This document shows positions 1-47,595 of a stretch of 47,595 nt of DNA, one piece after another. The stretch spans positions 1 through 47,595 of the forward strand of contig ONQM01000002.1 in assembly GCA_900319955.1 (NCBI GenBank), written 5' to 3'. Every line of letters starts with the position of its first letter. Positions within the stretch are counted from its first letter, which is position 1. Source of the stretch: an uncultured Eubacteriales bacterium. GTDB taxonomy: Bacteria > Bacillota_I > Bacilli_A > RF39 > UBA660. Below the pieces are notes generated by a model. The model was not told the origin of the DNA, ran no database searches, and saw only the letters and a list, made by a program, of their open reading frames with translations. The translations under genes and the position numbers were made by a program.

Positions 1-1
1 T

Positions 2-346
2 AGTTCTCAAGAGATAAAGAAGGAGCTTGATACACTTATGAGTGAGAAAGATTCAAAGAAAATAATAGATAAAGTAGAAGAGTTATCAAAAGATGATGAG
101 ATAATATCATTAAATGATGAATATGATAGAGCAGAACTAGATAAAGTAAGTGCAAGAAATCTTGGAATTGAACAAGGAATTATTCAAGGTAAAGCAGAAG
201 GCATCAAAGAAGGCAAAGAAGAGGGTATTAAAGAAAGAAATATCGCAATTGCTAAAAATATGCTTAAAGAAGGATTAGATGCAAATTTAATATCCAAAGT
301 AACTGGTCTTTCAAAAGAAAAAGTTGAAAAGTTAAAAGAAGCTTAA
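2..346 (+). CDS. Rpn/PD-(D/E)XK nuclease-type transposase, C-terminal part (cut by window edge)
   Basis: The reading frame is open to the left edge, so the ATG at 38 is probably internal and only the C-terminal part is present. What is visible is a charged, helical tail: a run of short GxxxG-spaced repeats (GIEQG, GKAEG, GKEEG) followed by an Ala/Ile-rich helix-turn-helix-like end with the pattern LISKVTGLSKEKVEKL. This arrangement is the usual C-terminus of the Rpn family of recombination-promoting nucleases (PF12784), which carry a PD-(D/E)XK core further upstream. The core is outside the window, so activity cannot be judged. A hairpin terminator overlaps the stop codon. The family assignment rests on the tail pattern only. 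Confidence 0.6.
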   Translation, partial: SSQEIKKELDTLMSEKDSKKIIDKVEELSKDDEIISLNDEYDRAELDKVSARNLGIEQGIIQGKAEGIKEGKEEGIKERNIAIAKNMLKEGLDANLISKVTGLSKEKVEKLKEA

Positions 347-358
347 AGCTTCTTTTTT
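334..358 (+). terminator. Rho-independent terminator of the Rpn-type gene
   Basis: A 10-bp perfect stem (334-343 with 347-356) with a 3-nt loop ends in a T6 run. The stem overlaps the last codons and the stop codon of the upstream gene. Confidence 0.8.
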
Positions 359-451
359 GGTTTACAACACAAAATGTAAAATTATGTGGAAAACTTGAAA
401 AAGAGTGTGGAGGATATACTTCTTATATAAAATATGGAGTATGTGGAAAAG

Positions 452-1165
452 ATGAAAAATAAAATAACAGTAGTAATAGGAATAATAGCACTATCATTAA
501 TAATAATTAACATGAGTGCAAGTCATTCGAAATTATCAAAGACAATTGATAGTAAAAATACAATTAGCATGAAAACATTATCTATACCAGTTGGACAGAT
601 ATATAATTTTGACTATACAGGAAACGAACAAACATTTTAAGTACCAGTAACGGGTAAATATAAAATCTAACTTTGGGAAGTACAAGGTGGTAATTATACT
701 GAAGAGCATCAAGGTGGAAAAGGTTGGTACGTTTCAAGAACAATTAATTTGAATAAAAAAGACAAATTTTATGTTGAAGTTGGTGGAACAACCGAATCAA
801 TTTCAGCAGGATATAACGGTGGAGGCTCAGGAGAAACTACCTCCAATCATGGGTATGGATATGGAGGCCCATCGTTCATATCAGGACATAATGGATGTGT
901 AGCAATTACAGAAGATTCAACAGAAAATAATATAAAGCAAAGAACAGACTCAAATGGTAATGCTTGCACTGATGGAACAAATGATATAACATGCTCTTAT
1001 CATTATAGTGGTTATATTTTTACAGACACGGTAATGATAGATGGAGCAGGAACTAACTGGACTACTGAACCAGGAGAAAATATAGGTCAACCTCAACCTG
1101 ATGGTACAACAGCAGCAGGTCATTCAGGTAGCGGATATGCTAGAATAACTTATCTAGGTAAATAG
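452..1165 (+). pseudogene. Glycine-rich secreted/surface protein, broken by two in-frame stops
   Basis: One continuous reading frame starts at ATG 452 (upstream ATG 434 is possible) and runs to TAA 1165, interrupted by TAA at 638-640 and TAA at 668-670 with no frame change. The start encodes a signal peptide or membrane anchor (MKNKITVVIGIIALSLIII). Then comes the phrase NFDYTGNEQTF-stop-VPVTGKYKI-stop-LWEVQGG, which matches the usual beginning of Firmicutes glycine-rich proteins (Phe-Xaa-Tyr-Thr-Gly...Val-Pro-Gly-Tyr). A Gly/Ser/Tyr-rich region follows, ending in SGYARITYLGK, the standard C-terminus of that family. The stops probably replaced sense codons by point mutation. Because the frame is otherwise clean, the inactivation looks recent. 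TAA ends normal genes here, so recoding is unlikely. The role would have been a cell-surface or secreted protein; its partner is unknown. Confidence 0.75.
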
Positions 1166-1316
1166 AATTTACTAGCTACAAATACATAAAATGCAGAAAA
1201 TTTAGTTTTTTTGTATTTTTTTTTCACGTTTTAAATTTTTTGTTGGATATTATATATAGGGTAGTAAAAAAATATTTAATCCTATAAAACATGTGTATGA
1301 AAATGTAGATGAATAC

Positions 1317-1354
1317 TGGGAGGCCAGAGAATTGACCTTAAATCCCATTTTTTT
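1317..1354 (+). terminator. Isolated hairpin terminator before the rpmG promoter
   Basis: Stem 1317-1327 with 1332-1347: TGGGA/TCCCA outside, then GG/CC and CAG/TTG, with an unpaired TTAAA on the 3' side, followed by a T7 run. It lies 150 bases past the glycine-rich pseudogene with no gene between, so it could end that transcript or a short RNA from 1200-1317. The rest of 1166-1316 is AT-rich with no gene I can support, apart from a small ATAGG/CCTAT inverted repeat at 1256-1285. Confidence 0.6.
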
Positions 1355-1365
1355 CTTTGCCCCTC

Positions 1366-1394
1366 TTGTTTTTTATATGTGTTTTTGTTATAAT
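1366..1394 (+). promoter_or_regulatory. Promoter of rpmG-efp
   Basis: TTGTTT at 1366-1371, a 17-base spacer, then a perfect TATAAT at 1389-1394, placed 34 bases before the rpmG start. Confidence 0.7.
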
Positions 1395-1428
1395 TACTTA
1401 CAGTTGTTAAGCGAGGAGGGATTAGACT

Positions 1429-1593
1429 ATGGCAAAAGTTGGAAATAGACAAAGAAAGACTCTTGTATGCAGCGTTTGTGGTGAAGAAAATTATCGTACA
1501 GAAAAGAACGTAAAACATACAACAGATCGTTTAGAGTTAAATAGATATTGTTCTAGATGTAAAAAACATACTCTTCATAAAGAGAAGAAGTAA
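1429..1593 (+). CDS. rpmG: 50S ribosomal protein L33
   Basis: A 54-residue protein starting at ATG 1429 behind a GAGGAGG ribosome binding site. It is a zinc-ribbon form of L33: two CxxC pairs (CSVC near residues 14-17 and CSRC near 41-44) flank the basic YRTEKN...RLELNRY core typical of the family. L33 binds 23S rRNA near the ribosomal E site. Keeping all four cysteines marks it as the zinc-binding paralogue (C+ form). It is followed after 19 bases by efp, and a consensus promoter lies just upstream, so the two genes are probably one transcript of translation proteins. Length and motifs are normal for the family. Confidence 0.97.
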
Positions 1594-1612
1594 TTATTAA
1601 GGTGGTGTAAAA

Positions 1613-2170
1613 ATGATTAATGTTAATGATATTAAAAATGGAATGACAATCATGATTGATGGTCAAATTTATCAAGTTGTTGAATTTTTACATGTTAAGC
1701 CTGGTAAAGGTTCTGCTTTTATGAAGACTAAACTTAAGAATTTAAGAACAGGAGCTACTCTTGAAAAAACATTTAATACAAATGTTAAATTTGAGAAAGC
1801 TAATATTGATAAACAACAAGTACAGTATTTATATAATACTGGTGATACTTATTATTTCATGAATATGTCAACATATGAACAACTTGAACTTTCAGAAGCA
1901 CAAGTAGGTGAAAATAAAAATTATTTAATTGAAAACCTAGAAGTTTATGTTATTCTTTATAATGGTGAATTATTAGGTATTGATTTACCTGATAAAGTTG
2001 AGTTTACTGTAGTTCATACAGAACCTGCTGTTAGAGGTAATACAACTAATAGTGCAATGAAAGATGCAACAGTTGATACTGGTATGGTAGTTAAAGTTCC
2101 TTTATTTATAAATGAAGGTGAAAAAATACTTGTAACAACTGCAGATGGAAAATATTCATCAAGAGCATAA
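1613..2170 (+). CDS. efp: Translation elongation factor P
   Basis: A 185-residue EF-P with the standard three-domain layout: N-terminal KOW-like barrel (about 1-65), central OB domain (about 66-127) and C-terminal OB domain (about 128-185). EF-P enters the ribosome between the P and E sites and rescues stalls at consecutive prolines. The functional loop reads VKPGKGSAF, with Lys at position 32, the residue that carries the modification in Bacillus subtilis. The ymfF/ymfH pair just downstream is tied to 5-aminopentanol modification of that same lysine, so this EF-P is probably of the Bacillus-modified type (inference). The start at ATG 1613 sits behind an AAGGTGGTG site. A terminator overlaps the stop codon. 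Confidence 0.97.
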   Translation: MINVNDIKNGMTIMIDGQIYQVVEFLHVKPGKGSAFMKTKLKNLRTGATLEKTFNTNVKFEKANIDKQQVQYLYNTGDTYYFMNMSTYEQLELSEAQVGENKNYLIENLEVYVILYNGELLGIDLPDKVEFTVVHTEPAVRGNTTNSAMKDATVDTGMVVKVPLFINEGEKILVTTADGKYSSRA

Positions 2171-2185
2171 TTATGCTCTTTTTTT
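2161..2185 (+). terminator. Terminator of rpmG-efp
   Basis: GAGCATAATTATGCTC is a perfect 16-base palindrome (2163-2178), extended by AA/TT and followed by a T7 run. It overlaps the final codons of efp. Confidence 0.9.
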
Positions 2186-2233
2186 GATTTATTTATTATG
2201 TTATAATTGAACTTGAAAGGGTGTGTGATATTT

Positions 2234-2935
2234 GTGACGCCACATATTGAAGCAGAAAAAGGAGATATAGCAAAAATAGTATTAATGCCAGGTGATCCTA
2301 AAAGATCAGAATTAATTGCAAGAAAGTATTTAGAAAGTCCTAGACTTGTTAATGCTGTAAGGGGTATGAATGCTTATACTGGTTTTTACAAAGGAAAGAG
2401 GGTTACTATTTTTCCATCAGGTATGGGAATACCTAGTATGGGTATTTATTCTTATGAACTTTTTAAATTTTATAATGTAGATAAAATAATAAGAATTGGT
2501 ACCGTTGGAGGATATTTGGAAAATGAAAAAGTATTTGATATAGTTCTTGCAAAAAATTCTATTTCTAAATCTAATTATGCACTTGATCTTGCTAATGATG
2601 AAACTCATATGGCACAGGGAAGTGAAGAGTTAAACAGCAGAATACTTTTAGAGGCTGAAAGGGAAGGAATTAATGTAAGAGTAGGTAACATTTATTCAAC
2701 AGAAACATTTTATGATGGTGGTAAAAATCTTAATATGATGAAGAATGATTTTAAATGTATTGGAACTGAAATGGAAAGTTATGCTTTATTTTCTAATGCC
2801 AAATATTTAGGAAAGGATGCTGCATGCCTTCTTACTATTTCAGATAATTTAGTAACACATGAAGAAATAGATAGTAAGGCTCGTGAACAAAGTTTAGATA
2901 AGATGATTGTTCTTGCATTAAATTCTATTTTATAA
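2234..2935 (+). CDS. deoD: Purine-nucleoside phosphorylase, DeoD type
   Basis: 233 residues from GTG 2234. This start is preferred over the in-frame TTG at 2207 because a TATAAT box (2202-2207) overlaps that codon and the family begins (M)(A)TPHI. The protein matches hexameric DeoD: TPHIEAEKGD at the start, the phosphate loop VLMPGDPKR, the nucleoside-site phrase GMGIPSMGIYSYEL, RIGTVGGY, and the purine-site ESYALF near Met-Glu (EMES). It reversibly cleaves purine (deoxy)nucleosides with phosphate in the cytoplasm for nucleotide salvage. The catalytic Asp is expected near the segment TISDNLVT and is present. The gene opens a probable operon with ymfF and ymfH. Confidence 0.93.
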   Translation: MTPHIEAEKGDIAKIVLMPGDPKRSELIARKYLESPRLVNAVRGMNAYTGFYKGKRVTIFPSGMGIPSMGIYSYELFKFYNVDKIIRIGTVGGYLENEKVFDIVLAKNSISKSNYALDLANDETHMAQGSEELNSRILLEAEREGINVRVGNIYSTETFYDGGKNLNMMKNDFKCIGTEMESYALFSNAKYLGKDAACLLTISDNLVTHEEIDSKAREQSLDKMIVLALNSIL

Positions 2936-2966
2936 ATAAATTCAGGGGAAATGAGAGGTAAAAAAT

Positions 2967-4223
2967 ATGGAATACTTATGTAAAAATCTTGGATCATATA
3001 AACTTCATATGATTAATACAAATAATTTTAAACAAACAATTGTAAAGGTAATATTTAGAGGACCTATAAGAAAAGAAGAAATAACTATTAGAACTTTTTT
3101 GGAATCTATTCTTTTTTATTCATCTAAAAAATATAATACAAGAAGAAAGATGCTTATTAAAGAAGAAGAATTATATAGTGCTGGTGTTTATGTTGATAGT
3201 AGAAGAATAGGTAATGAATATGAAACATCATTTGGTTTAGTTTCTCTTGATGATAGATATACAGAAAAAGGGAACTTTGAAGCATCACTTGAGTTTTTTA
3301 GTGATATAATAAAGCATCCTAATGTTGAAAATGGTAAATTTGATAGTAAAAGTTTTAATATAGTTATGAACAAGGCAGCACTTTATTTATCAAGTAAGAA
3401 AGAAGATAAGGACTCTTATAGTATAGATAGGCTTTATGAAGAAATGGGTAAGGGTACTCCAGTAAGTTTTACAGATGGCTACATAGAAGATTTAAAAACA
3501 ATTACAAGAGAGTCTTTATATGAATATTATAAGAAATTTGTATCAGAGTCTGATATGGATATTTATGTAATAGGATCTATGCCTTTTGAAGAAGTTGATC
3601 CATTAATTAGGAAATATTTTAGACCTACTAAGTATAAGAAGAGAATGAGTGATTTCTTTATAAAACAGGATAAAAAAAGAATTAAGAAGTTAAAAGTAAT
3701 AGAAGAAGATAATGTTACTCAGTCTAAGTTAAATCTTGGATATAAACTTTACGATATGTCACTTGATGAAAAAGAGTATCCACTTGTTTTATATAGTATT
3801 ATATTAGGTGGTGGAGCAGATTCAAAGCTATTTAAAGATGTAAGGGAAAAAAATTCTTTATGTTACTATATATATGATGTAATAAACAATTATGATAACA
3901 TTATGAGAATAAGTGCTGGTATATCAAAAGAGTCTTATGAAAAATGTGTTAAATTAATTAATAAAAATTTTAAAAATATGGAAAAAGGATTATTTACAGA
4001 TGAAGATATAGAGAAAGCTAAAGAAATATATATATCATCTTTAAATAATATTTATGAAAGTGAAGAGGGAATAATTAGTATGTATTCTTCTATGGATCTT
4101 TTTGGATCAGATGATATTGAAACTCGTAAGAGAAAGATAAGAAAAGTAACTCGTGAAGATATAGTTAAAGTTGCTAAGAAGATATCGCTTGACACGATTT
4201 ATATGCTTGAGGGGGATAAATAA
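2967..4223 (+). CDS. ymfF: M16-family peptidase-like protein, YmfF type (non-catalytic partner)
   Basis: A 418-residue insulinase/M16-fold protein without the HxxEH zinc motif. It resembles the inactive partner found next to YmfH in Bacillota. Visible family features are the glycine-rich substrate-exclusion segment (ILGGGADSKLFKDVREKNSLCYY, given here in two pieces: ILGGGADSKLF then KDVREKNSLCYY) and the C-terminal repeat. M16 proteins work as pairs in which one subunit carries zinc and the other helps bind substrate. In Bacillus subtilis YmfF and YmfH are associated with the 5-aminopentanol modification of EF-P, and efp lies 0.8 kb upstream. ATG 2967 has a GAGAGG site. The stop overlaps the ymfH start by one base (TAATG), indicating translational coupling. 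Confidence 0.85.
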   Translation: MEYLCKNLGSYKLHMINTNNFKQTIVKVIFRGPIRKEEITIRTFLESILFYSSKKYNTRRKMLIKEEELYSAGVYVDSRRIGNEYETSFGLVSLDDRYTEKGNFEASLEFFSDIIKHPNVENGKFDSKSFNIVMNKAALYLSSKKEDKDSYSIDRLYEEMGKGTPVSFTDGYIEDLKTITRESLYEYYKKFVSESDMDIYVIGSMPFEEVDPLIRKYFRPTKYKKRMSDFFIKQDKKRIKKLKVIEEDNVTQSKLNLGYKLYDMSLDEKEYPLVLYSIILGGGADSKLFKDVREKNSLCYYIYDVINNYDNIMRISAGISKESYEKCVKLINKNFKNMEKGLFTDEDIEKAKEIYISSLNNIYESEEGIISMYSSMDLFGSDDIETRKRKIRKVTREDIVKVAKKISLDTIYMLEGDK

Positions 4224-5536
4224 TGAAACAGATAATTATAATGAATAAGCTTGATATTACTATGCATCATGAAAAATTTTCAAATGGACTTGATGTTTAT
4301 TTAGTACCTATTAAGGATAAGAAGAAATATTATATAACACTTGGAACATATTTTGGTAGTACAACAACAGAGTTTACTGATTACAAGGGTAATAAAGTTA
4401 AAGTACCAAATGGAATAGCACATTTTCTAGAACATAAGGTGTTTGCAAGTAAAAATGGAATAGATCCTATGTCATTTTATTCTAAGAGTGGAACAGATTG
4501 TAATGCATCTACTAGTTATAATAATACGAAGTATATAGTACTTGGTACTAAGAACTTTAAAGAAAATTTTGAATATTTAATAGACTTTGTAATGAATCCT
4601 TATTTTACAGAAGAAAATGTAGAAAAGGAAAAAGGTATTATTGCACAAGAGATAAATATGTATAAAGATGACCCGGAATCAAGAATTGATGATGTTTTAA
4701 GAGCTAATTTATATGTTAAAAACAATCGTAAGATAAATGTTGCTGGGGAAGTAGCTGATATTGAAAAAATAACTAAGGATGATTTATATACATGTTATAA
4801 TACTTTTTATAATCCAAACAATATGTTTTTAGTAATTGCTGGATCATTTTCTATGAAGGATGCAGAAGAAATTATTAAAGATAAACTTGAAGTTTTAATG
4901 AATAGATGTGATAGAAGAGGAGAAGAGGTATTTAACGAACCTTTAAATGTTGTTAAGGATTATGTAAAAGAAGAAGAAAATGTATTAGTACCTAAAATGC
5001 TTATTGGTTTTAAAATGAAGAGTAGTGATATTCCTATAAAGGATGATGCTAAAAGAAGTATTTATATATCAGCAATTTTAACTGCAAACTTTGGAAAAAC
5101 AAGTAAATTTTATGAAAAAATGACTGAAGATAATTTACTTTCATCATCAACTTTTTATACTGAAAGAGCTGGAGACATTACAACTGTTTATTTTGGAGCA
5201 GAAAGTACATTCCCAGATGAGTTACTTGAAAAGTTTAAAGAGAAATTAAAAAATCTTAAGATTACAAAAGATTCTTTGGATAGATTAAAGAAGGTTTATA
5301 TTGCAAGTGAAATTAGGGGATCAGGCTATGTAAACAGTGTTATGGGAAGTTTAGTTGGAGATTTAGTAAGATATCATAAAGTAACAAATGCTCCAGTAGA
5401 TTTATATGAAAGTTTAAATATAGATGATGCTAAAAAGGTTTTAAATTCATTAAACTTTGATAATATGTCAACTGTTATATTTATACCTAAGAATATGAAA
5501 TCATTTAAAGAAAATAAAATAGAAGTTAATAATTAA
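4223..5536 (+). CDS. ymfH: M16-family zinc metallopeptidase, YmfH type
   Basis: A 437-residue catalytic M16 peptidase. The inverted zinc motif HFLEH is at residues 67-71 (His67, Glu70, His71), and the distal zinc ligand is Glu143 in IIAQEI, 76 residues downstream, the spacing expected for this family. A second M16 domain follows, with the C-terminal FGKTSKFYEKMTEDNLL segment. It forms a pair with the inactive YmfF encoded immediately upstream, and probably acts in the cytoplasm on a small protein or peptide. The link to EF-P lysine modification is known for the Bacillus pair and inferred here. ATG 4223 is chosen over ATG 4241 because a GAGGGGG site lies 7 bases before it. Its stop is 3 bases from that of convergent rpmB. 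Confidence 0.9.
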   Translation: MKQIIIMNKLDITMHHEKFSNGLDVYLVPIKDKKKYYITLGTYFGSTTTEFTDYKGNKVKVPNGIAHFLEHKVFASKNGIDPMSFYSKSGTDCNASTSYNNTKYIVLGTKNFKENFEYLIDFVMNPYFTEENVEKEKGIIAQEINMYKDDPESRIDDVLRANLYVKNNRKINVAGEVADIEKITKDDLYTCYNTFYNPNNMFLVIAGSFSMKDAEEIIKDKLEVLMNRCDRRGEEVFNEPLNVVKDYVKEEENVLVPKMLIGFKMKSSDIPIKDDAKRSIYISAILTANFGKTSKFYEKMTEDNLLSSSTFYTERAGDITTVYFGAESTFPDELLEKFKEKLKNLKITKDSLDRLKKVYIASEIRGSGYVNSVMGSLVGDLVRYHKVTNAPVDLYESLNIDDAKKVLNSLNFDNMSTVIFIPKNMKSFKENKIEVNN

Positions 5537-5543
5537 CTTCTAT
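5519..5543. terminator. Bidirectional terminator between ymfH and rpmB
   Basis: An 11-bp perfect stem (5519-5529 with 5533-5543), 3-nt loop, T-rich on both sides. It includes the final codons and stop codons of both convergent genes. Confidence 0.85.
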
Positions 5544-5719
5544 TTATTTTTGCCATCTTTTCTTAATGTTCTTTTTTCTCTTGCTGTTAATCTAACTTTT
5601 GTTCCATCTTCTAGAGTATGTACTTGTAAGTTTAATTTTCTAGCTCTTTTAGATGTATTTAAAGCGTGAGAACGATCATTACCTTTTAATGGTTTTCTTG
5701 TAGTTGCTTTTATAGCCAT
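5540..5719 (-). CDS. rpmB: 50S ribosomal protein L28
   Basis: A 59-residue basic protein on the minus strand. The core [24 protein letters not shown] matches L28 (given as [13 protein letters not shown] and [11 protein letters not shown]), with the usual HT(L)[16 protein letters not shown] end. It lacks the cysteines seen in the zinc-binding form, so it is the C-minus type. L28 binds 23S rRNA and helps stabilise the large subunit. The ribosome binding site is AAAGGAGG, 9 bases before ATG 5719. It is transcribed alone from its own promoter (5760-5788) against the direction of its neighbours, and shares a terminator with ymfH. Confidence 0.95.
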
Positions 5720-5759
5720 TTTTAAATTCCTCCTTTAAACATTAACATTTCGCTTATTA

Positions 5760-5788
5760 ACTTTATCATAAAATGCTCGATTAGTCAA
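5760..5788 (-). promoter_or_regulatory. Promoter of rpmB (minus strand)
   Basis: On the minus strand: TTGACT (5783-5788), 17-base spacer, TAAAGT (5760-5765), about 40 bases before the rpmB start. A plus-strand extended -10 (TGTTATACT, 5797-5805) for the next gene lies back to back with it. Confidence 0.6.
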
Positions 5789-5836
5789 TTAAAATGTGTT
5801 ATACTAACAAATGTAAAGAAGAAAGTAGGTGGATTT

Positions 5837-6706
5837 ATGCAAGTATGTAAGGACTTTAATGACTATGAATTAATAGATGCATCACTTGGTATGAAGTATG
5901 AAAGATGGGGAAAGTATTATCTTTTAAGACCAGATCCAGAAGTTCTTTGGAATAATGGTGATTTAAAAGAAAAATATAAAGAAAAAATTGATGCAATATA
6001 TTATAGAAGTTCAACAGGCGGTGGTCACTGGGAAAATTTAAAAAAGATACCAGAAAGATGGACTATTAAGTATAAAGATTTAACTTTTAATATAAGAGAA
6101 ATGGGATTTAAGCATACAGGTCTTTTTCCAGAACAAGCATCAAACTGGAATTATATGTATGAAAAAATTAAAAAATCAGGTAGAAATATAAAGGTTCTTA
6201 ATTTATTTGCATATACAGGAGGAGCGACATGTGCATGTTTAAAGGCTGGTGCAGAAGTTGTTCATGTTGATTCATCACGTGGAATGAATGATTGGGCTAA
6301 AGAAAATGTTATTTCATCAAAACTTGATACAACTAAAGTAAGATATTTAGTAGATGATGCAGTGAAATTTGTAAAGAGAGAAATTAGAAGAGGTCATAAA
6401 TACGATGCTATTATTATGGATCCACCTTCTTATGGAAGAGGTTCAAATGGAGAAGTTTGGAGTTTTTCAAAAAATATATTAGAACTTATAAATTTATGTT
6501 CTGAGCTTTTAAGTGATAATCCACTTTTCTTTCAAATTAATTCTTATACTGCTGGTATTAGTCCAGAAGTTGTGAAAAATATTCTTGAAACTGAAATAAA
6601 TACAAAACATAAAGGAAGAGTAGAAGCAGATGAAGTTGGAATTGAAATAAAATGCTCTAATATGATACTTCCATGTGGTATATATGGTAGGTGGGAAAGT
6701 GATTAA
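5837..6706 (+). CDS. Class I SAM-dependent methyltransferase, RlmI/RlmK-like (PF10672)
   Basis: A 289-residue methyltransferase. An N-terminal region (about 1-90) precedes a Rossmann-type SAM domain: motif I NLFAYTGG at residues 122-129, an acidic ribose-binding end VVHVDSS near 141-147, and the catalytic-loop motif DPPSYGRG at 195-202. This combination is typical of PF10672 enzymes related to the 23S rRNA cytosine/guanine methyltransferases RlmI and RlmK. The exact RNA target is not determined by the sequence. It lacks a full N-terminal PUA domain as seen in RlmI. It overlaps the next gene, a pseudouridine synthase, by 8 bases, so the two form an RNA-modification operon. Start ATG 5837 has an AGGTGG site and an extended -10 promoter upstream. 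Confidence 0.85.
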   Translation: MQVCKDFNDYELIDASLGMKYERWGKYYLLRPDPEVLWNNGDLKEKYKEKIDAIYYRSSTGGGHWENLKKIPERWTIKYKDLTFNIREMGFKHTGLFPEQASNWNYMYEKIKKSGRNIKVLNLFAYTGGATCACLKAGAEVVHVDSSRGMNDWAKENVISSKLDTTKVRYLVDDAVKFVKREIRRGHKYDAIIMDPPSYGRGSNGEVWSFSKNILELINLCSELLSDNPLFFQINSYTAGISPEVVKNILETEINTKHKGRVEADEVGIEIKCSNMILPCGIYGRWESD

Positions 6707-7352
6707 TGTTTTATATGAGGATAATAGTGTTATAGTTGTAGTTAAACCTGCAGGTATTTTAAGTCAAAAAAGTAAAGATACTGATAATTCAATGCTTGAT
6801 ATGGTAAAAGAATACGTTAAGAAAAAATATAATAAACCCGGTAATGTTTATATAGGACTTGTTCACAGACTTGACAGGAATGTAAGTGGTGTAATGGTGT
6901 TTGCGAGAAATAGTAAAAGTGCATCACGTCTTTCAGAGGAAGTAAGATCTCATAAACTTAAAAAAAAGTATTATGCTGTTGTAAGTGGAATAATTAAAAA
7001 TGATGAAGGTACATTTAAAGATTATTTGGTAAAAGATAAAGGTTTTAATACTAGAGTAACTTCTAAAGAAAATGGAAAAGAGTCTACTTTAGACTATAAA
7101 GTATTAAAGAGAGACTATAAAGATAATATGACACTTGTTGATATTGATTTAAAAACAGGAAGACATCATCAAATAAGGGTTCAATTTGCAAGTAGAGGTT
7201 ATCCTCTTTGTGGTGATACTAGATATGGAAGTGTTAAGGGAAATCTTGCACTTTGTGCTTACAGTCTTACATTTATTCATCCAATTACAAAGAAAGAGAT
7301 GACATTTAAAATAGATATGCCTTCAAATAAATTCTTCGATAATTTTAAGTAA
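6699..7352 (+). CDS. RluA-family RNA pseudouridine synthase
   Basis: 217 residues from GTG 6699, chosen because AGGTGG lies just before it and family members begin at the VLYEDN strand; in-frame ATG 6684 and GTG 6675 are alternatives. The catalytic motif is HRLDRNVSG at residues 56-64, with Asp59 as the expected nucleophile. The second motif KTGRHHQIRVQFA and the C-terminal GYPLCGDTRYG are complete. The protein has no S4 domain and is short, like RluA-subfamily enzymes that modify 23S rRNA or tRNA; the site cannot be told from sequence. It overlaps the upstream methyltransferase gene by 8 bases and is probably made from the same transcript. Confidence 0.92.
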   Translation: MINVLYEDNSVIVVVKPAGILSQKSKDTDNSMLDMVKEYVKKKYNKPGNVYIGLVHRLDRNVSGVMVFARNSKSASRLSEEVRSHKLKKKYYAVVSGIIKNDEGTFKDYLVKDKGFNTRVTSKENGKESTLDYKVLKRDYKDNMTLVDIDLKTGRHHQIRVQFASRGYPLCGDTRYGSVKGNLALCAYSLTFIHPITKKEMTFKIDMPSNKFFDNFK

Positions 7353-7378
7353 CAATTCCAATTTATGAAGCTTAAAAT

Positions 7379-7407
7379 TTGACATAATTTGTTTTTTATG
7401 TTATAAT
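7379..7407 (+). promoter_or_regulatory. Perfect consensus promoter of the orphan gene at 7441
   Basis: TTGACA (7379-7384), exactly 17 bases, TATAAT (7402-7407). All twelve hexamer positions match the main-sigma consensus, the only such case I found in the window. Confidence 0.9.
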
Positions 7408-7440
7408 ACCCTTGCTTTAAGCGAAAGGGGATTAGGTATT

Positions 7441-7857
7441 ATGAGATTTTGTTTTTTAAGTGGAAATGATTATGTTGAAACAGAAATGACACTAAAAGAA
7501 GGAGCTAATATTGAAAGTTTTATGAATGATCCTTTATTTAAGAGAGCTACTCGTAATGGCGTTGTAAATATGAGCTCTATTAATGATATTATTAGTAATA
7601 GTTTAGATGATGATGCAAAGAAACTTATTTGTATTAGAACTAAAGATTTCTTTGATAATTATGATTTTAAATGTTTAGATGTTAAATCAGTAGGTGAGTT
7701 TAAAGAAGCTTGTAGATTTAATACTTTAAATATGAAGAATCATAGTAATTCGTTTTCTGCAATTGCTCGTAGTGTTATTCCTAATACATCAGTTTTAAGT
7801 GAAACTGGTTATGAATTAAACATTTCTGAAACTAATGGAAAAAGGGTGCGTTTATAA
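7441..7857 (+). CDS. Hypothetical protein behind a perfect promoter
   Basis: A 138-residue protein that I do not recognise. It is mixed alpha/beta in appearance, has no signal peptide, membrane segment or metal motif, and is rich in Asn and Ser (SSINDIISNSLDDDAKK; NHSNSFSAIARS). Its ATG follows an AAAGGGG site, a perfect consensus promoter 34 bases upstream and a terminator at its end, so it is a single-gene unit that should be strongly expressed. It precedes tRNA-Gln and gltX. Codon use is like its neighbours, which argues against recent transfer. A small abundant RNA- or ribosome-associated protein is possible but unproven. Confidence 0.7.
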   Translation: MRFCFLSGNDYVETEMTLKEGANIESFMNDPLFKRATRNGVVNMSSINDIISNSLDDDAKKLICIRTKDFFDNYDFKCLDVKSVGEFKEACRFNTLNMKNHSNSFSAIARSVIPNTSVLSETGYELNISETNGKRVRL

Positions 7858-7877
7858 TAAAAACTCACCTTTTTTTC
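7839..7877 (+). terminator. Terminator of the 7441 gene
   Basis: AAAAAGG(G)TG pairs with CACCTTTTT with one bulged G, a 17-nt loop and a T-rich 3' arm. The left arm overlaps the last codons. Confidence 0.65.
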
Positions 7878-7917
7878 TTGCTTATTTTACTATTTTGTTA
7901 TAGAATTAATTTGTGAT

Positions 7918-7992
7918 TGCCCCATAGCCAAGCGGTAAGGCAGTGCTCTCTGACAGCATTATGCGTTAGTTCGAATCTAACTGGGGCAGCCA
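7918..7992 (+). tRNA. tRNA-Gln (anticodon CUG)
   Basis: A 75-nt cloverleaf with CCA encoded. The acceptor TGCCCCA pairs with TGGGGCA and begins with the U1-A72 pair typical of glutamine tRNAs. The D arm GCCAAGCGGTAAGGC is the standard Gln form. The anticodon loop CTCTGAC sits on a 5-bp stem closed by a G-U pair and gives anticodon CUG. The T arm is GTTAG-TTCGAAT-CTAAC. It lies 53 bases before gltX and 2.8 kb from a tRNA-Glu(CUC). A TTGCTT / TATAGA promoter (7878-7904, 15-base spacer) lies upstream. Confidence 0.95.
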
Positions 7993-8001
7993 ATTTGAAT
8001 T

Positions 8002-8026
8002 AAACCCTTATTATGTAAGGGTTTTA
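8002..8026 (+). terminator. Hairpin between tRNA-Gln and gltX
   Basis: AAACCCTTA (8002-8010) pairs with TAAGGGTTT (8016-8024) over a 5-nt loop. The T tail is short (TTTT), so it may terminate only partly and let some transcription pass into gltX, or serve as a tRNA 3'-processing boundary. Confidence 0.6.
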
Positions 8027-8044
8027 ATATAGAGGAGGATTTAT

Positions 8045-9682
8045 ATGACAGATGATGAAAGAATAAAGCTTGCAGATATGCTTTTTCCAGAAATAGATAA
8101 GGAACCTAGCTTTTATGAAGAAAAGTATCCTGAAAGAAATTTAAAAGAAGGAGCTAAAGTTACTCGCTTTGCACCTAGTCCAACTGGATTTATGCATATT
8201 GGTGGTCTTGAAAGTGCTTTTTTAGATTATATATTTGCAAAACAAAGTGGTGGTGTTTTCTTCTTAAGAATTGAAGATACTGATAGAAAAAGATATGTTG
8301 AAGGAGCAACTGATTTAATAAAAAGCAGCTTAGAGACATTTGATATTGTGCCAGAAGAAGGTGCTTTTAAAGGAGGATTATACGCACCATATGTTCAAAG
8401 CGAAAGAGAAGAAATTTATAAAACATATATTAAAGATATGATTAAAAAAGGCATTGCTTATCCATGTTTTATGAGTGAAGAAGAACTTGCAGAGATTCGT
8501 GAGGGACAGGAACTTAGAAAAGAGCCAATTGGTGTATATGGTGTTTATGCAACAGATAGAGATTTATCTTTTGATGAAGTAAAAAAGCATTTAGAAAGTA
8601 ATGACTCTTATGTCATTCGTATGAAATCTCCTGGAAATATTAATAATACTGTTACTCTTCATGATTTAATTAAGGGTGATATTGAACTTCCAGAAAATAT
8701 TATAGATGAAGTAATAATGAAAAAAGATGGTCTTCCTACATATCATTTTGCTCATGTAATTGATGATCACTTAATGCATACAACAGTTGTAATAAGAGGT
8801 GATGAGTGGGTACCAAGTTTTCCAAAACATTTACAAATGTTTAAGATGCTAGGCTTTAAAACTCCAAAATATGCTCATTATGCACCACTTACTAAAAAGG
8901 ATGAAAATGGAAATATTAGAAAGTTAAGTAAAAGAAAGGATCCTGAGTTTTCTGTAGAATATTATGAAAAAGAAGGAATTCCATCAAATGGTGTTAAACT
9001 TTTCTTATCAACTATTATAAATACTAATTTTGAAGAATGGTATTTACAAAACAAAGATAAAAGTTATATGGATTTTCCATTCTCATTTAAGAAGATGCCT
9101 CAAGGAGGAACACTTTTTGATATGGAAAAGTTAGAAAATATTTGTAAAACTTATTTTTCAAGACTTACTGCAGAAGAAGTTTATAATGAAGCTTTACCTT
9201 ATTATAAAAAATATGATGGTGATTTTTATAAATTAATGGTAGATGAAAAGGATAAATTGATAGCATTTTTAAATATTGAGAGAAATACAAGGAGACCTAG
9301 AAAAGATATTGCTAGTTACAAAGATATAAAAATTGAATCTAATTATATATTTAATAGTTTATTTTATACTGATGACAGATATAAAGATGTGTCTTTAAAA
9401 GATAAAGAGATACTTAACAAATGTATAAGTGTTTATAGTGATAGTGATACTCAAGATGAATGGTATGAAAAAATAAAAGAACTTGCAGTCAATAATGGTT
9501 ATGCAGGAAGTGTTAAGGAATATAATGAAGAGCCAGATAAATATAAAGGACATATTGGCGATATTTGTGAAGAGATAAGACATGCTGTAACAGGAAGAGT
9601 AATGTCACCTAATCTTTATGATATATTAAAGATACTTGGAAAAGAAGAGATTAAAAAGAGGATAGATTATTTTACTAAATAA
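8045..9682 (+). CDS. gltX: Glutamate--tRNA ligase
   Basis: A 545-residue class I synthetase. The catalytic motifs are FAPSPTGFMHIGG (HIGH box, His51) and KLSKRKDP (KMSKS box, residues 293-300), followed by an all-helical anticodon-binding region. It is longer than classic GluRS (about 470-490), with about 40 extra N-terminal residues before the HIGH strand, a form seen in clostridia and uncultured gut lineages. It charges tRNA-Glu. No GlnRS is visible in the window, and a tRNA-Gln(CUG) sits 53 bases upstream, so a non-discriminating enzyme that also charges tRNA-Gln for later amidation by GatCAB is likely but not shown. Start ATG 8045 follows GAGGAGG. thyA follows 23 bases downstream. Confidence 0.95.
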   Translation: MTDDERIKLADMLFPEIDKEPSFYEEKYPERNLKEGAKVTRFAPSPTGFMHIGGLESAFLDYIFAKQSGGVFFLRIEDTDRKRYVEGATDLIKSSLETFDIVPEEGAFKGGLYAPYVQSEREEIYKTYIKDMIKKGIAYPCFMSEEELAEIREGQELRKEPIGVYGVYATDRDLSFDEVKKHLESNDSYVIRMKSPGNINNTVTLHDLIKGDIELPENIIDEVIMKKDGLPTYHFAHVIDDHLMHTTVVIRGDEWVPSFPKHLQMFKMLGFKTPKYAHYAPLTKKDENGNIRKLSKRKDPEFSVEYYEKEGIPSNGVKLFLSTIINTNFEEWYLQNKDKSYMDFPFSFKKMPQGGTLFDMEKLENICKTYFSRLTAEEVYNEALPYYKKYDGDFYKLMVDEKDKLIAFLNIERNTRRPRKDIASYKDIKIESNYIFNSLFYTDDRYKDVSLKDKEILNKCISVYSDSDTQDEWYEKIKELAVNNGYAGSVKEYNEEPDKYKGHIGDICEEIRHAVTGRVMSPNLYDILKILGKEEIKKRIDYFTK

Positions 9683-9705
9683 CTATTCTTTTTTGGAGGT
9701 AAAAA

Positions 9706-10725
9706 ATGTTAAAAGGCGATTATTATGTTAAAGAAAATATTAAAAGAATATTAGAAGAAAGTGATTATGACTTAAATGATAGACCACATTATGTTGATGG
9801 AAAAGTTTCTCGTACAATATCTGTAAATCATGTTTTTAATACTTATGAAACTGATAAGGGAGAACTTCCACTTTCAACTTTAAGACCACTTGCATTAAAA
9901 GGATCTATTGGAGAAATGCTTTGGATTTATAGAGATGCTGACAATAATGTTTATAATTTAGAGACTAAATATAACGTTCGTTGGTGGAGAGACTGGGTAG
10001 TAAATAAATGTCATTATAATAAAGATGGGGTATTAATGCTTGGAGAAAATCCTTATATAAAAGATGGATTTTATTATGATATATCAGGACATAAACTTTT
10101 ACTTGGAGAAAAATCTGATACTGTTAATCCTATAACAGATAAAGATGATAAAAATATACTTGATGCTAAAACTGGTAATGTATTAACTCATGATGCAAAT
10201 ATTGGATCAACTTATGGAAGTATAATAAAAAGAAATGATATTTTTAATAATTTAATTAAAGATATTAAAGAAAATCCAGGGAGTAGATATCACATTATGA
10301 ATATGTGGCAATATGATGATTTAAAGATGCCTAAAGGACTTCCACCATGTGCTTATGAAACTATTTGGAATGTTAGAAGAGGCGGATATCTAGATATGAT
10401 GTTAACTCAAAGATCTAGTGACTATATGACTGCAGGTGTTATTAATCCTACACAATACACAGTTTTACTTTATATGGTAGCTCATGAACTTAATTTAAAA
10501 CCGGGCAGATTTTCTTGGATAGTTGCAAATATGCAAATATATGATAGACATATAGAAAATGCTAAAGAACTTCTTAAAAGAGAACCAGTTGATTGTAGTC
10601 CATCTATTAATGTTGCAGATGTTCCTCTAAAAGAAATGATGCCAGATGATATTGAAATAAAAGATTTTCCTAAAACACTTATTAAGAAGAAAAATCCTCA
10701 AATGCATTTTGATATAGGAATATAA
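9706..10725 (+). CDS. thyA: Thymidylate synthase (folate-dependent, ThyA)
   Basis: A 339-residue ThyA, longer than the usual 264-residue bacterial form because of an inserted segment around residues 120-160. The catalytic cysteine is Cys215 in LPPCAY; most homologues have PPCH, so the Ala after Cys is slightly unusual. Other conserved parts are TLRPLALKGSIGEMLWIYR at the start, the phosphate-binding LTQRSSDYM, and IYDRHIENAKELL near the end. It converts dUMP to dTMP using methylene-tetrahydrofolate in the cytoplasm. A TTTGGAGG site precedes ATG 9706. It follows gltX by 23 bases and probably shares its transcript, ending at the terminator shared with tRNA-Glu. Confidence 0.9.
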   Translation: MLKGDYYVKENIKRILEESDYDLNDRPHYVDGKVSRTISVNHVFNTYETDKGELPLSTLRPLALKGSIGEMLWIYRDADNNVYNLETKYNVRWWRDWVVNKCHYNKDGVLMLGENPYIKDGFYYDISGHKLLLGEKSDTVNPITDKDDKNILDAKTGNVLTHDANIGSTYGSIIKRNDIFNNLIKDIKENPGSRYHIMNMWQYDDLKMPKGLPPCAYETIWNVRRGGYLDMMLTQRSSDYMTAGVINPTQYTVLLYMVAHELNLKPGRFSWIVANMQIYDRHIENAKELLKREPVDCSPSINVADVPLKEMMPDDIEIKDFPKTLIKKKNPQMHFDIGI

Positions 10726-10726
10726 A

Positions 10727-10758
10727 AAAATAAGCCTAAATAATTCTAGACTTATTTT
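10727..10758. terminator. Bidirectional terminator between thyA and tRNA-Glu
   Basis: AAAATAAG (10727-10734) pairs with CTTATTTT (10751-10758), and CTA with TAG inside it, over an 8-nt loop. The T-run is short on the plus strand but seven long on the minus strand, so it should end the minus-strand tRNA-Glu transcript more strongly. Confidence 0.75.
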
Positions 10759-10767
10759 AAATTCATA

Positions 10768-10844
10768 TGGTAGTGTGTATGGGATTCGGACCCATGAGTG
10801 TCACCTTGAGAGGGTGATGTGTTAAACCACTTCACCAACACACC
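10768..10844 (-). tRNA. tRNA-Glu (anticodon CUC)
   Basis: A 77-nt minus-strand cloverleaf with CCA encoded. The acceptor GGTGTGT pairs with ACACACT and starts with a G1-U72 wobble. The anticodon stem TCACC/GGTGA holds loop CTCTCAA, giving CUC. The T arm is ATGGG-TCCGAAT-CCCAT. The D-arm GTGAAGTGGTTTAACAC is of the Glu type. Confidence 0.95.
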
Positions 10845-10931
10845 ATGTCAATTACTAATAAATTATATCATAAAATCTATGAAAGTAAAGTAAAATATGA
10901 TAAAATATTCTTAGAAATGGAGATTGATATT

Positions 10932-12779
10932 ATGTATGGACCAGGAAGTTATGGATATGGACCAGGTATGCCACCTCCACCATTGGGTGGATTTGGAATG
11001 GGATTTGATCCTGCTTACGCAAGTCATTTAAATTTTTTACCTGTAGGTGCAGCTGATCTTCATACAGCAGAATATGATGAACATGTATCTTTTGAAGATG
11101 TTCAAGAACTACCACTCGGAGATGAAAGACGTGCAGCATCATATAAAGAATATAAAAAGTATCGTGCATTTTATGATGATATAAGAAAAATGCTTGTTAG
11201 AAAATTAAGAGAACTAAGGCAAATTGATAACACTATAGCACAAAACAAAAATCATACTGATGCAACTTATAATAGAGATAAATTAGATGAAAAAAGAAAA
11301 GAAATTATTTATGGTACAGGTGATGCTTTAAATGGAGATTATAGTATTTCAAAGCTGCAAAAATTTATTGATGAATGCAAGGTAAAGATAAATACTTGTG
11401 GTAAAGAATTAGGCCTTTATTTAATACCACTTGAAGAGTATGATTTTGTTCCAAAAAATCTTAGTATGTACTTAGAATATAATGATGCATATAACTTTTG
11501 TGATGATAATAAAGCAGGCGTTAATTTTGATAGATCTGATGTGTATGATGAGGATAAAAAAATTAATAGGAAATTAAAAGAGATGCAAAGAGTTAATAAT
11601 GGATTTTTTGGAGGAAGACATCTTACTCCAAGCAAGAGAACTTATTCTATTAAGTATCCTAAATTAAAAAATGATTGTAAAGATAAATCTTATGATAATG
11701 ATTGGCATGATATACATATTAAAGGGTTAAAACAATTTGAAGGTACTGATATTTTTAATATTAATTATACTTTAGATGATGATGAAGACAAAAATGTATC
11801 TATGTATGTTAGATTAAATGCTGCTGGAAAGTTAAATCTTATTCCAGTTGATGATGCATCTTTAATAAATGATAATGATTATAATTTAAAAGATGTTTCA
11901 ATAGATGAATTACTTAAAAATATGTATATAATTCCAACATATGAAGTTACTAAGACTAAAGAATTATTAAATGCAATTAAGCCTGCTAAAAAGATAAAAG
12001 AAAATGAAAATACAAATAATATACCGAATGTAGGCAGTGCTGATACTCAGCCTAATGTACAAGCTGCTAGTAATATTAGCACAGATTCTAATACTAGTAA
12101 TGTAAATGAAGAAATTACAGATGCTGTAAAAACTGCAGAAGAAAAGCAGAAAGAAGCTGAAAATGGTCTTATCGAAACTTTTAAACATGTATATAATAAC
12201 TTAAGAGAAGATCATAAAGATAAAAGCATGGAAGAGATTGATGAATATTTCTTGAAAGCTATTGAAGGCATTATTGGAAAAGAAAATATATTTAGCAATG
12301 ATTTGTTTGAAGATTTGGTACAGCAAGTTGGAATAGATAAAGCAGTTGAGAATATTGCTAAAACATCATCTAAGATGATGAATAGAAAAGAAGAAACTGA
12401 TAATATAAATGTTACTCCTATAGTTGATGATCCTGCAGAAAAAAATAAATTAATAAGTGATATTCTAAATGCAGCATTAAATTCTGGTGCATTTGATCTT
12501 CAAAATGGAAATTTAGATTTTAATGCTAAATTTAATGCAATGAATGAAGCTAAAGCAAAACTTGAAAAAACATCTACTGAAGAACTTAAGAATATACTTG
12601 CAATGTATAAGAGTAATGACTCTAAAAAAGATCTTCCATCAGTTCAAAATACTGGAACACAAATAGTTGCATTTAACCCTTCCAAAACAGTTGTTGATAG
12701 CCGTGCAGAAGAGATTAGAAATGCTTTAAATGAAATTAATAATATAAATGATGAAGATAGTAAAGGAAAAAGATTATAG
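10932..12779 (+). CDS. Large orphan protein with Gly/Tyr/Pro-rich start
   Basis: 615 residues from ATG 10932, which follows GGAGATTGAT; an in-frame ATG at 10845 would lie against the tRNA-Glu gene and is unlikely. I do not recognise the family. Residues 1-27 are Gly/Tyr/Met/Pro-rich (MYGPGSYGYGPGMPPPPLGG). Residues 45-180 are charged and probably coiled coil (YKEYKKYRAFYDDIRKMLVR). Residues 190-350 look globular, with several Asp/Asn-Tyr pairs. Residues 360-410 form an Asn/Thr/Ser-rich linker. Residues 420-560 are again helical and acidic. There is no signal peptide or membrane segment. Its size, low-complexity ends and coiled coils suggest a cytoplasmic scaffold or assembly protein, which is inference only. 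It is followed by its own terminator and has codon use like its neighbours. Confidence 0.6.
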   Translation: MYGPGSYGYGPGMPPPPLGGFGMGFDPAYASHLNFLPVGAADLHTAEYDEHVSFEDVQELPLGDERRAASYKEYKKYRAFYDDIRKMLVRKLRELRQIDNTIAQNKNHTDATYNRDKLDEKRKEIIYGTGDALNGDYSISKLQKFIDECKVKINTCGKELGLYLIPLEEYDFVPKNLSMYLEYNDAYNFCDDNKAGVNFDRSDVYDEDKKINRKLKEMQRVNNGFFGGRHLTPSKRTYSIKYPKLKNDCKDKSYDNDWHDIHIKGLKQFEGTDIFNINYTLDDDEDKNVSMYVRLNAAGKLNLIPVDDASLINDNDYNLKDVSIDELLKNMYIIPTYEVTKTKELLNAIKPAKKIKENENTNNIPNVGSADTQPNVQAASNISTDSNTSNVNEEITDAVKTAEEKQKEAENGLIETFKHVYNNLREDHKDKSMEEIDEYFLKAIEGIIGKENIFSNDLFEDLVQQVGIDKAVENIAKTSSKMMNRKEETDNINVTPIVDDPAEKNKLISDILNAALNSGAFDLQNGNLDFNAKFNAMNEAKAKLEKTSTEELKNILAMYKSNDSKKDLPSVQNTGTQIVAFNPSKTVVDSRAEEIRNALNEINNINDEDSKGKRL

Positions 12780-12800
12780 AAGAAGCTTTTAGCTTCTTTT
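12780..12800 (+). terminator. Terminator of the 10932 gene
   Basis: AAGAAGCT pairs with AGCTTCTT (12780-12787 with 12791-12798), 3-nt loop, then T-rich. Confidence 0.75.
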
Positions 12801-12820
12801 ATCAGCTAGAGGGTGATAAT

Positions 12821-13564
12821 TTGATAGGAGTTTTTGATTCTGGAATAGGGGGAGTTACTGTTTTAAATGAACTTGTTAAGACTTTGCCAAAAGAACATTT
12901 TATATATTATTCTGACAGTTTAAATAATCCTTATGGAGATAAGACTAAAGAAGATGTTATAAGACTTTCTTTAAATGTTACTAAATTTTTAATTGATAAA
13001 GGATGCAGAATAATTGTTATTGCATGTAATACTGCTTCATGTTCTGCAAGAGAGTATCTTAGAGGAAAGTTTCCTAATATAAAGTTTATTGTAACAGAAC
13101 CTGCTATTAAACCTGTTTATGATTATAATAAAGATGCAAATACACTTGTTCTTGCAACTAAAAGAACACTTGAAAGTGATAATTTAAAAGAATTAGTAAA
13201 TAAATATCATACTAAGAATACTTATCTTTGTTCTATGGAAGGACTTGCAGATTTAATAGAAGAAGGGAATGATTATAAGATATCATTGCTTTTAAATGAA
13301 GAGTTAGGTAAGTATAAAAATTTAAATATTGATAGTGTAGTCTTAGGATGCACTCATTATCCTTTAATTAAAGAGAAAATAAGAAATTTTTTTCCTAATG
13401 CTAAATTTTATGATGGAAGCAGTGGAGTTGCAAAACAAACAAAAAGAGTTTTTAAAAAGTTAAATCTTAAAAGTAATAATAAACTTGAAATAGATTTTTA
13501 TGATTCTAGTGATAGTGATGTTAAGAAAAATGTTTTCTTTAAACATATGGAGGTAGAAAAATGA
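12821..13564 (+). CDS. murI: Glutamate racemase
   Basis: 247 residues from TTG 12821, placed after AGGGTGATAATT; the FDSGIGG motif starts four residues later, so this start fits the family. Both catalytic cysteines are present: Cys69 in ACNTASC and Cys177 in GCTHYPL. It interconverts L- and D-glutamate, supplying D-Glu for peptidoglycan stems, in the cytoplasm. It overlaps the next gene by 4 bases (ATGA), so a cell-wall or amino-acid operon continues. The rare TTG start may limit expression. It begins a run of four tightly packed genes ending with rpmF. Confidence 0.95.
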   Translation: MIGVFDSGIGGVTVLNELVKTLPKEHFIYYSDSLNNPYGDKTKEDVIRLSLNVTKFLIDKGCRIIVIACNTASCSAREYLRGKFPNIKFIVTEPAIKPVYDYNKDANTLVLATKRTLESDNLKELVNKYHTKNTYLCSMEGLADLIEEGNDYKISLLLNEELGKYKNLNIDSVVLGCTHYPLIKEKIRNFFPNAKFYDGSSGVAKQTKRVFKKLNLKSNNKLEIDFYDSSDSDVKKNVFFKHMEVEK

Positions 13565-14286
13565 GACCAGTAATAGGCATTATGCCAAGATCTTATTATG
13601 ACGAAGAGTTTGAAAGAAATTATTTATATGTTTATGAAAATGTTAGAAAAATGATTCTTGATATGGGTGGTATTCCACTTATAATAACTCCATCAGTTAA
13701 TACTGATATGTATGATACAAAGTTTAATGAATTTCCAGAAGAAAATGATTTAGATTTTTTAGTTAATAATTTTTATTTAAATAATATTGATGGTCTTTTT
13801 TTACCAGGTGGGTTTAAGTATACTAAGTTTGATTTAGATTTTATTGATGAAGCAATAAACAAAAATATTCCAATACTTGGAGTATGTTTAGGTGCACAAT
13901 CACTTTCTAATTATAAGAAGGAGTATAGTTTAAAACCTATTGAATCTGATGTAGAGCATAAAAGTCCATTACATACTAAATATTCTCATAGTGTAAAAAT
14001 AGAAAAAAATACTATGTTATATGATATAATCGGTAAGTATGAAATAATGGTTAATAGTTTTCATAGAATGCAGATGACATCTAATCCTTTATTTAAGAAT
14101 GCTGCTTTTGCAGAAGATGGGGTTTTGGAAGCAATTGAGATGAAGAATAAAGATTTTGTAGTTGGTGTTCAGTGGCATCCAGAAGTTATGTATGAATATG
14201 ATTTAAATAGTAAGAAATTACTTTCATATTTTATAGATAAATGTAAAAGCTATAATAGTTCTAAAAGTAAGGTGGTTAAATTATGA
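13561..14286 (+). CDS. C26-family gamma-glutamyl peptidase / glutamine amidotransferase-like
   Basis: A 241-residue class I glutamine-amidotransferase-fold hydrolase. The nucleophile Cys109 is in GVCLGAQ, and the His206/Glu208 pair is in WHPEVM, completing the triad. The N-terminal RPVIGIMPR and FLPGGFKY segments match gamma-glutamyl-GABA hydrolase-like (PuuD/C26) proteins. Substrate is unknown. Its 4-base overlap with murI suggests a role with gamma-glutamyl compounds, perhaps wall or D-Glu recycling; that is inference. Length is normal for the family. Confidence 0.85.
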   Translation: MRPVIGIMPRSYYDEEFERNYLYVYENVRKMILDMGGIPLIITPSVNTDMYDTKFNEFPEENDLDFLVNNFYLNNIDGLFLPGGFKYTKFDLDFIDEAINKNIPILGVCLGAQSLSNYKKEYSLKPIESDVEHKSPLHTKYSHSVKIEKNTMLYDIIGKYEIMVNSFHRMQMTSNPLFKNAAFAEDGVLEAIEMKNKDFVVGVQWHPEVMYEYDLNSKKLLSYFIDKCKSYNSSKSKVVKL

Positions 14287-14759
14287 AATATGATTTAGGA
14301 TTGCTTCATAGTAATAGTGTATCTGATATTAAAATAGATGGAAATTTTGATATACCTAAAAATTATTATGAAGGAAGCATGATATTTGATTTAAAAGGTG
14401 TTAAGGCAAAAGGTATTATTACTAGAATTGATGATAATGCTGATAGAATAAAATTAGAATGTAGTGGAAGCATGCTAATTGAAGATTCTATTAGTTTAGA
14501 GAAAATTTGGTACCCTTTTAAGTTTTTTATTGATGATTCTTTAAGTGAAGTTTATACAAATTATGAAAATAATGAAAATATACTTGATATTTTTGAGCTT
14601 TTGTGGGAAAATATTGTACTAGAGGTTCCACTTAATTACTCTGAAGTCAAGGACTTTGGTAAATATAAGGGGAATGGTTGGTCTCTTAAAGATGAAGATG
14701 AGGCTAAAAATAATGATAATCCTTTTAGTGATATCCTAAAAGATTTTGGGAAGGAGTGA
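14283..14759 (+). CDS. YceD-like DUF177 protein
   Basis: 158 residues with the DUF177/YceD pattern: a beta-rich start, a [18 protein letters not shown] strand pair, an acidic middle (Asp/Glu/Asn-rich) and the end motif [13 protein letters not shown]. Proteins of this family are encoded just before rpmF (L32) in most bacteria and are linked to 23S rRNA maturation or large-subunit assembly. The same order holds here: it overlaps the preceding gene by 4 bases and ends 5 bases before the rpmF start. It lacks the conserved cysteines of some homologues. Function is by context and family. Confidence 0.85.
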
Positions 14760-14764
14760 AAAAT

Positions 14765-14974
14765 ATGATGACACTTAATATACAATTATTCGCTGTTCCA
14801 TTTCGTAAAGTTTCTAAAACTAGAAAGAGAATGAGAAGAAGTCATAATGCAAGCGTTGCACCAACAACTGTTAAATGTTCTAATTGTGGTGCTATGATTA
14901 AACCTCATAGAGTTTGTCCAAAATGTGGCTACTATAAGGGTAAAGAAGTAGTTAAATCTAAAAATGCTGAATAA
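14765..14974 (+). CDS. rpmF: 50S ribosomal protein L32 with a Prp-type N-terminal leader
   Basis: 69 residues from ATG 14765, eight bases past AAGGAG (ATG 14768 also possible). The body is L32: [16 protein letters not shown], then a zinc ribbon with Cys38, Cys41, Cys51 and Cys54. The start is unusual. Ordinary L32 begins (M)AVPxR, but here MMTLNIQLF precedes it. LNIQLF-A closely resembles the leader of L27 in Bacillota, which the cysteine protease Prp cuts between Phe and Ala. A cut after Phe9 would leave exactly the standard mature L32 start, AVPFRK. No closer in-frame ATG or GTG start exists before the AVPFR segment, so the leader must be translated. That Prp cuts it is inference. Confidence 0.93.
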
Positions 14975-14980
14975 TTCTTT

Positions 14981-15019
14981 AAAAATAAAGGCTAAATTAT
15001 AAAATAGTCTTTTATTTTT
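14981..15019 (+). terminator. Terminator of the murI-rpmF cluster
   Basis: AAAAATAAAGGCTA pairs with TAGTCTTTTATTTTT (14 pairs with one bulged T) over a 10-nt loop. The right arm is T-rich. Its end overlaps the -35 box of the secDF promoter. Confidence 0.65.
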
Positions 15020-15047
15020 GACTTTTTTTAGTTATAATAAATATAGT
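15018..15047 (+). promoter_or_regulatory. Promoter of secDF
   Basis: TTGACT (15018-15023), 18-base spacer, TATAGT (15042-15047). A TATAAT at 15033-15038 is closer but would have only a 9-base spacer. Confidence 0.55.
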
Positions 15048-15066
15048 TTGTTAGGAGAGTGCAATT

Positions 15067-17364
15067 ATGACAAGAGAAAAGCAATTAGAAAAGACAAATA
15101 AAAAGGGTAAGAAGAAGGTTATATTTTGTACATTTGTATTGATAGTAGTTGCTATTTTATTATGTGCTTCATTTAAACCTCTTTTAGATAATTTAAATTA
15201 TGGACTTGATCTTCAAGGAGGATTTGAAGTTCTTTACAAAGTCGATTCTATAGATGGATCAAAGATGAATCAGTCTAAGCTTACTGCAACTTATAAGACA
15301 TTAAGCAAAAGAATTGATAGTTTAGGTGTTAGTGAACCTGAAATAATTACTGAAGGCAATAATCATATTAGAGTTAAACTTGCTGGTGTTAAAGATGCAG
15401 ATGAAGCAAGAAAGCAACTTTCTACTGTTGCAACACTTTCATTTAGAGATACTGATGATAATTTACTTATGACAAGTAGTGTTTTGCAGTCAGGTGGAGC
15501 AAAGGTATCACAAGATGCTGAAGGAAATCCTGCAGTGCTTCTAAGTGTTAAAGACAAAGATAAGTTTTATTCTGTAACTAACAGAGTTAAAGACTATAAA
15601 AACAATATGATAGTTATTTGGCTTGACTATGATAAAGCAAATGACTCATATGAAAATGAAAAGAATGAATGTGGTACATCTAAATCTAACTGTTTATCAG
15701 CAGCTACTGTATCACAGGGATTTGCAAGTGATGTTATAATACAAGGTAATTTTACTGAAGAAGAAGCAACTAACTTAGTTGATTTAATAAATAGTGGATC
15801 ACTTCCTTCTAAACTTACTGAAATATCTAGTAAGACAGTTGAGGCAAGCTTTGGAGGAGACACACTTTCTAAGACTATAACTGCAGGCGTTATTGGTGTT
15901 GCAATTATATTCCTTATTTTAATACTTGTATATCATTTTGCAGGATTTATTTCATCAGTTGCTTTACTTCTTTATGCAATACTTGTATTTGCAGTATTCT
16001 GGCTTGTTGGAGGCGTTTTAACACTTCCTGGTATCGCAGCAGTAATACTTGGTATTGGTATGGCAGTTGATGCAAATGTTATTACATATTCAAGAATTAA
16101 AGATGAACTTTATAAAGGTAGATCTTTAAAAGAAGCATTTAAACTTGGATCTAAAGAAAGTTTTTCATCAATATTTGATGGTAATGCAACAACACTTTTA
16201 GTTGCAATAATAATGTTTATATTTGGTGAATCAAGTGTTAAAGGATTTGCAACAATGCAAATTATTACAATATTTGTAACAGTATTTGTAATGATATTTA
16301 TAAATAGACAGGTTGTTAAATTATTTGTAAATAGTGGTTTCTTTGATGATAAGACAAATTTATTTATTAATGTTAAGAAATCTGATATTCCAGATGTATC
16401 TAAGAATGAAGCTATTAAAGTTGTACCATTTAAGAATGTTAATTTCTTAAAGCATGCTAAGCTTTTACTTACAACATCTATAATTATAATATTAGTAGGT
16501 ATAGGAACATATTTTGTAAAAGGTGGATTTAACTTGGGAGTTGATTTTAGAGCAGGATCTGATATTGCTCTTGTTACTGATAAAAAGCTTTCTAAGAGTG
16601 AAGTAAAAGAAGATATTAAGAGTTTAGGACTTAAATCATCAAGTGTTACAATTGATAATAAAAATACAGATATTTTAGTAAATGATGTATTAAGTGCTAA
16701 TAAAGTTAAAAATGTTAAAAATTACTTTGTTAAGAAGTATGATGCTAAAGTAGATATTGGTGTTGTAAGCAATCTTGTAAAAAGAGAATTAATTAAAAAT
16801 GCTATTATGTCAATTATAATTTCATTTATTGGAATAATTATATATATGTCTTTTAGATTTAAATTCAGTTTTGGTATTTCTGGTGTTGCTGCACTTGTTC
16901 ATGATATATTAATTATTTGTACAGTGTTTGCTATTTCAAGACTTGAAGTATCAAGTATGTTTATAGCAGCAATTCTTGCAATTATTGGATATTCAATTAA
17001 TGATACAATTGTTTTATTTGATAGAATAAGAGATAATTTAAAGCATTATGACAAGAGACTTGATAAAGATACACTTTACGAAATTACTAATAGAAGTATT
17101 AGAGAGACATTTAATAGAACTATTTGGACAAGTGTTACAACAATAGTTCCTGTTATTACATTAACACTACTTGGTAGCCGTGAAATACTTGGATTTAATA
17201 TTGCAATGCTTGTTGGATTTGTTTCTGGTACTTATTCATCAATATTTATAGCAACTTACCTTTACTTAATTATTGAAAGTAAAAATTTGGGTAAACCTAA
17301 GAAGAAAAAGAAAGTATATAAAGATGATACTGAAGAAAAATTAATCAAGGGGGTTAATTGTTAA
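15067..17364 (+). CDS. secDF: Protein translocase subunit SecDF (fused)
   Basis: A 765-residue single-chain fusion of SecD and SecF, the form common in Bacillota. SecD part: first membrane helix (about 15-35), the signature YGLDLQGGFEVLYKV, a large extracytoplasmic domain, then five helices (about 270-430). SecF part: a helix near 460-485, then FNLGVDFRAGSD at about 490-501, a second extracytoplasmic domain, then five helices to about 745. It uses the proton gradient to help SecYEG-exported proteins leave the channel. The C-terminus is basic (KKKKKVYKDD). Start ATG 15067 follows GGAGAG. The rel gene begins 12 bases after its stop, so they probably share a transcript. Confidence 0.95.
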   Translation: MTREKQLEKTNKKGKKKVIFCTFVLIVVAILLCASFKPLLDNLNYGLDLQGGFEVLYKVDSIDGSKMNQSKLTATYKTLSKRIDSLGVSEPEIITEGNNHIRVKLAGVKDADEARKQLSTVATLSFRDTDDNLLMTSSVLQSGGAKVSQDAEGNPAVLLSVKDKDKFYSVTNRVKDYKNNMIVIWLDYDKANDSYENEKNECGTSKSNCLSAATVSQGFASDVIIQGNFTEEEATNLVDLINSGSLPSKLTEISSKTVEASFGGDTLSKTITAGVIGVAIIFLILILVYHFAGFISSVALLLYAILVFAVFWLVGGVLTLPGIAAVILGIGMAVDANVITYSRIKDELYKGRSLKEAFKLGSKESFSSIFDGNATTLLVAIIMFIFGESSVKGFATMQIITIFVTVFVMIFINRQVVKLFVNSGFFDDKTNLFINVKKSDIPDVSKNEAIKVVPFKNVNFLKHAKLLLTTSIIIILVGIGTYFVKGGFNLGVDFRAGSDIALVTDKKLSKSEVKEDIKSLGLKSSSVTIDNKNTDILVNDVLSANKVKNVKNYFVKKYDAKVDIGVVSNLVKRELIKNAIMSIIISFIGIIIYMSFRFKFSFGISGVAALVHDILIICTVFAISRLEVSSMFIAAILAIIGYSINDTIVLFDRIRDNLKHYDKRLDKDTLYEITNRSIRETFNRTIWTSVTTIVPVITLTLLGSREILGFNIAMLVGFVSGTYSSIFIATYLYLIIESKNLGKPKKKKKVYKDDTEEKLIKGVNC

Positions 17365-17376
17365 AGGGGTGATTTT

Positions 17377-19521
17377 ATGTCACACAAGAAAGATAATATT
17401 ACTTGGGATGATTTAGATAAAATAATAAGAGCATATTTAAAGAGTGAAGATGAGCTTAAAAATGTACATAAAGCTTATCTTTTTGCAGCTTCTAAGCATG
17501 AAGGACAATTTAGAAAAAGTGGTGAGCCTTATATTATTCATCCACTTAATGTTGCTAAAATTTTAACAGAGGTTTATGCAGATGCTGAAACGCTAGAAGC
17601 GGGTCTTTTACATGATGTTTTGGAAGACACAGATTGCAGTTATGAAGAAATGGAAAAAGAGTTTGGACCTGTTGTTACTAAAATAGTTGATGGTGTAACT
17701 AAGATTTCTAGATTACATTTTTCAACAGAGAACGAGTATTTAGTTGAATATTATAAAAAGATTATAGTTGGTATGAGTGAAGATGTTAGAGTAATTATTG
17801 TAAAACTTGCAGACCGACTTCACAACATGAGAACTCTTTGGGCACTTCCTCCTGAAAAGCAAAAGATAAAAGCTAAAGAGTCTCTTGAAATACTTGCACC
17901 AATTGCTCATCATTTAGGTATTCATAAGATAAAAAGTGAGTTAGAGGATTTATCACTTCGATATTTAAAACCTGATGTTTACTATGATATTGCAGAACGC
18001 CTTAATAACACTAAAAAAGAACGTGATGAAGAAGTTAATAAGATGATGGATGAGGTAAGAAAACTTTTAGAAGATCATTCCATTAAGTTTGAAATGAAGG
18101 GTAGATCAAAAAGTATTTATAGTATTTATAATAAACTTAATAAGGGTAAGAAATTTAGTGAGATATATGATTTTCTTGCAATGAGAGTTTTAGTTGATAC
18201 AAAAAGTGAATGTTATCAAGTACTTGGACTTATCCATTCTAAATTTAAACCTATGCCTAATAGATTTAAGGATTATATTGCAAATCCTAAACCTAATATG
18301 TATCAGTCTTTACATACAACTGTGTTTGGAGTCGATGGTTACGTTTTTGAAATACAGATTAGAACTCATGTAATGGATGAGATTGCAGAAAATGGTATTG
18401 CAAGTCACTGGGCTTATAAAGAACATAAAGATATAACAGGATCTGTTAATGCAACAGAAGAAAAACTTCAATTTTTTAAAACAATAATTGATCTTGAAAG
18501 TGAAAATATGTCTTCTGAGGAATTTGTTAACAGTGTTAAAAATGAAGTTTTAAATAATAATATTTATTGTTATACTCCAAAAGGAGATGTTTATGAACTT
18601 CCAAAGGGTGCAACTCCAATTGATTTTGCATATCATGTTCATACACGTGTCGGTGAGACAATGACTGGTGCGTTAGTAAATGGTGAGATTAAGCCTCTTG
18701 ACTATGAACTTCAAAATGATGATATTGTAAAAATAATAACTAATAAATCATCACATCCTTCTAAAGAGTGGATAAATATTGTTAAGTCAACTGCTATTAA
18801 AAATAAGATTAAAGCATATTTTTCTAAAACTGAAAAAGAAAATAATATTGAACGTGGTAAAGATTTAATTGAAAAAGAATTAAAGAAAAGAAAAATACCT
18901 GTTAATGATTTCTTTACAGATGAGAATGAGAAGAAAATTTGTAAAGAAACAAAAGTTTCAAACTTTAATGATGTTTATTTGGAAGTTGGTAATGGAAAGC
19001 ATTCTGCAAAAACAATTGTAAATGTTATATATAAACCAGAAGAAGATAAGAAAGAACATAAAACAGTCACTTATAAAAGCAATGATACAAATGTTGTTGT
19101 TTCGGGTTTAGAAGATATTAAAGTTAATCTTGCAAGATGCTGTAATCCTGTATATGGTGATAATATTGTTGGTTATATTACTAAAGGTAGTGGTATAACT
19201 GTTCATAGAGCACATTGCCACAACATTATTAATACTAATGAAAGATTAGTTGACTGTACTTGGAGTGATAATAATGAAAATGTTAAATATTTATCTGAAA
19301 TTGTAATTTATTCTAATAGTAATAAAGATAATATGATTGAAATACTTGAAAGTGCAGGAGATTTATCTATTGGTGTTAAGGGTGTTAAGAAAGTTTATCA
19401 AGAAGATGAGACAAATTATGTCTTAGAGTGTTATGTAACTTCTAAAAAACAGCTTGATAGTTTAATTACAGATTTAAGAAATAAAGATTTTGTAGAGGAT
19501 GCAGAAAGGATAATACATTAA
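17377..19521 (+). CDS. rel: Bifunctional (p)ppGpp synthetase/hydrolase (Rel)
   Basis: A 714-residue long RSH protein with all expected domains in order: HD hydrolase (about 40-190; metal-binding His/Asp in HEGQFRKSG, LLHDVLEDTD), synthetase (about 240-350; EIQIRT motif near 326), TGS (about 395-455), helical and zinc-finger region with RCCNPVYGD, and C-terminal ACT domain (about 640-714). Intact HD and synthetase motifs suggest it both makes and degrades (p)ppGpp, binding ribosomes through its C-terminal half. Start ATG 17377 follows GGGGTGAT. Its stop overlaps the dtd start by one base (TAATG), a pairing also seen in other Bacillota. Confidence 0.96.
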   Translation: MSHKKDNITWDDLDKIIRAYLKSEDELKNVHKAYLFAASKHEGQFRKSGEPYIIHPLNVAKILTEVYADAETLEAGLLHDVLEDTDCSYEEMEKEFGPVVTKIVDGVTKISRLHFSTENEYLVEYYKKIIVGMSEDVRVIIVKLADRLHNMRTLWALPPEKQKIKAKESLEILAPIAHHLGIHKIKSELEDLSLRYLKPDVYYDIAERLNNTKKERDEEVNKMMDEVRKLLEDHSIKFEMKGRSKSIYSIYNKLNKGKKFSEIYDFLAMRVLVDTKSECYQVLGLIHSKFKPMPNRFKDYIANPKPNMYQSLHTTVFGVDGYVFEIQIRTHVMDEIAENGIASHWAYKEHKDITGSVNATEEKLQFFKTIIDLESENMSSEEFVNSVKNEVLNNNIYCYTPKGDVYELPKGATPIDFAYHVHTRVGETMTGALVNGEIKPLDYELQNDDIVKIITNKSSHPSKEWINIVKSTAIKNKIKAYFSKTEKENNIERGKDLIEKELKKRKIPVNDFFTDENEKKICKETKVSNFNDVYLEVGNGKHSAKTIVNVIYKPEEDKKEHKTVTYKSNDTNVVVSGLEDIKVNLARCCNPVYGDNIVGYITKGSGITVHRAHCHNIINTNERLVDCTWSDNNENVKYLSEIVIYSNSNKDNMIEILESAGDLSIGVKGVKKVYQEDETNYVLECYVTSKKQLDSLITDLRNKDFVEDAERIIH

Positions 19522-19955
19522 TGAAATGCATAGTTACAAATAGTGTTAATTCTGAAGTAGTAGTAGATGGTGTAGTTGTTGGGAGTTTAAAGAAAGGACT
19601 TTTAGTGTTAGTAGGTTTTACTGAAGGAGATAATTTAGAAAGTATTTCTAAAATGGTAAGAAAAATAGTTAACTTGAGGATATTTTTAGATGAAAATGGT
19701 GTTATGAATAAAAGTTTATTAGATATAGGTGGTAGTGTTTTATCTGTTTCTCAGTTTACACTTTATGCTGATACTAAGAAAGGCAATCGTCCTAGTTACA
19801 TGAGGGCATTAAATGGTAATGATGCTAAAGTGCTTTATGATTTATTTAATGATGAACTTAAAAAATATGTTCATGTTGAAACAGGAATTTTTGGTTCTAA
19901 TATGCTTGTTAAAAATAATAATTGTGGTCCAACTACAATAATTTTGGAGATTTAA
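19521..19955 (+). CDS. dtd: D-aminoacyl-tRNA deacylase
   Basis: A 144-residue DTD with both active-site motifs: SQFTLYADTKKGNRPSY and, near the C-terminus, NNCGPTT (the family's NxGPxT). It removes D-amino acids from tRNAs, acting as a dimer in the cytoplasm. It is coupled to rel by a one-base overlap. The first strand MKCIVTNSVNSEVVVDG is slightly diverged from the usual MRxVxQRV start, with Asn in place of Gln-Arg; catalysis depends on the later motifs, which are complete. Confidence 0.94.
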   Translation: MKCIVTNSVNSEVVVDGVVVGSLKKGLLVLVGFTEGDNLESISKMVRKIVNLRIFLDENGVMNKSLLDIGGSVLSVSQFTLYADTKKGNRPSYMRALNGNDAKVLYDLFNDELKKYVHVETGIFGSNMLVKNNNCGPTTIILEI

Positions 19956-19957
19956 TT

Positions 19958-20992
19958 ATGAAAAAAGATAAACTAAATTATAAATTAATAAATATTACAG
20001 CTTTTATGCTTTTACTTTATATAACTATAAGTAACCTAGGTACATGGTTTTCCATTCTTGCAAAAGTTGTGGAGGTTCTTCTTCCATTTATAATTGCATT
20101 TACTATAGCATATGCTTTAACACCATTTGTTCATTTACTTGATAATAAAATAAAACGTAAATGGGTATCTATCTTAATAATTGTTCTTTTAGTTACTTTT
20201 ATATTTTTATTTACTATATTTCAAATACTTCCACTTGCATATACTCAAGCATCATCACTAGACTCTAATTTATCTAAAGGACTTAAATTACTTAAGGATA
20301 AATTTAAACTTGATTTTGATATAGAATCAATTACAAAAAGTATTAAAGAATTTTTAAGCAAGGGTACTAATAGTTTTCTATCTCAAGGAGTATCAAATCT
20401 TGGAAGTGTAATAGTATGTTATGTTGCATCAATTTACTTTTTAGCTTATATGGATAACATAAGACATACTTTAAAGAAATTCTTTTTATCAAAGAGCAAC
20501 AGAATGTATATGTATTTTAAAGGACTTGATAATGAACTTGGAAATTATATTAAAGGTTTATTTACATTTATGATTATAGAATTTTTAGAGTATACTATAC
20601 TTTTAAAAATAGTTAATCATCCAAATTTCTTAGTTCTTGGAATACTTGCAGGTCTTATGACTGTTGTTCCATATTGGGGTGGCTTTATTACAAATATTGT
20701 TTCAATTTTACTTGCAATTACAGCAGGATCTTATACTCTTGCTGGAACAATAATAATTGCAGCGATAGTTCCTCAGTTAGATGGGTACTACACATCACCT
20801 AGAGTATATGGTAAGACAAATAATATTAATCCTTTAATAACAATAATGGTAGTTTCAATTGGAGGTACTCTTGCAGGACCAATTGGTATTATTGCATCTT
20901 TACCTGTATACATACTTATAAGATCTACTTATCATTTCTTTAGAAAAGATCTTAAAAAAGCAGAAAAAGTTGTAAAAACTGCTGTTAAATAA
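19958..20992 (+). CDS. AI-2E family transporter (first copy)
   Basis: 344 residues from ATG 19958, which follows TTTGGAG; upstream in-frame codons overlap dtd and are rejected. It has the AI-2E exporter/permease layout: two N-terminal helix pairs, a long amphipathic loop (about 85-140), then five or more helices with the conserved VVPYWGGFITNIVS and IVPQLDGYYTSPRVYG segments. Members export small molecules or ions (autoinducer-2, or Na+/Li+ in some cases); substrate is not decided by sequence. It starts 2 bases after dtd, so it is likely cotranscribed with secDF-rel-dtd. A second copy is at 24895. Confidence 0.85.
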   Translation: MKKDKLNYKLINITAFMLLLYITISNLGTWFSILAKVVEVLLPFIIAFTIAYALTPFVHLLDNKIKRKWVSILIIVLLVTFIFLFTIFQILPLAYTQASSLDSNLSKGLKLLKDKFKLDFDIESITKSIKEFLSKGTNSFLSQGVSNLGSVIVCYVASIYFLAYMDNIRHTLKKFFLSKSNRMYMYFKGLDNELGNYIKGLFTFMIIEFLEYTILLKIVNHPNFLVLGILAGLMTVVPYWGGFITNIVSILLAITAGSYTLAGTIIIAAIVPQLDGYYTSPRVYGKTNNINPLITIMVVSIGGTLAGPIGIIASLPVYILIRSTYHFFRKDLKKAEKVVKTAVK

Positions 20993-21034
20993 AATAAATT
21001 GTGTTATAATATACCCGTTAAGTGGGGTGATATT

Positions 21035-22009
21035 ATGGGAATTTATTTAGGTAGTGTTGAAAATTTAAAATTTGAACTTGATAATTTAAAAAAAAGGTTT
21101 GATAATTCTCTTTCAAATGATGAATATTTAAGAAATTATGATAATATAAAGACATTAAATGACTATATAAATAATCCTAGAATTGATCATTTCATTAGTA
21201 CTTTAGATAATAAGAAATATACAAAAGAAAAAGAAAAATTAGAAAAGAAATGTTACAAGAATATTATTAGAAACAAAGATATGATTAATAGTCTATGTGA
21301 TGGAGTTAAAGATGTTAGAGAAGATATTCCTTATACACTAAGTTCTACTATTACAACAGTTAATATGATATCAGAGATTAAATATTTTCTTAGGGGACAT
21401 GACAAATTAACATATAAATTATTTCAAAAGATGCTTGATTTTGAAGATTTATATGAAGATGATAATTTATCTTATGGAACAGAAGAAATATATGATAAAG
21501 AAAGTGGTAGATCATTTTTAATATTTAAAAATAGTCATGATTTAATGACAGAAGCTCATCTTGTTTATGCTCTAACTAGTTTATCTCTTAATACAAATAC
21601 TAATTCATATGGTGAATATAAGTATTTAGATTCATATAGGGATTATAAAGCTTTACTTAATGAACTTCTTTTCTTAGATTCTATGAAAAGTCCAAGCAAA
21701 GAAGAAGATATTAAAAAAATATGGAATAAATTAATGATGAAAGAAAGAACATCTGCAAGTAAGGTTAAAAAGATATTAGATAGTAAAGATTTTAAGTCAT
21801 TTAAAAGTGATAATTTATCACTTGATTATTTTAAGTTTTTATTAGGTTTTATTCTTGCAAGTTATAGTATGTCTTCTTTTAATAGAAGAAAAGTAGATGA
21901 ATGTATAAAGAGTAAGAATTCTTCTTATAAACATTTATTTAAAAATCTTGATGTAAAAAGTAGTGAACTTATAAATGATTTAGAAAAAAATTATGTTAAA
22001 CATATATAA
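21035..22009 (+). CDS. Hypothetical protein upstream of hisS
   Basis: 324 residues from ATG 21035, behind GGGGTGAT and an extended -10 promoter (TGTTATAAT, ending 21010). I do not recognise the family. It is nearly all helical, soluble and strongly charged, with Lys/Asp/Asn/Leu-rich stretches and no signal peptide. The middle (about 155-205) holds Asp/Tyr-rich segments (DFEDLYEDDNLSYG, HDLMTEAHLVYAL). It precedes hisS by 34 bases with no terminator between, so it may be cotranscribed. No catalytic motif is visible. Confidence 0.65.
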   Translation: MGIYLGSVENLKFELDNLKKRFDNSLSNDEYLRNYDNIKTLNDYINNPRIDHFISTLDNKKYTKEKEKLEKKCYKNIIRNKDMINSLCDGVKDVREDIPYTLSSTITTVNMISEIKYFLRGHDKLTYKLFQKMLDFEDLYEDDNLSYGTEEIYDKESGRSFLIFKNSHDLMTEAHLVYALTSLSLNTNTNSYGEYKYLDSYRDYKALLNELLFLDSMKSPSKEEDIKKIWNKLMMKERTSASKVKKILDSKDFKSFKSDNLSLDYFKFLLGFILASYSMSSFNRRKVDECIKSKNSSYKHLFKNLDVKSSELINDLEKNYVKHI

Positions 22010-22043
22010 AATAAGTTATAATTAAGAAGGAGTGATTTTTTTT

Positions 22044-23381
22044 ATGATAACTAAACCAAAGGGAACAATTGATATATATGGCGTTAATGCTAAAAAATGG
22101 AAATATGTTGAAGAAATAGTTGATAGTGTAATGGAAAAGTATAATTATACTTATATTAGAACACCTATTTTTGAGTCTACTGAACTATTTCATAGAGGTG
22201 TTGGAGAATCTTCTGATATTGTTACAAAAGAAACTTATGATTTTAAAGATAGAGGAGATAGATGTTTAACTCTTAGACCAGAAGGTACTGCAGGTGTTAT
22301 AAGAAGTTTTATTGAAAATAAAATGTATGGTGATAACTTACCTGTTAAAGTTTATTATAATGGTACAATGTATCGTTATGAAAGACCACAGTCTGGAAGA
22401 GATAGAGAGCTTACTCAATTTGGTATGGAATTAATAGGATCAGATGATCCTATGTCTGATGCTGAAGTAATTTCTCTTGCAGTAAATATCTTTAAGATGT
22501 TAGGCTTAAAAAATATTAAGGTAGAACTTAATACGCTAGGCGATAAAGAGTCTCGTGATAATTATAGAAAAGCTTTAATAGATTATTTTAAACCTCATAT
22601 AGATGAACTTTGTGATGACTGTAAAACAAGAATTGATAAGAATCCTTTAAGAATTCTTGATTGCAAGAAAGATGCTGATAATCCATTAATGAAGAATGCT
22701 CCAGTAATTACTGATTATTTAAATGAAGAGAGCAAGAAGCGTTTTGATGAAGTTAAAGATTTACTTGATATATTAGAAGTTAAATATGAAGTAAACACAT
22801 CAATTGTAAGAGGACTTGATTATTATAGTCATACAGTATTTGAAATAAAAGCAGGTGATGGTAATCTTTCAATTGGTGGTGGAGGAAGATACAATGGACT
22901 TGTAAAAGAGTTAGGTGGTCCTGAAACTCCTGCTATTGGATTTGCATCTGGAATAGGGAGAGTTTTACTTGCGCTTGATGAAGAAGGTGTAGAGCTTCCA
23001 ATAAAGACTGATATTGATGCATTTATAATGTATGTAAATGATGATGAAAAGAAATATGCAACATATCTTGCAAATGAACTTAGAATGAGTGGGTTTACAG
23101 TTGATACAGAGTATACTGGTAGAAGTTTAAAGTCTCAGTTTAAACAAGCAGATAGATTGAATAGTAAATTCTTAATAATTCTTAATAGTGAAGATTTAGA
23201 TAACGGAGAAGTAAATGTTAAGAATAATAAGACAAAGGCTGAAGAAAAGATACAGCTTGAATATTTAATTTATTATTTAGATGAACATTTAGTTGATTCT
23301 GAAACAGATGATGAATTTGATATAGAAGCTTTTGCAAAAGAACAAGAAGAAAAGAAAAAGAAAGATAAAGAGGATAAGTAA
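22044..23381 (+). CDS. hisS: Histidine--tRNA ligase with a charged C-terminal tail
   Basis: 445 residues from ATG 22044 behind AAGGAGTGAT. Class II motifs: motif 2 (YRYERPQSGRDRELTQFG), the histidine-specific motif GLDYYSHTVFE near residue 255, motif 3 (GGGGRYNGLV; IGFASGIGRVL), and the anticodon-binding domain from about 325. After the normal end comes a tail of about 25 residues: Asp/Glu-rich (DSETDDEFDIEAF), then Lys-rich (KEQEEKKKKDKEDK), which I do not expect in the family. It charges tRNA-His in the cytoplasm. The tail may be disordered. The next gene starts one base after its stop. Confidence 0.95.
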   Translation: MITKPKGTIDIYGVNAKKWKYVEEIVDSVMEKYNYTYIRTPIFESTELFHRGVGESSDIVTKETYDFKDRGDRCLTLRPEGTAGVIRSFIENKMYGDNLPVKVYYNGTMYRYERPQSGRDRELTQFGMELIGSDDPMSDAEVISLAVNIFKMLGLKNIKVELNTLGDKESRDNYRKALIDYFKPHIDELCDDCKTRIDKNPLRILDCKKDADNPLMKNAPVITDYLNEESKKRFDEVKDLLDILEVKYEVNTSIVRGLDYYSHTVFEIKAGDGNLSIGGGGRYNGLVKELGGPETPAIGFASGIGRVLLALDEEGVELPIKTDIDAFIMYVNDDEKKYATYLANELRMSGFTVDTEYTGRSLKSQFKQADRLNSKFLIILNSEDLDNGEVNVKNNKTKAEEKIQLEYLIYYLDEHLVDSETDDEFDIEAFAKEQEEKKKKDKEDK

Positions 23382-23382
23382 T

Positions 23383-23874
23383 ATGAAAAAAGTTTTAAAT
23401 GTTTTACTTGCAATTATATTTTTACTAGGTGGTGTAATTGTTGGACTTTATTTTGGAATAAATATAGGAAAGTCTAAAGTAAAGTGTACTAAGTGTCCTA
23501 AGACAAAAATAGTAGAAAAATGTAAAGAAAAAGAAAAAAGTAATGATACAAAAGAAAAAACATCTACTACTATTTCTACTGATTCAAAGAAGTTAAATAG
23601 TTATACACTTACAAATACATTTGGTGATGGAGAAAAAAGAAAGACAGTTAAAGCATATACTCTTACAACACTTTCAGGTTTTGCAGGAGCTACATCTAAT
23701 GTATTTTATATAGATGAAGACTATAATCTTCATTATCTAGAGCTTGCTAATTTAGATGATAAAATAATTGCAACAAATATAAAAGATTTAAAACTAATTG
23801 ATGATGAATTAGTAGCATATAAGTCAGATAATACTGAAATAAAAGAAGATAATCAGTTTGTAAATTACGAATAA
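23383..23874 (+). CDS. Small membrane-anchored protein, coupled to hisS
   Basis: 163 residues from ATG 23383, one base past the hisS stop, with an AGAGG site inside the hisS tail. A single N-terminal helix (residues 5-28, with LLGGVIVGLYFGINIG) is followed by CTKCPKTKIVEKC, a Lys/Thr/Ser linker and a folded-looking C-terminal half. With a short positively charged start it should be anchored in the membrane with the rest outside. The close Cys pair could be a metal or disulfide site. Family not recognised; a secreted-domain protein is likely. Confidence 0.7.
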   Translation: MKKVLNVLLAIIFLLGGVIVGLYFGINIGKSKVKCTKCPKTKIVEKCKEKEKSNDTKEKTSTTISTDSKKLNSYTLTNTFGDGEKRKTVKAYTLTTLSGFAGATSNVFYIDEDYNLHYLELANLDDKIIATNIKDLKLIDDELVAYKSDNTEIKEDNQFVNYE

Positions 23875-23897
23875 AAAAAGTTAATACAAGCTGTATT
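23873..23897 (-). terminator. Minus-strand terminator after the transposase relic
   Basis: On the minus strand, AATACA and TGTATT (23883-23897) form a 6-bp stem with a 3-nt loop, followed three bases later by T7 (23873-23879). It overlaps the end of the plus-strand gene. Confidence 0.55.
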
Positions 23898-23932
23898 GAA
23901 TAAAAGTTAACACTGAAGAGTGAACTGAGCAA

Positions 23933-24159
23933 TTAAGTAATGCGATTCAAAAAGATCAAATTTTTCTTATTATTAGAATTTGTTTTTCTATGATTTCCAT
24001 GTATAAAGCCTTCTTCTCTTTCAGAATTATATGTATTAATTAATCTATAAATTTGTTGTCTAGATAAATTTAATTTACTCTCTGCCTCCTTTCTAGTTTT
24101 AATACCATTAATTACATCCTTAATGGTATTAAATTTTTTTATTCTTTTTCATTTAACAT
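23933..24159 (-). pseudogene. Transposase N-terminal relic (helix-turn-helix, IS1202/ISNCY-like)
   Basis: On the minus strand a ribosome binding site (AAGGAGG) and ATG 24159 encode MLNEKE and then a stop. One base away, in a run of A, another frame encodes FNTIKDVINGIKTRKEAES, KLNLSRQQIYRLINTYN, SEREEGFIHGNHRK and ends at 23933. This is the helix-turn-helix start of a transposase where GFIHGNxGRKP normally follows. A single-base change in the A7 run and loss of the catalytic domain make it dead. The surrounding 23898-23932 and 24160-24240 contain nothing else I can support. Confidence 0.65.
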
Positions 24160-24243
24160 AAAAACCTCCTTATCACAATTAAGTGACAAGAAGATATTTT
24201 ACCAAAACAGTAACATTTTCACTAATTTTTCAAATAAAATGTA

Positions 24244-24271
24244 TGAAAAGTTATAGACTAGTTTAGTCTAT
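24244..24271 (-). terminator. Terminator of the yigZ-like gene
   Basis: On the minus strand ATAGACTA pairs with TAGTCTAT (24253-24271) with a 3-nt loop, followed by AACTTTT. It overlaps the stop codon. Confidence 0.75.
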
Positions 24272-24814
24272 TTTTATGTTATGCTTTAATAATTTTTCTT
24301 TTTTATCTTTTGTTATATATGCATATATTATAATGTTTTCATTAAATTCTTTTTTTATTATTTCATTATTATCTAATAAATTTAATATATTTTGTAGATT
24401 TTTATAGTCTGTTTTTATTTTTACTTTTATTTTTTCTTTTATTGGTTCTAGATTATCTTTATCTATTAGTTCTTTTGATGCTTTAGTATATGCTCTTACA
24501 AGGCCTCCTGCACCTAGTTTTATTCCTCCATAGTATCTTATTACAACTATAAGTACATTATCAAGATTATTTTTTTCTATTATGTTTAGAATAGGTGTTC
24601 CTGCAGTCCCTGATGGCTCTTTGTCATCATTTTTCTTTTCTATGTTTCCTATTTTATATGCATACGTATAGTGTGTTGCTTTTTCGTATTCTTTTTTTAA
24701 ATTAGATAGAATATTATTAATATCATTTATATTTTCTACGTAATATAAAAATGAATAGAATTTTGAATTTTTTATTTCAAAGTAATATTTTTTGTTTTGC
24801 TTAATTTTGTACAT
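24263..24814 (-). CDS. YigZ/IMPACT-family protein
   Basis: 183 residues on the minus strand from ATG 24814, preceded by AGGTG at proper spacing; GTG 24823 overlaps that site and is less likely. The N-terminal domain has the UPF0029/IMPACT signature: NSKFYSFLYYVEN, DDKEPSGTAGTPIL and VIRYYGGIKLGAGGLVRAY. The C-terminal domain is shorter and Asn/Lys-rich. Family members are linked to translation control and ribosome association, but the bacterial role is not settled. The gene stands alone, divergent from the downstream AI-2E transporter. Confidence 0.88.
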   Translation of the reverse strand: MYKIKQNKKYYFEIKNSKFYSFLYYVENINDINNILSNLKKEYEKATHYTYAYKIGNIEKKNDDKEPSGTAGTPILNIIEKNNLDNVLIVVIRYYGGIKLGAGGLVRAYTKASKELIDKDNLEPIKEKIKVKIKTDYKNLQNILNLLDNNEIIKKEFNENIIIYAYITKDKKEKLLKHNIKID

Positions 24815-24894
24815 GTTTTTCACCTAACTATATTATATCTGTTACTTTTAATTAAGTAAATAATTTGGTATACTATGGAAATAGAGGAGATTTT

Positions 24895-26025
24895 ATGGAA
24901 AAGAAAAATAATAAAATTGATAATGAAGAATTAAATAAATGTATTAAAATTTATAAGAAGCTTGGATCTATTTTAATTACGTTTATAACTATTGCAATAG
25001 TAGCTCTTGTTATTTATTTACTTGCTAAGTTAAATGTTCTTGGAATAATAGGTGAGTTTTTGAAACTTTTAATACCTTTGTTTATTGGCATTATAATAGC
25101 ATGGCTTTTAAATCCTTTAATAGATAAGCTTGATAAGCATATGCCTAGACTTCTTGCTTGTATTATTTCTTATGTTGTAATAATTGGTATAATTGTATTT
25201 ATTTTTTACTTAATAATACCAAGTATAGTGGGGCAAGGATCTAATTTAATTAAGAATATACCTAAGTATATAAAAGAAATAAATAAGTTTATTGGTAATT
25301 TATTTAAAGATAATCCAGATGCTAAAGAAAAAGTATTTAAAACTATTAATGCTTTTTATAATAAAGTATCAGGTAGTGCAGGTACAACTATTATTAATAG
25401 TACTAAAAGTATTGTTTCATTTATTGCAAATTTAGTATTTACTTTGATGATTAGTTTTTATTTATCATTTGATTATCATAAGGTTAATAAGTCTTTTTAT
25501 AAGTTTATACCAGATAGATATATGGATGCAGTTAAATCATTATTTGATAAAATAAATACAACTCTTAGAAGATATTTTGATGGTGTACTTATTGTTATGT
25601 TACTTGTTTTTATTACACAATCTATTGGATTTAGTTTAGCGGGACTTAAAAGTCCACTTGTATTTGCACTTTTTTGTGCACTTACTGATATAATACCTTA
25701 TTTTGGACCTTGGATTGGTGGTATTCCTGCAGCGATATTTGGTTTTGTAATTGATCCTTTAGTAGGCTTATTTACATGCATTTCAATTATTGTTTGTCAA
25801 ACTCTTGAAAATAACTTTTATCAGCCTTTAATTATGGGACACTCTATGAGTCTTCATCCTGTTGTTATTATGCTTGGACTTGTTATTTTTGGGCGTTTCT
25901 TTGGAATAATTGGTATGGTTATTTGTGTACCTGTTATTGCAACTATTAAAATAATACTTGAATTTGTTAATGAAAAGACTAATTTTTTTCAAAAAATAAA
26001 AAACTATAAGAAAAAAACAGCTTAA
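24895..26025 (+). CDS. AI-2E family transporter (second copy)
   Basis: 376 residues from ATG 24895, behind AGAGGAG and an extended -10 box TGGTATACT (24866-24874). Same layout as the copy at 19958: N-terminal helices, a long amphipathic segment (about 100-155), then helices with the family phrases FDGVLIVMLLVFITQSIGF, DIIPYFGPWIGGIPAAIFG and NNFYQPLIMG. It ends in a basic tail. The two copies differ enough to suggest separate substrates or regulation rather than recent duplication. Substrate unknown. Confidence 0.88.
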   Translation: MEKKNNKIDNEELNKCIKIYKKLGSILITFITIAIVALVIYLLAKLNVLGIIGEFLKLLIPLFIGIIIAWLLNPLIDKLDKHMPRLLACIISYVVIIGIIVFIFYLIIPSIVGQGSNLIKNIPKYIKEINKFIGNLFKDNPDAKEKVFKTINAFYNKVSGSAGTTIINSTKSIVSFIANLVFTLMISFYLSFDYHKVNKSFYKFIPDRYMDAVKSLFDKINTTLRRYFDGVLIVMLLVFITQSIGFSLAGLKSPLVFALFCALTDIIPYFGPWIGGIPAAIFGFVIDPLVGLFTCISIIVCQTLENNFYQPLIMGHSMSLHPVVIMLGLVIFGRFFGIIGMVICVPVIATIKIILEFVNEKTNFFQKIKNYKKKTA

Positions 26026-26058
26026 TTGTGTTATAATTTTTAGAGGAGATGATTAATA

Positions 26059-26496
26059 ATGTTTGATGAATTACAAAAAGAAATGGTTAAAGCTTTAAAA
26101 GCTGGAGAAAAAGAAAGATTAACTGTTTTAAGGGGATTAAAAGCAGATTTAATGAAAGAAAAGATTGATAAAAAGAAAGAAATTAATGATGAGCTTGTAA
26201 TTGATGTTGCATCACGTTCTATTAAAAGTTTAAATGAATCTATTGAAGAATTTAAGAAAGGCAATCGTAATGATTTAGTTGAAAAAGCTGAATTTGAAAA
26301 GGGTGTTTTATCTGAATTTTTACCAGAACAGTTAAGTGAAGAAGAAGTAGATAAAATAATTGATGATGCATTTAAAAAAATTAATCCTACATCTATGAAA
26401 GATATGGGATCTATTATGAAGGAAGTTAGCCCTAAACTAAAGGGAAGATTTGATATGAGTTTAGTATCAAGTAAAATTAAGAGTAAATTAATGTAA
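26059..26496 (+). CDS. GatB/YqeY domain protein
   Basis: A 145-residue YqeY: MFDELQKEMVKALKAGEKERLTVLRGLKADLMK start, ESIEEFKKGNRNDLV, LPEQLSEEEVDKIID and a C-terminal GSIMKEVSPKLKGRFDMSLVS helix bundle. It resembles the tail domain of GatB, which binds tRNA in the amidotransferase that makes Gln-tRNA. The single-domain form is widespread and its role is not settled; tRNA binding is inferred. A TGTTATAAT extended -10 promoter (26029-26037) and an AGAGGAG site precede it. Confidence 0.88.
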   Translation: MFDELQKEMVKALKAGEKERLTVLRGLKADLMKEKIDKKKEINDELVIDVASRSIKSLNESIEEFKKGNRNDLVEKAEFEKGVLSEFLPEQLSEEEVDKIIDDAFKKINPTSMKDMGSIMKEVSPKLKGRFDMSLVSSKIKSKLM

Positions 26497-26550
26497 TTAG
26501 TGCTTATGGCTTAGAATAATATATTAATATATTATAATTGGGTGATTATT

Positions 26551-27207
26551 TTGAGAGTATCAACATTTAATATACAAAATTTTTATTTAAAAGATGATGA
26601 TATAGATAAATATTTTAATAAATTATATAAGTTTATTAAGCTTTATAATATTGATTTAATTGGTATGCAAGAAGTAGTAGAAGAACTTTTTAATAAATTT
26701 AAATATATTAGTGGTAAGCCTCGTATGATAATTAATTCTAAATATAATGAATATAATCCTATTTGTTCTAAATATGAATTAATTAGTACTAAGACTTATC
26801 ATTTACCAGTTTTAAACTCTTTTATACCAAGAATTGCAACAGTATCTATTTATAATATAAATGGTAAAAGATTAAGAATTATTAATACTCATTTAGCTCT
26901 TTATAAATATCATTTTGTTAAACATTTAGAGTTTAATAAATTAATAAATATAATAAAAAGTGATGATGTTTTAACTATTTTAATGGGTGATCTTAATTTA
27001 AGAGAAAATAGTAAAGATTTAGCTCTTTTTATTAATTTGATGGATAGTGTTAATATGAAAATGGTTGATAATAAAGATGCAACATATAATAATAAAATAC
27101 TTGATTTTATATTTGTTTCTAAATCTATTAATTATAAGAATGTTAAAGTTATTAGTACATGTTTGAGTGATCATAATATTCTTATGTGTGATGTTGACAC
27201 TTATTGA
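26551..27207 (+). CDS. Endonuclease/exonuclease/phosphatase-fold protein
   Basis: 218 residues from TTG 26551 behind GGGTGATTATT, the same spacing as the murI TTG start; GTG 26542 lies within that site. Catalytic residues of the fold are in order: Asn in STFNIQN, Glu in GMQEV, His in INTHLAL, Asp/Asn in MGDLNL, Asp in ILDFIF and a final Asp-His in LSDHN. Mg-dependent phosphodiester hydrolysis is expected (DNA, RNA or phospholipid/inositol phosphate). It is smaller than ExoIII and lacks its DNA-binding loops. No signal peptide. Substrate unknown. Confidence 0.85.
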   Translation: MRVSTFNIQNFYLKDDDIDKYFNKLYKFIKLYNIDLIGMQEVVEELFNKFKYISGKPRMIINSKYNEYNPICSKYELISTKTYHLPVLNSFIPRIATVSIYNINGKRLRIINTHLALYKYHFVKHLEFNKLINIIKSDDVLTILMGDLNLRENSKDLALFINLMDSVNMKMVDNKDATYNNKILDFIFVSKSINYKNVKVISTCLSDHNILMCDVDTY

Positions 27208-27219
27208 CATCTTTTTTTT
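27190..27219 (+). terminator. Terminator of the EEP-family gene
   Basis: GATGT pairs with ACATC (27190-27194 with 27207-27211), the stop codon lies in the stem-loop, and a T8 run follows. Confidence 0.65.
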
Positions 27220-27274
27220 CTTTATGTTTTACTAAAATTTTAAAATATATTATACTATAGCTAGGGTGATATTT

Positions 27275-28102
27275 GTGAATAATAAAGGTAATGTAGAATA
27301 TTTAAAAAGTGCTGGAGTTGATGTTGATCATGGACTTGAGCTTTTAGGTGATATGGAAACTTATAATTCTATTATGGAAGAGTTTTTAGATGCATTTGAT
27401 GATAGAATGAAAAGAATTAATGACTATAAGAATAATGGTGATTTAGAGAATTATCAAATAGAGGTTCATAGTTTAAAAAGTGATTCTAAGTATTTAGGAT
27501 TTATGAATTTAGCTGATATTGCTTATAAGCATGAAATGGCAAGTAAGAATAATGATTCTAATACTATTAATAATACTTATAATGATTTATTAACTGAAGC
27601 TTCTAAAGTTATTAATGTTGTTAAAGCTTATTTAGGTAAGAATAATAGTTCTACAAGTAATAATGATTTAAGTAATGGTAATCAAAATTTTGATAGTACT
27701 GGAAATTCTTCAAAAAAAATTATACTAATTGCAGATGACTCTAGTATAATTAGATCTTTTGTTGAAGAAATATTTAAAGATGAATATGATGTTGTTGGTG
27801 CTAAAACAGGTAGGGAAGTTGCTGATATAGTTGCTAAAAATTTAAATAATATTGCAGTTCTTCTTCTTGATTTAAATATGCCTGATATAAATGGTTTTCA
27901 AGTTCTTGAATGGTTTAAACAAAATGATTTATTTAAAAAAATTCCTGTTTCAGTAATTACTGGAGCAAGTGATAAGACAAGTATTGATAAGGCTTTCACT
28001 TATCCTATATGTGATGTTTTAAATAAACCTTTTGAGAAAGAAACTGTTAAAGATATTGTTGAGAAAACTCTTAACTTTAATAATAATGTAAATGAGGCTT
28101 AA
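27275..28102 (+). CDS. Hpt-REC phosphotransfer protein
   Basis: 275 residues from GTG 27275 behind AGGGTGATATTT. Residues 1-118 form an Hpt domain with phosphoacceptor His65 in VHSLKSDSKYLG. An Asn/Ser-rich linker (about 119-146) leads to a receiver domain with Asp154/Asp155 in IADDSS, phosphoacceptor Asp199 in LLDLNMPD and a Lys in LNKPF. There is no output domain. It therefore looks like a relay part: an Hpt to accept phosphate from the receiver of a hybrid kinase plus a second receiver. The only hybrid kinase in the window is at 39466, a plausible donor by architecture, not by proximity. A TTTTAC/TATACT promoter lies upstream. Confidence 0.88.
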   Translation: MNNKGNVEYLKSAGVDVDHGLELLGDMETYNSIMEEFLDAFDDRMKRINDYKNNGDLENYQIEVHSLKSDSKYLGFMNLADIAYKHEMASKNNDSNTINNTYNDLLTEASKVINVVKAYLGKNNSSTSNNDLSNGNQNFDSTGNSSKKIILIADDSSIIRSFVEEIFKDEYDVVGAKTGREVADIVAKNLNNIAVLLLDLNMPDINGFQVLEWFKQNDLFKKIPVSVITGASDKTSIDKAFTYPICDVLNKPFEKETVKDIVEKTLNFNNNVNEA

Positions 28103-28114
28103 ATGCCTTTTTTT
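28095..28114 (+). terminator. Terminator of the Hpt-REC gene
   Basis: AGGC pairs with GCCT around the stop codon with a T7 run after. The stem is short. Confidence 0.5.
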
Positions 28115-28153
28115 CTTTCAGAATTTCTGATACAATAAATTTGGTGATTATTT

Positions 28154-29158
28154 ATGAATGATGACATAACAGATTTATTTAAGATGAATAGAAAATTAAA
28201 TAGTGAAAGTAAGAATAATAAAGCAGATGATTCTAACTCATTTGATATTAAGAAGAAAAGAATTAGTATTTTAGAAACTTATGGAGAAGAGTTTACTAAG
28301 AAGGAGTATATAACAAATCCTGCAATTGGAAGAGAAAGTGAATTAAAGGAACTTATGCTTATTTTGTTAACGCCAGATAAAAGTGCTATTTTAACTGGTA
28401 AACCTGGTGTTGGTAAAACTGCGATTGTTGAAGGACTTGCTTATTTAATTGAAAGAGGGAAGGTACCTGATGCTCTTAAAAATTACAGAATAATAAAAGT
28501 AAATACTAGTGCACTTTTAGGTATTGATCCTATAACGGGTGAGTCTAAAATACAAAACTTAATTGATGAGTTAAAACTTTATAATAATTTAATATTATTT
28601 ATTGATGAGATTCATACTCTTATGGGAAGTGGAAAAGATGCACTTGATTTTGCAAATATGTTTAAACCTGGTCTTGATAGAGGTGATATTAAAGTAATTG
28701 GTGCAACAACATCAGAAGAATATGAAAGGTATATATTAAGAGATAAAGCTTTTGTAAGACGTTTTCAAAAAATAGATGTTGCGGAACCTACTAGAGAACA
28801 AAACATTGAAATATGTATGGGAACACTTCCTAAGATTGAAAAAAGAACAGGGGTTAAACTTAATTATTCTAATTTTCAAAAGAAGTCTATATGTGAGTTT
28901 TTAACAGATATTACATCTGAGTATAAAAGAATTTATGAAATAGGTTCCAGGTATCCTGATGTTACTTTAACTCTTATTCAAGATGCTTTTAGTAATGCTC
29001 TTTTTGATAATAGAAAGGTTGTTAATATAATGGATTTTAGAAAAGCAATAGAAACTTCTAAAAATATTTATCCTGATATTATAAAGAAAGCTCTTCCTGA
29101 ATTTGACAATAAATTTAGAACAGAAGAGGAAGATGTAAGGTTAAATTCTATAAAATAA
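28154..29158 (+). CDS. Stand-alone Clp/Hsp100 D1-type AAA+ ATPase
   Basis: A 334-residue protein resembling only the first ATPase module of ClpA/ClpB/ClpC. The Clp-like linker YGEEFTKKEYITNPAIGR is followed by Walker A GKPGVGKT (82-89), the pore loop region NTSALLGIDPITGES, Walker B LILFIDE (146-152), a sensor segment VIGATTSEEY and arginine pair FVRRF. The usual N-terminal ClpN repeats, middle coiled coil, second ATPase ring and the ClpP-binding loop are absent. Start ATG 28154 follows GGTGAT with an extended -10 (TGATACAAT). It lies 51 bases after the Hpt-REC gene, with a weak terminator between. A remodelling ATPase with a dedicated substrate is likely; which is unknown. Confidence 0.85.
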   Translation: MNDDITDLFKMNRKLNSESKNNKADDSNSFDIKKKRISILETYGEEFTKKEYITNPAIGRESELKELMLILLTPDKSAILTGKPGVGKTAIVEGLAYLIERGKVPDALKNYRIIKVNTSALLGIDPITGESKIQNLIDELKLYNNLILFIDEIHTLMGSGKDALDFANMFKPGLDRGDIKVIGATTSEEYERYILRDKAFVRRFQKIDVAEPTREQNIEICMGTLPKIEKRTGVKLNYSNFQKKSICEFLTDITSEYKRIYEIGSRYPDVTLTLIQDAFSNALFDNRKVVNIMDFRKAIETSKNIYPDIIKKALPEFDNKFRTEEEDVRLNSIK

Positions 29159-29177
29159 AATTTTTTTCAAAAATATG

Positions 29178-29205
29178 TTGACTTTATAAAAAATCTGAGT
29201 AAAAT
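29178..29205 (+). promoter_or_regulatory. Promoter of the structured RNA
   Basis: TTGACT (29178-29183), 16-base spacer, TAAAAT (29200-29205). Predicted start of transcription near 29212. Confidence 0.65.
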
Positions 29206-29211
29206 ATTAAT

Positions 29212-29659
29212 TAAGTATATGATATGTGTTTTGAGTAAGATTAAATTTTTATTTAAGCACTATTTCTTATCTATTTCATATACTAGTATGGTTTGTGAAG
29301 ACGGTAAACTTCATAGTAGAAGATCGTTAGTAATTACCTAGTTGGGTTTTGAGTTTGTTTTGAAGTTTTTCTTTGAAACTTACTTATTACTTTTATCTAG
29401 AACGATTGGTAAACCGGTGTGTATGTTTTCCATACATGCTGAGTGGGAAGGCCTCTCACTTGTATCACTCTTTGTTGCATGTCTAGTATACATGACGTGT
29501 AAGTACCTTAGAATTTAATTATTCTTATTCTACTCAAAAGAGTGCAAATTCATGATTTGATTTTTGAGAAAGTTACTCTGATAAGAAGTTTACATTTACA
29601 TTTTTGTTTATGTGAGCTAAACTGAAAAAGACTGGATTCTTGTAATTTGGTCTTTTTTT
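29212..29659 (+). ncRNA. Unassigned structured non-coding RNA, about 450 nt
   Basis: This gap between the AAA+ gene and the next gene has no reading frame worth calling, yet carries a promoter, dense secondary structure and a terminator. A long-range helix closes the core: TTTTGAGTA (29229-29237) with TACTCAAAA (29531-29539), extended by ATTAAATT (29240-29247) with AATTTAAT (29512-29519). Inside are hairpins such as TGAAG/CTTCA (about 29296-29313), AAGTTT/AAACTT (29362-29381), TGTATG/CATACA (about 29419-29436), GTGGG/CTCAC near 29443-29459 and CATGT/ACATG (29479-29494). A further hairpin, AGTTTA/TAAACT (29587-29623), lies before the terminator. I see no RNase P, tmRNA, SRP, T-box or common riboswitch signature. 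Large ornate RNAs such as ROOL or OLE are possible matches that I cannot confirm by eye. Confidence 0.6.
29625..29659 (+). terminator. Strong terminator of the structured RNA
   Basis: AAAAAGAC pairs with GTCTTTTT (29625-29632 with 29650-29657), continued by six more pairs including wobbles, 5-nt loop, ending in T7. Confidence 0.9.
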
Positions 29660-29700
29660 CTGCACTAAAAATAATTAACGTTAGAAAGTTAAATTCCCTC

Positions 29701-29729
29701 TTGTATTAATTTTTTCTATGCTTTATAAT
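29701..29729 (+). promoter_or_regulatory. Promoter of the InlB-repeat gene
   Basis: TTGTAT (29701-29706), 17-base spacer, TATAAT (29724-29729). Confidence 0.7.
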
Positions 29730-29754
29730 TGTATTAATGGAGTATTAGAGTAGT

Positions 29755-30639
29755 ATGGATAAAAAGAAAAAAAAGAAATTAAAACTAAAGAAATCGATAA
29801 GAGATTTTATATTTAGTAAGAATTTTCTTATTTTGATTGTAATTATTATTGTGTTACTTTTTAGTGTGATGCTTGGTATTTCTTTTGTAAAAAAGGTAAG
29901 TCTTGTTAATAAAGCACCTGATGATGAAAAAAATAATTATGTAGCATATGTAAATGTTGGTACTTTAATAGAAATTGATTTTTCTGAAATATGTAATAAG
30001 ACTGATAGTGGAGCAATTATTGATTGTAATGAGCCAATTGTTTCAAAATATAAGCCTTTGACTGATTCTGCTAAAAATGTTTTTAATGGAACTAATTTAT
30101 TAAATCCTGATAGAGATTTGATGTCTGTTATTACACTTGCTGGAACGACTGCAAAAAGTAAAGGTGTAGTATTTGATAAAGTCTATGTTTATAGCAACTG
30201 GAGTGGAATTAAGAAATATATAGATGATGCTAATACAAATGATATATCATATGAAGTTAATGTTTTAAAGAATAATGATTTGAAAAGTTCCTTAAATAAT
30301 CTTATCTTAGAAAGTACTTATCATACTGTTACATTTGATAGTGACGGTGGAAGCTTTATTGATTCACAAAGTGTCAAACATGGATCTACTGCTGTTCGTC
30401 CTACAAATCCTGTTAAGACAGGATATACATTTGCAGGATGGCAGCTTGATGGAACATCTTTTGATTTTTCGACTCCTATAGATGCTGATATTACTTTAAA
30501 AGCCGTATATAATCAAATTAATGTTAGAAGAAATAGAACTTATACAGTTACAAATAATCAGGTAACGAATGCGCCTGCAGCAGATGATACAAATAATACT
30601 TCTACTACTTCTTCAAATGCTGAAAATAGTGAGCAGTAG
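29755..30639 (+). CDS. Membrane-anchored InlB B-repeat protein
   Basis: 294 residues. A strongly basic start (KKKKKKLKLKKS) precedes one membrane helix (about 22-46), then an extracytoplasmic region (about 47-195) of unknown fold, one Listeria-Bacteroides (InlB B) repeat at about 196-246 (HTVTFDSDGG, HGSTAVRPTNPVKTGYTFAGW) and a Thr/Asn/Ser-rich tail. Such repeats are found in surface proteins and bind other surfaces; the partner is unknown. The TAG stop at 30637-30639 is followed in frame by 12 more sense codons of the same low-complexity style (VPSDNSNENPSA) and a TAA, so the tail was probably longer before a CAG-to-TAG change. Ribosome binding site weak (GGAG, 12 bases away). Confidence 0.8.
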   Translation: MDKKKKKKLKLKKSIRDFIFSKNFLILIVIIIVLLFSVMLGISFVKKVSLVNKAPDDEKNNYVAYVNVGTLIEIDFSEICNKTDSGAIIDCNEPIVSKYKPLTDSAKNVFNGTNLLNPDRDLMSVITLAGTTAKSKGVVFDKVYVYSNWSGIKKYIDDANTNDISYEVNVLKNNDLKSSLNNLILESTYHTVTFDSDGGSFIDSQSVKHGSTAVRPTNPVKTGYTFAGWQLDGTSFDFSTPIDADITLKAVYNQINVRRNRTYTVTNNQVTNAPAADDTNNTSTTSSNAENSEQ

Positions 30640-30767
30640 GTACCTTCTGATAATTCTAATGAAAATCCTTCTGCTTAATAAATAATATATTTACTAAAAA
30701 AGTTAAATATAACTTGTTTAATTGCATAAAATTTAGTAAAATATTATTTGTTTGGAGATGATTATTA

Positions 30768-30977
30768 ATGGCAAAAGATATAGGTATATTAATACTTGGT
30801 GTTGTAATAGGAATAATTATAGGCCTTTTAATAGCAAGAGTATTTATAAAGAAGTATTTTAAAAAGAATCCTCCTATTAATGAGGATATGATTAAAACTC
30901 TTATGATGCAGATGGGTAGAAAACCTAATCAAAAACAAATTAATCAAGTTATGAAAAGTATGAACAAGTATATGTAA
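30768..30977 (+). CDS. YneF-family (UPF0154) membrane protein
   Basis: 69 residues: one N-terminal membrane helix (about 5-27, [20 protein letters not shown]), then a short basic part and the family end [19 protein letters not shown]-like segment ([19 protein letters not shown]) and [11 protein letters not shown]0154 proteins are conserved in Bacilli and Mollicutes, and their role is not settled. ATG 30768 follows TTTGGAG. A weak terminator-free gap leads to proS 25 bases on. Confidence 0.92.
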
Positions 30978-31002
30978 TATGCTTGTTTTTAGGAGTGATA
31001 AA

Positions 31003-32436
31003 ATGGAAAAGGTAAATGAAAAAATAACAAGTAGAGATAAAGATTTTGCTAAATGGTATACAGATGTTGTAAGAGAAGCTGGACTTGCATCATACTCTAG
31101 TGTAAAGGGATGTATTACAATTGAACCTCTTGGTTATGCAATATGGGAAAATATGAAAAATACAATAGATTCTTCATTTAAAAAGATTGGTGTTAAAAAT
31201 GTTTATATGCCTCTTTTAATACCAGAAAATCTTTTAAAAAAAGAAGGGGAGTTAGTTGAAGGTTTTGCACCTGAAGTTGCTTGGGTAACTGAAGGCGGAG
31301 AAAAACATTTAGATGAAAGACTTTGTATTCGTCCAACTAGTGAAACTTTATTTAGTGATTATTTCCATGAAAAAGTAAAAAGCTATAGAGATTTACCACT
31401 AGTATATAATCAGTGGTGTAATGTGTTTAGATGGGAAAAGGAAACAAGACCTTTTTTAAGAAGTAGAGAATTTTTGTGGCAAGAAGGACATACTGTTCAT
31501 GCATCCAGTGAAGAAGCTGAAGAACAGGCTCATAAAATACATAAAATATATACTGAATTTTTTGAAAACTATTTAGCAATACCTGTTATTACTGGTAAGA
31601 AGACTGAAAAAGAAAAGTTTGCTGGAGCAGAATACTCTCTTACTCTTGAAGCACTTATGTATAATGGTGTTGCTCTTCAGTCTGCAACAAGTCACTATTT
31701 TGGTAATAAGTTTGCTAAAGCTTATGATATAAAATTTTTAAATAAAGAAAATAAGCTTGAATATGCTTATCAAACTTCTTGGGGATCAACAACAAGAATG
31801 ATTGGAGCACTTATTATGGTACATAGTGATGATTATGGACTTGTTCTTCCACCAAAGATTGCACCAGTTAAAGTAAATATTGTTCCTATTAAAAATACAG
31901 AAAAAGTTAATAATTATATAGAACATATAAAGAAAAAATTAGAGGGATCTGGCATTACTTACGAAGTTTTAGATGATGATAAATCTGCAGGATTTAAATT
32001 TGCAGATAGTGAAGTTCATGGTGTTCCAATAAGAATTGATGTTGGAGAACGTGATCTTGAAAAAGGCATTGTTACATTAACAAGAAGAGATACAAGAGAA
32101 AAGATTGAAGTTAATATAGAATATAATGATTTAGCAGTTGTTTGTTCAACACTTCTTAAAACTATTCAAAGTGATATGTATAACCGTGCATTAGAAAGAA
32201 GAAATAAGTTAACATTTGAAGCACACAATTTAGATGAGGTTAAAAAGCAAATGGAAGTGCAACCTGGATTTATTAAAGCTATGTGGTGCGGAGATGAAGC
32301 ATGTGAAGACAAGATGAAAGAAATTAAAGGATTAAAGTCTAGATGTATTAAAGATGATGAAGAAAAAATAGATGATAAATGTTGTGTATGTGGCAAACCT
32401 GCTAAGCATTTAGTATACTGGGGAGTACAATATTAA
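31003..32436 (+). CDS. proS: Proline--tRNA ligase, type 3 (archaeal/eukaryote-like)
   Basis: 477 residues from ATG 31003, behind AGGAGTGAT. It is the short ProS form without the bacterial editing insertion: class II motif 2 (RWEKETRPFLRSREFLWQEGHT, as RWEKETRPFLRS and REFLWQEGHT), motif 3 region TSWGSTTRMIGALIMVHSD, anticodon domain, then a C-terminal zinc-binding domain with Cys in WCGDEACE and CCVCGKP, ending in YWGVQY. The terminal Tyr is a family trait. It charges tRNA-Pro in the cytoplasm. It differs from the INS-bearing ProS of many Bacteria, but this type is common in Mollicutes-like lineages. A small gene is coupled to its stop. Confidence 0.96.
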   Translation: MEKVNEKITSRDKDFAKWYTDVVREAGLASYSSVKGCITIEPLGYAIWENMKNTIDSSFKKIGVKNVYMPLLIPENLLKKEGELVEGFAPEVAWVTEGGEKHLDERLCIRPTSETLFSDYFHEKVKSYRDLPLVYNQWCNVFRWEKETRPFLRSREFLWQEGHTVHASSEEAEEQAHKIHKIYTEFFENYLAIPVITGKKTEKEKFAGAEYSLTLEALMYNGVALQSATSHYFGNKFAKAYDIKFLNKENKLEYAYQTSWGSTTRMIGALIMVHSDDYGLVLPPKIAPVKVNIVPIKNTEKVNNYIEHIKKKLEGSGITYEVLDDDKSAGFKFADSEVHGVPIRIDVGERDLEKGIVTLTRRDTREKIEVNIEYNDLAVVCSTLLKTIQSDMYNRALERRNKLTFEAHNLDEVKKQMEVQPGFIKAMWCGDEACEDKMKEIKGLKSRCIKDDEEKIDDKCCVCGKPAKHLVYWGVQY

Positions 32437-32582
32437 TGTTAAAGTTCAAGAAAAAAGAAGAAAGAAATGAAAAATTAAAGGACTTTTCGATAACATTTAA
32501 ATATGATGGAAAAGAGTTTAATTCTATAGAAGAGTTAAATAAATATAAAGAAAATAAGAAAATTAGCGAAAAAAAGCATTAA
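32436..32582 (+). CDS. Small protein coupled to proS
   Basis: A 48-residue gene too small for most gene finders. Its ATG overlaps the proS stop by one base (TAATG), and GGGGAGT lies 9 bases before it. The protein is soluble and highly charged: MLKFKKKEERNEKLKDFS, then a beta-like ITFKYDGKEFNS and helix IEELNKYKENKK. A promoter for the next gene begins at its end. Family unknown. Support is the overlap, the site and coherent hydrophilic composition. Confidence 0.6.
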   Translation: MLKFKKKEERNEKLKDFSITFKYDGKEFNSIEELNKYKENKKISEKKH

Positions 32583-32585
32583 AAT

Positions 32586-32615
32586 TTGTTATTATATATA
32601 AAAGTGTGGTATAAT
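32586..32615 (+). promoter_or_regulatory. Promoter of the thioredoxin-like gene
   Basis: TTGTTA (32586-32591), 18-base spacer, extended -10 TGG-TATAAT (32610-32615). Confidence 0.7.
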
Positions 32616-32641
32616 TCTTGTCAAAGGAGAGGTAAATTAAT

Positions 32642-33382
32642 ATGGCTAAGAAAGAAAATAAAAATGTTAAGAAAAAAGCATCTACTAAGAGTTCAGGTAT
32701 TACTAAGAAAAATAGTAAGACTACAAGTGTAAAGGAAGTAAGTACTACTAAGATTGCACCAAAAAAGGAAGTAAAGAAAGAAGTTGTTCCTAAAAAAGAA
32801 GTAGTTAAAGAAGAAAAGAAGGAAGAAATAGTAAAGAAAGACAGAAATGCTGTAATAAGAAATGTTGTTATTGCAGTTCTAGTTGTAATTCTTCTTATAA
32901 TACTTTTTGTTTTAGGTAATAATAATAGTAAGAGCTATTCTAAAGATACATCTAGTAATACTGGTAATACAAGTACTCAAACAACTAGTGGAGTTGCTGA
33001 TGAAGCATCTAAGATATCAGATGATGAAAAAGGTGATCTTACAAATGTATCAATTGATCAGTATTTAAATCTTTTAAAAGGTGATAAATATGCAATTATA
33101 TATATTGGTAGACCTACATGTTCACACTGTCATAATCAGGAACCTATAATGAGATATATGGTTTATAAATATGGAGTTACTGTTAACTATTTAAATACTG
33201 ATGAACTTGATAGTGAAGGACAAAATAAACTTCAAAAATCTAATGATTATTTTCAATCAGGTTGGGGTACACCACTTATTCTTATTGTTAAAGATAATAA
33301 GATAGTTGATAAATTTGAAGGAGAAACTTCTATAGAAGATTTAAAGACTATGTTTGAAAAATATGATTTAATAGTTAAGTAG
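32642..33382 (+). CDS. Membrane-anchored thioredoxin-like protein
   Basis: 246 residues. A Lys-rich cytoplasmic start (about 1-67, with KKEV repeats) leads to one membrane helix (about 72-92), a Ser/Thr/Asn linker and a thioredoxin-fold domain (about 135-246). The redox pair is Cys160 and Cys163 in RPTCSHCHNQEP; the cis-Pro loop is GWGTPLILIV. It should face outward and exchange disulfides in exported proteins, or act with a membrane partner that is not in the window. The start has AAAGGAGAGG. The KKE-rich tail may bind RNA or membrane lipids; this is inference. Confidence 0.85.
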   Translation: MAKKENKNVKKKASTKSSGITKKNSKTTSVKEVSTTKIAPKKEVKKEVVPKKEVVKEEKKEEIVKKDRNAVIRNVVIAVLVVILLIILFVLGNNNSKSYSKDTSSNTGNTSTQTTSGVADEASKISDDEKGDLTNVSIDQYLNLLKGDKYAIIYIGRPTCSHCHNQEPIMRYMVYKYGVTVNYLNTDELDSEGQNKLQKSNDYFQSGWGTPLILIVKDNKIVDKFEGETSIEDLKTMFEKYDLIVK

Positions 33383-33390
33383 GTGGTTAT

Positions 33391-33843
33391 ATGATTAATA
33401 TTTATGACGCTGTATTGAGCTTTAAAAATGCTTATCCAAAAACTGTTGGTTGGCGTTATAGAAAACATTGTGAAGTTGTTGAAAAGCATCTTAATCTAGG
33501 TGAGAATGTTGAGTATGCTTTTATTGCACAAAAGAATGATAATCCAATAAATCTCTTTCAAACTTGTGTTGTTGCACTTACAAATGAAAGAATTTTGATA
33601 GGAAGAAAAAGACTTCTTTTTGGATATAATTTAGATTCTGTTACACCTGATTTATTTAATGATTTAAAAGTCGTTAGTAATATTATTTGGGGTAAGGTAT
33701 ATATTGATACTATAAAAGAATTTATAACTTTATCAAATATTGATAAAAGAGCTTTACCTGAAATTGAGACTGTAATTTCATCATTTATGATGGAACAAAA
33801 GAAAAAATATCCAAAAATGGGGAACAAAAAAGAAAATATTTAA
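33391..33843 (+). CDS. Bacterial PH-like domain protein
   Basis: A 150-residue soluble protein beginning 8 bases after the thioredoxin gene. The central part (VVALTNERILIGRKRLLFGYNLDSVTPDL, given as VVALTNERILIGRKRL then LFGYNLDSV) has the strand pattern of bacterial PH domains, with 'LT(N/D)xRLL' typical of the family. Helical N- and C-terminal ends flank it. Such domains often bind lipids or proteins. Probably in one transcript with the thioredoxin gene. Confidence 0.65.
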   Translation: MINIYDAVLSFKNAYPKTVGWRYRKHCEVVEKHLNLGENVEYAFIAQKNDNPINLFQTCVVALTNERILIGRKRLLFGYNLDSVTPDLFNDLKVVSNIIWGKVYIDTIKEFITLSNIDKRALPEIETVISSFMMEQKKKYPKMGNKKENI

Positions 33844-33872
33844 TTGACAAGTACTATAAAATATTATAAAAT
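33844..33872 (+). promoter_or_regulatory. Promoter of tRNA-Cys
   Basis: Perfect TTGACA (33844-33849), 17-base spacer, TAAAAT (33867-33872), 15 bases before the mature tRNA. Confidence 0.75.
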
Positions 33873-33887
33873 TTTATAGTATGTTAT

Positions 33888-33961
33888 GGGTCTATAGCCA
33901 AGTGGTAAGGCGTGGGTCTGCAACACCCTGATCGTTGGTTCAAATCCGACTAGGCCCTCCA
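33888..33961 (+). tRNA. tRNA-Cys (anticodon GCA)
   Basis: A 74-nt cloverleaf with U73 and CCA encoded. The acceptor GGGTCTA pairs with TAGGCCC (one U-G). Anticodon loop CTGCAAC gives GCA, on a stem TGGGT/ACCCT whose outermost pair is a T-T mismatch (27-43). T arm GTTGG-TTCAAAT-CCGAC (one G-U). The D arm GCCAAGTGGTAAGGC is normal. Confidence 0.95.
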
Positions 33962-33971
33962 TAATGCTCGT

Positions 33972-34005
33972 AAACCGTTGTATATCAACGGTTTTAATTT
34001 TTTTT
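33972..34005 (+). terminator. Terminator of tRNA-Cys
   Basis: AAACCGTTG pairs with CAACGGTTT (33972-33980 with 33986-33994), followed by TTTAATTTTTTT-type T-rich tail. Confidence 0.85.
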
Positions 34006-34010
34006 AGAAA

Positions 34011-34036
34011 ATTTTCCACCTAATTTTCCACCTAAT
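34011..34036. repeat. Two-copy tandem 12-mer near tRNA-Cys
   Basis: ATTTTCCACCTA occurs twice head to tail (34011-34022, 34023-34034). It lies between the tRNA and the integrase relic, the position of an attachment or arm-type site. Confidence 0.6.
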
Positions 34037-34057
34037 TTAATATTTTTTATAAAAAAA

Positions 34058-34087
34058 GTCTGCATTTTTTAGTGCAGATTTTTTTTA
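34058..34087. terminator. Terminator hairpin at the integrase relic
   Basis: TCTGCA pairs with TGCAGA (34059-34064 with 34073-34078), with an A7 run before and T9 run after, so it works on both strands. It lies just past the end of the minus-strand integrase fragment. Confidence 0.75.
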
Positions 34088-34101
34088 ATTTTTCAAAAAA
34101 T

Positions 34102-34273
34102 TTATAAATTATCTAACTCATCAGTTAGTTTATTTAATTCTGATTTATACATGTGGGAGTAAGTATTTAGTGTCATTTTTATATCAGAATGTCCTAAATA
34201 TTTACTAACTAAAGTTATATTAGCTCCATGATTAATTAAAAGAGATGCACATGAATGTCTAAAATCATCAAAA
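34102..34273 (-). pseudogene. Tyrosine integrase, C-terminal fragment
   Basis: The minus-strand frame ending at TAA 34102-34104 encodes FDDFRHSCASLLINHGANI, then LVSKYLGHSDIKMTLNTYSHMY and a short end. The RHxxAS arginine-histidine region, LGHS and the final Tyr are the catalytic C-terminal motifs of phage-type tyrosine recombinases. Everything upstream of about 34273 is missing and replaced by transposase sequence on the other strand. The fragment sits 110 bases after tRNA-Cys, the usual integration target. It is a relic of an integrated element. Confidence 0.85.
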
Positions 34274-34625
34274 AATTATTACAAGACATATTTGGCAAGA
34301 TTATAAAGATATTGTAAATAATAATAGACATACAGATTTATTTAAAAAAACTTACCCTAATAGAAAGCAAAACATAGAAAGAGTCTTTGCAATATGTAAA
34401 GAAGAGCATAGATTAAGATTTACTAGATTTAAGGGGCTTAAGAAAAACAGTGATCAAGCGTCACTAATTTTTGCGTGTTATAATTTGAAAAAATATGCAC
34501 TATATAATTCAAAAAACATAGGAAATAGTGCATATAATATTAATTATTTATCAAATTTTCATAACTTTTTAAATTTTGCAGTCAATTTTATAAAAAAATT
34601 TTTCAAAAAGAAAACAAAGCAGTAA
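34272..34625 (+). pseudogene. IS1182-type transposase, C-terminal fragment
   Basis: An open frame without a start encodes HIWQDYKDIVNNNRHTDLF, YPNRKQNIERVFAICKEEH, RLRFTRFKGLKKNSDQ and SLIFACYNLKKYALYN. The YPxRKxxIERVF...LRFTRxKGL and (T/I)FACxNLKK phrases match the C-terminal end of IS1182-family transposases. The first three quarters of the protein are missing. It abuts the integrase fragment, so one relic truncated the other. It ends in a Lys/Phe-rich tail and is followed by a terminator at 34651. Confidence 0.8.
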
Positions 34626-34650
34626 TTTGTACCACTTTGTCAACAATCTG

Positions 34651-34675
34651 AAAGGTGTTTCTAACACCTTTTTAT
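34651..34675 (+). terminator. Terminator after the IS1182-type fragment
   Basis: AAAGGTGTT pairs with AACACCTTT, 3-nt loop, then T-rich. Confidence 0.8.
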
Positions 34676-34998
34676 TATATAATAGGAAAGTCATTTAAAA
34701 AATATAAAAAATCTAATATAAATGTTAAAATAAAAACTGATAAAATGTTAAAGTAAAAAGTTGATAGTTTTTATCGGCTCTTTTGTATACTTATATCAAC
34801 TCATATAAAGATGGAAGGAGTTGATGTAAGTAAGAGAAATGATATAACTTCTTGCAATATTTCTTATTGCATTTTTAATTATCATAATTTTTTTCTTTTA
34901 TGTAAATAATTTTATTATTTCTATGTTTAAATTTTGCGTTTGTAATATGAAAATTTTGTGAAATATGTTATCATAGTAGTGAAAGGTGAAGAGGGATA
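34676..34998. other. Intergenic relic region before the phosphohexomutase gene
   Basis: I can support no intact gene. A possible frame starting ATG ATA, then TAA, then LLAIFLIAFLIIIIFFFYVNN (34845-34916) looks like a dead single-helix membrane peptide. An extended -10 box, TGT-TATCAT (34966-34974), probably drives the next gene. AAAAACT/AGTTTTT (34732-34762) may form a hairpin. Confidence 0.4.
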
Positions 34999-36369
34999 AT
35001 GAAGATAACAAAAAATATTAATAAAGAAATTTTTAGAGAGTATGATATTAGAGGTGTATTTCCAACTGATTTGACAGAAGACGTTAGTTATACTATTGGA
35101 AGAGGCTTTGCAAGTTATATAAGAGATTTAGGTAAAAATATATGTGTGATAGGTCATGATAATAGAATTTCTAGTCCGCTTTTATATGAAAGTTTAATGA
35201 AAGGTTTAACTGATAGTGGAGTTAATGTTATAAGTTTAGGACTTTGTACAACACCAATGTATTATTATGCTTGTATTTATAAAGGTGTTTATCAGGGATT
35301 AATGGTTACTGCATCACATAATCCTAAAGAATATAATGGATATAAGATTGCTTTTAGTGCTGAGGGTAATGCTAAGGGTAAAGAAATAACAGACTTTTAT
35401 GATTATTTAATGAAAGGCAATTTTAAAGAAGGACATGGTCTTGTTACAGAATATAATGTTCATGATGATTATATTAATTTATTTGATAAATCACTTAAAT
35501 TTGGTAAGAGAATGCCTAAAGTTTTGATTGATCCTGGAAATGGTACTACAAGTATAATAGTACATGACTTGTTTGATAGATACTTAACAGGTGTTTCATA
35601 TATATTTGATGAATCTGATGGAACATTTCCTAATCATCATCCAGATCCTGCAGTTGAAGAGAACTTGTCTATTTTAAAGAAGAAGGTTGTAGAAGGCGGA
35701 TTCGATTGTGGTATATCTTTTGATGGCGATGGTGATCGTGTTGGTTTAGTATCTAATAGTGGTAAATATATACCAGCAGACCTCATAATGCTTATTGTTA
35801 TTAGAAATATAATTAATAAAGTAAATAAAAAAGAATTTTTATATGACGTTAAATGTACTAAAGCTTTATCAGATGAAATAGAAAAACTTGGTGGAAAAGG
35901 AATAATGTATAGAACAGGTAATTCTTATACGAAAGCTGCTGTTCGAGATATGAATCTTCCTTATGGTGGTGAACTTTCAGGACATATGTATTTTAGAGAT
36001 AAGTTCCCAGGATTTGATTCTGGAATATATGCTGGTCTTAGAATATGCGAAATACTTTCATGGACTGATAAAAGTATTGATCAATTATTAGAAGGTATTA
36101 ATAAGTATTATTCAACACCAGAGATAAAAATAAAAACTACTGATGATGCAAAATTCAAAATAGTTGAAAAAGTAAAACAGTATGTTGAATCTAAAGGATA
36201 TAAACATGTTGATATTGATGGTGTCAAAACTATGTTTGATGATTCATGGGCACTTGTTAGAGCATCAAATACTGGACCTAACTTAACACTTAGATTTGAA
36301 GCGTCAACAGAGAAAAGACTCGAAGAGATTAAAAATGAGTTTGAGGACGTTGTAAATAGTAATTTATAA
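34999..36369 (+). CDS. Phosphomannomutase/phosphoglucomutase
   Basis: A 456-residue alpha-D-phosphohexomutase. The phosphoserine loop is TASHNP with Ser106, the metal loop is DGDGD at 242-246, the sugar-binding loop is GELSGHMYF, and the phosphate loop is RASNTGPNL. All four domains are complete. It interconverts hexose 1- and 6-phosphates (glucose and/or mannose) for surface polysaccharide and wall precursors. Substrate preference is not decided by sequence. Start ATG 34999 follows GAGGGATA. Its stop is followed by a short hairpin (AAAGTGG/CCTACTTT, 36369-36390) and then the broken S66 peptidase. Confidence 0.92.
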   Translation: MKITKNINKEIFREYDIRGVFPTDLTEDVSYTIGRGFASYIRDLGKNICVIGHDNRISSPLLYESLMKGLTDSGVNVISLGLCTTPMYYYACIYKGVYQGLMVTASHNPKEYNGYKIAFSAEGNAKGKEITDFYDYLMKGNFKEGHGLVTEYNVHDDYINLFDKSLKFGKRMPKVLIDPGNGTTSIIVHDLFDRYLTGVSYIFDESDGTFPNHHPDPAVEENLSILKKKVVEGGFDCGISFDGDGDRVGLVSNSGKYIPADLIMLIVIRNIINKVNKKEFLYDVKCTKALSDEIEKLGGKGIMYRTGNSYTKAAVRDMNLPYGGELSGHMYFRDKFPGFDSGIYAGLRICEILSWTDKSIDQLLEGINKYYSTPEIKIKTTDDAKFKIVEKVKQYVESKGYKHVDIDGVKTMFDDSWALVRASNTGPNLTLRFEASTEKRLEEIKNEFEDVVNSNL

Positions 36370-36410
36370 AGTGGAGTTAAACCTACTTTTGTTCTGTGAG
36401 GAGTAAGCTT

Positions 36411-37388
36411 ATGATTAAACCTATGAAATTAAATAAGTGAGACACTGTTGCAATAGTAAGTCTTTCAAGTGGTATGGCAGGAGATAGTGAATATATGCAT
36501 AAGTATCTTCATGGAAAGAAAAGATTAGAAGAAGATTTTGGACTAAAAGTTATCGCTATGCCAAATGCTTTAAAGGGTAGCAAATACTTAGACAAGCATC
36601 CAGAAAAAAGAGCAGAAGGCTTTATGAATGCAATAAAAGATAAAAACATAAAAGGAATATTTTGTAATATTGGAGGAGATGATACAATAAGACTTCTTCC
36701 ATATATTGATTTTGATGAAATAAAAAAGAATCCAAAAGTATTTATGGGATGCTCTGATACAACTGTAAATCATTTTATGATGTATTATGCATGAATATAC
36801 AAAAAGATATATAAATGAAGTACTTTTTGAAAATAAAGAAAGCATTAAAATTACATCATCTCCTTTATGGATAAGTGAATTTCTAGATTGGAGTAATGAA
36901 GAAAACGATAATATTAAAAGAAAAATGCATAAAGAAAAATATGGCTTTGAAGTACTTCAGGGTAAAGGAAAAGTAGAAGGTGAACTTCTTGGTGGATGTT
37001 TTGATGTATCCCAATGTTTATTGGGACAAGTATTTGGCCATCAAAAAATGAATGGAAAGGTAAAATCCTTTTTCTTGAAACCAGTGAAGATGAAGTACCA
37101 CCTGACTATATTGAATATTATTTAAGAAATTTGATAGCACAGGGAATAATTGATGAGATAAATGGAATAATTGTTGGTAAGCCACAAAATGAAAAAAATT
37201 ATGAAGAATATAAAGAAGTATATAAAAGATTAATAAGTGAAGAAGCTGGAAGAAAGAATCTCCCTATACTTTATAATGTTAACTTTGGTCATACAGCACC
37301 AATGTGTATATTACCATTTGGAGAAAAAGTTAGAATAGATTTAGATAAAAAAGAAATTATATTTCTAGAAAAACCTATGAGTGAATAA
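36411..37388 (+). pseudogene. S66-family LD-carboxypeptidase/MccF-like, three lesions
   Basis: A good ribosome binding site (GAGGAG) and ATG 36411 begin MIKPMKLNK, then TGA at 36438-36440 where the family has the Gly of KGDTVAIVSLSSG. The frame continues to GCSDTTVNHFMMYYA and stops at 36792-36794; the normal following segment is missing and the frame resumes at MHEYTKRYINEVLF, a small deletion. It breaks again near 37010 (GELLGGCFDV) and resumes in another frame at SIWPSKNEWKGKILFLE through the end. The nucleophile Ser (GCSDTT) and the His end (NFGHTAPMCILPFG) are still readable. Family members cut LD-peptide bonds in wall fragments or confer microcin C7 immunity. This copy cannot make a full protein. 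Confidence 0.88.
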
Positions 37389-37594
37389 AATGTTCAGATA
37401 ATACTTGTTAGAGTACAGGAGAGTTAATAGCAAAGAACGATTTAAAAGACATAAAAAAATAATGTAAGTTTTATTTAGCACAGGATGATAAATATGCATT
37501 ATACCAGAATATAGATTTAAATTATAAATGGTCAAAAAGATGAATATCATTCTAGAATGGAAACTAAGATAAAGAAACTGTAAATGGGACTGTA
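37389..37594. other. Gap after the S66 pseudogene
   Basis: AT-rich sequence with no gene I can support; short frames are all broken by stops. It may be eroded coding DNA. Confidence 0.4.
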
Positions 37595-37623
37595 TTGTAA
37601 TTTGAATTGCAATATGGTATAAT
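37595..37623 (+). promoter_or_regulatory. Promoter of the acyl-CoA-synthetase-like gene
   Basis: TTGTAA (37595-37600), 17-base spacer, TATAAT (37618-37623) with a TG two bases before it. Confidence 0.8.
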
Positions 37624-37649
37624 ATGACACATCCGGAGGGGAATTTTAT

Positions 37650-39413
37650 ATGAATAAAAAATTAACAGGCTATCCTAGTATAGATAGACCACAAGATAAA
37701 GGACATTCCTTTACTGAAAAACATCCAATTATACCAGATTTAAGTGTGTATAATGCAATTGGTGCAATAAATGCTTTCTACAAGAAAAATGAAGCAATTG
37801 ATTGTATGGATTTAAAAGTAAATTATGACAATCTAATAAAAGATTCAGTTACAATTTCAAGAGCTTTAAAAGAATTAGGTGTAAAAAAGAAAGATATAGT
37901 TGCAATTTCTATGCCAAACTATTATCAAGCAGTAGCTTCTTATTTAGCTTGTAATAGAATAGGTGCAGTTACAACATTTTTAAATTCAGGTGCACCAGAT
38001 GAAGAAATAATTGAATATTTAAATTTATTTGAGTCGCCAGTATTTATAAATTATGATAAGACAAAAAAAGAAAATTTAAATTATAAGAAAAATACAGGAG
38101 TAAATTATATTGTTACTCTTTCTAAATCAAATGTTAATAATATTTCATTAAAGAGAGATTATCGTATAACATCTTCTGATGATTTAATTGATTTTAATAG
38201 TTTAGAAACAATAGGAAAACATCAAGAAAAGGGTGTCCCTGCAAATAACAAAAAAGATGATTCACTAATTTTATTTACAAGTGGTTCTACAGGTAAACCT
38301 AAGTCAGTTGTTCTTACAAATGAAAATATAATTGCTGCAGGAACATATTTAAAGAATTCTAGTAATGTTAAGAGTATGAATGGAACAAGAACTTTAGTTT
38401 GTGTACCATTTAGTTATCCATATGGATTTGTAACATCAACGCTTATGACTTTAATGAGTAGCAAAACAGCTATCCTAGCTCCTAATATGAGCAAAGATAC
38501 AATAGGATATTACTTAAAGAAAAGACCTAATATTATATTTGGAAGTCCAGCACTTCTTGATTTAATAATGAATAATGTTAAAGATGGAGAAGATTTATCT
38601 TCTGTAACAACATTTATATCAGGAGGAGATTTCTTAACACCAAGTCATTCTTTAAAAGGTAAAGCTTACTTTGAAAAACATGGAGCTAAAAATGTAGAAA
38701 TGGGTAATGGATCTGGAAATGCAGAAACAGTAAGTTGTGGTACAAATCCTGTTGGTAATGAAATAAGACCTGAAACTGCAGGAAAAGTTCTTACAGGAAC
38801 AGATGCAATAATAGTTGACCCTGATACACTAGAAGAAAAGAAATATGGCGAAGAAGGACTTATGTGTGTTTCTGGAAAACATGTCTTTAAAGAATATTAT
38901 AAAGATCCAGAGAAAACAAAAGAAGCTAAATTTGAAAAAAATGGAAAAGTTTATTTTAAAACAGGTACGATGGGATATATTGATGAAGATGGTTATTTCA
39001 CATTAACTGGAAGGGAATCAAGATTCTATATTCTTTCAACACTAAATAAAGTATATTGTGATCATGTTCAATCAATTATTTCAAATATTGATGATGTTGA
39101 TTTATGTGCTGTTGTAAAAGTACCTGATAAAGATATGCTTTATGTAAACAAGGCTTATATAGTCTTAAATGATAATGTAAAATCAGATGAAACAGAAAAA
39201 GAAAAAATAATTAATTTATTTAATGAGCCAGTTAAAGAACAAAATGGTGATGTTGAACAATTAAAGTGGTATGAAAAACCAAAATATGTTGAGTTTGTAA
39301 AAGAACTTCCTAGAAGAAAAGGTACTGAAAAAGTTGATTATGCATTACTTGAGAAAGATGCTTTAAAAGAACTTGATGACAAGAGTGATGTTAAATCATA
39401 TGTAAAGAGATAG
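37650..39413 (+). CDS. Acyl-CoA-synthetase-like adenylate-forming enzyme
   Basis: 587 residues of the AMP-binding (ANL) superfamily. The ATP loop is LILFTSGSTGKPK at about 206-218; further motifs are the acceptor segment EMGNGSGNAETVS, the AMP-ribose Asp in YFKTGTMGYIDEDGYF and LTGRESRF hinge. The usual (Y/F)G(x)TE is replaced by GSGNAE, and the hinge has Glu-Ser in place of the common Lys, so substrate use may differ from standard long-chain enzymes. The catalytic Lys near the end is probably in PRRKGTEKVDY. It activates a carboxylic acid, most likely a fatty acid, as AMP ester and thioester. Start ATG 37650 follows CCGGAGGGG. Transcribed alone and ended by a terminator. Confidence 0.85.
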   Translation: MNKKLTGYPSIDRPQDKGHSFTEKHPIIPDLSVYNAIGAINAFYKKNEAIDCMDLKVNYDNLIKDSVTISRALKELGVKKKDIVAISMPNYYQAVASYLACNRIGAVTTFLNSGAPDEEIIEYLNLFESPVFINYDKTKKENLNYKKNTGVNYIVTLSKSNVNNISLKRDYRITSSDDLIDFNSLETIGKHQEKGVPANNKKDDSLILFTSGSTGKPKSVVLTNENIIAAGTYLKNSSNVKSMNGTRTLVCVPFSYPYGFVTSTLMTLMSSKTAILAPNMSKDTIGYYLKKRPNIIFGSPALLDLIMNNVKDGEDLSSVTTFISGGDFLTPSHSLKGKAYFEKHGAKNVEMGNGSGNAETVSCGTNPVGNEIRPETAGKVLTGTDAIIVDPDTLEEKKYGEEGLMCVSGKHVFKEYYKDPEKTKEAKFEKNGKVYFKTGTMGYIDEDGYFTLTGRESRFYILSTLNKVYCDHVQSIISNIDDVDLCAVVKVPDKDMLYVNKAYIVLNDNVKSDETEKEKIINLFNEPVKEQNGDVEQLKWYEKPKYVEFVKELPRRKGTEKVDYALLEKDALKELDDKSDVKSYVKR

Positions 39414-39430
39414 ACTGTTATCTCTTTTTT
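39404..39430 (+). terminator. Terminator of the acyl-CoA-synthetase-like gene
   Basis: AAAGAGATA pairs with TATCTCTTT (39404-39412 with 39419-39427), 6-nt loop, T7 run. It overlaps the last codons. Confidence 0.85.
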
Positions 39431-39465
39431 TGATATAATTTTATTTGAAAATAGGAGTGGGTAAT

Positions 39466-41361
39466 ATGGGAACTGGTATGTATTTTCCAATATGTGCATT
39501 ACCCTTTAGTATAATAATTATTGTATTATATTTTTATAAGGGACACATAAAAAGTAAGGAAACTTGGATATTTGAAACATTAATAGTATCAAATTTTATT
39601 GGTTTAATATTAGAGCTTCTTTGTACATATGCATCAAAAATTTATTCTGTTAATGTTATTGCTAGTACATTTATTTATAAAGCATATCTTTTTTACTTAA
39701 TATTTTGGATTTCAACGTTTGCATATTATGTTTTTAGCATAACAAGAAATGAGTTTGATCCTAATCCAAATAGAATAAAGTTTTTCTTAATTTATTATAT
39801 ACTAGTAACTTTGTTTTTGCTTTTCCTACCAATAGAAGCTGTTATAAGTAAAGATTTTAGTACTAGATATACTAAAGGATTAGCAGTTGATTTTACATAT
39901 GTAATGTCTAGTATTGCAATATTTGTTATAATCATTACTCTTATTGTTGGACATAAAAAAGTAAAAGATAAAAAGTATATTCCAGTAATATTATTTCTAA
40001 TTGGAGGCTCTCTTGCAGCTTTCATTCAAATGAATCATCCACAATGGTTATTAATGACTTATATTGAGACACTTATTTGTGTAATAATGTATTTTACAAT
40101 AGAAAATCCTGATATGAAGATGGTAAAAAGTTTAGAGTATGCAAAAGATAGGGCAGAAAAAGCTAATCGTGCTAAATCAGATTTCTTAAGTTCTATGTCA
40201 CATGAAATTAGAACACCACTTAATGCAATAGTTGGATTTTCAGAAGATATTTGTGATAACCTAGATGGAGCGAGTGTTACCGTTAAGGAAGATGCTGGAT
40301 ATATTCAAGATGCATCTAAAACTCTTCTTGAAATAGTTGGAAATATTTTGGATATCAATAAAATCGAAAGCAATAAGATGGAAGTTACTGATGAAGTATA
40401 TGACTTCAAGCATGAGATAGAGTCCTTAGCAAAAATAGATAGTGTTAGAATTGGAGATAAACCAATAGACTTTAAATGTAATATTTCAGAAGATGTTCCA
40501 GAAAAACTGATTGGAGATAAAGGAAAAGTAAAAGAAATAGTTAACAACTTACTTACAAATGCTTTTAAATATACTGATAAAGGAATGGTAAGACTTAATG
40601 TTAAATGTATTAATAAAGATAATAATTGCACATTAATAATTACAGTTGAAGATACAGGACGTGGAATAAAAGCAGAAAACATAAATAGGTTATTTACAAA
40701 ATTTGATAGGTTAGATGTTGAACGTAATACAACTGTTGAAGGAACAGGTCTTGGACTTGCTATTACTAAAGAGTTAACAGAGTTAATGGGAGGAAAAATA
40801 AACGTACAAAGTCAGTACGGAAAAGGATCTATTTTCATGGTAATGCTTCCTCAAAAGATAGATAGAAATGAAAAGATGACAACAATTGTTATGCATACAG
40901 CAGGTGGTGATATGCCACATGAAGATGCAAAGACAGAAACTAAAACTGAAAGTAATTCTGGTTTAAATTTAAATGGTAAAAATTTACTTCTTGTTGATGA
41001 TAACAAATTAAATTTAAGAGTTGCAGAAAGAGCGTTAGAGTCATTTCACTTTAATATTGATGAAGCAATGAACGGTAAAGAAGCAGTTAATAAAGTTTAT
41101 AGTAAAAAGTATGACTTAATACTTATGGATATAATGATGCCAGAAATGTCTGGAGAATCTGCTTTAAAAGAGTTAAAGAAGAATCCTTCTTTTAATACTC
41201 CAGTAATAGCACTAACTGCAGATGCAGTTGCAGGTGCTAATAAAAAATATATTGATGAAGGTTTTACTGATTATATTGCAAAACCATTTAATAAAGAGCA
41301 AATAAAAGAAAAAATAGATAAGATATTTAAAAATTCATCAAATAATATAGAAACACTTTAA
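39466..41361 (+). CDS. Hybrid sensor histidine kinase (membrane sensor-HK-REC)
   Basis: 631 residues from ATG 39466, behind GGAGTGGG and an extended -10 (TGATATAAT, 39431-39439); in-frame TTG 39445 lies upstream of the site. About seven membrane helices fill residues 1-215 with no large external domain. Then HisKA with His246 in SMSHEIRTPLN, HATPase_c with NNLLTNAFKY (N box), DTGRGI and GTGLGL, and a C-terminal receiver domain with phosphoacceptor Asp555 in LILMDIMMPE and Lys in IAKPF. A hybrid kinase needs a separate Hpt; the Hpt-REC protein at 27275 is a candidate partner. The ligand is unknown, and the helix bundle itself may sense membrane state or a lipophilic signal. Confidence 0.92.
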   Translation: MGTGMYFPICALPFSIIIIVLYFYKGHIKSKETWIFETLIVSNFIGLILELLCTYASKIYSVNVIASTFIYKAYLFYLIFWISTFAYYVFSITRNEFDPNPNRIKFFLIYYILVTLFLLFLPIEAVISKDFSTRYTKGLAVDFTYVMSSIAIFVIIITLIVGHKKVKDKKYIPVILFLIGGSLAAFIQMNHPQWLLMTYIETLICVIMYFTIENPDMKMVKSLEYAKDRAEKANRAKSDFLSSMSHEIRTPLNAIVGFSEDICDNLDGASVTVKEDAGYIQDASKTLLEIVGNILDINKIESNKMEVTDEVYDFKHEIESLAKIDSVRIGDKPIDFKCNISEDVPEKLIGDKGKVKEIVNNLLTNAFKYTDKGMVRLNVKCINKDNNCTLIITVEDTGRGIKAENINRLFTKFDRLDVERNTTVEGTGLGLAITKELTELMGGKINVQSQYGKGSIFMVMLPQKIDRNEKMTTIVMHTAGGDMPHEDAKTETKTESNSGLNLNGKNLLLVDDNKLNLRVAERALESFHFNIDEAMNGKEAVNKVYSKKYDLILMDIMMPEMSGESALKELKKNPSFNTPVIALTADAVAGANKKYIDEGFTDYIAKPFNKEQIKEKIDKIFKNSSNNIETL

Positions 41362-41377
41362 AAAATAAAGTGTTTTT
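41351..41377 (+). terminator. Terminator of the hybrid kinase gene
   Basis: AAACACTTT pairs with AAAGTGTTT (41351-41359 with 41367-41375), 7-nt loop, then T-rich. It overlaps the end of the gene. Confidence 0.8.
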
Positions 41378-41426
41378 ATAGTGATTTTAAACTAATTGTA
41401 TGTTAGAATACTTAAGAGGCGATAAT

Positions 41427-41726
41427 ATGGAACTTTATGATACATTTAAATATTTAGTTGGAGGATATTATGGAATAGAAAATATGGATGAATATCCTTT
41501 AAAAGAATATATTTTAAAAGATATAGAAAATTATATTTTAAATTTTATTGAAGTTAATAATATGGATATAGACTATTTAGAAGAAAAAGAAAAAATAAAT
41601 TATGAATTATCACTTAAGACTAAACTTCAAGATTCACTTCTTGTTCTTCCTAAAATAGATGCTCCAATGGAACTTGTACTTCTTGTCAAGAAAAGAATAA
41701 AAAATCTTAAAGAAGAAGAAAAATAG
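41427..41726 (+). CDS. Hypothetical helical protein
   Basis: 99 residues from ATG 41427, behind AGAGGCGATAAT; ATG 41400 lies in the promoter (TGTTAGAAT). It is a soluble, acidic, mostly helical protein (YLVGGYYGIENMDEYPLK; NYILNFIEVNNMDIDYLEE) that I do not recognise. It ends against a convergent ABC permease gene with 3 bases between stop codons. Confidence 0.6.
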   Translation: MELYDTFKYLVGGYYGIENMDEYPLKEYILKDIENYILNFIEVNNMDIDYLEEKEKINYELSLKTKLQDSLLVLPKIDAPMELVLLVKKRIKNLKEEEK

Positions 41727-41750
41727 CACTTACTTTAGTACTATTTTTTT
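41719..41750. terminator. Bidirectional terminator between convergent genes
   Basis: AAAATAG pairs with CTATTTT and ACT with AGT inside, 6-nt loop, T-rich on both strands. Both stop codons lie within it. Confidence 0.8.
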
Positions 41751-42467
41751 CTTTATAATTATAATTATTTCATATAACATAAATGAAAGTATCATAAGTA
41801 TAATAATAGATGTAATTATTAGGGTTATATTAAATACACTTGTACCATAATTAATTAGATATCCAAGACCGTTTTTGCTTACAAGAAGTTCACCAGTTAC
41901 TCCTCCAATAAACGTCATGGACATGTTTATACTAAATGCATCTATTATATTTTCTATATTACTAGGTAAATATGCATATTTATAAATATCATATTTAGTT
42001 CCATTAAAACTTTTAATAAGCAAGATATAATCTTTATTTGTATTCTTAAAACTGTTATATATATTAATTGTTGTTACAAAAACTCCTATTAGTACTGACA
42101 TAATAATTATTGATTTTATTGATGCTCCAAAAATTAAGATAATGAGTGGGGCAAGTGCTACTTTAGGAAGTGCATTTAAAACTGTTAAGAATGGATCTAT
42201 TACTTTTTCTATAGTGCTATTATTAATAAGTATACTTGCAAATATAAATGAAAGTGATGAACTAATTATAAATGATATTATAACTTCAAATAGTGTTACA
42301 AAGGTATTAATAAATAATTTATTTGTTTTTAGAAGATCTATTAAGCATTTAAGTATTTCTAGTGGACTACTAAATAAAAATACATTTATTATATTTAAAC
42401 TTGCGAGAAGCTGCCATATAAATATTATAGAAATAATAATTATAAATCTTATTAATTTAATCTTCAT
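41730..42467 (-). CDS. ABC transporter permease, NitT/TauT type
   Basis: A 245-residue inner-membrane permease with six helices. The cytoplasmic coupling loop (SFNGTKYDIYKYAYLPSNI) is where the EAA motif lies, and FIGGVTGELLVSKNGLGYLI is the standard C-terminal permease segment. It belongs with importers of nitrate, sulfonates, thiamine precursors or similar small anions or amines; no substrate-binding protein is visible in the window. It starts inside the end of the ATPase fragment (11-base overlap). Because the ATPase gene is cut, the importer is probably not functional unless another ATPase serves it. Confidence 0.9.
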   Translation of the reverse strand: MKIKLIRFIIIISIIFIWQLLASLNIINVFLFSSPLEILKCLIDLLKTNKLFINTFVTLFEVIISFIISSSLSFIFASILINNSTIEKVIDPFLTVLNALPKVALAPLIILIFGASIKSIIIMSVLIGVFVTTINIYNSFKNTNKDYILLIKSFNGTKYDIYKYAYLPSNIENIIDAFSINMSMTFIGGVTGELLVSKNGLGYLINYGTSVFNITLIITSIIILMILSFMLYEIIIIIKKKIVLK

Positions 42468-42792
42468 ATTTCATATTCCTTAATATTTTATTAACATAAA
42501 TTCTAAAGTTTTCTTTTAATCTTGCATTGCTAGGTGTATCCCAGTCTCTATTAATTGTATAACTTTTTATAAATTTACCATTTCTTAATAAATAAATTTT
42601 GTGAGACATACTAACAGCTTCTTCAATATCATGAGTAACAATTATGCCTGATTTTTTGTTTTTCTTAAGCTCATTTACTATATCATTTTCAATATTAAGT
42701 TTAGTGTTATAATCAATTTTTGAAAGAGGCTCATCAAGAAGTACTATTTTTGGGTTTAACATAAGAGTCCTAATTAATGCAACTCTTTGAGA
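42457..42792 (-). pseudogene. ABC transporter ATPase, C-terminal part cut by the mobile element
   Basis: On the minus strand from about 42792 to TAA 42457 it reads SQRVALIRTL, MLNPKIVLLDEPLS (Walker B) and VTHDIEEAVSMSHKIYLLR (H loop and the NitT/TauT-type HDIEEA motif). Everything before the signature, including Walker A and LSGG, is missing: right at the Q-R-V of the signature end the sequence changes to mobile-element DNA, with a stop codon at 42793-42795. The ATG at 42762 is internal, so no functional ATPase is made here. The missing half should lie beyond the right end of the window if this is a simple insertion. Confidence 0.9.
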
Positions 42793-42893
42793 TTAGTGAA
42801 GACACTTTTTAACTTTTTTCCTTATTTTATTAGTGTTTAAGTGTGGCATGATACAGCCACTAATTTTAGTTTAACTTTAAATTTTTAATAGAG

Positions 42894-43754
42894 TTATTTA
42901 TTTTCAATTAATTTATTATCATCTTTATATTGGTAGTCTAAGGCATTTTCTTTTGAAATAGCAGATGTTTTTGTTTCCTCTTCATATACATCTCTTGCAC
43001 CTTTAGCGACTCTTCCACCACGAGCAGCAACTTTCATATTTTCATTTAATCCTTGTGGATGCTCCTTTTTAGCAATATCACGAGCAGCAATTTCGCCAAT
43101 GTTAGTTAAAGCAATTTCAATATCGGTCATGTTATCTCTTAATGATTCTTTTCTTATGCCTTTATATGCTTTATATTCACTTGCTTTCATTCCAGACCAA
43201 CCTTTGTATATTTCATTTGTAAGTAGAGCATATTCAACAGGTTTTTTAATGCCACCATCTTTCCATATATCAGTTAGTTTAAATCTATCAACAATACCAT
43301 TTAACCTTTTCTTAATCCATTCATCACTATAACCTTTATTACGATAATAATTTACTGCACGATTAATTGCTAACTCTGGATCAAATACTTCATTTATTCT
43401 TTCATTACCCAAATTTGCTAGCCAAATCTTAAATGGCTCTGCTTTAGCACTAGGAACTGATTCTACCAATCTAAAAATTCCTTTTGTATCTAAAGTATCA
43501 GTTTTATAAAACTTTCCATCTTTTAAAGATTGTAATTTCAGTTGGTTAGTATTACTAACCAACTCACTTCCTTCTTCTTTTAATTTGCTTTTTAACCATT
43601 TCCAATAGTTTCTAGATTTATCATAGTCATTATCTGTTAATGCACCAATAACATCAATTACACTAAAGTAATATTCTTCTTTTTCACTATCCCAAAAACT
43701 TCTAATTTCTTTTTCTTCAAATAGATTAGTAATTGTTTGTAATTTATTATTCAT
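42894..43754 (-). CDS. BRO-N domain protein (phage antirepressor-like)
   Basis: A 286-residue minus-strand protein. The N-terminal half (about 15-130) is a BRO-N domain (IRSFWDSEKEEYYFSVIDVI, GIFRLVESVPSAKAEPFKIWLA, split around the middle), the same module as in phage antirepressors. The rest (about 130-286) contains WIKKRLNGIVDRFKLTDIW, KGWSGMKASEYKAYKGI and MTDIEIALTNIGEIAARDI, a well-kept extension typical of proteins carried on gut Bacillota elements. It probably binds DNA and controls the element. Start ATG 43754 follows GAGAGGATGTGAT. It follows the recombinase gene by 49 bases. Confidence 0.85.
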   Translation of the reverse strand: MNNKLQTITNLFEEKEIRSFWDSEKEEYYFSVIDVIGALTDNDYDKSRNYWKWLKSKLKEEGSELVSNTNQLKLQSLKDGKFYKTDTLDTKGIFRLVESVPSAKAEPFKIWLANLGNERINEVFDPELAINRAVNYYRNKGYSDEWIKKRLNGIVDRFKLTDIWKDGGIKKPVEYALLTNEIYKGWSGMKASEYKAYKGIRKESLRDNMTDIEIALTNIGEIAARDIAKKEHPQGLNENMKVAARGGRVAKGARDVYEEETKTSAISKENALDYQYKDDNKLIENK

Positions 43755-43803
43755 TAATTATCACATCCTCTCTATCAATATTTGGTTATGTAATAGTAGA
43801 GAA

Positions 43804-45417
43804 TTATTCAAAATTCCATTTGATTTGAATATCTCTACTATTTGTTTCTTCATTTAACTTTCCAATATAGATTTTATCTATAAATTCATCAACAATAACT
43901 CTATTTAATTCTTCTAATTTTTGATATTTATTAAATATCTCTTTATTATTCTTTGAAGATTCTTCTTTCATTTTGTAATAAGCAATTTCATTATTAATAG
44001 ATTTAATTTGGTCTTTATAGGTATCTTCATCATTATTATAATTTGTAATCAAATCTTTAAATTGTTCTGGTGTAACAACACCATTGACTTTATCTTCATA
44101 AAGATTTCTTAAATAATTTCTTGTTTTAGAAATTTTATTATTAATATCATCTCGTTGTTTTTCTAAAGATATAATTTTTTTATTAAATCTATTTTCTTTC
44201 TTTTTTGAATCTAAATTTTCCAATTCAATCTCATCATAAAACTTTTGAATCTTCTTATTAATTGCATCTAATACTAGATTTGCAAGTTCATCATATCTAA
44301 TTGAAGACTTATTTATGCAATCATCATAGCCATCACGATTTCCAGAACATACTAGATACTCATGTTTAGTAGAGTTCTTTTTCCTCATATAATGCTCACA
44401 TTCTAAACAAAATACTTTACCAGAGAAGATATGAACAACACCTGTCGCTTTCATAGGTTTAGTTCTTTCTTTCATAGCAATTTGGACTTTACTAAATGTT
44501 TCTTCATCAATGATAGCTTCGTGTGTGTTTTCAATTTTTATCCATTCGCTTTTATCTTTATTTCTAATCTTATGATTTTTATAACTAATAGTAGTTCTTT
44601 TACCTTGTATTAAATGTCCTAGATAAACTTCATTTGTTAAAATAGTTTTAATAGCATTAGTAGTCCATTTTATTTCTTCACGAGGTCTATTACTAATTAC
44701 ATTTAATTTAATACCTTTTCGGTATTTATAAAGTGAAGGGCAAGGTATTTCTTTACTATTTAAGTATTTAGCAATACCCGTAAATCCTAAACCTGTTAGA
44801 TATAGATTATAGATATTTTTTACAATTTCAGAAGCAACTGGATCTACTATTAATTTGTTATTATCATTTGGATCAATTTCATAACCAAATGAGGCGAAAG
44901 GAGAAATGAATTCTCCTTGCTTCATTTTGGAATTAAAAGCACTTCTTATATTGTTTGAAACATCTTCCAAGTACCATTCATTAACCAGACCATTTATTTG
45001 TCTTGATTTCTTATTACCTAGAATTTCAGTATCAGCATTATCAGATAAACCGATAAACCTAATATTCCATTCTTTAAACTTGTTATTGATATATTTTTCA
45101 ACAATTTCCATATCTCTTGAAAATCTTGATTGACTTTTACATAATACAATATCAAGTTTTCTGTTTTCACAATCTCTAATTAATCTTTCAAATTCAGGTC
45201 TATAAGTTCCAGCACCAGATAAATCTTCATCACAATACTCATCAATTAAGGCAAATTCAGGATGCCTATTAACATAGTCAATAAGCATATTTCTTTGATT
45301 CTTAATAGATTCGCTATCATCTTCTTTATTTGTTTTATCTCTGTCTTCATTAGATAATCTTAAATAAATACCAACTCTTAATACTTTCTTACTCTCAACA
45401 CTCTCCATTTCATTCAT
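43804..45417 (-). CDS. Large serine recombinase
   Basis: 537 residues from ATG 45417, behind GGAGGTAATAG; a longer frame upstream is rejected. The resolvase domain has catalytic Ser22 in YLRLSNED, then SIKNQRNML and LCKSQSRFSRDME. The recombinase domain (about 180-290) follows, then a zinc ribbon with Cys in VFCLECEHY and LVCSGNRDGYDDC, and a long coiled coil (about 400-490). This is the layout of TndX/TnpX-type integrases that insert and excise circular elements at short core sites. It probably inserted the element into the ABC ATPase gene. Coupled with the tiny genes upstream and the BRO-N gene downstream. Confidence 0.93.
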   Translation of the reverse strand: MNEMESVESKKVLRVGIYLRLSNEDRDKTNKEDDSESIKNQRNMLIDYVNRHPEFALIDEYCDEDLSGAGTYRPEFERLIRDCENRKLDIVLCKSQSRFSRDMEIVEKYINNKFKEWNIRFIGLSDNADTEILGNKKSRQINGLVNEWYLEDVSNNIRSAFNSKMKQGEFISPFASFGYEIDPNDNNKLIVDPVASEIVKNIYNLYLTGLGFTGIAKYLNSKEIPCPSLYKYRKGIKLNVISNRPREEIKWTTNAIKTILTNEVYLGHLIQGKRTTISYKNHKIRNKDKSEWIKIENTHEAIIDEETFSKVQIAMKERTKPMKATGVVHIFSGKVFCLECEHYMRKKNSTKHEYLVCSGNRDGYDDCINKSSIRYDELANLVLDAINKKIQKFYDEIELENLDSKKKENRFNKKIISLEKQRDDINNKISKTRNYLRNLYEDKVNGVVTPEQFKDLITNYNNDEDTYKDQIKSINNEIAYYKMKEESSKNNKEIFNKYQKLEELNRVIVDEFIDKIYIGKLNEETNSRDIQIKWNFE

Positions 45418-45488
45418 AACTATTACCTCCAATTCTAAGGTAATAATTAAGTTTAAAGTTAAACTTATAACCAATACCATTATAACAT

Positions 45489-45614
45489 TTATTCAGAATA
45501 ATTAACATTAAACTCCAACAATTCAATGATTTTATACAACTTTTTATTAACTATTTCTTTTAGTTTAGTATCAGTTAAATCTTTATCTACAATATCTATA
45601 ATATTGTACTTCAT
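45489..45614 (-). CDS. Small element-borne protein, 41 residues
   Basis: ATG 45614 is preceded by AAAGGAG at good spacing. The product MKYNIIDIVDKDLTDTKLKE...NVNYSE is charged, helical and soluble. It lies between the recombinase and the relaxase, where similar small proteins occur in related elements. A helper or regulator of excision is possible, with no direct evidence. A longer frame upstream is not used, as it lacks a site. Confidence 0.7.
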   Translation of the reverse strand: MKYNIIDIVDKDLTDTKLKEIVNKKLYKIIELLEFNVNYSE

Positions 45615-45633
45615 TGTTAAACTCCTTTCATGC

Positions 45634-45690
45634 TCAAGTTTGAGAGATAAAAAGACTATTGTAATAACTTTTTTGTAAATTTTTCTCCAT
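45634..45690 (-). CDS. Tiny element-borne gene, 18 residues
   Basis: ATG 45690 sits behind GGAGGATTGATATT, one of the best ribosome sites in the element. The product is MEKNLQKSYYNSLFISQT. Its stop is 20 bases before the next start. It may be a leader peptide regulating the genes below it, or a real micro-protein. Confidence 0.45.
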   Translation of the reverse strand: MEKNLQKSYYNSLFISQT

Positions 45691-45777
45691 AATATCAATC
45701 CTCCAATCATTACTAAATTTATAATTTTATTTTGGTACATTTTTTATAAAAAGGTTATTATTAATTTTATTATCACA

Positions 45778-45807
45778 TTTATACAACACATAATTTTTTG
45801 GTTACAA
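45778..45807 (-). promoter_or_regulatory. Promoter of the recombinase operon (minus strand)
   Basis: On the minus strand TTGTAA (45802-45807), 18-base spacer, TATAAA (45778-45783), about 88 bases before the 18-codon gene. Confidence 0.6.
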
Positions 45808-45838
45808 AAGTCTTTTTAAAATATTAAGAGTTAAATAC

Positions 45839-47299
45839 TTACATTCCTATTTCAAAATCATCTGATTTATCTTTTTCTGGTCTTTCATACTTACGATTTA
45901 CTTCCCCTGCATAATATTCCATTTCATTATAGTCAATATCATAATTTTTAGAGAAGTGAAGACCAATTTTATGACCTAAAGCTCTGCAAATCTTATCACA
46001 AAAGTTAAACATCTTTTCTTTAAAGTTATTAAATGTTTCTTGTATTTCAGTAACTTTATCTTCTAACTTTTTAATAATAGAATCTTTTTCTTTGATGACC
46101 ATCTTTTGTTTAGATATAGTTTGTTGTTGTTCATAAATTCTAGTATCTCGTTCTTTAATAGCACGACCATCTTTTAATTTATTATTCTCACTTTGAAGAT
46201 GTCCTACTTTAGTAGCAAGTTCATCAATCAATACATCTTTTTGTTTAATAACATTCTTATTATTAGAGTTTTGTTTTTGAATCTTCTTAGAATAATCAAT
46301 CAAATTGTTGATATCTTCATCTTTATAACCGATTACTTTTCTTTTTACAGGATTTAAAACTTCTTTTGAATCTATTTCAGAAATTTCTTTTGCAGTTTCA
46401 ATCTCAATTTCATTTAATTTTTTATTTCTTTCAAACTCAATTTTCATTTCTTCAATTTGTTCATTTAAATCCTCAATCTCTTTTTTAGCTTTGGTTATAT
46501 GATGCTTATTATCTCCAATGTTGCCTCTGAACAACTTGTATCCTTTTTCAGTAATATATTTATTGTAATCATCTTGTATTTTTGCATAAGATACTTTACC
46601 ACCTAATGCTTTCCAAAACTGATCACAGTTTAAAAATTTTCCTTTTTCAATTTTTAAAATATTCTTACCGTTCTCATCTTTCTTTTGAACTGGGTACATT
46701 TTTTTATTTCCTTTTTTGTCTATACCTTCTCGATAAATTATATTTCCGTTTGAATCTGTTTCAAAAACTTTTCTTCTAACTTCATCTACGATTGGCATAA
46801 AATAAAAGTGCATGTGTGGAGTATCTTCATCGTAATGAACTTCTGCATAAACTATATTGTCTTTTCCAACAAGTTCTTCTAAAAAGTTATAACTATCTTT
46901 AAAAAAATCTTTAACTTTTTCTGGAATATCTTCATCACTTTTTATATCAGGAACATAAATAGGTTTTCCTTTATTTTTTCCTACTTGCTGAATCCTATCA
47001 CTTGCTTTAAACTTCATTCCCAAACTTTGAAAAAATTCTTTTCCACTTGTAACGATAGCACCATTTAATAAATTGGTATTCTTGCCATCATTATAATATA
47101 TTTTATTTTCTTTTAATTTAGAATAGACTTGCTCTTGTAAAGTTGGTTTAGTAAGTGGTACAAAACTATAATTAAATTCAGTTCTATCTTTATCATAATT
47201 ACCTGTACCTTTTCTTTGAGTAAGCTCTACACCAAGTCCACCTAAATCTTTCGCTTTATATTTGCTTTCAAATCTCAAAACTTGATTTCCATCGTACAT
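45839..47299 (-). CDS. MOBV (Mob/Pre) relaxase
   Basis: 486 residues on the minus strand from ATG 47299 behind AAGGAGGTG. The N-terminal Mob_Pre relaxase domain (about 1-240) has the metal-binding histidine motif HYDEDTPHMH (His155, Asp157, His162, His164). Long coiled coils (about 250-430) and a C-terminal domain with a DKICRALGHKIGLHF segment follow. Relaxases nick oriT and stay attached to the transferred strand; this one could let the element be mobilised by a conjugative helper. The region just upstream (47353-47410) is a candidate oriT. It is longer than pMV158 MobM's core because of the coiled coils but in the normal range for the family. Confidence 0.92.
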   Translation of the reverse strand: MYDGNQVLRFESKYKAKDLGGLGVELTQRKGTGNYDKDRTEFNYSFVPLTKPTLQEQVYSKLKENKIYYNDGKNTNLLNGAIVTSGKEFFQSLGMKFKASDRIQQVGKNKGKPIYVPDIKSDEDIPEKVKDFFKDSYNFLEELVGKDNIVYAEVHYDEDTPHMHFYFMPIVDEVRRKVFETDSNGNIIYREGIDKKGNKKMYPVQKKDENGKNILKIEKGKFLNCDQFWKALGGKVSYAKIQDDYNKYITEKGYKLFRGNIGDNKHHITKAKKEIEDLNEQIEEMKIEFERNKKLNEIEIETAKEISEIDSKEVLNPVKRKVIGYKDEDINNLIDYSKKIQKQNSNNKNVIKQKDVLIDELATKVGHLQSENNKLKDGRAIKERDTRIYEQQQTISKQKMVIKEKDSIIKKLEDKVTEIQETFNNFKEKMFNFCDKICRALGHKIGLHFSKNYDIDYNEMEYYAGEVNRKYERPEKDKSDDFEIGM

Positions 47300-47352
47300 T
47301 TTTACACCTCCTTGCTGTACTTCTTTAGTAGAAAGGTCACCCTAAAAACCCC

Positions 47353-47410
47353 TTTGCTTGTTTATTTGCAAATGCCTAAGCAGTAGCAAAGGCAAATGCT
47401 TATAAACAAG
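47353..47410. repeat. Nested inverted repeats upstream of the relaxase; candidate oriT
   Basis: CTTGTTTAT (47358-47366) and ATAAACAAG (47402-47410) form a perfect 9-bp inverted repeat. CTTTGC (47353-47358) and GCAAAG (47387-47392) form another, and GCAAATGC occurs twice as a direct repeat (47369, 47393). MOBV origins lie just upstream of the mob gene and contain such repeats. No nick site is identified by comparison. Confidence 0.5.
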
Positions 47411-47411
47411 A

Positions 47412-47448
47412 TTAAATAATAACTATCTACTAGATACTTATTATTTAA
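47412..47448. repeat. 37-base near-perfect palindrome
   Basis: TTAAATAATAA (47412-47422) pairs with TTATTATTTAA (47438-47448), with ATCTA/TAGAT inside. Symmetric; no T-run. Confidence 0.75.
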
Positions 47449-47450
47449 TA

Positions 47451-47487
47451 AATTATTAAAAGTGATTTAAAAATCATTTTAATAATT
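47451..47487. repeat. Second long palindrome
   Basis: AATTATTAAAA (47451-47461) pairs with TTTTAATAATT (47477-47487), with TGATTT/AAATCA inside and one bulged G. Confidence 0.75.
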
Positions 47488-47523
47488 GTAAAAATATTCA
47501 CTATCGCCACTTGGTACCATATA

Positions 47524-47572
47524 AGTGTAATTAGTAAATCCATTGATCAGGATTGAAAATTACACTCTTTTT
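47524..47572 (+). terminator. Hairpin with T-run near the right edge
   Basis: AGTGTAATT pairs with AATTACACT (47524-47532 with 47558-47566), AATCC with GGATT inside, followed by CTTTTT. It may end a plus-strand transcript or be part of an element site. Confidence 0.5.
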
Positions 47573-47595
47573 GTTATTATGGAAGTGATTGGATA

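Follow-up and report, generated by a model that had tools for sequence, protein, structure and literature searches.

A fused two-unit relative of PGK RNA as a probable single-chain pseudo-dimer in an uncultured Eubacteriales bacterium

The window, which is the whole stretch of DNA analysed here, spans 47,595 nucleotides of contig ONQM01000002.1 (assembly GCA_900319955.1) from an uncultured Eubacteriales bacterium. Between the genes for a 334-aa AAA+ ATPase and for a 294-aa protein (Table 1) lies a gap in which no coding frame of gene length is found from 29178 to 29659, the longest frame being 58 aa, as had been recognized in the initial annotation, where the gap was proposed to hold an independent structured RNA. 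The independence and structure of this RNA, its promoter and its T7-bearing terminator were borne out by comparison with homologues, while the long-range closing helix assigned to it was not. All six close copies carry an identical TTGACTTT box, followed in each by a TATA-type -10 element, and distant copies have a TTGACA/TATAAT promoter; promoter-like matches are no more frequent in this region of the window than expected by chance, and the evidence for the promoter lies in its conservation. The terminator hairpin and its T7 run were not flagged by a simple terminator scan, and a hairpin with a T run occupies the equivalent place in homologues. The minimum free energy computed for the RNA strand is -121.8 kcal/mol, in comparison to -90.6 +/- 5.3 kcal/mol for shuffled sequences, none of 100 of which folded as well. 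A scan of all 4227 Rfam families gave no match at gathering and only two noise-level matches up to E 5. The models for ROOL, OLE, GOLLD, raiA, 6S and SRP, which had been named initially as a check, did not match, nor did those for RNase P, tmRNA, T-box and riboswitches, and ARAGORN detected no tmRNA in the window, in agreement with the lack of RNase P, tmRNA, SRP, T-box and riboswitch signatures noted previously. Because promoter and terminator are conserved, the RNA occurs at several genomic locations and some of its neighbours are convergent, it is likely to be an independent RNA and not a simple leader, as already held; these features support the assignment of 29212-29659 to a stand-alone non-coding RNA gene with its own promoter and terminator.

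Upstream of the RNA (27266-29158 of the window), the ATPase, which is short and of Clp type, is preceded by a protein that resembles a response regulator and has an apparent Hpt part. The matching locus of a related genome (G006) contains a prepilin peptidase and secretion-type genes, as read from the proteins.

Table 1. Features of the RNA locus. The p values, from exact permutation of nine sequences taken as exchangeable, are indicative only.
Feature	Position	Strand	Remarks
AAA+ ATPase gene	28154-29158	+	5' neighbour
Promoter	29178-29205	+	-35 TTGACT, 16-nt spacer, -10 TAAAAT; start expected at about 29212; box kept in all copies
Whole RNA	29212-29659	+	about 448 nt; fold z -5.85; homologues
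PK1 5' strand, unit 1, AGTATATGA	29214-29222	+	pairs with 29276-29284; p 0.001, 9 sequences
P1 5' strand, unit 1, ATTTCTTATC	29262-29271	+	pairs with unit 2 3' strand 29580-29589
PK1 3' strand, unit 1, TCATATACT	29276-29284	+	pairs with 29214-29222
D1 strand TATGGTTTGT	29287-29296	+	inter-unit helix with D2, p 0.011; occupies the palindrome position of single-unit RNAs
P2 hairpin, unit 1, GAAG-ACGGTAAA-CTTC	29297-29312	+	matched by the PGK model R2, with a weak score in the window copy
P1' strand, unit 1, AGTAGAA	29315-29321	+	pairs with unit 2 TTCTACT; p 0.0016
Helix H3 (TCGTT.../...AACGA) with inner CTAG helix	29324-29407	+	TCGTT/AACGA, TTGCT/AGCAA, TTGTT/AACAA and CTGTT/AACAG in copies
GGTAAACC box and hairpin H4	29408-29439	+	may correspond, in unit 1, to the AAACT box and the hairpin of the terminator (putative terminator homology)
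Hairpin H5, AGGCC in loop	29441-29461	+	comparison of copies
PK2 5' strand, unit 2, CACTCTTT	29466-29473	+	pairs with PK2 3' strand; p 0.004
Hairpins H7 and H8	29477-29525	+	between PK2 5' strand and P1' 3' strand; fold and copies
P1' strand, unit 2, TTCTACT	29528-29534	+	pairs with AGTAGAA of unit 1
PK2 3' strand, unit 2, AAAGAGTG	29537-29544	+	pairs with PK2 5' strand
D2 strand GCAAATTCATG	29544-29554	+	pairs with D1
P2 hairpin, unit 2, GAG-AAAGTTA-CTC	29566-29578	+	a pattern built on this hairpin matches only PGK RNAs outside the genus
P1 3' strand, unit 2, GATAAGAAGT	29580-29589	+	pairs with unit 1 P1 5' strand
Hairpin H10	29588-29622	+	fold and copies
TAAACTGAAAA box and terminator	29618-29659	+	terminator-type hairpin and T7 at 29625-29659; AAACT box before the terminator in most copies, all variants
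Gene for 294-aa protein	29755-30639	+	3' neighbour

A DNA search revealed three copies of the RNA in the genome of the window (G000), namely the window copy, one that is 82% identical (C19) and a more diverged one (C68), as well as two copies in G006 and one in G005. These six copies, designated variant A, share the promoter box and TATA-type -10 element at the start and a hairpin with a T run at the end. A covariance model of the 5' half of the six close copies (R1) gave weak full-length matches in G004, G001 and G007 (E 0.02-0.08). The latter copies, variant B, have a TTGACA/TATAAT promoter and the same order of parts, and share with variant A the GCATATGA/TCATATGC helix and the GAAG/CTTC hairpin; the two variants are also linked by place, since one common gene, for a tRNA methyltransferase (trmL, as read from the protein), adjoins the variant A copy of G005 as well as the variant B copies of G004 and G007. 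Homologues were thus found in five of the seven other species of the genus examined, G002 and G003 giving no match, and the set used below consists of nine sequences from six species of this one genus. A stricter unit 1 pattern matched only members of the genus among 367 genomes, and also misses variant B and two of the window genome's own copies. The large genome searches employed strict filters, and the two-unit form was found in this genus only.

Several candidates from these searches were set aside. A plain DNA search with variant B returned many short matches (E 1e-4 to 1e-8), mostly on the AT-rich terminator side, which were taken as noise; a pattern match in Erysipelatoclostridium An173 (L054) sits in unrelated sequence, and L012 and L022 were rejected as homologues after alignment or reading. 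Among the surroundings of the copies, a T-box leader (39.5 bits, below gathering; L008:1289-1387, reverse strand) lies before glyS and directly after the RNA copy in G006, and a large divergent gene for an FtsK/EssC-like ATPase, read as type VII secretion, adjoins variant B in G001 and G007 (L062:1846-6519 and L064:560-5146). The 5' part of variant B (L062, L063 and L064) contains a long inverted repeat between the PK1 strands, with the nearly invariant loop CATAATTTGATCYA.

The presence of several copies at different places, one of which (C19) is followed by what reads as an IS-like transposase remnant, would suit the RNA of a mobile element copying itself around the genome. This is nevertheless very improbable, as the three loci of the window genome have no flanking gene in common, G000 and G006 share two conserved loci, and viral contigs yielded no match in three pattern scans, a result that diverged phage copies could escape.

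Comparison of the nine sequences establishes, as far as covariation can, that five long-range helices (PK1, P1', PK2, D and P1) covary, covariation among homologues being a test proposed initially, and that the P1 and P1' strands are exchanged between two units of the chain. P1 changes from CTTATC/GATAAG in variant A to ATTATC/GATAAT in variant B, P1' occurs as AGTAGAA/TTCTACT, AGTAGGA/TCCTACT and AACAGGC/GCCTGTT, and PK2 as CACTCTT/AAGAGTG, CATTCTT/AAGAATG and GTTCTTGG/CCAAGAAC. The D1 and D2 strands read TATGACAAG/CTTGTCATG in a G006 copy (C81) and TTGACATGT/GCATGTCAA in the C68 copy of G000, the D helix being weak in variant B. The unswapped alternative for P1, in which both strands belong to one unit, is weaker in 9/9 sequences. 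The p values compare native with cross-paired strands and ignore the relatedness of the sequences, so that they are indicative only, and significance is only modest for P1 (p 0.03) and D; earlier strand windows had given p 0.17 for P1 and p 0.02 for D, after which the 5' offset of two sequences was corrected and the windows were narrowed. The closing helix proposed initially, TTTTGAGTA (29229-29237) with TACTCAAAA (29531-29539), extended by ATTAAATT with AATTTAAT, is not conserved: the region of its 5' arm is gapped or different in homologues, where TTCTACTAA or TTCTACTTA stands in place of its 3' arm. TTCTACT has its conserved partner instead in the AGTAGAA strand of unit 1.

The link to a known family came from the 3' hairpin common to both variants. 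A pattern derived from it before any involvement of PGK RNA was known (GAGARAGWTAN{0,2}CTCN{0,8}GATAA) matched 10 of 386 family genomes, seven of them of other genera, its reversed control matching none, and all seven loci of other genera are PGK RNAs (Rfam RF03040) scoring above gathering. When 154 family genomes were searched with RF03040 itself, 20 had matches with E no higher than 0.01, 14 of them over the cut-off, and in a class-wide sample matches were confined to this family (5/296). The gathering score of 50.8 bits was reached neither by the window nor by the copies in the genus, and G000 gave no match. A covariance model (R2), built from 30 PGK loci, was run against 148 kb on both strands; the four best of its 40 matches are both units of two variant B RNAs, at the GAAG/CTTC hairpin and the 3' GAG/CTC hairpin, and 11 of the 40 lie inside the nine fused RNAs, where 1.1 would be expected. 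On the window copy the same model scores poorly (15.8 bits, E 3.5) and in unit 1 only. The unit 1 P2 hairpin of variant B in G001 and G007, GAAGAAAGAAAACTTC, is identical to that of the PGK RNAs L088 and L089.

A P1 helix enclosing a P2 hairpin with an A-rich loop, as in PGK RNA, is present in both units of the window RNA, with the P1 strands exchanged between them, and in neither variant A nor variant B is GATAAG followed by the P3 hairpin with its ACTGATAA loop. Unit 1 consists of PK1, the P1 5' strand, D1, P2a and a P1' strand, and unit 2 of PK2, the P1' partner, D2, P2b and the P1 partner. Sequence homology thereby establishes the window RNA as two PGK-like units in one chain, related by descent to Rfam PGK RNA. 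The initial remark that no family was recognized for it is correct in that no Rfam match rises above noise up to E 5, but gives way to this homology.

The PGK RNA of Rfam is a 92-nt motif of type Cis-reg, which reportedly stems from the work of Weinberg and colleagues in 2017. When 30 PGK loci were read at full length, 26 were found to start with a promoter (at least 9/12 matches) and most to end in a hairpin with a T run, the automatic end-finder having halted at an earlier T run in several; they are apparently complete transcription units. The first nucleotides after the promoter are predicted to form a 5' pseudoknot with the strand just 3' of CTTATC. In the 26 RNAs that have it, true pairs exceeded cross-RNA pairs in 20,000/20,000 permutations (p < 5e-5), with two-sided changes such as ACTTAG/CTAAGT, GTTTAGAG/CTCTAAAC, ATCTCGG/CCGAGAT and GTATTTTGA/TCAAAATAC. 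P1, P2 and P3 reach a covariation score of 0.413, in comparison to 0.162 when shuffled. The P3 loop is complementary to the terminal region over at least 6 bp in 25/30 loci, mostly as CTGATAA with TTATCAG of the terminator loop, and the complementarity is kept through changes (CTAGTAA/TTACTAG in L093 and TGACT/AGTCA in L095).

The Rfam typing implies a cis-regulatory leader or attenuator, the terminator of which would control the next gene, and many PGK RNAs are indeed codirectional with that gene. The next genes, however, are unrelated as read from their proteins (obgE, metG, murG, hup, spoIVA, aspS and others), and they are convergent at L084, L088, L093, L097, G005 and G007. Phosphoglycerate kinase (pgk) follows at 1/28 loci, L078 in G091. 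The terminator loop belongs to the conserved fold, no anti-terminator alternative was seen, and the loci were not found to hold the position of a cis-regulatory element upstream of a regulated gene, which makes this reading improbable. Given the complementarity between P3 and the terminator loop and the unrelated, partly convergent neighbours, full-length PGK RNA is best regarded as a putative stand-alone RNA that includes its own terminator in its fold. The single locus that precedes phosphoglycerate kinase may explain the name of the family.

The segment between the pseudoknot strand and the conserved hairpin, unpaired in the Rfam model, is a palindrome in the single-unit PGK RNAs. It varies and yet stays self-complementary (ACAATTGT, TAATACGTATTA, ACGCGCGT, AATGTACATT and TATATGATCATATA), the pairing being mirrored about its dyad (p < 5e-5), and its central two pairs, which are impossible within one chain, are kept in 52/60 cases against 35 expected. 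The palindrome can alternatively form a hairpin with a 4-nt loop, for which self-complementarity of the loop would not be required. Because its changes keep it self-complementary, as has been taken for OLE and GOLLD to indicate intermolecular pairing, the single-unit PGK RNA is most likely to be a homodimer held together through the palindrome. About 5/30 single-unit RNAs have no clear palindrome. Three PGK relatives that lack the palindrome, L092, L094 and L097 (in G170, G111 and G166), have CTGTAACC or TTGTAACT at its place and may represent a separate subtype.

When the PGK plan is laid on each half of the window RNA, its long-range helices are explained, and the RNA is probably a fused two-unit PGK relative in which a normally homodimeric RNA has become a domain-swapped pseudo-dimer within a single chain. 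In each unit, following the PGK plan, a 5' strand would form a pseudoknot with the strand just 3' of the P1 5' strand, after which come a dimer strand, an A-rich P2 hairpin and a P1 3' strand. While two molecules of the single-unit RNA would pair at the palindromic dimer strand, in the fused RNA D1 would pair with D2 in its place, the P1 5' strand of unit 1 with the P1 3' strand of unit 2, and the P1 5' strand of unit 2 with the P1 3' strand of unit 1. The resulting dimer would have a pair of pseudoknotted cores and display both P2 hairpins, with their A-rich loops, in a fixed arrangement on an approximately twofold scaffold. The broader proposition, that a natural domain-swapped RNA dimer has arisen here from two copies of a homodimeric RNA within one gene, its palindrome becoming a covarying heteroduplex between the halves, is favoured on balance. 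The fused gene may have originated through a tandem duplication in which the terminator and promoter lying between the copies were lost. In two genomes (L071:1463-1868 in G244 and L086:1501-1906 in G121), two PGK genes occur in tandem at a distance of about 310 nt, both having a terminator of their own, and such pairs are a possible intermediate toward the fused form. As a guess at function, the dimer might be a trans-acting scaffold on which the A-rich P2 loops contact a partner protein or RNA.

Exposed A-rich loops, together with a copy number of one to three and shifting locations, would equally suit a regulatory RNA, and the window RNA might be an expanded trans-acting sRNA that pairs with mRNAs and acquired its second hairpin by convergence or partial duplication, with no pseudo-dimer involved. 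Such an origin seems unlikely, since the order pseudoknot, P1 strand, dimer strand, P2 and P1 strand occurs twice and the exchanged helices covary.

The pseudo-dimer would also inform on its single-unit relatives. It suggests that the ordinary PGK RNA works as a pair of identical RNAs and, although the identical strands of a homodimer would conceal any exchange from sequence comparison, offers a hint that these may exchange P1 strands in the cell. Through fusion, the strands of a palindrome that is ambiguous by itself become distinguishable from each other, and their covariation then reports the strands that meet in the dimer, so that the fused form renders the structure of the single-unit RNA testable. 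If this is true, full-length PGK RNA would be a stand-alone homodimeric RNA and not a cis-regulatory leader, calling its Rfam label into question, and the fused RNA would parallel pseudo-dimeric proteins. RNA homo-oligomers have been recognized only recently, and these RNAs of uncultured gut bacteria, mostly of about 200-450 nt, would be compact candidates for studies of RNA-only dimers.

Among known systems, RF03040 resembles the window RNA in its P1 (CTTATC/GATAAG) and in its P2 hairpin with an A-rich loop, and the full-length PGK loci share with it the promoter, terminator, AAACT box and topology of the 5' strand pseudoknot. In contrast, the Rfam entry covers 92 nt of one unit, whereas the window RNA, which does not match that model, has two units per chain with swapped P1 helices and additional helices H3-H5, H7 and H8, and lacks the P3 loop. 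The tandem PGK genes (L071 and L086/L099) likewise comprise two PGK units, but apparently as separate transcription units. OLE, ROOL and GOLLD are stand-alone homo-oligomeric RNAs; the contact loops of OLE and GOLLD are palindromes that covary as such, which was taken as evidence of intermolecular pairing (PMC12286853); by the same measure the single-unit PGK RNAs, changing yet self-complementary, behave alike, and the fused RNAs have D1 and D2 instead. Membership of the window RNA in these large ornate classes, suggested initially for ROOL or OLE, would agree with the rumen genomes among its relatives, its size, its stand-alone gene and the palindromic contact in its relatives, but already fails on the absence of any Rfam match to them at E up to 1-5 and on the homology to PGK RNA, and is extremely unlikely. 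What the window RNA may have in common with OLE, ROOL and GOLLD is the proposed homo-oligomeric mode, with the distinction that its dimer has apparently been fused into one chain.
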